This document shows, piece by piece, positions 1-50,981 of a DNA stretch of 50,981 nucleotides (position 1 is its first letter; each line of letters begins with the position of its first letter). The notes under the pieces were generated by a model. The model ran no database searches, was not told the DNA's origin, and worked only from the letters and a program-made list of their open reading frames with translations. A program made the position numbers and the translations under genes. The stretch is from Candidatus Methanocorpusculum faecipullorum (GTDB taxonomy: Archaea > Halobacteriota > Methanomicrobia > Methanomicrobiales > Methanocorpusculaceae), in assembly GCA_018883755.1 (NCBI GenBank), contig JAHLFR010000012.1:1-50981 (forward strand), read 5' to 3'.

Positions 1-318
1 GAACAAACTACCGCGTGATTCACCATCACCGGTTCGCGTTTCGTTCTCCACTTAAACAGCCTTATTACATACGCATCCAGCGTATTTATACTCTTCGAAC
101 CGTCAGGGACTTCACGAGATTTTCATCCCAGAACACCCCCGGATTCGGGCTGCATTGCGAGGTAACATTATTCGTTCTCAGAAGTTATAAAACCACCGGA
201 ACGATTGCTACACAACCAACAGCGGTAAGAACACCGCTGCACGTCGCAGAAACCATCTAGGCTGCGAGGGAATAAAGTGGAACTTAGAACTATTTATAAT
301 TATAACATTTTTGAAACA
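1..318 (-). ncRNA. Possible structured RNA, otherwise non-coding
   Basis: No convincing protein is seen here. Reading leftward, a TATA-like AT box at 292-306 is followed about 25-30 nt later by closely packed perfect hairpins. They are 262-267/244-249 (6 bp), 233-239/220-226 (7 bp, 6-nt loop), 146-149/138-141 (4 bp, inside an outer 5-bp pair 174-178/130-134) and 80-85/69-74 (6 bp, 5-nt loop). Short stop-broken frames on both strands argue against coding. A plus-strand TATA-like site lies at 184-192, so the opposite strand is also possible. I do not recognise SRP RNA, RNase P RNA or a tRNA. The RNA call is inference and its left end may lie outside the window. Confidence 0.3.
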
Positions 319-447
319 TTAGAAGAACTGCATTGCAAGACTACCAACTGCAACAATCAGAAGGCCGACAATGCACAGAACAAGTAGTGCAACTGCAACA
401 ATTTTTAGAAAACTATGCTGTTTCTTCACTCTTCGTTGAACAACCAT
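319..447 (-). CDS. Small single-pass membrane protein after scpA (42 aa)
   Basis: This 42-residue ORF begins inside the 3' end of scpA in another frame (ATG at 447, 35-nt overlap) and stops at 319. It has a basic start (MVVQRRVKKQHS) followed by one continuous hydrophobic segment of about 27 residues rich in Val, Leu, Ile and Ala, ending MQFF. This is the layout of a small inner-membrane protein with its N-terminus in the cytoplasm. The overlap with scpA suggests translational coupling in the smc-scpA unit. The function is unknown. The clean charge/hydrophobic pattern makes a chance ORF less likely, but there is no independent support. Confidence 0.45.
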   Translation of the reverse strand: MVVQRRVKKQHSFLKIVAVALLVLCIVGLLIVAVGSLAMQFF

Positions 448-1168
448 CGGAAATTACCACCCAGAGATCACCAAAAAATTCATCCTGCTCCAGAATAACC
501 AGACCATCCAGCATCAAAAACAGGCATGGAATGTACACCTGGTACAGCGGCCAGTGCAGCGCCGAGACAAGTTCATATAACGAAACACCCGGATCACGCG
601 CATCAGGATGCTCACGTACAATCGCATAAATCTGTTGGGCCATGGCGTCATACGCTTCATCGTGAGCAATTCCTACAACATCATCCGCATCCGGCTCAGG
701 AAACGCCTCATCATCACTAACAAACTTCCGCCGCCTCTGTCGCCTCCGCTCTGCTTTTTCCGCCAGCTTAAGCTGAGTAATTAGTTCGTACAACGTAACA
801 GGTCGTTTGCGCGCATCCTTGCGCTTAATACGGCGATCAATTTCGCGTTCCAGCATCTCAATCGGACCAAGAGCGCGCGCTGTTACCACATCCTCAGCAA
901 AGGGATCAGCATCACCCGAAAAGGGATCCTCATCTGAAAACTCTTCCTCGTCCTCACTCTCCTGCGGTGAATCAAGATACTCAGACTTCATTCGGAGAAG
1001 AACCGAGGAGTAGAACAACGTTCTTCCCGAAACACGAAGATCTAGCTCACGCCGCCGTTCCAACTCTGCAAGGAATCGATCCGTCACCTCAACAATATCA
1101 ATGTTCCACGGATCAATCTCTCCGCGCTCCGCCATCTGCACCAGAATCTCGACAGGTTCCTCAGACAT
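413..1168 (-). CDS. scpA: Segregation and condensation protein A (kleisin)
   Basis: This is the kleisin subunit that closes the SMC ring and works in chromosome compaction and segregation. The 251-residue protein opens with the typical ScpA N-terminal helical domain, including GEIDPWNIDIVEVTDRFL and then LDLRVSGRTLFYSSVLLRMKSEYL. A charged acidic linker follows, and then a C-terminal winged-helix region (LYELVSALHWPLYQVYIPCL). The start ATG overlaps the smc stop by 8 nt (ATGTCTGA), so the two are translated as a coupled pair in the order smc-scpA. No scpB is seen next to it in this window. Confidence 0.93.
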   Translation of the reverse strand: MSEEPVEILVQMAERGEIDPWNIDIVEVTDRFLAELERRRELDLRVSGRTLFYSSVLLRMKSEYLDSPQESEDEEEFSDEDPFSGDADPFAEDVVTARALGPIEMLEREIDRRIKRKDARKRPVTLYELITQLKLAEKAERRRQRRRKFVSDDEAFPEPDADDVVGIAHDEAYDAMAQQIYAIVREHPDARDPGVSLYELVSALHWPLYQVYIPCLFLMLDGLVILEQDEFFGDLWVVISDGCSTKSEETA

Positions 1169-4100
1169 TCGTCTTCACGCCCGTAACAAGCGTACTCTTA
1201 TCCGGTCGGATTGTCACACCCATAATTCGATCTGCCGCTTCTATCATTGGTTTACGGAGAGACACAATAACAAACTGGCTCGAAGAAGACAACTCCCGCA
1301 CCATCTGAGAGATACGCTCTACATTTGCCCCATCAAGCGACATATCCACTTCATCAAATGCATAGAACGGAGCCGGCATGTATCGTTGAATTGCAAAAAT
1401 AAACGACAACGTCGTCAGCGACTTCTCCCCGCCAGACATCATATTCAGCCGATGTACCTCCTTATCCCGCGGCCGCACCTCAAACGTCATTCCGCCAAGG
1501 AATGGATCTTCCGGATTATCGAGCACAAGATGACCGGAACCCATCGTTAGACGCGCAAAGATATCCTGGAAATTCGTATTAATGGAAGAGTATGCGGCCA
1601 TGAATGCATCAAACTTCATCTGTGCAAAACTCTCGATACGTTCAAGCAGGGCCTCGCGTTCGCGGGAAAGCACATCTTTGCGGGCAGTTCGCTCTTCTGA
1701 CTTCGCAACCGCCTCATCGTACTGCTCAATTGCCAGCATATTCACCGCACCGAGTTTCCGGATTGCACGCTCTGTCACCGCAATGCCATCCTCAATCTCA
1801 TCCACAGACAAAGTACATTCGATCTCATCGCTCACACTACCGCGGATCTCCTCAATCTCCGCTGAAACAGCAGCTGCTTTCTCATCCAAAGCGGCAATCT
1901 GTACACGGCACCGTTCAATATCCGAGGAAAGGGATAGAAGCCGTGCCTGTGACTCATCCACCTTTGTCTGAAGTGCTGCACGTTCATTACGCAGAAGCTC
2001 AAGTTCACCGGTAAATGATCTCTGCCGTTCTTCAAGGGCAGCAATCGCCGAAGTTGCATCGGCAATCTGCTGATTGCACGCAGCGATCTCTTCATCCAGT
2101 TTCACATTCTTTGCTGCAAGTGCGTCCTTATCCGCAGTCCGCTCTTCCAGGCGTTTCTTGAAGTACTGCCGTTCGCGGTTTACATCAGCAAGATCGGCTT
2201 CCTTTGTATCAAGACGACGTTTAATATCATCAGCATCACGACGAGCCTTCTGGAGTTTTTCCGTCAGGAGTGTAAACTCAGACTCATCCAAAACACTCCG
2301 AATCTCCGCAATCCTTGAGTTCATCGCAGAAATGCTATCTGTCAACTCATCCTGCCGGATCTCAAGCTCCGCAACTTTCGCCGACACTTCCTGTGCATCA
2401 TGCTCCATCCCGGAAAGTGATTCGGTAATCGACATCTCCTCATCTGCAATCGCATCAAGACGCCGGTTACACTCAGTAATCATTAATTCGAGTTTGGTGA
2501 TCGCTGCATCAAGATCACTTTTTTCAGCCCTCAAACCATCCGCTACTGCTTTATGTCTCAGCTCAGCCGCAGCCAGATCACTTTCTTCACTTTTCAATTC
2601 CGAAAGTTTTGCAGTAATCTGTGCCGACTCTTTATCAACTGCAGCTCCGAACCCACGGATATCTTTCCGGATAGATCCTCCCGTCATCGCCCCGGCTTTC
2701 TCCAGCAGTTCACCATCCAGCGTCACCATCCGGAATCTCCCCATCAATCGCCTGCCTGCCTCAAGCGTTTCAACCACTACCGTCTGACCAAATACCAGGC
2801 TAAACGCATTGCGGTACTCTTCATCAAACTCTACCAGATTCAATGCATAGTCAATCACACCATTTCCGGCAACAGGGGGTAACGGTGCTGCAGGCTTAAT
2901 CTTATTCAGCGGTAAAAAGGTCACGCGGCCAAGACGTTCCTCTTTCAGATATCGGATAGCATCTGACGCGGTCTGATCCGTATCTACAAGAACATTCTGC
3001 AAACGACCGCCTGCAGCAATATTCAATGCAGTTGTATATTCAGACGGCACCTTTCCAAGACGTGCAACTGTACCATACACGCCGTCCATTTCAAGAACCG
3101 CAGATATGGCACGGTTCGACTCTCCAGAAACCTGCTGCTGTGCTTCAAGCCGCATCAGTTTCTGCGTTAAGCGTCCAATCTCTTCACGGATGGGTTCAAG
3201 AGATCGGCGGCACGACATCATCGAGCGATCTGCTTCGCCAATCTGTTTATCAAACACCGATTTCTCTTTTTGCTTCTCGGAAAGTTCCTTTTCCAGAGTC
3301 TCAATTTCAGCCTGCTTTTCAGCACGCTCTTCCACCAGTAGAGCCTGCTGGCGTTTCATCCGTTCGGATTCCTGGGCACGGATACGGCTGCGCTCAATAA
3401 TACCATCCCGCTCGGAAAGAATAGATGAACGTTCTGCCTTCTTTTCCTCAATCTGCCCCATAAGGGCAATGAGTTCGGTCTGAGCACCTTCAGAGTCCTT
3501 GCTCTTTTTATCCATCAGCTCCTGAACCTGATCAAGCACCTTTTTCTGCGATTCATACTCCATCGCAAGATTTGCCCGATCAATCTGAAGCTGGCGGAAA
3601 TCTTTGTTTTTGTCAGCAATTGAGTTCTCAAACTTCTTCATATCAATGAAGATGTCGTTCATCGAACTGAGATTTGCATCCTTTTCCTTCTTTAGGCGGC
3701 CAATTGTCTGCTCAGCAACACGAATATTCCCGCGCTCCACCTCAAGATCCGCAAGAAGTTTGATGTACTCAGGTCCGCTCTTTTCCGAGATACGCCGATC
3801 AATATCCTTGACCTCCTCCATCCTGCAATCGCGCTCATGCGTTTCAAGGGCAACCGACTCATGAATACGTGAAAGTTCCGTCTCCTGATCAGTTTTTGCA
3901 AGAGCAATGGTGGACAACTCACGTTCAAGCTCGCGAAGCTGGGCAACCTGACGCGCTGCACGGAAGTAATCAAGTTCACCCTGTAATTTCTGATACTTGA
4001 TCGCCCCTTCGCGGGCATCCTTCAATTCCTCAATTCTGACCGCAAGGTCTGCCAAGAGCAGTTCCTCACGTTCGATTCTGGCCCGCACTTGTTCAAGTTC

Positions 4101-4604
4101 AGTAAGTGCCTGTTCCTTCTTCGTATCAAACTCAGCTACACCGGCAATCTCATCAATCATCTTTCTGCGGTCAAGATCGCTCATCTCCATAATACGGGTC
4201 ACATCACCCTGCATCACAACATTGTATCCATGAGGTTTGATACCATACGCAGAGAGATAAGCGAGAACATCCGTCTGGGTACAGAGTCTCTCATTCAGAT
4301 AATAGTAGCTGTAGTAACCGCTTGCTGTTCGTTTAATTCTCCGGCGTATTTTTGTTTCATCGGAGAATGTCAGTGTTACTTCCGCCGTATGTTTTCCGGA
4401 GGTATTATTGATAAGATCCGTCAGTTTTTCAGCACGAAGAGAGCGTGCGCTCGAAAGTGACAACACAAAGAGTATAGAATCGATAATATTGCTTTTCCCG
4501 GAGCCGTTTGGGCCGGAAATTACGGTGAAACCCCCATAAAAAGGGATTTTTGTCTTTCGGGAAAAAGACTTGAAATTATCGATATCAACCTGAACAATAT
4601 GCAC
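1161..4604 (-). CDS. smc: Chromosome segregation protein SMC
   Basis: This is the ATP-dependent condensin-type SMC protein that dimerises and organises the chromosome. At 1147 residues it has normal family length. The Walker A motif GPNGSGKS is at about residues 31-38. Two long coiled-coil arms flank a hinge at roughly 490-640. The C-terminal head carries the signature MMSGGEKSLTTLSF at about 1055-1068 and Walker B with D-loop (FYAFDEVDMSLDG) at about 1080-1092. The gene follows a coiled-coil protein by 14 nt and overlaps scpA, which fits a chromosome-structure operon. Confidence 0.97.
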   Translation of the reverse strand: MHIVQVDIDNFKSFSRKTKIPFYGGFTVISGPNGSGKSNIIDSILFVLSLSSARSLRAEKLTDLINNTSGKHTAEVTLTFSDETKIRRRIKRTASGYYSYYYLNERLCTQTDVLAYLSAYGIKPHGYNVVMQGDVTRIMEMSDLDRRKMIDEIAGVAEFDTKKEQALTELEQVRARIEREELLLADLAVRIEELKDAREGAIKYQKLQGELDYFRAARQVAQLRELERELSTIALAKTDQETELSRIHESVALETHERDCRMEEVKDIDRRISEKSGPEYIKLLADLEVERGNIRVAEQTIGRLKKEKDANLSSMNDIFIDMKKFENSIADKNKDFRQLQIDRANLAMEYESQKKVLDQVQELMDKKSKDSEGAQTELIALMGQIEEKKAERSSILSERDGIIERSRIRAQESERMKRQQALLVEERAEKQAEIETLEKELSEKQKEKSVFDKQIGEADRSMMSCRRSLEPIREEIGRLTQKLMRLEAQQQVSGESNRAISAVLEMDGVYGTVARLGKVPSEYTTALNIAAGGRLQNVLVDTDQTASDAIRYLKEERLGRVTFLPLNKIKPAAPLPPVAGNGVIDYALNLVEFDEEYRNAFSLVFGQTVVVETLEAGRRLMGRFRMVTLDGELLEKAGAMTGGSIRKDIRGFGAAVDKESAQITAKLSELKSEESDLAAAELRHKAVADGLRAEKSDLDAAITKLELMITECNRRLDAIADEEMSITESLSGMEHDAQEVSAKVAELEIRQDELTDSISAMNSRIAEIRSVLDESEFTLLTEKLQKARRDADDIKRRLDTKEADLADVNRERQYFKKRLEERTADKDALAAKNVKLDEEIAACNQQIADATSAIAALEERQRSFTGELELLRNERAALQTKVDESQARLLSLSSDIERCRVQIAALDEKAAAVSAEIEEIRGSVSDEIECTLSVDEIEDGIAVTERAIRKLGAVNMLAIEQYDEAVAKSEERTARKDVLSREREALLERIESFAQMKFDAFMAAYSSINTNFQDIFARLTMGSGHLVLDNPEDPFLGGMTFEVRPRDKEVHRLNMMSGGEKSLTTLSFIFAIQRYMPAPFYAFDEVDMSLDGANVERISQMVRELSSSSQFVIVSLRKPMIEAADRIMGVTIRPDKSTLVTGVKTNV

Positions 4605-4618
4605 AGGAACTCCCAGAC

Positions 4619-5365
4619 TCAGCGGCGTTTCTTGGAGTCATCCATTACAGTATCATCTTCCACAGCTTCGATAACTGCATCAGAGTCTGCACGAATTGCC
4701 ATGGACCGAGAGGTATGACCGGGGTTGTATCCGGTACCTGCAATGATTACATTATGATCCGTCGTCTTCTTCCGTTTCTGAATTGTACCGTCGGGTTGCA
4801 TCACATACTCAAACTCACCAGCTTTCAACTGCTCAACCGGAACCTCTGGTTCAGGTGCAGGTACTGGCTCAGGAGCGGGTGCTGAGATTGCATGGCGAGA
4901 TGTTCCTGCGCGCACTGGAGTTCCCGGTTGGGAACCACGCTGGGGGGCTGCACGAGGTGACGGGGCACGAACCGGTTCATCCTCAACATCAGCAATGGGA
5001 CGTCTCCCTGGTGTTGCACGGACTGGTGCTGAACGCTGAGGTGAATTCTGTCCAAAACGTCCTGCATCAGGAACTGACTCGGGAGTTTTCTGACCGAATC
5101 TCGACTCTGCCTGAACACGAGAGTGACTTCCCCGGACCTCCTCTAGCTGCATTGACAGTTTGCGGGTTACGGACTTTAAATCAAGCATCTCCTCGGTGAG
5201 ACCTTTAACCATCGCTTCAAGCTCACGAACCTTTCGTTCAAGAGCCTCGGTATTTTCAGATTTTACAGGAGCCGGAGCTGCCTCCGCACCTGCTTCATGT
5301 TTAATATTCATTTCACGTTCCTGCTCAGCAAGCTCGTGTTCTAAAAATTTCATCCTGGTATCCAT
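4619..5365 (-). CDS. Coiled-coil/low-complexity protein upstream of smc
   Basis: This protein of 248 residues has no recognised enzyme domain. Residues 1-90 are charged and helical with heptad-like spacing, including LERKVRELEAMVKGLTEEML, and so probably form a coiled coil. Residues about 90-185 are rich in Pro, Arg, Ser and Ala and look disordered. The last 60 residues form a short more ordered tail, with a YVMQPDGTIQKRKKT stretch. A TATA-like box lies at 5388-5400, about 27 nt before the ATG, which supports a leaderless start and makes this the first gene of the smc-scpA unit. A structural or SMC-linked role is inferred only from position and coiled coil. Confidence 0.7.
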   Translation of the reverse strand: MDTRMKFLEHELAEQEREMNIKHEAGAEAAPAPVKSENTEALERKVRELEAMVKGLTEEMLDLKSVTRKLSMQLEEVRGSHSRVQAESRFGQKTPESVPDAGRFGQNSPQRSAPVRATPGRRPIADVEDEPVRAPSPRAAPQRGSQPGTPVRAGTSRHAISAPAPEPVPAPEPEVPVEQLKAGEFEYVMQPDGTIQKRKKTTDHNVIIAGTGYNPGHTSRSMAIRADSDAVIEAVEDDTVMDDSKKRR

Positions 5366-5670
5366 GAGCGCAATTCTTCCTGAAAATTAATTAATAGGTT
5401 TTTCTGCGCCTATTCTATAAGAGATTTGTGGCATTGGTCAAAACAGATCACAAATCAGCTATCCGGTGCCCGAAGAAAAGATGGTAACATCAGTACTTCC
5501 CATGATGTTTTTCACGTGAACAAGCAGTGGCTTTGGCAGTACAAACACTGGGATCATCATCTGCATATTTTGTGCGGGCAATGAATCCTGTTAAAGATCA
5601 GAACTGACAGGATTGTTACAAGGAAGGATAGATCAGATCATATTCGGTATGATCCATTATGGGAGTGTAC
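5366..5670. repeat. Intergenic region with three inverted repeats
   Basis: About 300 nt lie between the rbcL terminator and the smc-operon promoter. The region holds GATTTGTG/CACAAATC (5423-5430 and 5449-5456), AATCCTGT/ACAGGATT (5584-5591 and 5607-5614) and GATCATA/TATGATC (5636-5642 and 5648-5654, 5-nt loop). The last two lie just past rbcL and could shape its transcript end. A 35-codon minus-strand frame at 5459-5566 is too weak to call as a gene. Confidence 0.5.
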
Positions 5671-5674
5671 ACAT

Positions 5675-5681
5675 AAAAAAA
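5675..5681 (-). terminator. Poly-T terminator of the RuBisCO operon
   Basis: On the minus strand a run of seven T follows the rbcL stop codon by four bases, as expected for archaeal poly-U termination. Confidence 0.6.
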
Positions 5682-5685
5682 GGAT

Positions 5686-6906
5686 TTAGGTGTTGCCCCA
5701 GAATGCAAGGGCTTTTCCAAGTTCGACATGGGTCTTGGCGTACTCATCTGCGGAAACACCAGCAAGGAAGGCATCAACCGCCTGACGCATTGCCATCGCA
5801 CCCGCGCGGGTCCCGTCAGGATGACCATGAATACCCCCGCCAGCCTGAAGAACAACCTCCGTACCAAGAGTTGCAAGCTCGGCATGAACCTTGCCGGGGT
5901 GAAGACCCCCAGATGCAACCGGAAAGACAGGGGAGATTGAATTCCACGGTTCAGTAAGGATCGTATTATCACCAAGAATTTCAGCAGCACTTCCGCCCAT
6001 CTTACCAGAGACCGTACCTGTATGGAGCTGATCTCCTCCGCACAGGCGGACAAGCTTTGCGATCGGCCGCATGGCAATACCATGATGCGGATTTCTGGTG
6101 AGTGCACCATGCATCGTACGGTGAACGTGAATCGGAACTGTGATTGCAGGATCCGCAGCGAGTGCTTGAACCGCAGAAAACCCAGCGGTCAAAACATCAA
6201 CCATCAGCATGTTTGCCCCACATTTCACAGCCTGTTCGCCAATCTCAACGATCTTGTCCCCCCCACTGGTGATATTAAGAGCATAGAGAACCGTATGCCC
6301 AGTCTCCTGTTCAGCTTTGTCAAGAGCATCCATCACTTCCTGCAGCCGATCCATCAGCGGGCAAAACTGCTGATTGGTCAGTGTTTCGTCATCTTTGATC
6401 AGATCCACTCCACCAACAGCCGCCTCATAGGCAACCGCTGCAGTGTCTTTTGGTGTCAGACCCACTTTCGGTTTAATAATAGTACCCACATGCGGACGGC
6501 GTGATACTTCGGTTCCCACTATTTTCCTGACACCCTCGATCCCAAACTTTGGACCGGTATGATGTCTCCGCAATGCATCCGGAATGTCAATATCCAAAAG
6601 CCGGACTGCCTCTAATTTGCCAAGACCAAAGAGATTTCCCGCAATGACTGAGAGATACTGCGGAATATTGCCTGGTTCAAATATCTCGTAAGGGTAGCGG
6701 ATTTTTGTCAGATATCCGCTATCAGCAGCTGGGTCTATACTCATCACCTCTCCATCGTAGGCATGAACATAGGCGGTATGATCGTTAACGGTAGAAAGAG
6801 TGGTCCACGTACCAGTTGTCTGTTCCTCAGAAATTGCTTGTGCTGCAAAATCAGCGGTGACACCGCTCTTGGGCCGGAAGTAGTAAGTTGCAATTAAATC
6901 ATCCAT
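5686..6906 (-). CDS. rbcL: Ribulose-bisphosphate carboxylase, form III
   Basis: This RuBisCO large subunit carboxylates ribulose-1,5-bisphosphate, in archaea mostly as the last step of AMP/nucleoside salvage to 3-phosphoglycerate. All key residues can be seen in the 406-residue protein. The active-site lysine is in GTIIKPKVGL (K145, K147). The carbamylated lysine and metal ligands are in GGVDLIKDDE (K171, D173, E174). HVHRTMH supplies H262, R263 and H266, and the loop-6 region has H295 and K302 (GTVSGKMGGS). The missing small subunit and the length fit form III. A strong ribosome site (AAGGAG) precedes the ATG. The R15P isomerase gene lies 15 nt upstream, so the pair is an operon. Confidence 0.95.
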   Translation of the reverse strand: MDDLIATYYFRPKSGVTADFAAQAISEEQTTGTWTTLSTVNDHTAYVHAYDGEVMSIDPAADSGYLTKIRYPYEIFEPGNIPQYLSVIAGNLFGLGKLEAVRLLDIDIPDALRRHHTGPKFGIEGVRKIVGTEVSRRPHVGTIIKPKVGLTPKDTAAVAYEAAVGGVDLIKDDETLTNQQFCPLMDRLQEVMDALDKAEQETGHTVLYALNITSGGDKIVEIGEQAVKCGANMLMVDVLTAGFSAVQALAADPAITVPIHVHRTMHGALTRNPHHGIAMRPIAKLVRLCGGDQLHTGTVSGKMGGSAAEILGDNTILTEPWNSISPVFPVASGGLHPGKVHAELATLGTEVVLQAGGGIHGHPDGTRAGAMAMRQAVDAFLAGVSADEYAKTHVELGKALAFWGNT

Positions 6907-6921
6907 AATATCAACTCCTTG

Positions 6922-7893
6922 TTATCTGAACTCAGAACCGGTTAGTGTTCCCAGGAACTGGTTCTGCAACTCATCAAATCCCCATCCGAGATATTCACGC
7001 ATAATAGTGTAGGCTAGGTGCGGCGGGAGAGCCCCAGCTTCAGTGATAATCATATCGATGTACTCTGCAGGAGTCACATCAAAGACCGGGTTTTTGACAC
7101 GGACAAACGGAAGTGTCGCTGAAATTTCGTCTGGGAGCACCTCACTCTGAGCCCGTTCCTCAATCTGGATTAGCTCGCCAAGGATAGTACGCGGAGCGAA
7201 TTTGTACGTCTCGGCCGTAACAATGACGTTTTTACGCGCTTCGTTCGCACAGAGAGCAATTTGGGAAGTCCCAATCTTATTTACAACCGCACCGTTTACC
7301 GTGATTGCATCAGCACCAACAATAACAAGATCAATCTCTTTCATCATGGTACGGACTGCAGAATCAACGATGTAGGTTGTCGGAATCTCATTGTCATTGA
7401 GGGTTTTAATGGTCAGTCTTCCCTGGTTCCACGGCCTGACCTCGGTTGCATACACCTCAATATCCTTTCCCTGGCGTTTCGCCTCAAGGATACAGCCAAG
7501 AGCTGCCTTCGAGTTACAGTGCGTCATAATAACACTGCCATCCGGAATATGGTTTGCACCCATTGCCGCAATACGATCGATCGCAGTGCGTGACGACCAG
7601 ATAAACGCATCCGCTTTTTCACGAAGGATACGCCGGGCGTCATCCTCCGTTCTGGCGCTGCGTACGTCACGCATTACCATCTGAATAGCATTCGGGAGGG
7701 AAACTGCAGTTGGTCGTGTTGCAAGAAGAATGCTGGCCGCGTGTTCCATTTCCCGGATAAACAAAGATGCGTCACCAGTATGCGGAAGAGTCTCGGCATG
7801 ATCACGAAGGGCAGATACCGCTTCGCGTGCAATTTTTCCAGCGCCGCGGATCTGCATGGTCTGGATCTGCTCAGCTGTCTGGAGGAGAGTCAT
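6922..7893 (-). CDS. Ribose-1,5-bisphosphate isomerase (eIF2B-like family)
   Basis: This is a member of the archaeal e2b2/eIF-2B alpha-like family (323 aa). Next to form III RuBisCO it most probably converts ribose-1,5-bisphosphate into ribulose-1,5-bisphosphate. Family features seen are the N-terminal helical region (MQIRGAGKIAREA), then SVIMTHCNSKAALGCI, ATEVRPWNQGRLT and the DLVIVGADAITVNGAVVNKIG core with its conserved Asp. The ATG at 7893 is chosen because a minus-strand TATA box (TATATAA, 7916-7922) lies about 25 nt upstream, giving a leaderless start. A longer frame upstream reads through the promoter and is unlikely. It is transcribed together with rbcL. Confidence 0.9.
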   Translation of the reverse strand: MTLLQTAEQIQTMQIRGAGKIAREAVSALRDHAETLPHTGDASLFIREMEHAASILLATRPTAVSLPNAIQMVMRDVRSARTEDDARRILREKADAFIWSSRTAIDRIAAMGANHIPDGSVIMTHCNSKAALGCILEAKRQGKDIEVYATEVRPWNQGRLTIKTLNDNEIPTTYIVDSAVRTMMKEIDLVIVGADAITVNGAVVNKIGTSQIALCANEARKNVIVTAETYKFAPRTILGELIQIEERAQSEVLPDEISATLPFVRVKNPVFDVTPAEYIDMIITEAGALPPHLAYTIMREYLGWGFDELQNQFLGTLTGSEFR

Positions 7894-7913
7894 ATGTAAA
7901 AATGGGGGTGCTA

Positions 7914-7923
7914 CGTTATATAG
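7914..7923 (-). promoter_or_regulatory. TATA box of R15P isomerase-rbcL operon
   Basis: TATATAA on the minus strand lies about 25 nt before the ATG at 7893, the usual archaeal TATA to start-site distance. It predicts a leaderless mRNA. Confidence 0.6.
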
Positions 7924-8014
7924 CTGCGGGTATCGGAAACAAGACAGTTCCGCGTAAAATGATTCAAGAACGCAGACAAAAGAATATATGAGCATTTACA
8001 ACGGATGTAGCAGT

Positions 8015-8845
8015 ATGACGGTTGCAGCGGTTTTTGACAGTGCGGGCACTCTCCTCAGGACATACCGGAGCGTGGTAAAGGTTGATGAACACAAACTGGC
8101 GGATGCAAGTGTTGAAACGACAACACTGACCTTCCAAGACCCTGACAGGATACTGGTTCTCCTTACTCTACACTCCCGTGACATCATGGAAAAAAATCCA
8201 GATGCCCTGCTCTCTAACTACCTAACAGACGAAGGGGTCCGTTTTGGCATCAGCTGTGGACGGAGGGTAATTGTATCAGATGTCGTAGGAGATATTCTGT
8301 ATGGAGACAAAACCGCAAAAGTATCAGACATGCAGGCCGTAATTCGGGACTGCTGGACAACAGTATCTCAGAGATCTGATAACTTTGCCCTCAATGCAGG
8401 TGCAATCATCAACTTGCGGACAAAAATGATTGAGTTCACTATTGCGTCCGCAGGATACCCATTTCCCGGAGTACGGGAAATGATCACACAACTCCATAGT
8501 CAGGGGATTGCCGTGTTTATCGCATCAGGAGACCGTACAGAAAAGCTCGTGCAGATAGCCGATCAGATCGGTATCCCGCGAAACCGAGTACATGGTGTGG
8601 CAACACCTATCAGCAAAGCCCAGATTGTCCAGAACCTGAAAAATGAGTATGATGTTGTGGTCATGACCGGTGACGGAATCAACGATCTCTCAGCAATGAA
8701 GGCGGCAGATGTTGCAATCCTCACAGTACAGCAGGATGGAACAAGACCGGAAATTCTGTTTGAAACTGCAGACTATGTGATTGAAAACATCTGTGAAGCA
8801 GCACGGATAATTCAGGAAATGGCAGTGAACTGTGAAACAGAGTAG
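8015..8845 (+). CDS. HAD-superfamily protein, soluble P-type-ATPase-like
   Basis: This 276-residue protein keeps the haloacid dehalogenase-fold phosphatase signatures. Motif I is VFDSAGT (residues 6-12), motif II is VFIASGDR, and the motif III/IV region is VMTGDGINDLSAMKAADVAI. Those C-terminal motifs closely resemble the phosphorylation domain of P-type ATPases, but no membrane segments are present. In motif I the second acid of the usual DxD is Ala (D8-S-A10), so it may act slowly or hold a phosphoenzyme. The ATG at 8015 is preferred to 7988 because a TATA-like box ends near 7988 and motif I then lies at the N-terminus. The substrate is unknown. Confidence 0.78.
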   Translation: MTVAAVFDSAGTLLRTYRSVVKVDEHKLADASVETTTLTFQDPDRILVLLTLHSRDIMEKNPDALLSNYLTDEGVRFGISCGRRVIVSDVVGDILYGDKTAKVSDMQAVIRDCWTTVSQRSDNFALNAGAIINLRTKMIEFTIASAGYPFPGVREMITQLHSQGIAVFIASGDRTEKLVQIADQIGIPRNRVHGVATPISKAQIVQNLKNEYDVVVMTGDGINDLSAMKAADVAILTVQQDGTRPEILFETADYVIENICEAARIIQEMAVNCETE

Positions 8846-8848
8846 GCG

Positions 8849-9526
8849 TTACCTATCCCGAACACCATCCCCGGTAATGACAAAGTCCCACGAAACTCCC
8901 TCCGGCTGCGAACGATGTTTAGTCACAACTGCACGCCGGAACCCATCATGCTTCTCTACCCGCACAATTGCTTTTGAAATATGTGCAAGAGCAGTCCCAC
9001 CAAGTCCGCTCAGTTTGTGCCGCTCCAGATCCATAAACACCTGATTTGTAATGACCACCGGAACATCAAAACGTTTTGCAAGAGCAAGTAAAACCATCAT
9101 CTGGTGAGAAAGCATGGAAAGTGCCTCTTTGGTCTCCATCTGCTCCAGACGATACAAAGCAGTTGCCGAGTCAACCACGATAAGCCCGACTTTTCCCGCA
9201 CGCAGAAGAGACTCACACCCGGCAATCATGTTCCCCTGCTCCGCAAATGTCATCGGCTCTTCAATATAGATCCGCTTTGCAAACTCCTCGGTGTTCTCTC
9301 CGGCAATCTGGGAGAAACGTTCCACCGAAAATCCCTCGGAATCAATATAGACCACCCCACCTCCGGCACGCAGTACCGCAACCGCAGAGACAAGACAAAG
9401 AGTACTCTTTCCGGAACCTGCCTCCCCCACAAACTGTGTAATCATCCGCGGCTCAAGTCCGCCACCCAGAAGTCTGTCAAATCCCAGAACATTCGTGGAA
9501 ATTTTTTTCGTTAATCCTTCTTCCAT
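8849..9526 (-). CDS. radB: DNA repair and recombination protein RadB
   Basis: RadB is the short RadA/Rad51 paralogue found in euryarchaea; it assists homologous recombination. The protein has 225 residues and consists only of the RecA-like ATPase core. It starts with STNVLGFDRLLGGGLEP, has Walker A GEAGSGKST at 34-42 and a Walker B strand in GLIVVDSATALYRLE, followed by QVFMDLERHKLSGLGGTALAHI. The N-terminal helix-hairpin-helix domain of RadA is absent, as expected. It overlaps the 3' end of larC by 16 nt and converges on the HAD gene with a 3-nt gap. Confidence 0.93.
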   Translation of the reverse strand: MEEGLTKKISTNVLGFDRLLGGGLEPRMITQFVGEAGSGKSTLCLVSAVAVLRAGGGVVYIDSEGFSVERFSQIAGENTEEFAKRIYIEEPMTFAEQGNMIAGCESLLRAGKVGLIVVDSATALYRLEQMETKEALSMLSHQMMVLLALAKRFDVPVVITNQVFMDLERHKLSGLGGTALAHISKAIVRVEKHDGFRRAVVTKHRSQPEGVSWDFVITGDGVRDR

Positions 9527-10683
9527 GCCTCCTCCTCAATCACGCGCTTCATGTCCCGGACGGAAATTCCTGCTGCATTTGCGGCGTCCCGTACTTGATC
9601 AAACTCTGCTTTGAGTGAGTAGGGTACCCCGTCCATGAATGCTGTTTTGACATCCACAGTAAATGCATTCCCGTTCACGATCACCGTTTCTGACGAGATG
9701 CGACGATCTGCCACAAACCGGTGTATCATCGGTGTGCAACGGATGCCAAGACTTCCCGTTTCCCGGGCAAGCAGTCGTGCAAGCCTTTCAGAATCCTCTG
9801 GCATTGCAATCACCCGGATAATATAGCCAGGCCGTCCCTTTTTCATCACCACTGGAACCAGACATGCATCTCTGGCACCTGCACTCATCAGAGATGACAC
9901 AGTATCTGAGAGAAGTTCTCCTGACACATCATCCACGTTTGTTTCCAGCACATCAACTGCAGGTGCAAAGAACCGGTCTTCTGTAACAAGTACCATTGCC
10001 CGCAGGACGTTCGGGTACTCTGCCGGATCACGGGTACCTGCCCCGCACCCAGTTGAAACAATCTTTCCAACATGATCCTTCGTTCCAAAAGACGCGGAAA
10101 ACTCTGCAAGAAGTGCTGCACCTGTCGGCGTGCACAGTTCACCGGCAAAACCGCCGATCATTACCTGGAGATCCGAGTTTCGTAAAATCTCGGCGGTTGC
10201 AGGAGCAGGAACCGGCATAGTCCCATGGGCACAAACTATTGTACCGGATCCAACCGACAACGGCAGAATATGTACTGCATCCACCCCAAGCGTCACAAGT
10301 GCCGTACATGCCCCAAGCACATCTGCAATCGCATCGTCAGCACCAACTTCATGGAAATGCACATGGTGTGTACCATGAACAAACTCTTCAGCAGCGGCAA
10401 TCCTGGAAAATACCCGCTCAGCAAGAGAGACTGCAGCTGCAGGGGCGTCTGCTGAACGGACAATCTCCAGTACCTCATCAAGTGTCCTGTGCGCAGGTCC
10501 GGTGTGTGTCTGAACATACAATGCAGGCATACCACACCGCACAACTTGTGAGACCGAGAGCTCTGGGGCTACCGAACGCATGGCGCAAAGAACAGTATTC
10601 CGATCAGCACCGGCAGCAAGAAGTGCGCCGCACATCATATCACCGGCAGCACCAAACCCAGGATCAATCACCAACAGACGCAT
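9511..10683 (-). CDS. larC: LarC-family nickel insertion protein
   Basis: This member of the LarC (DUF111) family inserts nickel into the pincer cofactor of lactate racemase in bacteria; in methanogens its target is unclear. The 390-residue protein opens with MRLLVIDPGFGAAGDMMCGA, matching the family's N-terminal DxxxGAAGDM signature. It carries HVHFHEVGADDAIADVLG (His-rich, likely metal binding) and the C-terminal VLETNVDDVSGE and KKGRPGYIIRVI motifs. The start at 10683 gives a normal N-terminus; 17 more codons upstream in frame lack family similarity. It heads an operon with radB. Confidence 0.88.
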   Translation of the reverse strand: MRLLVIDPGFGAAGDMMCGALLAAGADRNTVLCAMRSVAPELSVSQVVRCGMPALYVQTHTGPAHRTLDEVLEIVRSADAPAAAVSLAERVFSRIAAAEEFVHGTHHVHFHEVGADDAIADVLGACTALVTLGVDAVHILPLSVGSGTIVCAHGTMPVPAPATAEILRNSDLQVMIGGFAGELCTPTGAALLAEFSASFGTKDHVGKIVSTGCGAGTRDPAEYPNVLRAMVLVTEDRFFAPAVDVLETNVDDVSGELLSDTVSSLMSAGARDACLVPVVMKKGRPGYIIRVIAMPEDSERLARLLARETGSLGIRCTPMIHRFVADRRISSETVIVNGNAFTVDVKTAFMDGVPYSLKAEFDQVRDAANAAGISVRDMKRVIEEEAWKKD

Positions 10684-10802
10684 AGAAGAATCTTGAATAA
10701 TACTCTTGCATTCCCGGAATAAAATTCTCCCCATTAGACAGATGAAATACTGCTCCCTCCAGAATATTATTAATCAATTCCGGAACACTGTACTACTCAA
10801 TT

Positions 10803-13295
10803 ATGCTGGAAATATCACTCAAAGTCGACAGTGCCTATCCTGAGGATCAGGGATCAGGAAAAGCTCGGCTCGACCCAGAGACTATGCAGAAACTTGGGAT
10901 ACTCCCCGGCCAGCTTGTCGTCATCGAAGGAAAGAGAAAAACGGTTGCCAAAGTCTGGCGTGCCATGACTGCGGACTGGAAACAGGAAAAGATCCGCATC
11001 GATAAGTTCACGCGGATAAACGCAGGGGTCAACCCTGGAGACCGTGTACTTGTCCGACCGGTTGAAGAACAGATCGAAGCAGATCGTGTGTGCCTCATTC
11101 CTCCGACACACATGCCCCAAAATTTTGATACAGAGCCGGAAGAGATCGTTGAGTCTCTAATAAACTTCCCGGTAACAGAAGGAGACATTCTGCCGATCAC
11201 CACCCGCCTCCCCAACACCTACCTTGAGTTTAAAATAGCATCAATTGAACCGGAAGGCGCGTGCATCATCTCCCGTAATACGGACATCGAGATCTCCGAT
11301 GAAGGAGATCTGGAAGGGTTCGAAGGGACAAAACAGATCAGCTATGAGGACATAGGCGGACTTAAACGAGAACTGCGCCGTGTCCGTGAGATGATTGAAC
11401 TGCCGATTCGCCACCCGGAACTTTTTGAAACCATGGGTATTGACCCGCCAAAAGGAGTTCTGCTTTACGGACCGCCGGGAACGGGAAAAACCCTGATCGC
11501 AAAGGCAGTTGCAAACGAAAGCGGCGCACATTTCATATCAATTGCAGGCCCCGAGGTTATCTCAAAATACTATGGGGAGTCCGAACAGCGGCTGCGGGAG
11601 GTTTTTGAAGAAGCTGAAGCAAACGCTCCGTCGATTATCTTTATCGACGAACTTGACTCGATTGCCCCGCGGCGTGAAGATGTATCCGGTGAAGTGGAAC
11701 GCCGTGTGGTTGCCCAGCTTCTGACTATGATGGATGGAATTACCAATCGCGGGCAGGTTGTCGTAGTGGGGGCAACAAACCGGCCGGATGCGATCGACCC
11801 TGCGCTCCGGCGCCCTGGTAGATTTGATCGTGAGATAGAGATAGGTGTTCCGTCCGAGGCGGACAGACAAGAAATCCTGCAGATCCATACGCGCGGGATG
11901 CCGTTCGAAGGGGCCGCGCACATCAAAGAGCTGAAGCTTCACGGAACAGAGAAAAAGATCGAAGCAGCGCAAACCGAGTATAATCAGAACCGGGAGAAAC
12001 TTCTTGTACAGCTTGCATCCCTGTCCAAAGGGTTTGTGGGAGCGGATCTGGCATCCCTTGCCCGTGAGGCGGCGATTCGTGCACTTCGCCGTCAGATGAA
12101 CGTGATAGATCTTGACACCAACCGCATTCCAGATGAAACCCTGAGAACACTTGAAGTAACAGCAAAAGACTTTGCTGAGGCGTCACGTGAGATTGTACCG
12201 TCTGCCATGCGCGAGATTTTCATTGAATCGGTGGAAACACGGTGGACAGATGTGGGTGGATGTGAAACTGCACTAAACGAGGTTCGCGAATCGGTTGAAT
12301 ATCCCTTTACCCGCAAAGAGTCATTTACACAACTCGGCATTCGTCCCCCCAAAGGCATCTTGCTCTATGGACCGCCGGGAACGGGAAAGACTCTGATTGC
12401 AAAAGCTGTTGCACATGAAAGCGGTGCAAACTTTATTGCAATCAAAGGGCCGCAGCTGCTCTCCAAGTGGGTTGGAGAATCTGAACGGGCAGTCCGTGAG
12501 ATATTCCGCAAAGCACGGCAGGTAGCGCCTGCAGTCATCTTCTTTGATGAGATCGATTCCCTCACGCCAGCACGAAACGCAGGCGGGGAAGGAAACCAGG
12601 TCACAGAGAATGTACTGAATCAGATCCTCACGGAGATGGATGGAATAGAACCACTGAACGACGTCGTGATACTTGCAGCATCCAACCGTCCGGACATCAT
12701 TGATCCGGCACTGCTTCGTTCCGGGAGATTTGATCGCCTAGTGTATATTCCTGAGCCAACGATCGCAGACAGACGTGCAATCCTTGCAGTACACATGCGC
12801 AATATGCCTCTTGAAAACTCCTCTCTTGATGCTGCTGCAGAGCAGCTTGCCGGGCGCAGTGAGGAAAAGGTGCGGGCATTAATTGGGAAATACACCGGAA
12901 AAACACTGACACTCCGGCAGATCAAATCTGCTGCCAAAAAGATCGAGGCTGAAGAAAGCGGACTCTCCATACCACAGCTTCGACGCATGCTCACGGATCT
13001 GTTTGCTGCACAGAATGTGATCTTCGAGGATACAGTACGGGGAGAGTTCATCGAAAAGATTGCCGGAGCAACCGACGGGTTCGTCGGATCCGATCTCGAG
13101 AGTCTCTGCCGCGAAGCAGCAATGGAAGCACTCCGGCGGAATGGTACAACGGTCACTGATGCAGATTTTGCAGCGGCAAAACTGCGGGTACATCCAACCA
13201 TGAATGATCGTGTCCGTGAGTATTATGAAGGAATTCGCCTCCGTTTTAAGGGAGGACTGCCCAAGCAGGTTCAGAATCTGGTAGAATACCAGTAA
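10803..13295 (+). CDS. CDC48/VAT-type AAA+ ATPase with enlarged lid regions
   Basis: This is an archaeal p97/CDC48 homologue, a hexameric unfoldase that feeds proteins to the proteasome. Its domains run in order: double-psi barrel N-domain (1-90), CDC48 domain 2 (about 105-175), then two AAA modules. D1 has Walker A GPPGTGKT at 223-230 and Walker B IIFIDELD at 278-285. D2 has GPPGTGKT at 523-530 and VIFFDEID at 578-585. At 830 residues it is longer than VAT (about 745). The extra length lies in the lids: about 25 residues between RGMP (364) and GFVGADL (410), and about 65-70 charged helical residues between NMPL (667) and GFVGSDL (759). A TATA box at 10773-10785 fits a leaderless ATG. Confidence 0.95.
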
Positions 13296-13355
13296 CAAAT
13301 ACTCATTTTTGATTATATCAGATAATTTTCTCTACCAATTCTTACGACGAACAGA

Positions 13356-13371
13356 GTTTTCATAAGAAAAC
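13356..13371. repeat. Small hairpin between cdc48 and cofC
   Basis: GTTTTC and GAAAAC form a perfect 6-bp stem around a 4-nt loop, upstream of the probable cofC TATA box (13392-13398). It could be part of the cdc48 transcript end. Confidence 0.35.
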
Positions 13372-13421
13372 AACGGCCTGTGGCGAGAATTAAAATGTAA
13401 GCATACCAAAATAAGATTACT

Positions 13422-14060
13422 ATGTACTTCCACGCCTTGATTCCCTTCAAACCGGTCAATCCCAAGACCCGTCTTGCCTCTGTTATGACACAGGAGGAAC
13501 GCGAAGAGTTTGCAGAGGTAATGCTCGGCGATGTCATCTCCGCAGTCCGTAAGACCGGCTGCACCGCAACACTCCTTTGCACATCCAAATACACGTGTAA
13601 TGAAGCGCTGGTTGCAATTCGTAAAGAGGGTCTAAACGAAGCAATCAACTGGGCACTTCCCCAGTTCCACTGCCCGGCACTTATCATTATGTCCGATCTG
13701 CCGATGACCACACCCGGAAGTCTTCAGCGGGTCCTGTCCACCAAAGCAGACATGGCAATAGTACCAGGACTCGGAGGTGGAACCAACGTTATTTTTGTAA
13801 AACATCCGGAGATCTTCCACGTGGAGTACTACGGATTCTCCTACCGCCGCCATCTTCAGATTGCGGAAGAGCTTGGTCTTACAGTTGAAATCATCGACTC
13901 CATGCGAATGTCAACCGATGTGGACGAACCCTCGGATCTGGTAGAACTGATGATTCACGGGCACGGGAACGCCCGTGAATGGCTGTATGAACATGGTTTT
14001 GCCTTGTCGGTGGAGAACGGTCGGGTAAGTGTCATGCGCAACGGTGAGAAGATTGCCTGA
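13422..14060 (+). CDS. cofC: 2-phospho-L-lactate guanylyltransferase
   Basis: CofC activates 2-phospholactate (or a related acid) with GTP, giving the nucleotide-linked intermediate used by CofD to build coenzyme F420, the main hydride carrier of methanogenesis. The 212-residue protein shows the nucleotidyltransferase start ALIPFKPVNPKTRLA, where the Lys/Arg region binds nucleotide. The central LIIMSDLPMTTPGSLQRVL carries the metal-binding Asp, and GLGGGTNVIFVKHP and DEPSDLVELM follow. A TATA-like site about 27 nt upstream supports the ATG. Its stop overlaps the start of the TPR gene. Confidence 0.95.
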   Translation: MYFHALIPFKPVNPKTRLASVMTQEEREEFAEVMLGDVISAVRKTGCTATLLCTSKYTCNEALVAIRKEGLNEAINWALPQFHCPALIIMSDLPMTTPGSLQRVLSTKADMAIVPGLGGGTNVIFVKHPEIFHVEYYGFSYRRHLQIAEELGLTVEIIDSMRMSTDVDEPSDLVELMIHGHGNAREWLYEHGFALSVENGRVSVMRNGEKIA

Positions 14061-14910
14061 GACTGCAGAGCTCATCACACAGGCAGAAGAACTTGCTCTT
14101 CTGGGAAAACTCGACGAGGCACTCAGGATGTATGATGCAGCAATTGCTGCTGATCATACAAATCCCCTTGCATGGGTAGGAAAAGCCTCCATTCTCAAAG
14201 CACAAGGGAGATACACCGATGCTGCCGGATGCTTTGATGCGGCTCTTGCAGGAATTCCTGCGTGGAGCGAGGAGGCTACAACCGAGAGGGATCGCATGGC
14301 TGCGTTTACATCCATGCTCTCGGTGTTAAAGGCAGAGGCACTTCTGTACGCGGAAAAACCAGATGAGGCCCTTGCAGCAGTAGATGCAGCAGATGAAGTC
14401 AGGGACGCGGATGCGGCATCACTTGTGGTCAGAGGTCAGGCATTCGTACAGAAAAAAGAGTACGAAAAAGCAGGAGACTGTTTCTATCGTGCAGAAGAGT
14501 GGTGCAACACGCACGAAGACACAATGCTCACGCAGGTCTGGCACTGCAAAGTTCAGCTTGCAAAAGAGAGTGGCGGCGTTCTTGCACCACCATATGCAGC
14601 AGAGATGTATGCTGCAGGAGTTGGGTTCCGTCCACCCAAAGGAACACCCGAAGAGATTCTGGAACGGGGAAACAATCTCAGAAGTGCCGGCCTTCTGTAT
14701 GATGCCCTCCGCTATTATGATGCAGCAATTGCTGCGGGACACCAGAACAAAGCCCTCATCCTGTTTCTGAAAGGGGTTGTCTTCGAACAATTCAGACGGA
14801 GTGATGATGCACTTGAGGCCTACAGCGATGCACTCAAAGCAGATCCAGCACCCGAGGATGAGTTCCGTATCCGTATGAGGTGGGCAGGTCTTCGGGCGAA
14901 TCGGGGGTAG
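14053..14910 (+). CDS. Tetratricopeptide-repeat protein
   Basis: This protein of about 285 residues is built from TPR-type helical repeats, such as AEELALLGKLDEALRMYDAA and GKASILKAQGRYTDAAGCFD. A similar pair sits near the C-terminus (NLRSAGLLYDALRYYDAAIA). No signal peptide or membrane segment is seen, so it is probably a cytoplasmic scaffold. No ATG lies near the start. The TTG at 14053, preceded by GGTGAG and overlapping the cofC stop, is preferred; GTG at 14029 is the main alternative. The same 20 nt occur at 14131-14150 and 14716-14735, showing an internal duplication. Its partner is unknown; an AAA ATPase lies downstream. Confidence 0.85.
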   Translation: MPETAELITQAEELALLGKLDEALRMYDAAIAADHTNPLAWVGKASILKAQGRYTDAAGCFDAALAGIPAWSEEATTERDRMAAFTSMLSVLKAEALLYAEKPDEALAAVDAADEVRDADAASLVVRGQAFVQKKEYEKAGDCFYRAEEWCNTHEDTMLTQVWHCKVQLAKESGGVLAPPYAAEMYAAGVGFRPPKGTPEEILERGNNLRSAGLLYDALRYYDAAIAAGHQNKALILFLKGVVFEQFRRSDDALEAYSDALKADPAPEDEFRIRMRWAGLRANRG

Positions 14911-14966
14911 AAACATCCCTCACAAAACCCTTATGCCTTTTTTTCACCCATATATATGGAATACCT

Positions 14967-16250
14967 ATGGACGCAACAGCTACTGAATCCGGACTGCTGC
15001 AGCTTACAGAAATTGTTCTGACAGCAGAGGTGGTAAATGGAAACCCGGCACTCGGTGTAAATGATCTCCCTGTAGCACTGCGTCCCCTCTTCTGCCCGGA
15101 CGCTCCCGGTGTCATTGCACGACCGGTCGCAATCAAGGAGGGACAACTCAAAACACACTTCCCGAATCTTGCTGCACGTAGTCTCATTGACGACGGAAAG
15201 AACTCGTATCTTGTGGTAAATGATCTCGGACAGTTCGCGGTGACCACTTTTGCACCTGCAATGAAATGGTATCTGCGCCATGCGGGATCAGACGCGGTAA
15301 TGAAAAACCCGGCACTCTCCCTTGCTCTGGAGACAGCGGGCGAGACATCGGTCTCATACAAAAAAGCACGTGAAGAAATACCGCTCTTTGAAGACACCGT
15401 GGCATCCCTTACCGGAAAGATAGGTGCACTTACTGCAAAGTCTGAGACATACCGTGAAGCAGTGGATCTGGTTGTCGCGTACGCTCCCGAAGAGATTGAG
15501 TTTTCCCTCGATGACCTCGTATGTACGCCGGACCAGCTTGCAATCGTCCGAAAGGTTCAGATATCCTTGGAAAACCAGGAATTTTTACGCAGTCACAGAA
15601 TTTACGAGCTGGGGAGAATACTCCTCGTTGGACCTCCGGGAACAGGAAAGACCTCCTTCGCACTTGCACTCTCGCGTTCGGTGCATATGCCGGTACTGGA
15701 GGTCAGGCTCTCCATGCTGACATCCCAGTACCTGGGAGAGACATCCAAAAATATCGATAGAATATTTGATCTCGCGAAAAAAATTGCTCCCTGTATTCTC
15801 TTCATTGATGAGTTTGATTACATCGCAAAGACCCGTATCTCCGACGACAACGGAACAATGAAGCGTGCTGTAAACACACTTCTCAAAAGTATCGATCACA
15901 TCAACCTGATCAAGGATCAGGTACTTTTAATCGGAGCAACAAACCACGCGGGAATGCTGGATGAGGCGGCATGGCGGAGATTTGATGAGGTGGTTACGTT
16001 CACTCTGCCTGATACCACCATGCGCGAAGCAATTCTCCGGCACGTTGCATCCGATATCCCCTGTACAATGGATTTCACAACACTTGCAGAACGGACAGAC
16101 GGATTCTCCGGAGCAGATCTCCGCATGATGCTAACAGAAGCAATCGTCTCGGCACTTCTTGCAGGCCGAAAAGAGATCAACGAAGAGGATGTGAACGCTG
16201 GAATGGAGCTGGTAAACCGCCGGAACATTGCCCGGAGCGGCTGCCTGTAA
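14967..16250 (+). CDS. AAA-family ATPase with unique N-terminal domain
   Basis: This is a single-module AAA ATPase of 427 residues. Residues 1-200 form a domain I do not recognise, with a helical stretch near 140-170. The ATPase core has Walker [12 protein letters not shown] (221-231), a pore-loop region LTSQYLGETSKNIDRIF, Walker B CILFIDEFD (276-284), sensor 1 IGATNH and the arginine-finger pair in AAWRRFDEV (337-338). The lid has GFSGADLRMML. The core is of the FtsH/CDC48/SpoVK sort, but no protease or membrane domain is present. The ATG at 14967 follows TATA-like sites at 14930 and 14951. Its substrate is unknown; an MBL hydrolase follows after 5 nt. Confidence 0.88.
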   Translation: MDATATESGLLQLTEIVLTAEVVNGNPALGVNDLPVALRPLFCPDAPGVIARPVAIKEGQLKTHFPNLAARSLIDDGKNSYLVVNDLGQFAVTTFAPAMKWYLRHAGSDAVMKNPALSLALETAGETSVSYKKAREEIPLFEDTVASLTGKIGALTAKSETYREAVDLVVAYAPEEIEFSLDDLVCTPDQLAIVRKVQISLENQEFLRSHRIYELGRILLVGPPGTGKTSFALALSRSVHMPVLEVRLSMLTSQYLGETSKNIDRIFDLAKKIAPCILFIDEFDYIAKTRISDDNGTMKRAVNTLLKSIDHINLIKDQVLLIGATNHAGMLDEAAWRRFDEVVTFTLPDTTMREAILRHVASDIPCTMDFTTLAERTDGFSGADLRMMLTEAIVSALLAGRKEINEEDVNAGMELVNRRNIARSGCL

Positions 16251-16255
16251 AAAGG

Positions 16256-16990
16256 ATGAAGATAACAGCACTTGGTACTGGCGACGTGGTCGGAACACCT
16301 AAGATCGGCTGTGACTGTGAGGTCTGCCGCGAGGCACGCAGGACCGGAAAACACCGACTTCGTACCTCGATTCTTGTTGAGCACAAAGGCAAGCATCTCC
16401 TGATCGACACGGGACCGGATATGCGTGCACAACTTCTTGCCGCAGGATCCCCATACATCGACGGAGTCATTTGGACACACGGCCACTACGATCACTTCAT
16501 GGGGTTCGGTGATTTCTACCGGGTGCAGCGTGAACTAATTCCTGTCTACGGTGCAGCAGAAGTACTCAACTACTGCGGCGGCATCTTTTCATTTATGCGC
16601 CACCGTGAGGTGACGATGATACCGTATGAACCAATGGAGATCTGCGGGATGTTGGTGACGATTTTTCCGGTAATGCACGATACACCAACATATGGGGTAC
16701 GGATTGAAGCGGACGGGGCGGTGTTTGTGTACTCCTGTGACACAACCGATCAGTTGTCTGCACGAACACTGGATACGATGAAAGGTGCAGACCTTCTGCT
16801 GCTTGACGGGATTTTTCCGCCAGAGGTACACATCTCCAAACACATGAACATCCGCGAAGCTGAACTGCTGGCAGAGAAACTGTCACCAAAGGAGTTCTGG
16901 TGCGTACACATGAGCCACAAAATCTGGTGGAGTTACAGGTACGGCGCACAGGATATGCAGGCGTGGGATCTCCCGAAAAACAGTGAATAA
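16256..16990 (+). CDS. Metallo-beta-lactamase-fold hydrolase, PhnP-like
   Basis: This 244-residue MBL-fold enzyme begins KITALGTGDVVGTPKIGCDC and has a CDCEVC cysteine cluster like PhnP-type phosphodiesterases, where such cysteines bind structural zinc. The two-metal site is intact: THGHYDHFMG gives the HxHxDH motif, and further ligands come from PVMHDTPTYG, FVYSCDTTD and the C-terminal WCVHMSH. A cyclic-phosphate or nucleotide phosphodiesterase activity is likely for the family; the real substrate is unknown. It lies 5 nt after the AAA gene and is probably co-transcribed with it. Confidence 0.88.
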   Translation: MKITALGTGDVVGTPKIGCDCEVCREARRTGKHRLRTSILVEHKGKHLLIDTGPDMRAQLLAAGSPYIDGVIWTHGHYDHFMGFGDFYRVQRELIPVYGAAEVLNYCGGIFSFMRHREVTMIPYEPMEICGMLVTIFPVMHDTPTYGVRIEADGAVFVYSCDTTDQLSARTLDTMKGADLLLLDGIFPPEVHISKHMNIREAELLAEKLSPKEFWCVHMSHKIWWSYRYGAQDMQAWDLPKNSE

Positions 16991-16998
16991 TTTTTTTT
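16991..16998 (+). terminator. Poly-T terminator after the MBL hydrolase
   Basis: Eight T directly follow the stop codon of the MBL gene. They separate it from the Fic-like gene, which has its own TATA-like site near 17037. Confidence 0.55.
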
Positions 16999-17053
16999 GA
17001 AGTACACCGGCGAAACTTACTACACACCCTTCCGCCAATATACTACACAAAGG

Positions 17054-18055
17054 ATGAAGAAGGACATCTACTATCGTGTGGACAAACGAGTGCAGAACGG
17101 TGTGGTAAAATATTATCTGATGCGTGAGGTCAACAGTGACTCGCGCAAATTCCGCGCATCCAAACTCATCAAAGCCGGAACTCCTCCTACCGACCCGGAA
17201 GTTGCGCGGGCAATTCTTCTCTACGGGTTTGAGCTTGAGATGAAATGCTGTGAAAAAGTCGTTTCATACCGAGTAAAGAATTTCAAATACCAGTACGAAG
17301 AAAATGAAAAAATCTACTCCCAGCTGGAAAAATACAGATATCTTTACCTGCGCTATCAGGACTACCTTTCCGAGGAGGAAGTGGCAAGACGGATAAGTGA
17401 GCGTGAATACCACTACATTCATGAATCGGTAAAAAATGTTGGATGCACGTTTACGTATCCAGAAGTTGTCCAGATGCTTGAGACAGGAAAAATACCGAAT
17501 GGAAAATACCTGCGCGATATAAATGAGATTCAAAATCTGTACCGCTGTGCTGTTCTTCGCAACAAAAACCCCCGGAAAGTCACACTTGCCCTTGTCCTTC
17601 AGATCAGAAACATGATCCTCGACAACATTGAGGAGCCGGAACAGATCAGCCCTGAAAAAAAGGCTGCCATTCAAAAACTTCTCAACACCTATTATCAGAA
17701 AATCAATGACGGATACCATCCCGCAGAACAGATTATCATCCTGTACAATAACTTCCGGAGACTCAAACCATTCAAAAACGGATCCAAACGAACGCTTCGG
17801 GAGATCATACAGTACCTGATTCTGCCAATCGGCTACCCGCTGGAGTATCAGTCGAGCCAGCTGATCGTGCAGGCATCTGAGATGTTAACGCAACATCAGA
17901 CAAAGATCAGCATCCCCAACATTATTGAACAGTATGCCGAGGCAGGAAAGATCTCACATCTGGAAGAACAGATACGGAAAAAAATAATTGAACGGTGGGA
18001 TTTGCAGAAAAACAAAAACCAGAAACAGCTCGACCTCTATCTATCCGACGACTGA
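17054..18055 (+). CDS. Degenerate Fic-fold protein
   Basis: This is a charged, mostly helical protein of 333 residues. The segment around 155-260 follows the Fic-domain layout: a helix pair with NEIQNLYRC, then LALVLQIRNMIL, then HPAEQIIILYNNF running into RRLKPFKNGSKRTLRE (235-250). That last stretch aligns with the Fic motif HPFxxGNGRxxR. The catalytic His is Lys (K238), and the acidic and Gly-Asn-Gly positions are N242, S244 and K245, while Phe240, Gly243, Arg246 and Arg249 remain. AMPylation as in classical Fic enzymes is therefore unlikely. The ATG at 17054 is preferred to a TTG at 16997 inside the upstream terminator. The function is unknown. Confidence 0.65.
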   Translation: MKKDIYYRVDKRVQNGVVKYYLMREVNSDSRKFRASKLIKAGTPPTDPEVARAILLYGFELEMKCCEKVVSYRVKNFKYQYEENEKIYSQLEKYRYLYLRYQDYLSEEEVARRISEREYHYIHESVKNVGCTFTYPEVVQMLETGKIPNGKYLRDINEIQNLYRCAVLRNKNPRKVTLALVLQIRNMILDNIEEPEQISPEKKAAIQKLLNTYYQKINDGYHPAEQIIILYNNFRRLKPFKNGSKRTLREIIQYLILPIGYPLEYQSSQLIVQASEMLTQHQTKISIPNIIEQYAEAGKISHLEEQIRKKIIERWDLQKNKNQKQLDLYLSDD

Positions 18056-18071
18056 TGATGCCCACTCGATG

Positions 18072-18112
18072 ATGTGATATATTTATATCATTATGTTACA
18101 AATATATCACAT
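18072..18112. promoter_or_regulatory. 13-bp inverted repeat over the DUF3796-HTH promoter
   Basis: ATGTGATATATTT (18072-18084) and AAATATATCACAT (18100-18112) are perfect reverse complements separated by 15 nt. A second overlapping repeat, TGATATA/TATATCA, lies at 18075-18090. They cover the TATA box and the expected start site, so they are a strong candidate operator for the HTH protein encoded downstream. That assignment is inference. Confidence 0.7.
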
Positions 18113-18118
18113 ACACCA

Positions 18119-18469
18119 ATGATAAACAAACTCAGTTTCATGGGACTGGTTGGATTACTCGGACTCCTTTCGATACCAACCGGTGATGTACGGTACTGTG
18201 CCTTCTTTACATTCTTCGTGTTTTTCGGCTACCTATTCACCATTGAGGATGAACTATTCACAGCATATGTAAGAAAAGCAGCATCAACAGCGTTTTTCCT
18301 CCAGACCGCCTTATTCTTCATCATATATGCCGGAACAGTACTTATTGGAGATGCAGCAGTGTTCAAAGCCGCATTTCCGCTGACATTTGCTGCAGGCATG
18401 TTTGTATTCATCTGTCTTCTGGTAATCCACGAATACAGAGAGCAGCGGGGCGTGGAAAGTGGCACTTAA
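18119..18469 (+). CDS. DUF3796-like small membrane protein
   Basis: This 116-residue protein has four predicted membrane segments: KLSFMGLVGLLGLL; YCAFFTFFVFFGYLF; AFFLQTALFFIIYAGTVL; LTFAAGMFVFICLLVI. The short charged loop (IEDELFTAYVRKAAS) after the second segment is typical of DUF3796 proteins, which are often found beside a small Xre-type regulator, as here. The ATG at 18119 lies just after the inverted-repeat promoter; an upstream GTG would start inside the operator. It overlaps the HTH gene by 11 nt, so the pair is co-translated. Its molecular function is not known. Confidence 0.8.
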   Translation: MINKLSFMGLVGLLGLLSIPTGDVRYCAFFTFFVFFGYLFTIEDELFTAYVRKAASTAFFLQTALFFIIYAGTVLIGDAAVFKAAFPLTFAAGMFVFICLLVIHEYREQRGVESGT

Positions 18470-18662
18470 AACAAAGATTCGTGAGTATCGTGTAAAACAA
18501 AATATCACCCAGGAAGATCTTGCCAAAGCCGTAGGTGTCAGGCGTGAGACCATCGGTCATCTGGAAAACGGAAAGTACAACCCATCTCTGAAACTTGGGT
18601 TTGATATTGCAAAAGTTCTGAACGTACCCGTTGAGGAACTCTTTGAGTTCACCGACGACTAA
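18459..18662 (+). CDS. Xre-family HTH transcriptional regulator
   Basis: This is a 67-residue DNA-binding protein made only of a cro/C1-type helix-turn-helix. KIREYRVKQNITQEDLAKAV is followed by the recognition helix region GVRRETIGHLENGKYNPSL and by FDIAKVLNVPVEELF. It starts with GTG and overlaps the preceding membrane-protein gene. Small regulators of this type commonly control their own DUF3796 operon, and the 13-bp inverted repeat upstream is the obvious site. It may respond to a signal sensed by the membrane protein; this is inference. Confidence 0.9.
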   Translation: MALKTKIREYRVKQNITQEDLAKAVGVRRETIGHLENGKYNPSLKLGFDIAKVLNVPVEELFEFTDD

Positions 18663-18668
18663 ACACTC

Positions 18669-18674
18669 TTTTTT
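18669..18674 (+). terminator. Poly-T terminator after the HTH gene
   Basis: Six T follow seven bases after the HTH stop codon, between it and the convergent transporter gene. Confidence 0.45.
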
Positions 18675-18708
18675 GATAAAAACATCGTTCCATAAAAGGA
18701 CAGATAGA

Positions 18709-20094
18709 TCAGCACATCACCGTATCACGCGCAAGTTTTGAGGTAACAAGTGCGATCACCGAAACAACAAACCCGACTGCACAGGCGAACGCAATGCCGG
18801 TCGGAGTGTACACATCAGCACTGCCTGAACCGGTAGCGGCAGCAACCGAGAACAGGGCAACTCCCAGTACACATCCCACATTCATCACCGTAAAGATCAG
18901 ACCCCCGGAAGAACCCTGGAGTTCAAGCGGGCTGTGAACGGTAATTCGCTGAATGCTGGGTCCTTCATTCAGACCCATTCCAAGTCCGACCAGAACCAGA
19001 CCGGCAAAAATCAGAAGCATGTTTGAAAAAAATACAGCAATACCCAAAAAGATCATTCCAACAGCAAGAAGAACGGACGCGCTGTTGCAGAGGAACATGC
19101 AGCCGCACCGGCGCACTAATGACCCGGCAGGAATTCCTACCAGTGCCATTGCAACAGGAGGCAGAAGCATAATACCGCCTGCTAGTGCAGTCGGCAAAAG
19201 AAACTCTTCCGTCAGAAGGAACGGCATCACGTAGATTACACCAAGGTAGACAAGGGTGATGCACAGCGTTGAAACCGCAGCCCACATGACCGTACGGTTG
19301 TAAAGCAGACGGGCCGAAAGAATAGGATCGGGATGCCGGAGCTCGCGGTGCAAAAACAGGTAACCGAAAACCGGTGACAGCACAATTAGCAGGAGAACTG
19401 GCACTGTCCAGCCATCGGATACCCCGAACTCCAGCCCCGCAAGGAGCGTAACCAGCGTAGCCGCAAGATATACCGCTCCAAGCGAATCAAAGGGTTTGGA
19501 TCTCGTAGGTAGAACGGCGGGATCTGGTTTTGGAATCAAGAACAGCGCACCTAAAACACCCACAATACCCACGGGAATGTTAATGAAAAATATCCAGTGC
19601 CAGCTGATGTACTGGGTAAGTACTCCGCCAATTCCCGGACCAAGGGCAAGTGCCACCCCGCCGGCTGTGGCGATCACGCCCATCCCTATTGGCTGGATCT
19701 GTTTGGGAAGATGCAACGTGATCAGCATCGTAGCTGTTGCAACCATCATGGCGGCAGCAACCCCCTGGAAGACTCGGAACCCTATCAGCGAGACAATGTC
19801 TGTTGCAATGCCGCAGAAGAATGAGGCAAGAGTAAACAATACAAATCCTCCGGTGAAGATAATCCGCTGAAGGCCGGTCCGATCAGCGAGCTTGCCGAAG
19901 AGAAGAAGCGTACTTCCCAGTGCGAGCAGATACGAGGTCATCACCCATGACGACAGGGACGAACCGGAACCAAAACTCTCAGAGATTGCAGGCAGTGCAA
20001 TGGAGACGATGCTCGTATCAAGGTAATCCATAAAGACAGCCGCAGCTGCCAGAATCATCAGAAGTTTTTGGGAGAGAGGGCGTTCGATCAGCAT
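18709..20094 (-). CDS. MFS transporter, DHA2 drug:H+ antiporter type
   Basis: This major facilitator protein of about 461 residues is strongly hydrophobic throughout and long enough for 14 membrane helices, as in the DHA2 (EmrB/QacA) group. Seen features include AVFMDYLDTSIVSIALPAIS in helix 1 (motif D1-like), the loop motif GKLADRTGLQRI (motif A) and GPGIGGVLTQYISWHWIFFI (motif C plus the following conserved Trp/Phe stretch). It probably exports drugs or other small hydrophobic compounds with proton uptake. The start is taken at ATG 20094; two codons upstream allow a GTG. No regulator is directly attached; the HTH gene converges on it. Confidence 0.92.
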   Translation of the reverse strand: MLIERPLSQKLLMILAAAAVFMDYLDTSIVSIALPAISESFGSGSSLSSWVMTSYLLALGSTLLLFGKLADRTGLQRIIFTGGFVLFTLASFFCGIATDIVSLIGFRVFQGVAAAMMVATATMLITLHLPKQIQPIGMGVIATAGGVALALGPGIGGVLTQYISWHWIFFINIPVGIVGVLGALFLIPKPDPAVLPTRSKPFDSLGAVYLAATLVTLLAGLEFGVSDGWTVPVLLLIVLSPVFGYLFLHRELRHPDPILSARLLYNRTVMWAAVSTLCITLVYLGVIYVMPFLLTEEFLLPTALAGGIMLLPPVAMALVGIPAGSLVRRCGCMFLCNSASVLLAVGMIFLGIAVFFSNMLLIFAGLVLVGLGMGLNEGPSIQRITVHSPLELQGSSGGLIFTVMNVGCVLGVALFSVAAATGSGSADVYTPTGIAFACAVGFVVSVIALVTSKLARDTVMC

Positions 20095-20171
20095 CAACAC
20101 ACACCGGATAGGGGATGAAAAACAGAGCGGAGTACTGGATGTATCCCACCCCGTTCTCGGAAGATATAGAT

Positions 20172-20621
20172 CTATTGAAGGGACTGACCCTTATAGTTGC
20201 TGGATGGAACAAGATGCCGGGAAAGTTCTGAGAGGGGATGACCTTTGCAGGTAACCGTGAACTTTTTGTAATACCCAAACGGAGCACGCCGCACTTCCAG
20301 CGAAGTACTGTCCGCTAAAACACGGACAATCTCTTTGAGGACATTGACTGCTGCAGAAGGCGAGGCAAGATCACTCGAGAGATGGGCGTACGGATAGATC
20401 ATGACACGGGTTGCACCAACTTTGGCAGCGACCGATGCAATCTCCGCACATGCCTGTGCGGCAATATCATCCTGGTCTGTTTCATCTACGGACTCAACAG
20501 CACAGAACACCACAAGAGCGTCCTGCATCTCGTCCTTTGCAACAATCTCCGGCTCTGCCATCTTTGTTTTAGAGAGAGTTTCATACGCAATAAGATCAGC
20601 GTGAATGAGAAGGAGACGCAT
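20172..20621 (-). CDS. Free-standing archaeal Thr-tRNA editing domain
   Basis: This 149-residue protein matches the archaeal threonyl-tRNA synthetase editing domain (D-Tyr-deacylase-like fold), which removes serine from Ser-tRNA-Thr. It begins MRLLLIHADLIAYE and has ALVVFCAVESVDE, VMIYPYAHLSSDL and the hallmark RRAPFGYYKKFTVTCKGHPL, then SELSR. In most euryarchaea this is the N-terminus of ThrRS. Here it stands alone and ThrRS (31872-33632) is of bacterial type. Some crenarchaea also have a separate editing protein. A short repeat (TTCACC/GGTGAA, 20645-20663) and a TATA-like site lie just upstream. It may act in trans or be a relic. Confidence 0.88.
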   Translation of the reverse strand: MRLLLIHADLIAYETLSKTKMAEPEIVAKDEMQDALVVFCAVESVDETDQDDIAAQACAEIASVAAKVGATRVMIYPYAHLSSDLASPSAAVNVLKEIVRVLADSTSLEVRRAPFGYYKKFTVTCKGHPLSELSRHLVPSSNYKGQSLQ

Positions 20622-20735
20622 ACTACATCCAAGTAACTCTGTATTTCACCATACTTAGGTGAATTCTGTGTACATGGGCGTTAAACCCATATTAAGGTAA
20701 AGTAAGAAGCAGTACCTGGAAAAAGAGAGTCTGGA

Positions 20736-21851
20736 TTATACCAAGAACATGGTCAGCCCGAGAAGGAGCACAACCTGAATAAGCCAGATAAGTGAGGCAA
20801 ACGGAAGCAGTGTCTTGCCTATAGAAAGTGTTTCACGCAGATTCATCGAGAGACCAACCCCTGCCATCGCAACGGTCAGAATTGTTACTGAAATGTTGAC
20901 AAGAGATGATTGTACTGCATGCCCAAGATCCGGTGACGCCGTGATGAACGCAGTCATCCCGACTGCCATAATCACAAAGAGGATCAAAAATCCCTGAACC
21001 TTTGCCTTCACACGATCAGCTGGACAGGAAGCCTGTTCCATCTCCTGACGTCTGCACCACAGCCAGCCGAACACCGATGCCACCACAACCAGCATAGCGA
21101 CACGTATCATTTTGTAAGCGAGAGAAAGTGCACCGACATCCTCTCCTCCGGAGATGGCAGTGTAAAGATCCGCAGCGGGAATAACATTGCCAATCTCATG
21201 CAGTGTTCCGCCGATGAACACCTCAGCCTGTGCATCATTCATACCTACACCAACTGCGATTGCAGGAATAAGAAACACACCAACAATTCCAAGAAGACTG
21301 ATAACCCCGACAACAGCATGAACGTACTTCTGATCTGCTTTGATGACCGGAGCAACAGACAGGGTTGCAGAGACACCACAGATACCATTACCTGTACCTG
21401 TCAGTGCAGAGGTCTCCCAGTTGTGACCAAATTTTTTCCCAAGCATCATTGCGAGAACAATGGTAACCGCAAGGACTGCAAGAATAATGACAAGTCCGCT
21501 TGCAGACGCGCTCATTAACACATCCGCTGTGACACGTGCACCCATCAGAATAATGGCAATGCGCAGAAGATATTTTCCGGCATACGATCCTCCCGCATCA
21601 AAGAGTTTGTAATTGATAAATAAACAGATCACAAGAGCAAGGACGATAGGACCGATCTTTGCAAGAAGAGCGAAAACCGGATTATCCACAAATAGGGCGT
21701 GAGGAAGCAGAGAGATGCCGCCATCCCAGAGAGTACCCCTGGTCAGCAGGAAGGAAACCAGCGTCACGGCAATACAGACGAGAATCCCTGGAATTATGGA
21801 GCGATCCGCCGATTTCACATAATCGAAGAAATCCTCACGATATGTAGTCAT
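20736..21851 (-). CDS. YeiH-family putative sulfate exporter
   Basis: This integral membrane protein of 371 residues belongs to the YeiH/UPF0324 family, annotated as putative sulfate exporters on limited evidence. It has about ten hydrophobic segments and the family's conserved patches: LLRIAIILMGARVT (first repeat), SALTGTGNGICGVSATLSVAPVI, and GTLHEIGNVIPAADLY with its His and Asn. The C-terminus has GVGLSMNLRE. It is a single gene with a divergent argG on its upstream side. The substrate is uncertain; sulfite or sulfur compounds are suggested for relatives. Confidence 0.88.
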   Translation of the reverse strand: MTTYREDFFDYVKSADRSIIPGILVCIAVTLVSFLLTRGTLWDGGISLLPHALFVDNPVFALLAKIGPIVLALVICLFINYKLFDAGGSYAGKYLLRIAIILMGARVTADVLMSASASGLVIILAVLAVTIVLAMMLGKKFGHNWETSALTGTGNGICGVSATLSVAPVIKADQKYVHAVVGVISLLGIVGVFLIPAIAVGVGMNDAQAEVFIGGTLHEIGNVIPAADLYTAISGGEDVGALSLAYKMIRVAMLVVVASVFGWLWCRRQEMEQASCPADRVKAKVQGFLILFVIMAVGMTAFITASPDLGHAVQSSLVNISVTILTVAMAGVGLSMNLRETLSIGKTLLPFASLIWLIQVVLLLGLTMFLV

Positions 21852-21977
21852 AGGTATCTGTTAGCGAACAGGATAGTAAAAGCATACGGATCCAAACGTA
21901 TCGTGTAACTGGGACACATTGAATATGCCAAACACCCAATATGAATCACACATTTCCAAAAATGGAGATCTACATCA

Positions 21978-23186
21978 ATGACAGATACACCATCAGCCGG
22001 AGGAAAAGGCACAATTGTTCTCGCCTTTTCCGGAGGACTTGATACCTCCGTCTGTGTGCCGATCTTAAAGAACATGTACGGTTATGACCGTGTGGTTACG
22101 GTTGCCGTAGATGTTGGTCAGCCAGCAGCCGAAGTTAAAATGGCGGATGACAAAGGAAAGCTCATCGCCGACAAGCATTACACAATCGATGCAAAAGATG
22201 CGTTTGTAAAACAGCATGTATTCCCTGCAATTAAGGCAAATGCACTCTATGAAGGGTATCCAATGGGTACATCCCTTGCACGCCCCCTGATCGCAGAAGA
22301 GATTGTCAAGATCGCAAAGCAGGAAGGAGCAACTGCCATCGGTCACGGATGTACTGGTAAAGGAAATGATCAGCTGCGCTTTGATTTCATCTTCCGGATG
22401 CATGGATTTGACATTGTTGCACCGATGCGCGAGCACAACATGACCCGTGACTGGGAAATTGACTACGCAGAACAGCACGGCATTCCAATCCCGGTCAAGA
22501 AGTCCACACCGTGGAGTGTTGATGAGAACATCTGGTCACGCAGTATTGAGGGAGGAAGACTCGAAGAGACGGACTATCACCCGCCGGAGGAGATCTATCA
22601 CTGGACCACCTCACCGGAAGCCGCGCCCGACAAGCCGGAGATCGTATCCATCACCTTTGAAAATGGTGTACCGGTTGCTCTGAACGGCAAGAAGATGAAT
22701 GGTGTTGATTTAATCGTTGAGCTGAACACAATTTCCGGAAGAAACGGAGTTGGCAGAAACGATATGGTGGAAGACCGTGTCCTCGGACTCAAGGCACGCG
22801 AGAACTACGAACACCCGGCAGCAACAGTTCTGATTGCAGCACACGCCGATCTTGAAAAGCTGGTTCTGTCCCGCTTTGAGCTCAAGTTCAAGCACATTGT
22901 GGATGACCAGTGGGCAGAACTTGCCTACATGGGTCTTGTCCACGAACCGCTCTACCACGATCTGAATGCATTCATTGACGAGACGCAGAAACGTGTCACC
23001 GGAACCGTGGACGTTCAGCTGTTTAAGGGAGGACTTCACATTCTCGGCAGAAAATCACCGAATGCCATCTACTCACAGGACATGGTCTCGTTTGATACAA
23101 CAACCATCGATCAGCGTGATGCAATCGGCTTCTCCAAATACTTCGGACTCCAGGGCAGAATGGTCTGGCAGCTCCAGAACAAATAA
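21978..23186 (+). CDS. argG: Argininosuccinate synthase
   Basis: ArgG joins citrulline and aspartate with ATP to make argininosuccinate in arginine biosynthesis. The 402-residue protein has the N-type ATP pyrophosphatase P-loop [13 protein letters not shown] (about 14-26) and the conserved [34 protein letters not shown] (aspartate/citrulline site) and DEN-containing [17 protein letters not shown]. The length is normal. It is a single-gene unit with a T-run terminator directly behind it. Confidence 0.98.
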
Positions 23187-23188
23187 TC

Positions 23189-23195
23189 TTTTTTT
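23189..23195 (+). terminator. Poly-T terminator of argG
   Basis: Seven T lie two bases after the argG stop codon. Confidence 0.5.
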
Positions 23196-23246
23196 CCCGT
23201 ACATCTGTAAGACTGATTACAGAGAACATCCAAAGAATATCATAGA

Positions 23247-24185
23247 ATGGACTTTTCCAAAGATGACGTCTGTGTGTTAATCCCGACACTCAACGAAAAA
23301 GCCACCATTGGACCTGTTATCGAGGAACTGCAAAAAGAGGGATACCACCACATACTCGTTGTGGATGGCCACAGTACGGACGGAACGCCGGAGATTGCAA
23401 AAAGACTCGGTGCAACCGTTATGACGCAGGAGGGAAAAGGAAAAGGTGCGGCCATGATCGAAGCATTTGAAAAGATCACCTCTCCCTATATCCTGATGCT
23501 TGACGGGGACGGTACCAACCCGCCGGAGTACGCGGATGCCATGATCGAACCGCTTGTAAGCGGCAGGGCCGATCATGTCATCGGTAACCGGCTTAACCAG
23601 TACGAGCGTGGCGCTCTGACCCGCCTGAACCTTTGGGGGAACCGGATCATGAACACACTGTTTAAGTGGGCACATGGTGTGTATATGACAGACATTCTTT
23701 CCGGGTATCGGGCATTCACCCTGGAATCGGTCAAGCAGATGAATCTCAAGGAAGTAGGATTTGAGATCGAGACCGAGATCAGTTCCGCAGTAGTCCATCA
23801 GGGTCTCAGGTTCGAGGTTGTGCCGACATTCTACAAAAAACGTCCGGGGTCTCCAACAAAACTGCATCCAATCCGGGACGGATACAAAATTCTCCGCGCA
23901 ATCAACAAATACGGTAAAATGAACAATCCGCTCTTCCATTTCAGCGTCATCGGTGTTCTGATGGGTATTGCAGGATTCTGCCTCGGGCTTTTTGTGCTAT
24001 TTGAGTGGCTGGCCGGGATTGAACATCTGTTTATGGGTATTCTGACCATGCTTCTCATTGTTGCAGGAATTCTCACCTTCATGATCGGATTCATCAGTGA
24101 CATGATCCTCGGCTATCATCGCGAACAGATGCGGGAGCTGCGGATGCTCCGGGAAAAACTCGACGAAATGAAAAATAAAGAGTGA
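23247..24185 (+). CDS. aglJ: AglJ-type dolichyl-phosphate glycosyltransferase
   Basis: This family 2 glycosyltransferase of 312 residues is like AglJ, which adds the first sugar to dolichol phosphate for S-layer N-glycosylation in haloarchaea. The GT-A domain shows VCVLIPTLNEKATIGPVIEE, LVVDGHSTDGTPEIA and the metal-binding LMLDGDGTNPPEYA, then SGYRAFTLESV. Two C-terminal membrane segments (about 230-255 and 265-285) and a charged helical tail (REQMRELRMLREKLDEM) anchor it at the membrane with the active site inside. It could also be another dolichol-phosphate hexose synthase. Confidence 0.88.
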   Translation: MDFSKDDVCVLIPTLNEKATIGPVIEELQKEGYHHILVVDGHSTDGTPEIAKRLGATVMTQEGKGKGAAMIEAFEKITSPYILMLDGDGTNPPEYADAMIEPLVSGRADHVIGNRLNQYERGALTRLNLWGNRIMNTLFKWAHGVYMTDILSGYRAFTLESVKQMNLKEVGFEIETEISSAVVHQGLRFEVVPTFYKKRPGSPTKLHPIRDGYKILRAINKYGKMNNPLFHFSVIGVLMGIAGFCLGLFVLFEWLAGIEHLFMGILTMLLIVAGILTFMIGFISDMILGYHREQMRELRMLREKLDEMKNKE

Positions 24186-24249
24186 ACTGTTTTTCGTGAG
24201 GAAGAGAATCCTCACATTCAAATTTTTGCGGGTTGATTATGTACACAGT

Positions 24250-25200
24250 ATGACCACCCCCCGGATTGGAAAAGTACTCCATGCCTCAATAGACAAACTG
24301 TATGTCGGCAGCGAAGAGTTTCTGGCAGAGATCGAAGCAGGACTTGGTGCTTCAGAAATCCCTACACCAAAAGTAGGATATCAGGGTGTCGCAGGTTCTT
24401 TTGGAGAACAGGCCGCCCGGGAGTACTTCGGGGAAACAGCATCGGCAATCACCAACTACAAAGAGTTCGAGGATGTTTTTCTGGCGCTTGAACAAGGCGA
24501 GATCGATTACGGTGTTCTGCCGATTGAGAACTCAACCGCCGGAGATGTGCTTGAGGTTGCGGATCTGATCACGCAGTGCAGTCTGTATGTGGTCGGCGAA
24601 CACATCATCCGCGTCCGTCATAATCTGCTTGGTGTCCCGGGTGCATCAACCGAAAACGTTCGCGAGGTGTACTCCCATCCGCAGGCCATCAGCCAGTGCC
24701 GTGACTTCCTCCGGCATCACAGTGAGATCAACGCCTACCCGTATGCGAACACAGCACTCGCCGCAAAGTTTGTTGCAGAGACACACGATCCCGCAAAGGC
24801 TTCCATCGGCAGCCTGCGCGCCGCAGAACTCTACGGTCTTGACATTCTGGAAAAAAATATCCAGACTGCAAAGAACAACTACACGCGATTTGTCATCCTT
24901 TCGCGGCATCTGGAGATTACCAGACAGTCGGATAAAATCAGCCTTGTCTTCTCCACAGCCCACAAAAGCGGAGCACTCTACAATGTACTTGCTCACTTTG
25001 CCTACAACGGGCTGAACCTGTTAAAGATCCAGTCTCGTCCCAAACGAGGTACACCATGGGAGTACATCTTCTTCCTTGATGTTGCAGGAAATCTTGAGGA
25101 CGCAAACGTATTGATTGCTCTTGGAAAAGTCCGCGAACAGAGCAGCTGGTTCAAACTGATCGGAAACTATCCTCACTTCCATCACACAGAAAAAGAGTAA
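24250..25200 (+). CDS. pheA: Prephenate dehydratase
   Basis: PheA converts prephenate into phenylpyruvate in phenylalanine synthesis. Residues 1-40 resemble only the end of a linker. The catalytic region starts at VGYQGVAGSFGEQAAREYFG and includes YGVLPIENSTAGDV, HNLLGVPG, YSHPQAISQCRDFL and the Thr-containing NNYTRFVILSRH signature. The C-terminus is an ACT domain (ISLVFSTAHKSGALYNVLAH and LLKIQSRP), which gives feedback control by phenylalanine. No complete chorismate mutase domain is present. The ATG at 24250 is preferred; an earlier in-frame codon at 24196 lies close to the aglJ stop and adds no homologous sequence. Confidence 0.94.
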   Translation: MTTPRIGKVLHASIDKLYVGSEEFLAEIEAGLGASEIPTPKVGYQGVAGSFGEQAAREYFGETASAITNYKEFEDVFLALEQGEIDYGVLPIENSTAGDVLEVADLITQCSLYVVGEHIIRVRHNLLGVPGASTENVREVYSHPQAISQCRDFLRHHSEINAYPYANTALAAKFVAETHDPAKASIGSLRAAELYGLDILEKNIQTAKNNYTRFVILSRHLEITRQSDKISLVFSTAHKSGALYNVLAHFAYNGLNLLKIQSRPKRGTPWEYIFFLDVAGNLEDANVLIALGKVREQSSWFKLIGNYPHFHHTEKE

Positions 25201-25254
25201 TGCAATATCTGTGCTGCATACGCTCGAATCATGCAGTTTGGCAACGGCTCATCC

Positions 25255-25278
25255 AAAAAATAATTTTTTTCAAAAAAA
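25255..25278. terminator. Convergent poly-T terminators of pheA and dapF
   Basis: A T7 run at 25264-25270 serves the plus strand. A-runs at 25255-25260 and 25272-25278 read as T runs on the minus strand, just after the dapF stop. A CTGCAT/ATGCAG hairpin lies a little upstream, near 25213-25236. Confidence 0.55.
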
Positions 25279-25279
25279 G

Positions 25280-26107
25280 TTAGAACGGGATCTCACCGAC
25301 AAATACCGTTTCAGCAGGTCCGGTCATAGTTGCACGCTCACCGACACCGATGTCCAGGGGGCCCCCAACTGTGTCAACATGCACCACATCTCCCGAAACT
25401 TTTCCAATCTTTGCAGAGATGAGGGCGGATGCGGTTGAACCGGTACCGCACGAGAGTGTTTCTCCCTCAACACCCCGCTCAAATGTCCGGATCGTAATCG
25501 CAGAAGGCCCTGTCACCTGTACAAAATTCACATTTGTTCCCTTCGGGAATACGGAGTTATGGCGAATCTTTGGTGCAACTGCATCAAGGTCAACCGCCTC
25601 AACATCGTCCACAAAAATGACCGCATGCGGAACACCCGTGTTTGCAGCATACACAGTCATTCCTTCAATCTCGGCAACGAAATCACCGGAGCCGGTTGCA
25701 GGGATCGATGCTGCATCGTAGGCAGGGACACCCATGTCAATCGTGGCAGAGAAGTTGCCCTCGTTATCATATCCGGCACGAACAGTCAGAACACCTGCAA
25801 GCGTTTCTACTTTGAACAGTTTCGTCTTTGTATAGTTGTTGTCAAACGCATACTTTGCCAGACACCGGATACCATTGCCGCACATCTCCGCTTCGCTTGC
25901 ATCCGGCTGGAACAGGCGCATACGTACATCCGCCATATCTGACGGAGAGATGAACAGAACACCGTCACCACCGATACCAAACCTGCGGTCACAGTAGCTC
26001 ACTGCAAACTGCGCTTTCATATCATCCGGGATAACCGTGCCTGCCATCTCATCGATCAGAATGAAATCATTCCCGTTGCCGTGAAGCTTCGTAAATGCGA
26101 TCGTCAT
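25280..26107 (-). CDS. dapF: Diaminopimelate epimerase
   Basis: DapF interconverts LL- and meso-diaminopimelate in the lysine pathway without a cofactor. The protein has about 275 residues. Both catalytic cysteines can be seen, the first in AEMCGNGIRCLAKYAF and the second in LSCGTGSTASALIS. The N-terminus has FTKLHGNGNDFILID. The ATG at 26107 is chosen because GTGAG, a fair ribosome site, lies five bases upstream; a GTG three codons earlier is the alternative. It follows the Thg1-type gene by 36 nt, in the same direction. Confidence 0.96.
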   Translation of the reverse strand: MTIAFTKLHGNGNDFILIDEMAGTVIPDDMKAQFAVSYCDRRFGIGGDGVLFISPSDMADVRMRLFQPDASEAEMCGNGIRCLAKYAFDNNYTKTKLFKVETLAGVLTVRAGYDNEGNFSATIDMGVPAYDAASIPATGSGDFVAEIEGMTVYAANTGVPHAVIFVDDVEAVDLDAVAPKIRHNSVFPKGTNVNFVQVTGPSAITIRTFERGVEGETLSCGTGSTASALISAKIGKVSGDVVHVDTVGGPLDIGVGERATMTGPAETVFVGEIPF

Positions 26108-26143
26108 TGTACTCACAGTATTGCTCTTTAGAAAACTTGAAGA

Positions 26144-26887
26144 TCACACATCAGAACCGGCGGATGTGAGGCGGGCCGCAAGCCAAGATACACCCTCAGG
26201 CGTCTTGAAAAGAGGCAGATTCTCATCAATGACCGGAACACGGCGGAGCACGCGCACCACCTCCTGGGAAACCGGGTTGTAGCCCTCCTTCTCCACAACC
26301 GACCGATACACTGCTGTCCCGCGCCGTTGCCATGCAGGTGTCTCCGCAAGGTTCACCCCAAAAGAAAAAGCAAGTTCATGCAGATCCGAGGATTTCATGC
26401 CATCCAGTTTTCTCTGTGCAGCAGTCGCAGAAAGTCCCGTGTCCATGAGCAGCTTATGCGCATAGCCGTTAATGTGATTTCGCCAAGCCTCAGCCTGCCT
26501 CCAGGCAAGATACTCGGCAAGGTGACCTTCGTCAACCGGGACTACGCGGCAGTCAAAGGAAAGTGGAACATCTGATCTGGAAAACAATGTGAACGCCGAA
26601 GAAGCAAAACCTGCGGCCACCGAGACAAGTTTCTCAACCCGGCAGTCAAAAACCGGGGACGTAACATAGAGGCTGATCTCATCCGAAAATGTATAGGCAA
26701 AGGATGGTGCAAGGCCGCTGTTCTCAAGCATCGCCTGCGCGGTTTGTACCATACATCTGGAAAATACCGGATCATACGGTTTGGCATATCCGTTACTGCG
26801 GGATAAGTGGTGGAAGGATCTTCCGTCCAGCCGCAAAACAAAAGGAACGGTGGTGATAAGGCCGGAAAAAATCTCGCGATCCTTCAT
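26144..26887 (-). CDS. Thg1-family tRNA(His) guanylyltransferase-like protein
   Basis: This family adds nucleotides in the 3'-5' direction. Members put the extra G on tRNA-His or, as archaeal and bacterial Thg1-like proteins, repair 5'-truncated tRNAs. The 247-residue protein has FVLRLDGRSFHHLSRSNGY with the metal-binding D21, and AYTFSDEISLYV with D69 and E70. The later motif HINGYAHKLLMDTGLSATAA matches the family HIN region. The C-terminal part (WQRRGTAVYRS) is also typical. It lies 15 nt after the PRC-barrel gene and before dapF. Confidence 0.92.
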   Translation of the reverse strand: MKDREIFSGLITTVPFVLRLDGRSFHHLSRSNGYAKPYDPVFSRCMVQTAQAMLENSGLAPSFAYTFSDEISLYVTSPVFDCRVEKLVSVAAGFASSAFTLFSRSDVPLSFDCRVVPVDEGHLAEYLAWRQAEAWRNHINGYAHKLLMDTGLSATAAQRKLDGMKSSDLHELAFSFGVNLAETPAWQRRGTAVYRSVVEKEGYNPVSQEVVRVLRRVPVIDENLPLFKTPEGVSWLAARLTSAGSDV

Positions 26888-26902
26888 TATTCTATTTACA
26901 GA

Positions 26903-27175
26903 TTATTCCCCAAAGAGCGGCTCGGATACTTTGAAGGCTCCGGGAATATGACGGACAAGAATTATGTCTCCTACCTCTTTTACGATACGATAAGGTATGA
27001 CAACACCCTGATAGTTCTTGATATCAAGTACATTCTGGTTTACACTGGTCAGTGCAAGACCACTGATTTTTTTGTTGGTAACATCCAAGACAACATCTTC
27101 AACCTTGCCAAGGAAAACAGCTTTGTCTGAATAGACGCTCATGCCAAAGAGATCCGAGATCTGCCACTTCATCAT
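26903..27175 (-). CDS. PRC-barrel domain protein
   Basis: This small protein of 90 residues is a single PRC-barrel, the beta fold also found in the RNA-processing factor RimM and in photosynthetic reaction-centre H subunits. It opens KWQISDLFGMSVYSDKAVFLGKVEDVVLDVTNKKISGLAL without the long tail of other families. Archaea carry many such stand-alone barrels of unknown role, some near tRNA or cell-division genes. It is probably first in a unit with the Thg1-type gene. It may start one codon later (M2). Confidence 0.87.
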   Translation of the reverse strand: MMKWQISDLFGMSVYSDKAVFLGKVEDVVLDVTNKKISGLALTSVNQNVLDIKNYQGVVIPYRIVKEVGDIILVRHIPGAFKVSEPLFGE

Positions 27176-27238
27176 ACTTTTGAAAGTTATACTCCCGCAA
27201 GCATAAGTATGTTTGCATGTCGCGGGACAAGCTATGAG

Positions 27239-27280
27239 ATATGTTCAACATCTCCAAACCACATATACTTGTGAACATAT
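27239..27280. promoter_or_regulatory. 9-bp inverted repeat flanking the GNAT TATA box
   Basis: ATATGTTCA (27239-27247) and TGAACATAT (27272-27280) are perfect reverse complements separated by 24 nt. The TATA-like site CATATACTT (27261-27269) lies between them and the right arm runs into the start codon of the acetyltransferase gene. This layout would suit a repressor that closes the promoter. The binding protein is unknown. Confidence 0.55.
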
Positions 27281-27731
27281 GGAATCGATCCGTGTCCGCC
27301 CTTATTCCTCCGCAGATTATCCATCCATCTGCGAACTGGATGCGCCGCTGTTTGCAGGTATGGGAGGACCAGTACTGTTCCGCCACATTGAGGAGCTTTT
27401 TCCCTCCCTGTTCTTCGTTGCAGAAAACGCTGAGAAAGATATCATCGGCTACATCCTTGGCGGCATTCATCTCGATGATCCGAAAACCGGAAAACTGATC
27501 CGAATAGGGGTTGTGCAGAACTATCAGCGCAAGGAATGCGGTACAAAACTTACCGAGGCACTGTTTTCTGCAATGAAAGAGCGAAATGTTACAGCGGTCC
27601 ATCTGACGGTGGCTGAGACAAACAAACCGGCAATTGCGTTTTACCAAAAAATAGGATTCATACAAAAGGAACGCATTCAAAACTACTTTTATCCGACTAC
27701 TCCCCGGCTTGTGCTCTGGAAGACGCTTTAA
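27279..27731 (+). CDS. GNAT-family N-acetyltransferase
   Basis: This acetyl-CoA-dependent acetyltransferase has 150 residues. The fold's landmarks are IRVRPYSSADYPSICEL at the start, then the strand FFVAENAEKDIIGYILGGI. The CoA-binding loop is IGVVQNYQRKECGTKLTEAL, where the usual RxxGxG appears as RKECGT. The C-terminal VTAVHLTVAETNKPAIAFYQKIGF is typical of RimI-like members. The substrate, protein N-terminus or small molecule, cannot be told. The ATG at 27279 sits just past the inverted-repeat promoter. The gene converges on the radical SAM gene with a 4-nt overlap. Confidence 0.88.
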   Translation: MESIRVRPYSSADYPSICELDAPLFAGMGGPVLFRHIEELFPSLFFVAENAEKDIIGYILGGIHLDDPKTGKLIRIGVVQNYQRKECGTKLTEALFSAMKERNVTAVHLTVAETNKPAIAFYQKIGFIQKERIQNYFYPTTPRLVLWKTL

Positions 27732-29386
27732 AACCGCATCAGCTCAATAAGAGGGACAACAGCATCTGAGGAAACCGCTGAGCGAAATGCAGCTGCATCC
27801 GCATACGGTTTTTTTGCAGCAATCTGTGCCGCAGCTTTTTTGGATACGCCCGGCAGCCATTTCAGCGCAGCAGCATTCAGCCGGTTGATCTCAATTGGGA
27901 CCGGAAGTGCAGTCACCGACCGCTGACCATAGGAAACAACCGCAGCATCCATCACAGTACCTACCGGAATCTGCATTGGAATACCGCAGAGAATCGGATA
28001 CGTTCCCATCTGTCTGCCAAACGACACCGATCCCGACACCTCAATGACAATATCACGCAAAACAGTACCGACAGGGAACACACGTGCAAGCATCGGCACA
28101 TCAAACGTTTCCCGAACACGCTCTTTAAACTGGTGGAACAGTCTGTCGTGTTGTCCAAGCGTGTTATCCTCATATGCGCGTGTTCCTTCAAAAGGCATCA
28201 GCTGGCGGATGTTCACACGGCGAACCATAAGTCCGGAAGAAAGGATCCGCTGTAAAAATGCCTCATTCATGGCAAACGTCTCTGCAGTTTCACCGGCAAG
28301 ACCCGCAATAAAGTTAAGACCGGGCAGAAGTTCAGGAATTCCGTCCCTGCGCTTTGCACCAACCTCATTAACGATCTCAACTGCCCGGAAAACAGCATCC
28401 GCATCACCTTTCAGATTATTTGCCGCAACCACCGCGGGATCGGCAGACTCCATCCCAAACGCTGCAATATCTCCTGCCGTGTGCCCTGCAACAATTTCCG
28501 CGAGTGCTTCGCGGGATGCTTCCTCATGCCGGGCAATGGTTCCCGGATTGACATTGTCGATGTGGAGCGTCCGAAGTGACGGTGCAGCAGATCGGATCTC
28601 CTCAAACAAACTTTTCAGTGCGTCTGGATTGGGGGTTGGAAACTCACCGCCGCCAAATGATCCGAACGCCAGGAGATCCGGCTGACGACCAAGCCGGAAA
28701 TGTGCAGCACCTGCCGCAGCAAGTGCTCTGACCTCCTCGGCAATTGCACCGATGTCGCGCTGTTTCGGCAGTCCGTAAAACGGCTCTGTACAAAAGGAAC
28801 ATCCCCCTGAAACCGCACGGGAACATCCCTTTGCAGTTTCAAGTTCACACATCACAAACGGGTAGAACGGATGTTTATGGATAATATCTGCCCCGAGCAC
28901 TGCCCAGCGGTCAAAGTCCTGATACCGGCAGACCCCTTCCGGATCTCCGCCGGAGAGATACGCATCAAGTGCTGCTGCCGGATCCCCGTGCAGCATCGAT
29001 GTCCATCCAGAGACTGCCTGTGCAACTGCCTTTGCCCCTCCCTGCGGAGAGTAACCAAACCCGATAGGTCCCCCAAGCAGTGATACCGATCTCCCCCGCA
29101 GCGTGAAACCAATCTGCTGCAGCTCCGTCAGCGTCGCCGGTGTCCCGGAAAGATATTTCCCGGGAACAGTAACGCCTGCAATCATCACCACGTACTTGTA
29201 GGAGGGAAGACCTGCAACTCTCAGGGGATCACGACGCAGTTGATCAATCGTTACATAATCTGTAGAGATTCCCCGTTCGGCAAACACACCTGCAACCGTT
29301 CTGATGTACGGAGAGATATACGGCGGAACACCAAGACAGGCGGGTTCATCCACATACCCGTCAATGAGTATTGCATCAGACGTCAT
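27728..29386 (-). CDS. Radical SAM protein with C-terminal HhH region
   Basis: This 552-residue radical SAM enzyme has a cluster site with unusual spacing: KGCSRAVSGGCSFCTEP gives CX7CX2C (C188, C196, C199). Residues 1-170 look like a cobalamin-binding-type Rossmann domain (VSLLGGPIGFG). After the radical SAM barrel (HIDNVNPGTI, FGMESADPAVV, LLPGLNFIAGLAGET) comes a TRAM-like beta segment, then a helix-hairpin-helix (LKWLPGVSKKAAAQIAAKKP), suggesting nucleic-acid contact. I recall methanogen homologues grouped as a B12-binding radical SAM family, but the reaction is unknown. Its start overlaps the end of mptE by 11 nt. Confidence 0.85.
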   Translation of the reverse strand: MTSDAILIDGYVDEPACLGVPPYISPYIRTVAGVFAERGISTDYVTIDQLRRDPLRVAGLPSYKYVVMIAGVTVPGKYLSGTPATLTELQQIGFTLRGRSVSLLGGPIGFGYSPQGGAKAVAQAVSGWTSMLHGDPAAALDAYLSGGDPEGVCRYQDFDRWAVLGADIIHKHPFYPFVMCELETAKGCSRAVSGGCSFCTEPFYGLPKQRDIGAIAEEVRALAAAGAAHFRLGRQPDLLAFGSFGGGEFPTPNPDALKSLFEEIRSAAPSLRTLHIDNVNPGTIARHEEASREALAEIVAGHTAGDIAAFGMESADPAVVAANNLKGDADAVFRAVEIVNEVGAKRRDGIPELLPGLNFIAGLAGETAETFAMNEAFLQRILSSGLMVRRVNIRQLMPFEGTRAYEDNTLGQHDRLFHQFKERVRETFDVPMLARVFPVGTVLRDIVIEVSGSVSFGRQMGTYPILCGIPMQIPVGTVMDAAVVSYGQRSVTALPVPIEINRLNAAALKWLPGVSKKAAAQIAAKKPYADAAAFRSAVSSDAVVPLIELMRF

Positions 29387-30005
29387 GACCGCAAAGTTTC
29401 AGAAGTTTTCGTGCGATCATCAGTTTTCCGCGCTTTACCGGATCCACCGAACGATCATCCAGATCAAACCCTATCAGGGAAACATTTGCCGCACCAAGCT
29501 CATAGGCACAAAACACACAACGGTCTCCGTCGGAAAATCCGCCGAAGTTATACACATGTGCAAGTGGAGTTGCCTGTGTTGTTCCAACGATAGGACCTCT
29601 GACCTTTGGAACCCATGACCGGACGAGCGGGATATTGTCACCGTGCGCATGCAGTACGAGAATCGTCCCAAGATCATTCATAACAAGAAAGTCGTCATCC
29701 ATCCCGTCGATGTCAGAGAGAATTACAGCCGGACGATGACCGGCATGGAAAAGAACACGCGCCGCAGCATCGGCAGCAATAATGACCTTACCGGAAAAGT
29801 CAGTCTTACGAATCTCATCAGCAAGAGACGGTGCGTTTCCGCAAACGATACAGTCCTGACCAGAAATAGTCTCACGCAGAACTGCAATATCATCGTGGGG
29901 CAGAAGCTCTGCAAGAACATGTGCTGCATGCTCATCATCCTCACGTGAAAATCCAAAAAAGTCGAGGATTTCAGAGTAGTAGGGTTCCCACTCCTCAGCT
30001 TTCAT
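29376..30005 (-). CDS. mptE: 6-hydroxymethylpterin diphosphokinase, MptE type
   Basis: This archaeal enzyme (DUF115 family) transfers pyrophosphate from ATP to 6-hydroxymethyl-7,8-dihydropterin on the way to tetrahydromethanopterin, the C1 carrier of methanogenesis. The 209-residue protein shows the conserved DCIVCGNAPSLADEI, VIIAADAAARVLFHAG, PAVILSDIDGMDDDFL and VLHAHGDN motifs, with the Asp-rich metal site. The ATG at 30005 is chosen since upstream codons lie inside the DHH gene, whose 3' end it overlaps by 11 nt. It also overlaps the radical SAM gene, so three genes share one transcript. Confidence 0.93.
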   Translation of the reverse strand: MKAEEWEPYYSEILDFFGFSREDDEHAAHVLAELLPHDDIAVLRETISGQDCIVCGNAPSLADEIRKTDFSGKVIIAADAAARVLFHAGHRPAVILSDIDGMDDDFLVMNDLGTILVLHAHGDNIPLVRSWVPKVRGPIVGTTQATPLAHVYNFGGFSDGDRCVFCAYELGAANVSLIGFDLDDRSVDPVKRGKLMIARKLLKLCGHDV

Positions 30006-31485
30006 CCCCTTCAGCCTCGGAGATACCGACAATCCGCATGAAGTTGGACAGAACCGGATCAATGATCATATTGAGCAGTTCGTCTTTGTTCTTCACTAAA
30101 GAGAACGCGTTCAACGGAATAGACAGTGCTGCCATTGTTGCATGCCCTCCTGCAGATGCCCCAGGAATTGGAGAGAACGCTTCTTTCATCACATCACCGA
30201 CATGCAGACGGATGTCCTTGTTGCGGGCTGAAAGCGTGATAGAGGTGTCAGTGATACCATACACCATTGCAGTACTCACACCTTCAAGATTCAGGAGCAT
30301 ATCAGCTGCCTGCGGAATTGCATCACGATTGCGGACGTATCCAACATTGGAGAAAAGATACCCGTGTCTGACCTCACGGTTAACGATTGCATGACCGAGA
30401 ACATCCAGCGTTTCCTGTGAGACAGATGGTGCCATGATAACCTCAAGAAGAGATCGATCCGACAGAGGAAGAAGATAAGCAGCGTTGTGCAGATCCTGCG
30501 GAGAAAGATTCCGCTGGAATTCACGGGTATCTGCACGAATACCATAGAACAGGGCTGTTGCAACCTTTTTATCGATCGGCAGATACAACTCCTGGAGATA
30601 CTGCGTCATAATGGATGCAGTTGCGCCAATGTTAGGGCGGGAATCAAGGTACTCCGGTTTCCGCAGACGCACTACTCCTTCGGTGCTGTGGTGATCGATG
30701 ACGATATTGATCGGCGTATCCAGCGGGAGATCATTGTTCATGCCGGGAGCAACACAGTCCACCAGGGCAAGATAGTTGCATTCACCGAGAATCTCCGGTG
30801 TGAGTCTTTCCATCTTGATTTCAAGAAGATTAACGAACGCACGGTTTTCCTGATGACCGATGTTTCCTTCATAGAGGATGCGTGTTGCAAGCTTTCCGCC
30901 GGAAGCATTTGCAGCAATTGCGGAAAGTGCCATTGCGCTGGAGATTGCATCGGGATCAGGATTTTTGTGCGTAATAATGCCAAGGGTCCCGCTCCACGAG
31001 CTTAAAAGGGAGAAAAGTTTCTGGGCGTTTCTTGACGCAACCAGATTGTTCATATGATTGACGGCGGACTTTGCAACAACCTGCTGTGGATACAGCACAA
31101 CATCCGCACCGTGATCCACCAGCTGATCTGCCGAGAACAGATCCACTGCACGGGCAATCACATGGGTCTGCGGATAAGCGCCCTTAATGTTCTGTACTGC
31201 TGCAAGGTTTGCATCCTTGTCCGCTGCAAGAATAAAGACCATCTCTGGTTCTGGAATCTTGGCAAGCAGACCGGGGTCGGTCATGTCGCCTACCATTGCC
31301 TGATGACGGTGGTCACGCAGATCCTCCACACGTTTTTCATTCACATCAATAACGAGGACGTTTTCATCATCCTCCTTGAGTTCTTCGAGGACATTGTAAC
31401 CGATACTGCCGCAGCCCAGAATGAGATATTTTATTTTTTTATGGGTCTGGTTATTGTTCGGCAGCACCCCATCACTCTCAACCAT
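29995..31485 (-). CDS. TrkA-N/DHH-family phosphoesterase
   Basis: This fusion of 496 residues has a Rossmann RCK/TrkA-N domain at about 15-140 (KYLILGCGSIGYNVLEEL; MVGDMTDPGLL). A DHH phosphoesterase core follows (ITHKNPDPDAISSAMAL; NIVIDHHSTEG), and the protein ends in a DHHA1 domain with SAGGHATMAAL. DHH/DHHA1 enzymes cut cyclic dinucleotides or short oligonucleotides, and the RCK part could sense NAD(H) or c-di-AMP; the specific reaction is inferred. The ATG at 31485 lies about 25 nt after a TATA-like TTAATATCC (31508-31516); upstream in-frame sequence lies beyond the promoter. It is first in the mptE-radical SAM operon. Confidence 0.9.
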   Translation of the reverse strand: MVESDGVLPNNNQTHKKIKYLILGCGSIGYNVLEELKEDDENVLVIDVNEKRVEDLRDHRHQAMVGDMTDPGLLAKIPEPEMVFILAADKDANLAAVQNIKGAYPQTHVIARAVDLFSADQLVDHGADVVLYPQQVVAKSAVNHMNNLVASRNAQKLFSLLSSWSGTLGIITHKNPDPDAISSAMALSAIAANASGGKLATRILYEGNIGHQENRAFVNLLEIKMERLTPEILGECNYLALVDCVAPGMNNDLPLDTPINIVIDHHSTEGVVRLRKPEYLDSRPNIGATASIMTQYLQELYLPIDKKVATALFYGIRADTREFQRNLSPQDLHNAAYLLPLSDRSLLEVIMAPSVSQETLDVLGHAIVNREVRHGYLFSNVGYVRNRDAIPQAADMLLNLEGVSTAMVYGITDTSITLSARNKDIRLHVGDVMKEAFSPIPGASAGGHATMAALSIPLNAFSLVKNKDELLNMIIDPVLSNFMRIVGISEAEGDES

Positions 31486-31605
31486 GTACCAATATTCGTG
31501 TTGTTTGGATATTAATGTAGATACCCACAGGGCCCAAAATCCCCTCGTGAAGAAATCTATAAATATTGATATGACTAATCTAATTAGGTCAACAGACATC
31601 ACAAA

Positions 31606-31679
31606 GGGCCTATAGCTTAGTCAGGAATAGCGACGGACTCTTAATCCGTAGGCCAGGGGTTCAAATCCCTTTAGGCCCG
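31606..31679 (+). tRNA. tRNA-Lys (anticodon CUU)
   Basis: The 74-nt cloverleaf has a 7-bp acceptor stem (GGGCCTA with TAGGCCC) and discriminator G. The D-arm is GCT...AGC, the anticodon stem is ACGGA/TCCGT around loop CTCTTAA, and the T-arm holds GGTTCAAATCC. The anticodon CTT reads AAG lysine codons. No intron is present and the CCA end is not encoded. A TATA box (TATAAATAT, near 31558) lies upstream and TTTT follows. Confidence 0.97.
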
Positions 31680-31747
31680 CTTTTAGTGCAGATTTAAGAA
31701 ATAAGTCGGATGGTGCAGACAGGAATATGCCAGAGCCCTGCGTGACC

Positions 31748-31871
31748 AAAATACATATCCTGTAAAAAACCAAAACATGTACGGTTATCTTGGGCTGCAC
31801 AGAACTCGCCTTTGCAGCGTACAAGAGGATTTGCATATCCGCTGAAACGGAAAACAGCAGGAACTACTTGC
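31748..31871 (+). promoter_or_regulatory. thrS promoter and structured leader
   Basis: A TATA-like site at 31748-31757 predicts an mRNA leader of about 90 nt, long for this genome. It contains GTAC/GTAC plus GCTGC/GCAGC (31779-31798 with 31814-31822), GGAT/ATCC (31827-31840) and GCTG/CAGC (31841-31858). The stems lie one after another before the start codon. A role in translation control is possible but unproved. Confidence 0.35.
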
Positions 31872-33632
31872 ATGAAAGTAATTTACAATGACGGAAAAGT
31901 GGGCGAGTGCCCAAAAGAAGAAGAGCTGCATGTTATACGCCACACCGCGGCTCATGTACTTGCCCAGGCAGTGAAACGTCTCTACCCCCACGCATCGTTT
32001 GCCTACGGACCCGCAACCGAGAAGGGATTTTACTATGATGTCGATCTGGGAGACACGAAACTTTCGGAAGCCGACCTTCCTGCCATTGAACAGGAGATGC
32101 GGGAGATCGTCAAGGCAAATCTGCCGATAAAACCGTTCATCCTCTCACGTGCAGATGCATTAAAACTCATGGAAGAGCGGCATGAACCATACAAGATCGA
32201 ACACATTGCAGACCTTGATGAGAATGAACCGCTGAGTTTCTATGAGCAGGGCGAATACATCGATATGTGCGTCGGTCCTCACCTGACCTATACAAAGACC
32301 CTGAAAGCATTCAAGCTCACCGGCCTTTCCGGTGCATACTGGAAAAACGACAGCAAAAACAAGATGCTGACAAGAATCAACGGAACTGCCTTTGCCACCA
32401 CCAAGGAACTAGAGGATTTCCTGAAACTGCAGGAGGAGGCAGAGCGCCGTGATCACCGCAAGATCGGCAAAGACATGAAACTCTTCATGTTCGAGGATGT
32501 TGGTCCGGGCTTCCCGTTCTTCCTGCCGAACGGAATGATCATCAAAAACGAACTGATCGAGTACTGGCGCGAGCTGCACGCAGCCAACGGATACCAGGAG
32601 ATCTCAACGCCGCTCATCATGAACCGCTGTCTCTGGGAGACCAGCGGTCACTGGGATCATTACAAAGAGAACATGTATGCGACCCGCATCGATGATGAGG
32701 ACTACTGTATCAAACCGATGAACTGCCCCGGCGGTGTGATGGTATATGCAAACGAACCGCACAGCTACCGCGAACTGCCGATGCGTCTTGCTGAGCTGGG
32801 AATTGTACACCGCCATGAACTGAAGGGCGTTCTGCACGGTCTCTTCCGGGTCCGCTGTTTCACACAGGATGATGCCCACATCTTCATGCGCCAGGATCAG
32901 ATCGCCGAGGAGATCAGTTCCGTAATCCGGCTGATTCACCAGGTGTACTCCAAGTTCGGCTTTGAGTACACTCTTGAGCTCTCCACCCGCCCGGAGGACA
33001 GCATGGGAAGTGATGAGGACTGGGAAGCAGCAACAAACGGTCTGGTGAATGCACTGGAGCAGCTGAATCTTCCCTACACGATCAACGAAGGCGACGGTGC
33101 ATTCTACGGCCCGAAGATTGACTTCCATCTGCGCGACTGTCTTGGACGTACCTGGCAGTGCGGAACCATCCAGCTGGATTTCCAGATGCCGATCAACTTC
33201 AACTTATCCTATGTGGATGAGAACGACGAACGGCCGCGCCCGATCATGATCCACCGCGTATGTTTCGGATCGATCGAGCGGTTCATCGGTATCCTGACCG
33301 AACACTTTGCCGGAAAGTTCCCAGTCTGGCTTGCACCAATGCAGGCAAAGGTTCTGCTGGTCTCCAAGAAGAGCGAGGCATATGCAACCGAGATCTATCA
33401 GATGCTGAAAGATGCAAAAATCCGCTGCGAGCTGGACAACCGCAATGAGAAGATCGGATACATGATCCGCCAGGCCCAGTACACCGAGCGTGTGCCCTAT
33501 ATGATCATCATCGGCGAAAAAGAGCTTGAGACAAAGACTATCTCAGTCCGGACGCGGGACAGCAAGACGGTGTCTATGACGCCCGAAGAGTTCCTGGCAA
33601 AGATTACAACCGAGATTGCAAACCGGGACTAA
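31872..33632 (+). CDS. thrS: Threonyl-tRNA synthetase, bacterial type without full TGS domain
   Basis: This enzyme charges tRNA-Thr. The 586-residue protein is of bacterial rather than archaeal type. Residues 20-200 form the bacterial N2 editing domain with HTAAH (H24, H28) and MCVGPH (C133, H137), plus SKNKMLTRINGTAF. The catalytic core has YQEISTPLIM, the zinc Cys in KPMNCPGG, HRHELKGVLHGLFRVRCFTQ and the C-terminal HRVCFGSIERF. A class II anticodon-binding domain (WLAPMQAKVLLV) ends it. Only about 17 residues precede the N2 domain, so the usual N-terminal TGS domain is missing or a remnant. The archaeal editing domain is encoded separately at 20172-20621. Transfer from a bacterium is likely. 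Confidence 0.96.
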   Translation: MKVIYNDGKVGECPKEEELHVIRHTAAHVLAQAVKRLYPHASFAYGPATEKGFYYDVDLGDTKLSEADLPAIEQEMREIVKANLPIKPFILSRADALKLMEERHEPYKIEHIADLDENEPLSFYEQGEYIDMCVGPHLTYTKTLKAFKLTGLSGAYWKNDSKNKMLTRINGTAFATTKELEDFLKLQEEAERRDHRKIGKDMKLFMFEDVGPGFPFFLPNGMIIKNELIEYWRELHAANGYQEISTPLIMNRCLWETSGHWDHYKENMYATRIDDEDYCIKPMNCPGGVMVYANEPHSYRELPMRLAELGIVHRHELKGVLHGLFRVRCFTQDDAHIFMRQDQIAEEISSVIRLIHQVYSKFGFEYTLELSTRPEDSMGSDEDWEAATNGLVNALEQLNLPYTINEGDGAFYGPKIDFHLRDCLGRTWQCGTIQLDFQMPINFNLSYVDENDERPRPIMIHRVCFGSIERFIGILTEHFAGKFPVWLAPMQAKVLLVSKKSEAYATEIYQMLKDAKIRCELDNRNEKIGYMIRQAQYTERVPYMIIIGEKELETKTISVRTRDSKTVSMTPEEFLAKITTEIANRD

Positions 33633-33645
33633 CCTCCCGAAAATA

Positions 33646-33660
33646 TTTTTTTTATTTTTT
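33646..33660 (+). terminator. Poly-T terminator of thrS
   Basis: T8 and T6 runs, broken by one A, start 13 bases after the thrS stop codon. The stop of the convergent small gene lies within them. Confidence 0.5.
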
Positions 33661-33924
33661 GCAGGTGACCCGCGCCATGTCAAGTGCATGCCCGCGGAAC
33701 ACCGTTTCCAGCCGGTCACCTGTGAGATGAATGTCGTGTTCATACCCGGCTGCACAGATATGATAGACACCGTTTCCTTTGCATGTCCACTGAAACGGTT
33801 CATTGATATCATGACCGAGAACTTTGCCAATGGCAATACCGGTGTTATCGGGATAAAACCGGCAGTGCATACGTCCGACAAGCATCATCGACTTTTCCCA
33901 GTCGCCAACGATTGGATCAGTCAA
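33652..33924 (-). CDS. Small protein of unknown function, TTG start
   Basis: This protein of about 90 residues has alternating beta-strand character ([57 protein letters not shown]). The pattern recalls small lipocalin-like or antiparallel beta domains that open with GDW/GTW. The start is inferred as TTG at 33924, which has a good ribosome site (GGGAGG, 33932-33937) and overlaps the methyltransferase stop by 8 nt, so it is translationally coupled. An in-frame ATG at 33984 would lie deep inside the methyltransferase gene. No membrane segment is seen and the function is unknown. Confidence 0.7.
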   Translation of the reverse strand: MTDPIVGDWEKSMMLVGRMHCRFYPDNTGIAIGKVLGHDINEPFQWTCKGNGVYHICAAGYEHDIHLTGDRLETVFRGHALDMARVTCKK

Positions 33925-34561
33925 ATCCTTCCCTCCCGAATACACCGCAGAGCTCTTCGCGCAGATAGTCCGTCCCGCGGACACGCATCTTCCATGAAAC
34001 TCTAGTTAGTTCTCCTGTGCCAAAAACTTCCCGGAGCTCAGTGTCCGTAAAATAATGCGTGACAATCCCGTCACCCCGGAGATACGAGTACGGTGCAACC
34101 TCCCGGCCTTTTCCGCACCGCATATCATTTCGAGAGAATCCCTTGAAAAAAATCTTCCCTGACGACCGGAGAACACGCCGCATCTCCGATGCTACAGTCG
34201 ACCACAGCGGTGCAGGAAGATGCCCCAGTACATGCCAGCAGAACACCGCATCAAACGAGTTGTCAGAAAACGGCAGCGAAGTAACATCCCCGCAAACGAC
34301 TGAACAGCAGTGCGAACCTGTGCTGTCATCAGAGAAGGAAGAAGCATCACGTGCAAGAGCCGCTGATGCAAGGGATACAGCTGCGTGGGAAATATCGATA
34401 CCAATCACATCCCAGCCCCGCGATCTCATCGCCGCAAGAGTTTTTCCGTTACCACAGCCGCACTCAAGAACGCGCACTCCGGCAGGAAGAGCTGGCAGCT
34501 CCGCTGCGGCCCCTCCCCACCGGTTCCCGCGAACCGTATAGTCTGTGTCCCAGCCGGTCAC
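33917..34561 (-). CDS. Class I SAM-dependent methyltransferase
   Basis: This 214-residue Rossmann methyltransferase binds SAM through motif [18 protein letters not shown] and the acidic strand end VIGIDIS. Further motifs are [25 protein letters not shown] and [14 protein letters not shown]. The layout is of the UbiE/Methyltransf_11 kind with a small-molecule or lipid substrate, which cannot be named. It starts with ATGA overlapping the hisF stop and is followed by the coupled small protein, so hisF, the methyltransferase and the small protein form one operon. A link to histidine synthesis is not implied. Confidence 0.9.
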
Positions 34562-35364
34562 AACCGCACCGCAACACCGCGGGAGGCGAGATACTCCTTC
34601 ACATCACGGATGGTCATCTCACCATAATGGAACACGCTTGCCGCAAGACAGGCATCTGCTTTCCCTTTGACAAATCCGTCATAAAAATGCTCAAGAGTTC
34701 CCACACCGCCCGACGCAATCACCGGCACATCGACATTATCCGAAATTGCGGCGGTGATCTCCAGATCGAATCCGGTTTTGACACCGTCCGTCTCCATTGA
34801 GGTCAGGAGAATCTCGCCCGCACCGCGGCGAACCGCATCCTGTGCCCACAAAATGGCATCCATACCAGTTGGGTGACTGCCGCCGTAGATGACAACCTCA
34901 TACCAGCAGGTACGGCCGTCCGCAAGGTGAACGGGCGTAACACCGTCACGCATCTCGTAATTTCTGCGCACATCCTCTGCAAGCACAATGCACTGGTTGC
35001 CAAAGAGTTTTGCTCCCTCAGTGATGACCTCCGGCGTTTTCACTGCTGCCGTATTCAGACTTACCTTATCGGCACCGGCACGCAGAATCTCCTGAATATC
35101 CTTTACAGTCCGAATACCTCCGCCGACCGTGAGAGGCAGAAAGAGCTGATCAGCAGCGCGGCCGATAACATCAACCATCGTCTGGCGGTTATTTTTTGAG
35201 GCGGCAATATCCAGAAAGACCACCTCATCAGCTCCCTGCTCGTTGTACGTCCGCGCAAGCTCGACCGGATCGCCCGCATCACGCAGACCCTCAAAGTTCA
35301 CGCCTTTCACAACTCTTCCGTCTTTGAGATCAAGACAGGGAATAATCCGCCGTGTAAGTCCCAT
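34558..35364 (-). CDS. hisF: Imidazole glycerol phosphate synthase, cyclase subunit
   Basis: HisF uses ammonia supplied by HisH to make imidazole glycerol phosphate and AICAR in histidine synthesis. The 268-residue TIM barrel shows both catalytic Asp regions: [16 protein letters not shown] at the start and [15 protein letters not shown] later. It also shows phosphate-binding loops in [20 protein letters not shown] and [13 protein letters not shown]. No hisH lies in this window. It is first in a three-gene operon and divergent from ahcY. Confidence 0.97.
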
Positions 35365-35435
35365 GCAAGTATAGTTAGCGGGCAGGAAAAATTATCATTG
35401 CGTATTATAGGTTTGCACAACCAACATTTCTGGAT

Positions 35436-36662
35436 ATGACGCATACCGGCGAACAGAAAATACAGTGGGCACAGCAGTATATGCCTGTTCTTAACGCCAT
35501 TCGTGAACGCTTTGAAAAGGAAAAGCCGCTTGCTGGACACCGCATCGGCATGGCTCTCCATGTAGAGGCAAAGACGGCGTGTCTGGTAAGAACACTTGCC
35601 GCAGGAGGTGCAGAGGTGTACATCACCGGATGCAACCCGCTTTCCACACAGGACGACGTGGCGGAAGCCCTTCGTCAGGGAGGAGTTGCCTGTTATGCAC
35701 ACCGTGGGTGCAGTACCGAGGAGTACTATGAGGCAATCGATAAGGTCCTTGATGCACACCCTACCTTAACCATCGACGACGGAATGGACTTGATCAACCG
35801 GGTACATCTTGACCGCCGTGATGCTTTGTCTGAGATCATCGGTGCATGCGAGGAGACCACAACCGGTATTCACCGGCTTCGTGCAATGGAAGCTGACGGG
35901 AAACTGGAGTTCCCGGTTATTGCGGTGAACGATACCCCGATGAAGCATTACTTTGACAACGTCCATGGAACCGGTGAGAGTGCCCTTGCTTCGATCATGC
36001 TGACAACAAACGTTCTGCTTGCCGGACGCCATGTAGTGGTTGCCGGATACGGGTACTGCGGTCGCGGGGTTGCAACCAAGGCACGTGCACTTGGTGCACG
36101 CGTGATTGTCACCGAAATCGATCCGCGCCGGGCACTGCAGGCACACTTTGACGGCTTTGATGTAATGAGTATGAACGAAGCAGCAAAGATCGGAGATCTG
36201 TTCATCACAACAACCGGTAACTGCAGTATCATCACCGGCCGTCACTTCCCGCTGATGAAGTCTGGTGCAATTCTTTCCAATGCAGGACACTTCAACAACG
36301 AGATTGAGATCCCGTGGCTTGCAGAACATGCAACAGTAGTTGAGCACCGCGACGGTATTGACACGTACGTGATCGACGGAAAGAAGATACATCTGCTTGC
36401 GGAAGGAAGACTGGTCAACCTTGCAACCCCGAAAGGTATGGGTCACCCGGTTGAGGTAATGGATCTCAGCTTTGCGGTACAGGCACTGTCTGTTGAGTAC
36501 GTGGCAAAGCACGGCCGCGAACTTGCAGCCGGAGTGCATGATGTACCGACCGAGATTGATGAGTACATCGCACGCCTGAAACTTGCAGCTGTGGGTGCGA
36601 CGATTGATGAGTTAACAGATGCGCAGAAAGAGTACATGTGCAGCTGGAACCACGGCACATAA
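35436..36662 (+). CDS. ahcY: Adenosylhomocysteinase / S-inosylhomocysteine hydrolase
   Basis: This NAD-dependent enzyme removes the SAM by-product. Many methanogens are known to deaminate S-adenosylhomocysteine first and use this homologue on S-inosylhomocysteine, so the substrate here may be the inosyl form. The 408-residue protein has ALHVEAKTACLVRTLAAGGA, DDGMDLINRVH, the Lys/Asp site in FPVIAVNDTPMKHYFDN and the NAD Rossmann motif VVVAGYGYCGRGVATKA, ending ISHFNNE-like NAGHFNNEIE. The length matches archaeal forms, which lack the eukaryotic insert. A TATA box at 35403-35410 gives a leaderless start. Confidence 0.94.
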   Translation: MTHTGEQKIQWAQQYMPVLNAIRERFEKEKPLAGHRIGMALHVEAKTACLVRTLAAGGAEVYITGCNPLSTQDDVAEALRQGGVACYAHRGCSTEEYYEAIDKVLDAHPTLTIDDGMDLINRVHLDRRDALSEIIGACEETTTGIHRLRAMEADGKLEFPVIAVNDTPMKHYFDNVHGTGESALASIMLTTNVLLAGRHVVVAGYGYCGRGVATKARALGARVIVTEIDPRRALQAHFDGFDVMSMNEAAKIGDLFITTTGNCSIITGRHFPLMKSGAILSNAGHFNNEIEIPWLAEHATVVEHRDGIDTYVIDGKKIHLLAEGRLVNLATPKGMGHPVEVMDLSFAVQALSVEYVAKHGRELAAGVHDVPTEIDEYIARLKLAAVGATIDELTDAQKEYMCSWNHGT

Positions 36663-36663
36663 C

Positions 36664-36683
36664 AAAATAAAAAATATTTTTTT
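36664..36683. terminator. Convergent terminators of ahcY and the unknown gene
   Basis: A T7 run at 36677-36683 serves ahcY. The A-rich stretch just before it reads as T-rich on the minus strand, right after the stop of the convergent gene. Confidence 0.5.
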
Positions 36684-37398
36684 ATTCACTTTTTTTCCAG
36701 ATGAGCCGACGGCCAACAACCTCATCTGCAAAGATCAGAAATGCATGACCCGCATAGGCAAACACGTTTGGTGTCATCAGGTAAGCATCAGGAATTTTTC
36801 GTGCATGAGTGTTGCCGACAATCCGCACAAAGTTCATCGCATGCAGCGCTTCGGGTGTGAGGAGATCCGCTTTTTCGATCGCCCCGGAGATCGTCCCGAA
36901 CTTTTTGTTGTCGATCCGGATGTGCTGTGTCCGGCATAGCAGCTCCGCAGCCGCGGACGTGATGTCGCAGAGTTTTCGTGTGGCTGTCTCGGACTTTTTC
37001 TGCCGGGCAATCACTGCAAGATCACGAAAGACCGGGTGCACACGGGCAAGTTCCTCAAACCGCTGGGTCCGCAGCTGTGCACCGGATTTCACCTCAGATG
37101 CAGCGTACCCGCTCTTTTCCAGCAGAAGCCCTTTCTCGCGCGGCAGTACATACCGAATGGACAGCGTTGCACCCACACCGCCGGAAGGGACGTTCACAAT
37201 GCTGTCACCGATGTTCTGCGTATCATACATGCAGTTGCAACAAAGCGAAAGGCGGTTTGCTGCTTTAAGGGATTTGTGCAGATCTCCGGCACTCACCACA
37301 AGATCCGGTTCACCGGCTGCTGCGGCTGCGTCAAATCTGCGGTAAAGTGCATGATAAAAGTCTGCTGCGGTAAGGTTGCCACGCTGTTTTTCCGCCAC
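36682..37398 (-). CDS. Conserved-looking protein, possible DUF4145-like C-terminus
   Basis: This protein of about 238 residues is of unknown function. The N-terminal half carries DLVVSAGDLHKSLKAANRLS, a CCNCMYD cysteine cluster and GDSIVNVPSGGVGATLSIRYVL. A charged helical linker follows. The C-terminal half (DITSAAAELLCRTQHI, ISGAIEKADLLTPEALHAM, FVRIVGNTHARKIPD) resembles the helical DUF4145 layout; this is a weak visual match. GTG at 37398, seven bases after the dnaJ stop, is taken as the start, since a longer frame would run back through dnaJ. It is probably co-transcribed with dnaJ. Confidence 0.68.
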   Translation of the reverse strand: MAEKQRGNLTAADFYHALYRRFDAAAAAGEPDLVVSAGDLHKSLKAANRLSLCCNCMYDTQNIGDSIVNVPSGGVGATLSIRYVLPREKGLLLEKSGYAASEVKSGAQLRTQRFEELARVHPVFRDLAVIARQKKSETATRKLCDITSAAAELLCRTQHIRIDNKKFGTISGAIEKADLLTPEALHAMNFVRIVGNTHARKIPDAYLMTPNVFAYAGHAFLIFADEVVGRRLIWKKSE

Positions 37399-37405
37399 AG
37401 AGTGT

Positions 37406-38176
37406 TCACTTCCCAAAAAGGCCGGAAAGGAATCCTTTCTTTTCCACAACCTCAACCGCGACAACCAGATCCCCGCGTTTCTTCGGTGACATAACGCCAA
37501 GACCCTTTCCTTCCGGAGGAGTAAAGCGATCGCCGGTCTTTACCCCCGCAGGAACCGTGACCTTAATCACTTTATTGAACAGCAGCTGCACCGGAACCTG
37601 CCCGCCGCGTTCCGCCTGTTTTTGCGTAATCTGCAGTGTGTGGATCAGGTTGTTGGTTGCATCATCAATCTCCCAGTTCTCCTGCGGAATTACTTTCAGA
37701 TTCACATACAGATCACCGCGGGGTTTTCCCGGTTCAACGGGAACCCCATACCCTTCAACGCGGTACCGGCGAACACCCGGATAGACCTTGACAACGACGC
37801 GTTCACCTGCAACCTTCATGGGGATCTTTCCTTTGCCGTAGGCAGCAATGGCCATGGAGATCGGATAGTCCGTCTCAATATCCCCTCCTTTCATTGGCAT
37901 GCCGCACATCTTTTTTCCGCGCGGGGTTCCGGATGCAGACTCGGCACCGCTCAGTTCCGCATCATACTCGGCACGCTTCACCGGATCAGAGAGGATCTCA
38001 TAGCTTGCCATGATCTCAAGCAGACGCTCATTGTACTCCTCCTGTTTTGCCTCATCAGATCCCGCACGATCCGGATGATACTGCTTCACCAACAAGACGT
38101 AGGCCTTTTTGATCATCTCCGGGCTTGCATTCTGCGGAACACCCAGGATAGTATAGTGAGTTCTGGTTTCGGCCAT
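37406..38176 (-). CDS. DnaJ-family co-chaperone without zinc fingers
   Basis: This is a J-domain protein of 256 residues. Residues 5-75 are a J domain with the Hsp70-activating HPD in LVKQYHPDRAG. Residues about 100-250 form a DnaJ C-terminal peptide-binding region (VPVEPGKPRGDLYVNLKVIP and VTVPAGVKTGDRFTPPEGKG). The Cys-rich zinc-finger domain and the G/F linker of true DnaJ are missing, so it is closer to CbpA-like type II proteins and shorter. It should stimulate DnaK, which is not in this window. The unknown gene follows it closely. Confidence 0.93.
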   Translation of the reverse strand: MAETRTHYTILGVPQNASPEMIKKAYVLLVKQYHPDRAGSDEAKQEEYNERLLEIMASYEILSDPVKRAEYDAELSGAESASGTPRGKKMCGMPMKGGDIETDYPISMAIAAYGKGKIPMKVAGERVVVKVYPGVRRYRVEGYGVPVEPGKPRGDLYVNLKVIPQENWEIDDATNNLIHTLQITQKQAERGGQVPVQLLFNKVIKVTVPAGVKTGDRFTPPEGKGLGVMSPKKRGDLVVAVEVVEKKGFLSGLFGK

Positions 38177-38270
38177 GAAATGAGATCATGTTGGCGGGAC
38201 AAAATCATAATCTTACTGGGAAAATACAGGAGACCAACCATTATCAGGACTTCCTCCAAATATAATTCCC

Positions 38271-39158
38271 ATGTACATTGGGATTGATCACGGGACAACC
38301 TCACTCCGTTTTGCTGCAGACAACGGGAAACGGTTCAAGATGTCCCGTGAAGCAGCAAAAGAGTTTACAATTGAGGATTTGCAGAAACTCGGACCTGTTG
38401 AGGATATAGCAGGCATTGCCCTCTGCTACTCGATGGGTGACAACTTCACGCAGATAACGCCGGTTGATAAACTGAAAAACCGTGGCGTCATTACCCGCGA
38501 CGGTGCGGGAGAGCATATCGGCGGGGGAACGCGCGTCTTTGATTCGGTACGGGAATCAGGCATTCCGGCAATTGCCATCCCGGGCATTCACCGCGGATCT
38601 GACACCGATCCGCGTTTCAAGATTTACTCGCACCAGACCAGCCCGGAAAAACTCGGCATCGCATACCTTGTTTCCGAGACACTCGGTGATACCTTCATCG
38701 TATCCGACATCAGCTCAAACACCGTCTCACTGCTGATCGCGAACGGAAAAGTGATCGGTGCCTTTGATGCCTGTGTGTTTGCGCCCGGCACTCGTCACGG
38801 GGCCCTTGACGTTGATGCTATCAGAAAGGTTGATGCAGGCGAAATAACCGCAAACGAAGCCTTCACCACCGCAGGCGTGATGTATCATCTGGAGGAAAAA
38901 TACCAAAACCCGACCGTCGCCATGTGGGCAGCAATGGAATGTGCATCGCTTTCCCTGCTTGCACCGGATGCTTCCATTGCCCTTGCCGGAAGTCTTGCAC
39001 CCGAACTTGCCGAGGAGATCTCTGCGCTTCTGCAAAAACCGGTTATCGTCTATGACGAGTGGGCAGCCTCCGACGGACTTGCGAAAATCGCCCGTGATGT
39101 CTTTTCCGGAGCAAAACAGATTCTTGGAATCCCTGTATCCTCAGACCTCAGGATTTGA
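38271..39158 (+). CDS. Methanogenesis marker protein 12
   Basis: This 295-residue protein belongs to a family found almost only in methanogens (methanogenesis marker 12, UPF0285). Its fold is of the sugar-kinase/Hsp70/actin sort: the phosphate-1 loop is YIGIDHGTTSLRFA and the adenosine-side motifs include IVSDISSNTVSLLIANGKVIG and SIALAGSLAPELAE. The biochemical role is not established; ATP-binding and a link to methyl-coenzyme M reductase biology are suggested only by distribution. It lies alone upstream of porGDAB and is divergent from dnaJ. Confidence 0.93.
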   Translation: MYIGIDHGTTSLRFAADNGKRFKMSREAAKEFTIEDLQKLGPVEDIAGIALCYSMGDNFTQITPVDKLKNRGVITRDGAGEHIGGGTRVFDSVRESGIPAIAIPGIHRGSDTDPRFKIYSHQTSPEKLGIAYLVSETLGDTFIVSDISSNTVSLLIANGKVIGAFDACVFAPGTRHGALDVDAIRKVDAGEITANEAFTTAGVMYHLEEKYQNPTVAMWAAMECASLSLLAPDASIALAGSLAPELAEEISALLQKPVIVYDEWAASDGLAKIARDVFSGAKQILGIPVSSDLRI

Positions 39159-39335
39159 AACCGCAAATCGGCGGACAGTGATTCAGCCACCCAAGAGATA
39201 AAAAAGAATACAACAACCAATCCCAAAAAACAGATAATTTACCACTATTTTTAGAAAATATCCCTAAATAAGAGACATCGGTGGAAACACTAAATTCATA
39301 TTGATTAATCGTGATAAATTATACTGGTTATTCAC
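39159..39335. other. AT-rich intergenic region with por promoter
   Basis: No gene is seen in this 177-nt AT-rich stretch. TAAATTATA (about 39312-39320) lies some 20-25 nt before the GTG start of porG and is the probable TATA box for a leaderless porGDAB mRNA. Confidence 0.5.
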
Positions 39336-39881
39336 GTGAAAGAACTACGCATCCATGGGAGAGGCGGACAGGGGTCCGTCACAGCTGCGGAACTTATTGC
39401 AACCGCAGCTTTTGCCGGTGGTGTGCACGCCCAGGCGTTTCCAGCATTTGGTGTTGAACGCCGCGGTGCACCCGTTCAGGCATTCGTGCGGTTCAGCAAC
39501 GAGAAGATCCGGCTGAGAAGCCAGGTCTACGAGCCGGATTATATTATTGTACAGGACAGCACCCTCATTCGCGACGTCAACGTCTTTGCAGGAATGTCCG
39601 AAGGAGGAATTGCCATCATCAACACCGAAAAGAAAGGAGAGTATGCCCTTCCGGAAGGTGTCAGACTGATCGTTATTGATGCAACACAGATTGCCCTTGA
39701 AGAGATCGGACTCCCGATCACCAATACTACGCTGATGGGAGCATTTGCTGCGGCCAGCGGTGAGATCACCCTTGATGCACTCAAGGATGCAATCGAAGAA
39801 CGGTTCCCCGGAAAGCTTGCTGAGACGAACTTCGCCGCAGCAAAACGGGCATACAATATGGTTTTGGAGGGAGCAGTATAA
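39336..39881 (+). CDS. porG: Pyruvate:ferredoxin oxidoreductase, gamma subunit
   Basis: This is the gamma subunit of the four-part enzyme that makes pyruvate from acetyl-CoA, CO2 and reduced ferredoxin for carbon assimilation. The 181-residue protein has ELRIHGRGGQGSVTAAELIA at its start (the gamma-family GxGGQG motif), AFPAFGVERRGAPVQAFVRF and later GLPITNTTLMGAFAAASGEI. It starts with GTG; the expected TATA box is about 20-25 nt upstream. Its stop overlaps the porD start by one base (TAATG). Confidence 0.95.
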   Translation: MKELRIHGRGGQGSVTAAELIATAAFAGGVHAQAFPAFGVERRGAPVQAFVRFSNEKIRLRSQVYEPDYIIVQDSTLIRDVNVFAGMSEGGIAIINTEKKGEYALPEGVRLIVIDATQIALEEIGLPITNTTLMGAFAAASGEITLDALKDAIEERFPGKLAETNFAAAKRAYNMVLEGAV

Positions 39882-40147
39882 TGCCGCTTGGAATAGGATG
39901 TACAGCACGACCAGGACAGTCCAGAAACAACAAAACCGGATCCTGGCGGGTTTTCTACCCGATCCTTGACAAGGAAAAATGTACAAAATGCGGAACATGT
40001 CAGCTGATCTGTCCGGAAGGCTGCATCACCCAGCTCCCGGACAAAACCTACGAGATCGATCTCGACTTCTGCAAAGGCTGCGGCATGTGTGCGGAAGAGT
40101 GTCCCGACAAGGCAAAGGCAATCACCATGCACAAGGAGGAAAAATAA
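39881..40147 (+). CDS. porD: Pyruvate:ferredoxin oxidoreductase, delta (ferredoxin-like) subunit
   Basis: This 88-residue protein carries two [4Fe-4S] clusters that pass electrons between ferredoxin and the catalytic subunits. Two CxxCxxCxxxC motifs can be seen: CTKCGTCQLICPEGCI and CKGCGMCAEECPDKA. The N-terminal residues (GSWRVFYPILDKEK) are typical of PorD, not of free ferredoxins. The porA ATG follows its stop with no gap. Confidence 0.96.
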   Translation: MPLGIGCTARPGQSRNNKTGSWRVFYPILDKEKCTKCGTCQLICPEGCITQLPDKTYEIDLDFCKGCGMCAEECPDKAKAITMHKEEK

Positions 40148-41305
40148 ATGACTCTTCAGATTATGGAGGGATCCATTGCTGTTGCAGAGACCGTACGGCT
40201 TTGCCGCCCGCAGGTCATCTCCGCATACCCGATCACCCCGCAGACCCACATTGTGGAAGGACTCGCATCCATCGTTGCGGACGGACGGCTTGATGCTGAG
40301 TACATCTGTGTGGAGTCGGAGTTCTCCGCACTTTCCTGTTGTATCGGAGCATCTGCTGCTGGCAGCCGTGTGTACTCTGCAACCACATCCCAGGGTCTTG
40401 CACTGATGGGAGAGGTTGTCTTTAACGCTGCTGGAATGCGGCTCCCGATTGTGATGGGCATTGCAAACCGTGCAATCTCTGCACCATTATCGATCTGGAA
40501 TGATCAGCAGGACTCCATTATGATGAGAGATTCCGGCTGGCTGCAGTTCTATGCAGAGGACAATCAGGAAGCTGTTGATCTGCATATTCTTGCCTACAAG
40601 ATCTGCGAGGACCACAACATCCTGCTTCCGGCATTCGTCTGCTTTGACGGATTCATTCTTTCACACGTATTCGAGCCTGTTGACATCCCTTCGCAGGAAG
40701 AGGTGGACGAGTTCCTTGGTCCGTTCACTCCGTACCAGAAACTTGACGTGAACGATCCGATCTCGTTTGGTATGTACGCAACACCTGAGTACTACCTTGA
40801 GTTCCGGTACGAACACGATCAGGCAGTGCACCGTGCAGCAGATGCACTGCGCAAGTACGGCAAAGCCTTCGGTGAAAAGTTCGGCCGTGACTACTCCAGC
40901 CTTGTAGAGGGATACAAACTCGAGGATGCGGAGATCGCAATCGTTGCAATGGGTTCCATCTGCGGTACCACCAAAGATGCAATCGATGAGATGCGTGCAG
41001 AGGGTAAGAAGGTCGGTCTCTTAAAGATCCGCTGCTTCCGTCCGTTCCCGGCAGAGGACATTGCAAAAGCACTTGCCCATGTAAACACCATTGCCGTGCT
41101 GGACAAGAATGTCAGTCTTGGTGCAAAAGGAGCTGTAGCCATTGAGGTCAAGGAAGCCTGCTACGGTTCCGGCATTCCGGTCTATGACTACATCCTCGGT
41201 CTTGGCGGCCGCGATGTACGCAAGAAGGATATCAAACACATTGTAGAACTTGCCGAGAAAGGTTCCGGCGATATGTTCTACGGACTGCGCGAGGAGTTGT
41301 TATAA
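40148..41305 (+). CDS. porA: Pyruvate:ferredoxin oxidoreductase, alpha subunit
   Basis: This is the alpha subunit (385 aa), which forms part of the active site and binds pyruvate. The start has EGSIAVAETVRLCRPQVISA followed by YPITPQTHIVE, the family's catalytic-loop signature with the conserved Thr. ESEFSALSCCIGASAAGSRV and ATTSQGLALMGEVVFNAAG follow. The C-terminal third is the transketolase C-like region (IAIVAMGSICGTTKDAIDEM; VLDKNVSLGAKGA). It lies between porD and porB with no spacing on either side. Confidence 0.97.
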   Translation: MTLQIMEGSIAVAETVRLCRPQVISAYPITPQTHIVEGLASIVADGRLDAEYICVESEFSALSCCIGASAAGSRVYSATTSQGLALMGEVVFNAAGMRLPIVMGIANRAISAPLSIWNDQQDSIMMRDSGWLQFYAEDNQEAVDLHILAYKICEDHNILLPAFVCFDGFILSHVFEPVDIPSQEEVDEFLGPFTPYQKLDVNDPISFGMYATPEYYLEFRYEHDQAVHRAADALRKYGKAFGEKFGRDYSSLVEGYKLEDAEIAIVAMGSICGTTKDAIDEMRAEGKKVGLLKIRCFRPFPAEDIAKALAHVNTIAVLDKNVSLGAKGAVAIEVKEACYGSGIPVYDYILGLGGRDVRKKDIKHIVELAEKGSGDMFYGLREELL

Positions 41306-42196
41306 ATGGTAGATCGTACAATTGAAAACTTCGACTGCGGTCACCGTGCATGCGGCGGATGCGGTGCATCTTCTGCGGTTCGGATGATCCTGAAAGGAGC
41401 CGGAGAAAACACCATCGTCGTGAGTCCGACCGGATGTCTTGAGGTGTTCTCCACTCCATACCCGGAGACCGCATGGAAGACACCCTGGATTCACTCACTG
41501 TTCGAGAACGCATCCGCGGTTGCGTCCGGTATTGAGGCATCCCTAAAGAAGCAGGGACGCCTCGGAAAGGAAAAGATCCTCGTCATCGGCGGAGACGGCG
41601 CCACTGTAGATATCGGTATGCTCTGTATCTCCGGAGCGTTCGAGCGCGGTCATGACTTCACCTATGTCTGCTATGACAATGAAGCCTACATGAACACAGG
41701 TATCCAGCGTTCCGGTGCAACGCCGTACGACGCAGATACCACCACGTCACCTTCCGGTGCATGCTCAACCGGAAACAACCGGCCCAAGAAGGATCTCCCG
41801 CAGATTCTGGTCGCACACGGATCTCCGTATGTGGCAACTGCAACAATGGCATACCCGATGGACCTGATGAAAAAAGTCGAGAAAGCTATGAACACTCCCG
41901 GTCCCTGTTACATTCAGGTACACGCGCCCTGCTGTACAGGATGGGGATTTGACGGATCAAAGACGATGGAGATCGGAAGAATGGCGGTCCAGTGCGGTCT
42001 GTGGCCGTGCTATGAGATGGTGAACGGTGAACTTGTTTCCGCAAAGAAGGTCAAGCGTGTACCGGTCGATGAGTATCTCAAAGCCCAGAAGCGGTTCCGC
42101 CACCTGTTCAAACCGACCAGAAATGATGAAGAGATCGCAAAGATCCAGGCAATTGCCGATGCCAACGCCGCAAAGTACGGTATTGACATTGAATAA
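41306..42196 (+). CDS. porB: Pyruvate:ferredoxin oxidoreductase, beta subunit
   Basis: This 296-residue beta subunit binds thiamine pyrophosphate. HRACGGCGASSAVRMIL and VSPTGCLEVFSTPYPET near the start hold the Cys residues that bind the proximal [4Fe-4S] cluster. The TPP motif is VIGGDGATVDIGMLCISGAF running to YDNEAYMNTGIQRSG, a GDG...N(E) layout. A further Cys lies in APCCTGWGFD. It directly follows the porA stop and is the last gene of the operon, with a T8 run behind it. Confidence 0.97.
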   Translation: MVDRTIENFDCGHRACGGCGASSAVRMILKGAGENTIVVSPTGCLEVFSTPYPETAWKTPWIHSLFENASAVASGIEASLKKQGRLGKEKILVIGGDGATVDIGMLCISGAFERGHDFTYVCYDNEAYMNTGIQRSGATPYDADTTTSPSGACSTGNNRPKKDLPQILVAHGSPYVATATMAYPMDLMKKVEKAMNTPGPCYIQVHAPCCTGWGFDGSKTMEIGRMAVQCGLWPCYEMVNGELVSAKKVKRVPVDEYLKAQKRFRHLFKPTRNDEEIAKIQAIADANAAKYGIDIE

Positions 42197-42199
42197 CTC

Positions 42200-42207
42200 T
42201 TTTTTTT
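42200..42207 (+). terminator. Poly-T terminator of porGDAB
   Basis: Eight T lie three bases after the porB stop codon. Confidence 0.55.
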
Positions 42208-42246
42208 CCAAGTACTCATATCCATAGAAAACAAATATAGACTGCA

Positions 42247-42894
42247 ATGACGTTTGCAGCAGATATCCTCTCCCTGCTATTCCATCCAAAAGAGTTCTTT
42301 ACAGATACGTCCCGTACGCACTCTCTCAAACTTCCGCTGCTCTATACGGCAGTCTATGGAATTTTTGCAGCAGTTCTCGGGTATCAGACAACTGCGGCAT
42401 CCGCAGAACTCATCGGCATGCCTGACTATGCAGGGGTACTCGGCGCAGTTGGTGCAATAACCGGATTTATCATGGCCTTCATCGTCTGGGTTTTTGTCGC
42501 AGTATTTTTCTTTGTGTTTATCAAGTTCATTACGCACACAGCTACAGGTTTCAAACCATTCCTTGTCGTTACCGGGTACGGATCCCTGCCGGTTCTGATC
42601 GGAACGGTACTTATGCTGCTTGCAGGAGCAGTCACACCGGGAGTCTTTGACGGATGGGCGGGATATCTTCTGAATGCTGCGGTTCTCCTCTGGTGTATGC
42701 CTATCTGGATATACGGGTTTGCATCCGCGGGAAATGTTCCGGTACATGCGGTCTTTACCGCGCTGCTGATTCCAATCCTCATCATGGCAGCGTACACAGC
42801 ATATCAGACCTACACAACTATCGAGTCGTTAAAGACTCTCGCAGAGACCGGAAGCATCGGAGGTATGCAGATGTCAATGCAGCCTCCACGATAA
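42247..42894 (+). CDS. Yip1-family membrane protein
   Basis: This integral membrane protein of 215 residues fits the Yip1 domain family. A cytoplasmic start (SLLFHPKEFFTDTSRT) carries the common 'HPxxFF' motif and is followed by about five hydrophobic segments: LPLLYTAVYGIFAAVL; IMAFIVWVFVAVFFFVFI; LIGTVLMLLAGAV; LNAAVLLWCMPIWIYGFA; VFTALLIPILIMAAYTAY. The segment TGFKPFLVVTGYGSLP matches the conserved middle motif. Prokaryotic members have no firm function. A TATA-like AAATATAG lies shortly upstream and a T-run follows. Confidence 0.87.
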   Translation: MTFAADILSLLFHPKEFFTDTSRTHSLKLPLLYTAVYGIFAAVLGYQTTAASAELIGMPDYAGVLGAVGAITGFIMAFIVWVFVAVFFFVFIKFITHTATGFKPFLVVTGYGSLPVLIGTVLMLLAGAVTPGVFDGWAGYLLNAAVLLWCMPIWIYGFASAGNVPVHAVFTALLIPILIMAAYTAYQTYTTIESLKTLAETGSIGGMQMSMQPPR

Positions 42895-42897
42895 TCC

Positions 42898-43033
42898 TTT
42901 TTTCGTTCTTATCACTGCTCGTTCTTTTCTCTGCATTTCGGTAAAATAGAAAATGAAGATTGGTTGTAACAATCAGATAATTCCTGAACCAAAAGTACTG
43001 CAACAGAGAACCAGAGATCTTTTTTCAAAAAAA
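42898..43033. terminator. Convergent terminators between Yip1 and DUF5803 genes
   Basis: T6 at 42898-42903 ends the plus-strand gene. On the minus strand a T7 run (43027-43033) directly follows the stop of the DUF5803-like gene, next to T6/A7 symmetry at 43020-43033. The rest of this gap holds nothing I can support. Confidence 0.5.
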
Positions 43034-43729
43034 TTATGAATACCGATTTTCATTTTTCTTCAGACGCCAGTAGCGGTACCCTACTGCACAGAAGATGATG
43101 AGCCACAGACCCATGCAGATGATGAAGTACTGCTCATAACTTGCGGGATAAAACCGCATCTGAATCGCACGCTTATCTGTCCAGACAACAACCGTCTCAT
43201 ACTTGGCTGCATCAACAGTAATTCCCATCTCATGCAGCTGATCCATGTCCTCGGCAACCAGATAGGTTTTACCGTCATTGCTGACCGGACCAAGGATCAG
43301 GTTGTTGGTATGAAATCCCGCAGGAAGGAACACCGTGGTATTGAACGGCGAGAGATACTGCGCATACATCAGGCGGCCGTCAAGCGGTGCGTCATAGACG
43401 AGTGTGTAGTTCCCTTCCGGAAAGGTGATCTGCGTAGAACTCTGCTTCGTTGCATTCACAATCGTGCCGTCCTCCGCAGTCAGCGTAAGGTTTGATACCT
43501 GAAGCTCTGCTCCTTCACCGATAAAACCCGGAGAGATGAGCAGATAGCCGCTCTGGTTTACCAGAGTGACCTCTGCGGAGAAGGCAGTCCCGTTCTCCGA
43601 AATATAGTAGTATGCCGTGTTTGCGGATGCGGGAACCACCAGGAGTATGCTTAACAGCAGTACTGCTGCAATTACAGCACGGAGAGGAGTGCCTCGATGG
43701 TCGGGTCGATCTCGATTGGCGGGTTGCAT
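43034..43729 (-). CDS. DUF5803-like secreted/anchored membrane protein
   Basis: This 231-residue protein has a signal peptide (basic start, then AVIAAVLLLSILLVV and PASA, cleavage near residue 36). The extracellular beta-rich region has many Asn-Gly-Thr/Ser sites (SENGTA, VNQSG, SNLT, VNAT, GNYT, FNTT), candidates for N-glycosylation. One C-terminal membrane segment (YFIICMGLWLIIFCAVGY) and a basic tail (RLKKNENR) end it. This suggests a surface protein. It starts inside the 3' end of thrC in another frame (58-nt overlap). No nearer ATG, GTG or TTG was seen in frame. Confidence 0.8.
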   Translation of the reverse strand: MQPANRDRPDHRGTPLRAVIAAVLLLSILLVVPASANTAYYYISENGTAFSAEVTLVNQSGYLLISPGFIGEGAELQVSNLTLTAEDGTIVNATKQSSTQITFPEGNYTLVYDAPLDGRLMYAQYLSPFNTTVFLPAGFHTNNLILGPVSNDGKTYLVAEDMDQLHEMGITVDAAKYETVVVWTDKRAIQMRFYPASYEQYFIICMGLWLIIFCAVGYRYWRLKKNENRYS

Positions 43730-44871
43730 TGCTTAATCACCGTCTCCGGATCCTTTAAGAGGTGGCCGGTAACCACACAAACGATCTTCTCGTTCGGATC
43801 CAGCACACCCTGCTCAGCAAGCTTACGGATACCTGCAACGGATGCTGCTGATGCAGGTTCAACACCGATACCCTCATAGCGGGCAAGATCACGCTGCATG
43901 GCAAGAATCTCTTCATCAGCTACAAACTCTGCGGTTCCGTGGGTCTCACGAATTGCACGAAGGGCTTTTTCCGCGTTAACCGGTGCACCGATACGGATTG
44001 CGGATGCAACCGTCTCCGGGTTCTGCTCAACAACAACCTCGGGCAGATTGCCTTTGATTGCGTTGACAACAGGCATTGCGCCCTCCGCCTGAATTGCAGT
44101 CATCATCGGCAGTGTGTCGATGTAGCCGATGTCGCGCCACTCGCACAGACCTTTATAGACTGCGGAGATATTTCCGGCATTGCCGACCGGCAGAACAATT
44201 CTGTCCGGAACACAGCCAAGCTGATCAACCGCCTCAAAACCAATGGTCTTCTGACCCTCAAGCCGGTACGGGTTGATGGAGTTTAAGAGGTAGATGCCGT
44301 GACTGACACAAAGCTCGTGGACCATCTCAAGGGCGCGGTCAAAGTTTCCGCGAATGGAGATGACCTTTGCTCCGTGCATCAGTGCCTGAGCGACTTTGCC
44401 GAGCGCAACGTGGCCTGCCGGAAGCAGGACGACTGCCGGCATTCCAGCCTTTGCGGCATACACTGCCATGGAGGCGGAGGTGTTGCCGGTGGAAGCACAG
44501 GCGACGGTGTGCTTTCCAAGCTGTTTTGCCATTGAGACACCAAGGGTCATACCGCGGTCCTTAAAAGAACCGGACGGGTTCATACCCTCATGCTTTGCAT
44601 AGAGGTTCGGCAGACCGAGTTCTTCACCGAGCCGCTTGAGGTGGTAGAGCGGGGTTCCTCCTTCCTGCAGAGTCACCGGTTCAATTCTGACCGGCAGAAA
44701 TTCCTTGTATCTCCAGACTGAGATCGGGCGTTTCTGCAGTTCTTCGTGGCTGACGGTGATCTCATCAAGATCATATTTGACGGCCAGGAGGTGGCCGCAT
44801 TTCTCACAGTTGTATACAATTGCGTCCGGAGGATACTCCGCACCGCAGTGGACACAGACGAGACGATACAT
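43672..44871 (-). CDS. thrC: Threonine synthase
   Basis: ThrC is the PLP enzyme that turns O-phosphohomoserine into threonine. The 399-residue protein begins with a short zinc-ribbon-like part, VCVHCGAEYPPDAIVYNCEKCG, then GGTPLYHLKRLGEELG. The PLP lysine is in NPSGSFKDRGMTLGV and the phosphate-binding loop in VLPVGNAGNISAVYKG. The C-terminal site GIGVEPASAASVAGIRKL is also seen. The Cys4 start is common in archaeal threonine synthases. It is followed by the overlapping DUF5803-like gene. Confidence 0.96.
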   Translation of the reverse strand: MYRLVCVHCGAEYPPDAIVYNCEKCGHLLAVKYDLDEITVSHEELQKRPISVWRYKEFLPVRIEPVTLQEGGTPLYHLKRLGEELGLPNLYAKHEGMNPSGSFKDRGMTLGVSMAKQLGKHTVACASTGNTSASMAVYAAKAGMPAVVLLPAGHVALGKVAQALMHGAKVISIRGNFDRALEMVHELCVSHGIYLLNSINPYRLEGQKTIGFEAVDQLGCVPDRIVLPVGNAGNISAVYKGLCEWRDIGYIDTLPMMTAIQAEGAMPVVNAIKGNLPEVVVEQNPETVASAIRIGAPVNAEKALRAIRETHGTAEFVADEEILAMQRDLARYEGIGVEPASAASVAGIRKLAEQGVLDPNEKIVCVVTGHLLKDPETVIKQCNPPIEIDPTIEALLSVL

Positions 44872-44904
44872 GGTCTATGTATTTGGTGTTGAAACCTTAG
44901 AATG

Positions 44905-45663
44905 TTATTCCCATGCAACTTTTTTTGCAGGTACTCCAGATATCTTCAAAAAGACGATCCAGAGGGCAGCAGGCAGGAGAAATGCCGTCCACTTCGCATA
45001 CTCTGCAGAGATACTCCCAGTGAAAAATCCGATAAACACCACCACTGCAACAACGAGAAGGACAACGGCAAACATCTTTGGCCTGACATCGGAGCCGTCT
45101 CCGACAACAGTTCCGCGAACTCTGCGGAACCGGAACGGGTAGAGATAATGAATACCGGAGTTGTCGCAGGTATCCTCCAGAAGATGCAGGAAACATCCTA
45201 TCAGAAATGCCGCGCCGAACACCCATATGAGCGTGTTGTTCCGCAGAAACTCCAGGTACGGGATATAGGAGAGCGCGTAGCAGAAGATCCACAGCCACAG
45301 CGTCAGCAGCACCGACATACAGATGATGCCAATCGGTGAGTGAGGCAGTTCCCGGTGTCCCTGTTTCGGGAGAATCTTTCTGCCGAAGATGCCAAGAAAG
45401 ATGACTGAAAGCGGCTTATAGCAGAAGATGTAGAGGAAGTAACCGATCACCGGCGTCAGGAAAAAACGCCGGCCTTTTGCACCGGGGATGGATGAGTGGA
45501 AGATCGCAGAGTCACGGCCTTTGTCCACATCCGGTGCTAGGGATCCAAAGAAGATGCCAAGCAGAATGATCACTGACCATGACCAGTGAATGAGTCCTGC
45601 AATCGGGGCAAGGATAACAAGCCCGGTCAGGACACTGAGCAGTATATGGGTTGAGCCTTTCAC
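44905..45663 (-). CDS. YdjM-type membrane-bound metal-dependent hydrolase
   Basis: This membrane protein of about 252 residues matches the YdjM (LexA-regulated, membrane-bound hydrolase) family. It has about six hydrophobic segments and conserved metal-ligand-like His/Asp residues near them: KGSTHILLSVLTG, LGIFFGSLAPDVDKGRDS, KQGHRELPHSPIGII and GCFLHLLEDTCDNSG. The last His-Leu-Leu-x-Asp is the family mark. GTG at 45663 is chosen since an AT-rich TATA-like site lies about 27-34 nt upstream (45690-45697); the longer frame to 45699 would start in it. The reaction is unknown. Confidence 0.86.
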   Translation of the reverse strand: MKGSTHILLSVLTGLVILAPIAGLIHWSWSVIILLGIFFGSLAPDVDKGRDSAIFHSSIPGAKGRRFFLTPVIGYFLYIFCYKPLSVIFLGIFGRKILPKQGHRELPHSPIGIICMSVLLTLWLWIFCYALSYIPYLEFLRNNTLIWVFGAAFLIGCFLHLLEDTCDNSGIHYLYPFRFRRVRGTVVGDGSDVRPKMFAVVLLVVAVVVFIGFFTGSISAEYAKWTAFLLPAALWIVFLKISGVPAKKVAWE

Positions 45664-45736
45664 AAAAGATAGTATGGGGCTTCGCGGAAAAATAATCAAC
45701 GGTTATTTGTTTTGGAAGAGCAATAGATGAGTAAGC

Positions 45737-46759
45737 ATGGCTGCGAAGAAATCAGGACGAACCGGCGGACAGCGTCGGAAAAAGTCACAGAAGATGCAGA
45801 AGCAGATCATGGGAATCCTTGTGGTGATTGTGGCTGCGGCATGTGTTCTGCTCTTTGGGAGCGGAGCAACGAACTCAGTTCCGGAACTTGCACCGCTGAT
45901 CACGGATGAACATGCATTTGCGATGCACGTAATTGATGTAGGACAGGGAGATGCAATTCTGCTCTCCAAAGACAACACCTACGCACTGATCGATGCGGGA
46001 GAGACAATGTCCCCGTCAGAACGTGAGGCACGGGAGAAACTGTTTGCCTATCTTGATTCGCTCGGTATAAAGCGGCTTGAGTTTCTGCTGCTGACGCATC
46101 AGGATTATGATCACATCGGAAGTGCCCTCGATGTGCTGAAGACGTATGACGTTGGTGTGGTGTACGACAACGGGGTCACCCACACCTCGGCTACCTACGA
46201 GAAGCTGATGCAGTATATTCTTGACGAGGATATTCCGTATCAGGTGGTTTCCGCAGGAGACACTATTCCCTCACCGTGGAGTGAGGTAACTCTGGAGGTA
46301 CTTTCACCGCAGAAGGATAATCTGATTATGTCCGGATCAAAGCCGGATATTAACGAGAACTCGATTGTGATGAAGGCAACGTACCGGAACGTTTCCTATC
46401 TCTTGACCGGGGATGCGGAGGAGAAGGCTGAGGAGGCAATGATTGATGCAGGTATGGATCTGAAGGCCGACGTTCTGAAAGCAGGACATCACGGAAGTTC
46501 CTCTTCATCAACCCAGCAGTTCCTGAATGCTGTGCATCCCGCGGTGATTGTGATCAGTGTCGGTGCAGGGAACAGCTATGATCACCCGCACGCAGAGCCG
46601 ATGGAACGGTTTGTTGCGATGACAAAACACATCTACCGGACGGATATGGACGGCGATGTTGTGGTCACGACCGACGGCGAGAAGTACTCTGTTGTGACAC
46701 GCAATCCGCATGTGTACGAGAACGTGATTGTGCCAAACCAGCCAGCCGCGGAGGCATAA
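45737..46759 (+). CDS. ComEC/Rec2-like MBL-fold protein, membrane anchored
   Basis: This 340-residue protein has a basic cytoplasmic start (KKSGRTGGQRRKKSQKMQK), a membrane or signal segment (IMGILVVIVAAACVLLF) and an exported MBL domain like the beta-lactamase part of ComEC. HVIDVGQGDAILL and YALIDAG are the family's first motifs. The metal motif THQDYDHIGSALDVL has Asp where many MBL enzymes have the second His. KAGHHGSSSSS, YDHPHAEPME and LLTGDAEEKAEE follow. Relatives are predicted extracellular nucleases or phosphodiesterases. It is the first of three overlapping genes with DUF3006 and an esterase. Confidence 0.9.
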   Translation: MAAKKSGRTGGQRRKKSQKMQKQIMGILVVIVAAACVLLFGSGATNSVPELAPLITDEHAFAMHVIDVGQGDAILLSKDNTYALIDAGETMSPSEREAREKLFAYLDSLGIKRLEFLLLTHQDYDHIGSALDVLKTYDVGVVYDNGVTHTSATYEKLMQYILDEDIPYQVVSAGDTIPSPWSEVTLEVLSPQKDNLIMSGSKPDINENSIVMKATYRNVSYLLTGDAEEKAEEAMIDAGMDLKADVLKAGHHGSSSSSTQQFLNAVHPAVIVISVGAGNSYDHPHAEPMERFVAMTKHIYRTDMDGDVVVTTDGEKYSVVTRNPHVYENVIVPNQPAAEA

Positions 46760-46986
46760 TGGAGAAGCTGCTGGTTACGGTTGATGCAATCGAGGGAGAA
46801 AAGGCAGCACTTCTCCTCAGATGCCCGGAAGAGGAACGCCCGCTTGCGGTTGTTCCTCTTGCGATGCTGCCCGAAGGAGTTTGTGCAGGGGATATTCTCT
46901 CCCTCTCCTTTCATGCAGAGCCGGAGCTAACAGAAGAGGCACAGGCGCGGGTTTTAGCACTGCATGAGAAACTTCTGCGAAGATGA
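46759..46986 (+). CDS. DUF3006-family small protein
   Basis: This 75-residue protein (KLLVTVDAIEGEKAALLLR, ERPLAVVPLAMLPEGVCAGD) is a small beta-barrel-like protein of DUF3006. The family often sits beside ComEC-like MBL genes in bacteria, as here, suggesting a functional pair. Its ATG overlaps the MBL gene stop (TAATG) and its stop overlaps the esterase start (ATGA), so the three genes are translationally coupled. The function is unknown. Confidence 0.88.
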   Translation: MEKLLVTVDAIEGEKAALLLRCPEEERPLAVVPLAMLPEGVCAGDILSLSFHAEPELTEEAQARVLALHEKLLRR

Positions 46987-47930
46987 CAGAACAGTTTGAT
47001 CATGCCCGGGATGATCCGCGGCTGAATGAGGAAGCAAGAGAGTTCCTAAGAACACGACCGGAAAATCTTGGGGATGTGTGGGAGAGGATTGTACGAGATG
47101 CCGTCGGCGGTGATACAACAGAACTTTCCCGCGTTCGAAACAAGAGGTCTGTTGAGACACCTGCACCGGAAGGAGTAGAGATTGTGGATGCGGATGCCAA
47201 CGGAGTTCCCGTTCGGTTGTATCTTCCTGTGTCCAAAAACAGACCAAAAAAGATCATACTCTATTTTCACGGAGGCGGCTGGGTCATCGGGAGTATCCAG
47301 AGCGGTTCACGGTTCTGCGGTGAACTTGCAAAGGCAGCGGATGTGATTGTCGCTGCTGCTGCATACCGGCTTGCGCCTGAGTTTCCATATCCTGCCGCAG
47401 TAAAAGACTGCCGGGAGGTATATCTCTGGATACGGAGACATGCAACGGACTACGGCGGAGATGACGGATGTATCTATGCCGCAGGAGACAGTGCGGGGGG
47501 AAACCTTGCGATTGTCCTGGCGCTGCAGGAGCGGCTGTGCGGTCTGATGCTCTTTTATCCGGTGACGACGGTTGTGCCCGGAAGATACGGGGAGTCATGG
47601 GAGGAGTTTGCCTGCGGGTATGCGCTGGATGCGAAACTGATGGAGGCGTTCACCGAGGCGTATGTTCCAGAGATTCTGCGGGATAGTCCGCTTGTGTCGC
47701 CGCTTGAGTCAGCGAATCTTTTTCGGCTGCCGCAGACGCTGTGTATCACCGCAGAGTGTGATATTCTGCGGGATCAGGGGAGGAGGTTCTGTGACCTGCT
47801 CCGGAAAGCCGGAGTATCAGTTACGGAACGCTGTTTTCCCGGAGCAGTACATCTGTTTGTAACTGTTACCGGTATGGACGGGGATTTCCGGAAAGGTGTT
47901 TTTGAGTGCACCGCATTTTTACAGAAATAA
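46983..47930 (+). CDS. Alpha/beta hydrolase, HSL-family esterase
   Basis: This 315-residue esterase/lipase is of the hormone-sensitive-lipase family. The oxyanion motif is ILYFHGGGWVIGS. The nucleophile elbow is YAAGDSAGGNLAI, and the acid and base are in TAECDILRDQG (Asp) and PGAVHLFV (His), so the triad is complete. The N-terminus has an amphipathic DDPRLNEEAREFLRT start and no signal peptide, so it is cytoplasmic. It probably cuts short-chain esters; the natural substrate is not known. Its start overlaps the DUF3006 stop. Confidence 0.93.
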   Translation: MTEQFDHARDDPRLNEEAREFLRTRPENLGDVWERIVRDAVGGDTTELSRVRNKRSVETPAPEGVEIVDADANGVPVRLYLPVSKNRPKKIILYFHGGGWVIGSIQSGSRFCGELAKAADVIVAAAAYRLAPEFPYPAAVKDCREVYLWIRRHATDYGGDDGCIYAAGDSAGGNLAIVLALQERLCGLMLFYPVTTVVPGRYGESWEEFACGYALDAKLMEAFTEAYVPEILRDSPLVSPLESANLFRLPQTLCITAECDILRDQGRRFCDLLRKAGVSVTERCFPGAVHLFVTVTGMDGDFRKGVFECTAFLQK

Positions 47931-47934
47931 CTCA

Positions 47935-49407
47935 TTACAGCCAGTGCGGCCAGGGAAGCCCGAACTGTTTTGCAAGGTCAGCAATTTCGTCATGGATTTC
48001 CCGGTTCAGTCTGAACAGGACGACAAAGTAGAGGACAGCACCGACCGCAACCGGAACAAGAACAAGGAAGATGTTGGTGAGCGGGACAAACTGCATGTAG
48101 ACGAGGATAACTGCCGCCATCAGGAGGGCACTAAGGAGTATGTGGCCTGCGGCGCGGAGATCGCAGCGGACAGAAAGATGCTGGCCCAGGTAGTATCTGA
48201 GAAGGACTGCGTTGAGGGTGATGCTGACAAGAGACGCAACCGCGGCCCCTTCAATACCAATGATTGGGATGAGCAGCACATTGAGGGCAACGTTGAGGAG
48301 GGCGGCAGAACCGCTTGCATAGAAGGACTGGCGGGCATGGTCAATGGCGCTGAGGGTCGTACCAAGGAAGACCATGAACACGTTTACGATCTGGAGCAGA
48401 AGCAGTATGGCACAGGCGGCTCCGCCAGCGGCGAACTCTGCACCGTAGAAGAAGTAGAGCAGACGGTCAGACAGAAGGATCCCGCCTGCGGCTGTCGGTA
48501 CGGCAAGCAGAAGTCCGTAGGTGATACTTTTTGTCAGAATACCTGGGATCTGGGTGAGATCGCCTTTTGCACTCCAGTTGCTGAACTTGGGGGTAAGGGT
48601 TCCTGCTATTGCAGCAGTAAGGAATGTTCCTGCGGTGGTGAGCTGCAGTGCCACCCGGTACACGCCGACGTCGCCGTTGTCCATAAAGTAGCCGATAAAG
48701 ATGGTATCTGCATAAGAGAAGATAAGAGAACCGCTGCCGATGAGAAACGCCCATATCGAATAGGTGATAAGGCTCCGGAGATGGTCTGCGGTAAATCTGG
48801 CGGGGCGGAATGTGAAGTATTTGATACAGAATATGCCGGAGATGATGATTGCGATGATGAATCCGCCAAAGAGCCCTGCAAGCGAGTAGCCAAGGAGGAC
48901 TGCGACTATCTGGATGAGGATGCGGACAAACTCATTGACGCCTGTGGCAAGGTTTCGGATGCCGACGTGACCAAGGCCGTAAACTCCGTAGGTAATCGTG
49001 TTTCCGAAGAATGCAGCGGCAAGCGCTGCGATGATCCAGGGAATGAGGTCGTAGTCCTTGAGGTCAACGAAGTAGGGGCTGATCGCAAGGAGGATCAGCG
49101 TTGAGATGATGATTAAGAGGAAACGCAGTACTGCATATGCAGTAAGATACTCGTTCTGATCTTTTCCTTCGGAGATGCGTTTGACGGCGGCACCCCCGAA
49201 TCCCGCATCGCCTATCATGTTGAAGACGCCGTAGTAGGCGAGGAAGAGGTAGTAAACGCCCATCAGATCTGCTCCGAGGAGGTGGGAGAAGAGCATGGTG
49301 GAGAGGAATCCAAAAAGGGTGACTGTAAGGGTTACGCCGAGCTGGATCATGCTCTGACGCTGGATGGGCGGGATTGCGGAGATGCGGGTTACGATGTTTC
49401 GGGGCAT
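47935..49407 (-). CDS. Oligosaccharide flippase / polysaccharide biosynthesis membrane protein
   Basis: This is a 490-residue membrane protein of the MOP/Wzx-type flippase superfamily. It moves lipid-linked sugars across the membrane for glycan or S-layer assembly. About 12-14 hydrophobic segments fill it, with the typical N-terminal SMIQLGVTLTVTLFGFLSTM and LLGADLMGVYYLFLAYYGVF. It also has SLIFSYADTIFIGYFMDNGD and the second-half start GTTLSAIDHARQSFYASG. With AglJ in the same window it suggests N-glycan export, though the two are far apart. It may start a few codons later. It converges on the esterase gene with a 4-nt gap. Confidence 0.93.
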   Translation of the reverse strand: MPRNIVTRISAIPPIQRQSMIQLGVTLTVTLFGFLSTMLFSHLLGADLMGVYYLFLAYYGVFNMIGDAGFGGAAVKRISEGKDQNEYLTAYAVLRFLLIIISTLILLAISPYFVDLKDYDLIPWIIAALAAAFFGNTITYGVYGLGHVGIRNLATGVNEFVRILIQIVAVLLGYSLAGLFGGFIIAIIISGIFCIKYFTFRPARFTADHLRSLITYSIWAFLIGSGSLIFSYADTIFIGYFMDNGDVGVYRVALQLTTAGTFLTAAIAGTLTPKFSNWSAKGDLTQIPGILTKSITYGLLLAVPTAAGGILLSDRLLYFFYGAEFAAGGAACAILLLLQIVNVFMVFLGTTLSAIDHARQSFYASGSAALLNVALNVLLIPIIGIEGAAVASLVSITLNAVLLRYYLGQHLSVRCDLRAAGHILLSALLMAAVILVYMQFVPLTNIFLVLVPVAVGAVLYFVVLFRLNREIHDEIADLAKQFGLPWPHWL

Positions 49408-49471
49408 CAGTGTTGCGGAGTAGTGTTAGTGCTGATGGGTTAAGAAGGAGGCGGGGATCCTTCTTTACAGA

Positions 49472-49876
49472 TCAGGGGTGTTCCCGGGTTACAACTACCC
49501 ATTTGCCGTCTTTGCCGATGGATTTTATCTGTGCTTCTGGGTTGTCAACGAGTTTCATCCAGTCGGAGAAGAGCTGCCTGCCCATTTCGCCAAATTCTTC
49601 TTCGAGGTTCTGGGCCATCCATTCCATGTAGAGGGTGCGTTTGCTTTCTTTGAGGCTGGTTCCACATTCGTTGCAGTATTTTGCGGTGGGTATGTTGATG
49701 GTTCCGCAGGAGGGACAGACGTTGAGGAGGCTTACTCTGTAGGATACTGCTTTTCGGATCCATTCCTGTGAGGTTATGCCTTCGAGTTTTGCGGCTGTTT
49801 CAATCTGTGTTTTGAGGGTTTTCGGGAGACGGAGGAGGATCTGGTCGTCGTTTTTTTCTGCGGTTTCGTGTTCCAT
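49472..49876 (-). CDS. Ribbon-helix-helix regulator with zinc ribbon
   Basis: This 134-residue protein looks like a DNA-binding regulator. Residues 10-50 resemble a ribbon-helix-helix (QILLRLPKTLKTQIETAAKL then TSQEWIRKAVSYRVS). A Cys4 zinc ribbon follows (VCPSCGTINIPTAKYCNECG), then an acidic helical tail (LEEEFGEMGRQLFSDWMKL) that might bind partners. The ATG at 49876 is preceded by a TATA-like AAAAGATATATC and by three palindromic AGATnTATCT-type sites. It probably represses its own promoter; this is inference. Confidence 0.82.
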   Translation of the reverse strand: MEHETAEKNDDQILLRLPKTLKTQIETAAKLEGITSQEWIRKAVSYRVSLLNVCPSCGTINIPTAKYCNECGTSLKESKRTLYMEWMAQNLEEEFGEMGRQLFSDWMKLVDNPEAQIKSIGKDGKWVVVTREHP

Positions 49877-49880
49877 GTTT

Positions 49881-49927
49881 AGATGTATCTCTATTCTTTC
49901 AGATATATCTTTTTATCAGAGATATCT
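49881..49927. promoter_or_regulatory. Three spaced palindromes at the RHH/zinc-ribbon promoter
   Basis: AGATGTATCT (49881-49890), AGATATATCT (49901-49910) and AGATATCT (49920-49927) lie about 20 bp apart. The second and third are perfect palindromes and the first differs at one base. They cover the start-site and TATA region of the minus-strand gene. A GATATC also lies at 49930-49935. The spacing near two helical turns suits a cooperatively binding RHH protein. Confidence 0.6.
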
Positions 49928-50028
49928 TTGATATCGTGTGGAGAGATTTGTCTGGAAAGATAGTTTGATGTGGGAGGGTGCCAGAGATATGTTCGTGATC
50001 GTTTTGGAAAAAAATGGTCTGTCCATTA

Positions 50029-50064
50029 CTATATACTATGTACTGTACTTATGAGTACAGTACA
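50029..50064 (+). promoter_or_regulatory. TATA box and 11-bp palindrome before the second RHH gene
   Basis: A TATA box (ATATACTA, about 50030-50038) is followed by TGTACTGTACT (50039-50049) and AGTACAGTACA (50054-50064), perfect reverse complements with a 4-nt spacer. The expected transcription start lies inside the repeat, so a bound protein would block transcription. The RHH protein encoded next is the likely ligand. Confidence 0.65.
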
Positions 50065-50118
50065 GTAAGAGTAAGAAGAGGGATATTCTTTTAAAAAATA
50101 ATGAGGAGAGATGCAGAG

Positions 50119-50631
50119 ATGCCAAGACAGAATCTGTATGTAAAGGACGGACGAAGCAGGACAACGTCTATCCGGGTGAATCCTCTGCTGTATGATGCGG
50201 TGCGGCAGCAGGGAGGGAATGTTGAGGATCTGTTTGAGACGGCACTGTCTGCGTATCTGCATGTGCCGCCGGAGGTGTTAGTGCGGCTGCACAGGGAGGA
50301 GGAGCTTCTGGAGCACTGTTATGATGCGATCCGTGCGGGGCAGGAGGAGGCTCTTGCCAAAGAGCTTGCACGACTGGAAGGTGAGAGACAGGAGCGGTCC
50401 GAGGCGGATGCTGCACGGCGGGAGATGCTTGCTGCGGTGTATGCGGAGATGTGTTCGTTTCCGGAGTCGGGACGGAGACGTGTTGAGCAGGATATTGCCG
50501 CTGGCGGGGAGTGTCTGTATGAGGAGAAGCTGGTGATGCTGCTGATGAGGCGGCTGCATTATCCGGAGAATACGATTCGGGAGGCGGTGCGGGTGATTGT
50601 GCGGAACGGGTGGAGGGTGCCGGAGGAGTAG
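50119..50631 (+). CDS. Ribbon-helix-helix-like protein with helical C-terminus
   Basis: This protein of 170 residues has, near its N-terminus, RSRTTSIRVNPLLYDAV and a following helix GNVEDLFETALSAYL. The strand-helix-helix layout fits an RHH DNA-binding domain. Residues 70-120 form a very charged likely coiled coil (REEELLEHCYDAIRAGQEEA). The C-terminal helices include MLLMRRLHYPENTIREAVRV. The ATG at 50119 is preferred because GAGGAG (50103-50108) lies at ribosome-site distance; ATG at 50101 is an alternative that would add six residues. It is divergent from the other RHH gene and is G-rich on this strand. Confidence 0.75.
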   Translation: MPRQNLYVKDGRSRTTSIRVNPLLYDAVRQQGGNVEDLFETALSAYLHVPPEVLVRLHREEELLEHCYDAIRAGQEEALAKELARLEGERQERSEADAARREMLAAVYAEMCSFPESGRRRVEQDIAAGGECLYEEKLVMLLMRRLHYPENTIREAVRVIVRNGWRVPEE

Positions 50632-50721
50632 GGCTGGTGCTGGGAAGGGAAAGAATTCCACATTACAATTATAAATTAATGGACAACCGAGATGATAAAA
50701 ATTCACTTGTTATAACAAATA
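50632..50721. other. AT-rich spacer between RHH and FkbM genes
   Basis: No gene is seen in these 90 nt, where composition shifts from GC-rich to AT-rich. The downstream end of the convergent FkbM gene lies at its right edge. Confidence 0.5.
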
Positions 50722-50981
50722 TTAATATGCAAAAATCTTACACCGCCCTTGGATAATAACATAACTTGGATCTATCTCGTGAATTAAATTAGCGATTACA
50801 GTTGGATCATCGGGCAGATGATAAGTACAAATCGAAAGTCTTGGATGATCACGGGCAGTTGTATTTCTCGCTCCGGATAACATGTCACGCTCAGCTCCTT
50901 CAATATCTGCTTTGATAAAATCTACTTTTGGGATAGAATGCTGAGAAACAAAGTCGTCTAATGTAATGCATTGTACTGAGT
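50722..50981 (-). CDS. FkbM-family methyltransferase, C-terminal fragment
   Basis: The gene is cut by the right edge of the window, so its start is missing. The 85 residues visible read like the end of an FkbM methyltransferase: CITLDDFV, then the SAM-fold strand VDFIKADIEGAERDMLSGA, RLSICTYHLPDD and PSYVIIQGRCKIFAY with a TAA stop. FkbM enzymes O-methylate sugars or other metabolites and are common in surface-glycan gene clusters, which fits the flippase nearby. The DNA is clearly richer in A+T than the neighbouring genes, hinting at transfer. Confidence 0.85.
   Translation of the reverse strand, partial: SVQCITLDDFVSQHSIPKVDFIKADIEGAERDMLSGARNTTARDHPRLSICTYHLPDDPTVIANLIHEIDPSYVIIQGRCKIFAY

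Follow-up and report, generated by a model that had tools for sequence, protein, structure and literature searches.

A dispersed intergenic palindrome with invariant arms in one Methanocorpusculum clade is a candidate site for a dimeric DNA-binding protein

The window, which is the whole 50,981-bp stretch of Candidatus Methanocorpusculum faecipullorum DNA that was analysed, carries close to its right-hand end a short palindrome set among small putative regulatory genes and two glycan-related genes. The features that matter here are listed below, with coordinates in the window and strand where one applies.

47935-49407, minus strand: polysaccharide flippase-type gene (PF01943, 5e-21)
49472-49876, minus strand: divergent 134-aa gene with a weak RHH-type N-terminus and a zinc ribbon
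49899-49933, no strand: AGATATATCT / ATCAGAGATATCTTTGAT repeats before the divergent gene, partly kept in the related genomes G004 and G001
50020-50038, no strand: left flank of the palindrome, a degenerate (CTA)n tract (from the alignment of 16 copies and a covariance-model match at 50020-50097)
50039-50064, no strand: palindrome core of 26 bp, with 11-bp arms and the centre TATG
50065-50097, no strand: right flank, a purine tract AGTAAGAGTAAGAAGAGGG followed by a T-rich stretch
50119-50631, plus strand: 170-aa ORF, RHH-like by eye at its N-terminus (TTSIRV, then two helices), with a long helical C-terminus
50722-50979, minus strand: FkbM-type methyltransferase gene (PF05050, 2.6e-11), cut by the end of the window

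The glycan-related neighbors that the initial annotation had pointed out are confirmed by the profile matches of the flippase and FkbM genes. The divergent gene, which had been described as an RHH gene, shows weak RHH-type matches (CopG_antitoxin, 0.015; the Arc-like phrog_582, 3e-4) and also has a zinc ribbon (PF13240, 2e-6). As had been noticed, it is preceded by a different palindrome, the AGATATATCT-type repeats, which are unrelated to the GTAC-rich core and are a candidate operator for this zinc-ribbon gene. The ORF downstream of the core had been taken for a second RHH gene and does look like one by eye, but it has no significant match to an RHH profile in Pfam, NCBIfam or PHROGs: its best Pfam match is CcdA (E 0.12), its best PHROGs match (0.065) is to a family of no known function, and it has no match in NCBIfam. 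A low-confidence structure model (pLDDT below 50 over residues 1-21) has helices at residues 22-30 and 35-47, with no structural match in the PDB at E 0.001, where its sequence has no relative either. No toxin partner was identified beside this ORF. A viral or plasmid origin was considered and rejected, as the ORF has no relative among phages, plasmids and viral contigs within the sensitivity of the search, and the DNA upstream of it has no match in plasmids. The start codon is likely 50119, rather than 50101, because this is the only start (ATG or GTG before PRQN) common to both relatives, G001 and G004. The palindrome thus ends 54 bp before the ORF.

The palindrome itself was found exactly where the initial annotation had placed it. 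Its arms, TGTACTGTACT (50039-50049) and AGTACAGTACA (50054-50064), are 100% complementary, and the part that is invariant among copies, GTACTGTACT/AGTACAGTAC, occupies 50040-50063. The tetramer GTAC starts at core positions 0, 5, 15 and 20; restriction avoidance was rejected as an explanation, GTAC occurring 215 times in the window when 212 are expected. The TATA-like TACTATATA at 50027-50035 is not conserved in either G004 or G001. By itself, the presence of such a repeat at some point in 51 kb carries no significance: if perfect inverted repeats with arms of 10 bp or longer and loops of up to 12 are counted, the window has them at two distinct places versus 0-3 per shuffled window (20 dinucleotide shuffles), and 11-bp arms were reached in 2 of these 20. 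Within 100 bp upstream of one gene, the expectation is about 2e-4, which is a rough figure assuming independent bases and loops of 0-8. When the window was searched with the palindrome as a pattern, allowing up to three mismatches, there was one match, and none of 100 shuffles had any. The decisive evidence is the recurrence of the palindrome elsewhere in the genome.

We ran the search for further copies that had been suggested as a check. In the window's own genome (G000, 80% complete), GTACTGTAC-n6-GTACAGTAC with up to three mismatches was found at three places, each exact, when about 5e-8 copies of the 20-nt arms GTACTGTACT-n4-AGTACAGTAC are expected by chance. Among 25 congener genomes, the core was found in seven, at 16 places with up to two mismatches (15 exact, one with a single mismatch), and carriers have one to four copies each; a reversed control pattern gave one match, in G002. 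At the level of the order (232 genomes), there were two further carriers, G209 with an exact core and G216 with two mismatches, and the control pattern matched in 2 of the 232. In a collection of named genomes, G209 is Methanospirillum stamsii, and the named carriers within the genus are M. petauri and the MAGs HAC020.1 and Hm464_bin161, of which the latter was deposited under Methanocalculaceae. The 3' part of the G000 purL gene has a close relative in 6 of the 25 genomes, all six of which have the core, and the repeat therefore marks one Methanocorpusculum clade; the seventh carrier is G001, which is 73% complete. This clade probably corresponds to host clade 1, described from birds, marsupials and one monkey (PMC10035134). 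The main text of that paper uses "palindrom" and "intergenic" 0 times and "repeat" once, and no such repeat is named in the titles and abstract openings searched, which does not show that it is unpublished.

Copies share more than the core. Read in the orientation set by the flanks, a copy consists of a T-rich stretch and (CTA)n, followed by GTACTGTACT-nnnn-AGTACAGTAC, then a purine tract similar to AGTAAGATAAGAAGAGG and frequently a T-run, and this order, with (CTA)n on one side and purines on the other, is alike among copies; the window copy has a degenerate form of the CTA tract. The copies lie between the called ORFs of plausible genes, ORFs having been called mechanically, as expected of extragenic palindromes. 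Two G019 copies adjoin (CTA)n tracts of about 38 units or more in which contigs break off (the starts of C9 and C12, the ends of C3 and C5); we interpret these tracts as two arrays that were not spanned in the assembly. A covariance model built from the 16 copies and run on 25 genomes, with 150 of 190-549 candidates scored per genome, gave 56-93 bits for the 16 intact copies and at most 30.6 bits for any non-intact match (better strand per place). Within that scored set, two broken G019 copies (at loci c and e, see below) reached 30-31 bits, and weaker matches of 24-29 bits were seen in G017 (two), G013, G012 and G021. Both weak G017 matches lie in near-duplicate regions (L176 on C10, L177 on C7) close to contig ends, which contain (ATT)n, a core of the form GTACTAGTACTAAGTACAGTAC, a tract rich in GAA, several microsatellites and small ORFs that are RHH-like by eye. 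One of the two matches is about 150 bp from such an ORF, for which Pfam returned Mus7 at 0.006 alone. In G013, the weak match comprises one half of a core, flanked by (TTA)n and (GA)n.

Orthologous copies allow conservation to be measured. Four loci have two to four orthologous copies each, the broken G019 copies being left out. Over the 11 pairs that these give, 0 of 220 arm positions differ; the pairs are not independent of one another and come from a fixed-spacing pattern search with up to two mismatches that favors intact arms. In the same pairs, the 4-bp centre differs at 19 of 44 positions, the left flank at 63 of 209 (30%) and the right flank at 155 of 374 (41%). The arms are thus invariant while the centre is free. 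This pattern bears on whether the core is an RNA hairpin, that is, a transcription terminator or a structured 3'-untranslated element, as the position of several copies at gene 3' ends near U-rich stretches might suggest. However, an invariant stem with a variable loop is the opposite of what would be expected if structure alone mattered, and double-sided changes were found in 0 of 11 stem pairs, although 9 of the 11 never vary and are uninformative either way. Moreover, a search of Rfam at E 0.5 returned nothing, terminator-like sites were absent, and the copies at a, C14 and x (see below) lie 5' of genes. We rejected this candidate and consider it scarcely credible. Invariant arms, a free centre and no covariation fit a dimeric protein that reads the duplex better than they fit an RNA hairpin.

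The 16 copies are spread over nine loci in the seven genomes. At locus a the core precedes the 50119 ORF, in G000, G001 and G004, and at locus C14, G004 has a second core before what by eye is a decayed copy of the start of that ORF. Locus b lies 3' of purL, between convergent genes; it is filled in G000 and G021, and the core is missing in G004, G007, G017 and G019. Locus c is occupied in G004, G007, G000 and G017; in G004 the core lies 23 bp past the stop codon of an RHH_1 gene (PF01402, 4e-6), the order is alike in G007, and remnants of this gene lie beside the locus in G000 and also in G019, where the core is broken. Locus d, between a codirectional symporter gene and a gene of no assigned function, is filled in G017 and at the equivalent place in G019. 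Locus e, between convergent MFS and ABC genes, has a core in G017, which in G019 is split by an ISH3-type element; in G000, G004, G007 and G021, no core follows the orthologous MFS gene on its 3' side. Locus f is 3' of a thymidylate-synthase-like gene (PF00303) in G019, and no core was found at this gene in G000, G004 and G007; in G017 (L138, C16), a varied GTAC hairpin, GTACG-ataata-CGTAC, with pyrimidine and purine arms, stands in place of the core. The remaining two are locus C22b in G004, 3' of a xanthine/uracil permease gene, and locus x on contig C10 of G007, which, provided that the short ORF L135:4302-4673 is not a real gene, has divergent genes on its two sides. Thus, six of the nine loci (b, c, d, e, f and C22b) are 3' of at least one neighbor, and only a, C14 and x are solely 5'.

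The genes next to the copies (purL, transporters, a ferredoxin-domain gene, the permease and unassigned ORFs) share no common pathway, which is a point against the explanation favored below. They also bear on the proposal that the two divergent genes form a switch for surface-glycan expression, which drew on adjacency at the window locus alone: the right-hand neighbors differ in G004, where they are an ORF that is iron-dehydrogenase-like by eye and a PEP-mutase/nucleotidyltransferase gene, and the other copies lie by unrelated genes. Outside the window locus, the palindrome shows no link to glycan genes.

Variable occupancy at loci b, e and f, together with an oriented element that has common flanks, is what a small non-autonomous repeat would produce, spread by mobility or recombination in the manner of MITE or REP elements and bound by no protein, its arms being identical through recent spread and conversion. 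T-runs flank both sides at several copies, two G019 copies have large (CTA)n arrays, and at locus b, by eye, core-less G004 reads TTTTTTGCA where G021 has the core and its flanks followed by TTTTTTGCA. However, the alignment beyond the core at locus b is poor, no clean empty site was found, and a target duplication could not be demonstrated. Copies number only one to four per genome, and in orthologous copies the centre and flanks have diverged by 30-43% while the arms have not, so that spread was not recent at those loci. On balance, we view a repeat of this kind as unlikely, while acknowledging that homogenization or recent spread could make the arms identical without any binding.

A specific relationship with insertion sequences was also considered, in which the core would be a preferred landing site or a footprint of the ISH3 family. 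The element in the centre of the locus e core in G019 (L126 on G019:C2, approximately 5190-6453) is an ISH3-family insertion sequence of 1264 bp, with a match to NF033541 (1.5e-36) below the curated cut-off and a transposase broken by an in-frame stop. A related element on plasmid pMETHO01 of Methanomethylovorans hollandica (L189) has the same ends, CAGTACTTCGCTAATT, and sits in a GTAC-containing site, AATGTACAT. That element has a direct 5-bp duplication, AATGT, whereas the 5-bp flanks in G019 are inverted (TCAAA/TTTGA), which simple insertion does not give; one idea is that they arose by inverted-repeat correction. In addition, a single core is occupied among those seen, and the core spacing is constant, unlike that of excision footprints. 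Relatives of the transposase were found in 52 plasmid records, of which 2 were examined and 1 had readable ends, and in no viral contig. A landing site or footprint is accordingly very improbable.

Another reading is that the downstream RHH-like protein represses its own promoter from the palindrome, in which case the other copies would be its regulon or leftovers of lost RHH genes. Besides the 54-bp distance and the cores near the RHH_1 gene of locus c and the decayed ORF start of C14, GTAC-type palindromes lie before small ORFs 43 bp upstream in G216, 49 bp upstream in the viral contig L200 and 42 bp upstream in M. stamsii. The ORFs in G216 and L200 share 40% identity; both look RHH-like by eye, follow a (CT)n tract and lack Pfam support, and the M. 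stamsii ORF has no match in Pfam or PHROGs. In L200 (IMGVR_UViG_3300005326_000104, 1364-1988), (CT)n, a GTAC palindrome and the RHH-like ORF follow one another, an arrangement alike in G216. A link between GTAC palindromes and RHH-type genes is thus plausible on these sequence grounds. However, the 50119 product has no detectable relation to the L200 protein, and its 21% identity to the G216 protein appears in a multiple alignment only. No relative of the L200 protein was found in other viral contigs or in phages and plasmids. Viral contigs contain no exact core; with a spacing of 2-14, 19 stretches matched, many of which may be chance matches. None of the 19 has (CTA)n and purine flanks within 30 bases on each side, short TAGTAG-like stretches being seen at L201, L204 and L208 and (CT)n at L200, and the ORFs downstream are RHH-like by eye at L200 (49 bp) and L196 (72 bp).

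A further objection is that site and protein do not consistently co-occur. Among 61 genomes searched, the 50119 ORF is intact in G000 and G004 only (83% for the G004 orthologue); it has one in-frame TAG in G001, is a 44-aa remnant in G007 and was not found in G017 (95% complete), G019 (96%) or G021 (78%). Perfect or near-perfect cores nevertheless persist in the last four genomes. With an intact ORF in two of seven core carriers, the 50119 product cannot be the sole reader. Protein binding as such is compatible with the invariant arms, the free centre, the lack of covariation, the position before the ORF and the similar palindromes 42-49 bp before small ORFs; the palindrome is, however, not exclusive to this promoter, since there are 16 copies at nine loci in seven genomes. 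A dispersed site is preferred to a private operator because most loci lie 3' of some gene, which an operator role leaves unexplained. We thus regard autorepression by the downstream protein as somewhat unlikely, although an operator role at the window promoter is plausible from the sequence.

The explanation that we favor, with moderate confidence, is that the palindrome represents one occurrence of an intergenic element that is dispersed and oriented and whose core is a candidate site for a dimer. This element, of about 75 bp, comprises (CTA)n, the core GTACTGTACT-n4-AGTACAGTAC, a purine tract and often a T-run, and is present at one to four copies per genome in one Methanocorpusculum clade. 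The core would act as duplex DNA, its GTAC half-sites being read by a dimer that ignores the centre; since GTAC starts at four core positions, two dimers per core may be accommodated. Identity of the arms would be maintained by selection for binding or by homogenization between copies. In the window, the copy could serve as an operator or roadblock for the 50119 ORF, where a putative protein bound 54 bp before the start codon could block transcription. Where the 50119 product is missing, the reader would be a different dimeric protein of this clade, whether of RHH type or of some other type. A bolder version, which we consider quite unlikely, extends this to a module of site and RHH-type protein in Methanomicrobiales and their viruses. 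GTAC palindromes next to pyrimidine microsatellites would be fixed chromosomal sites for small RHH-type proteins acting as dimers, which would be recurrently acquired and lost in the vicinity of these sites, with a logic like that of parS and SegB that serves chromosome organization or silencing rather than one promoter.

How does this element compare to known systems? In autoregulated RHH repressors and antitoxins of the Arc, CopG and RelB type, as before the RHH-like ORF here, a palindrome lies shortly before the gene. In our case, however, the core additionally occurs at further loci and in genomes that lack the ORF, and no toxin partner was identified beside it. The archaeal RHH protein SegB has been described to bind palindromic sites (PMC9178275). 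The likeness to parS or SegB sites, which are multi-copy fixed sites for dimeric proteins, lies in a few near-identical chromosomal palindromes with fixed arms. REP palindromes, described as widespread in bacteria and archaea (PMC12306157), are likewise short, dispersed, intergenic and oriented by their flanks, but they are defined by many copies per genome, whereas the seven carriers have one to four, and the present element differs in its invariant arms, free centre and (CTA)n tract. Like MITEs, it is short, dispersed, terminally symmetric and variable in occupancy; unlike them, it has only 4 bp between its arms, no proven target duplication and no autonomous partner that we could find.

Should the core be bound by a protein, this reader would belong to the DNA-binding proteins of a gut-methanogen clade and could be searched for in the cultured M. 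petauri, with the fixed arms and free centre providing a bait and a negative control. Should the core instead be a repeat, it would be of very small size and associated with a trinucleotide microsatellite that expands past 100 bp, which we judge, from a literature not exhaustively covered, to be unusual for an archaeon.
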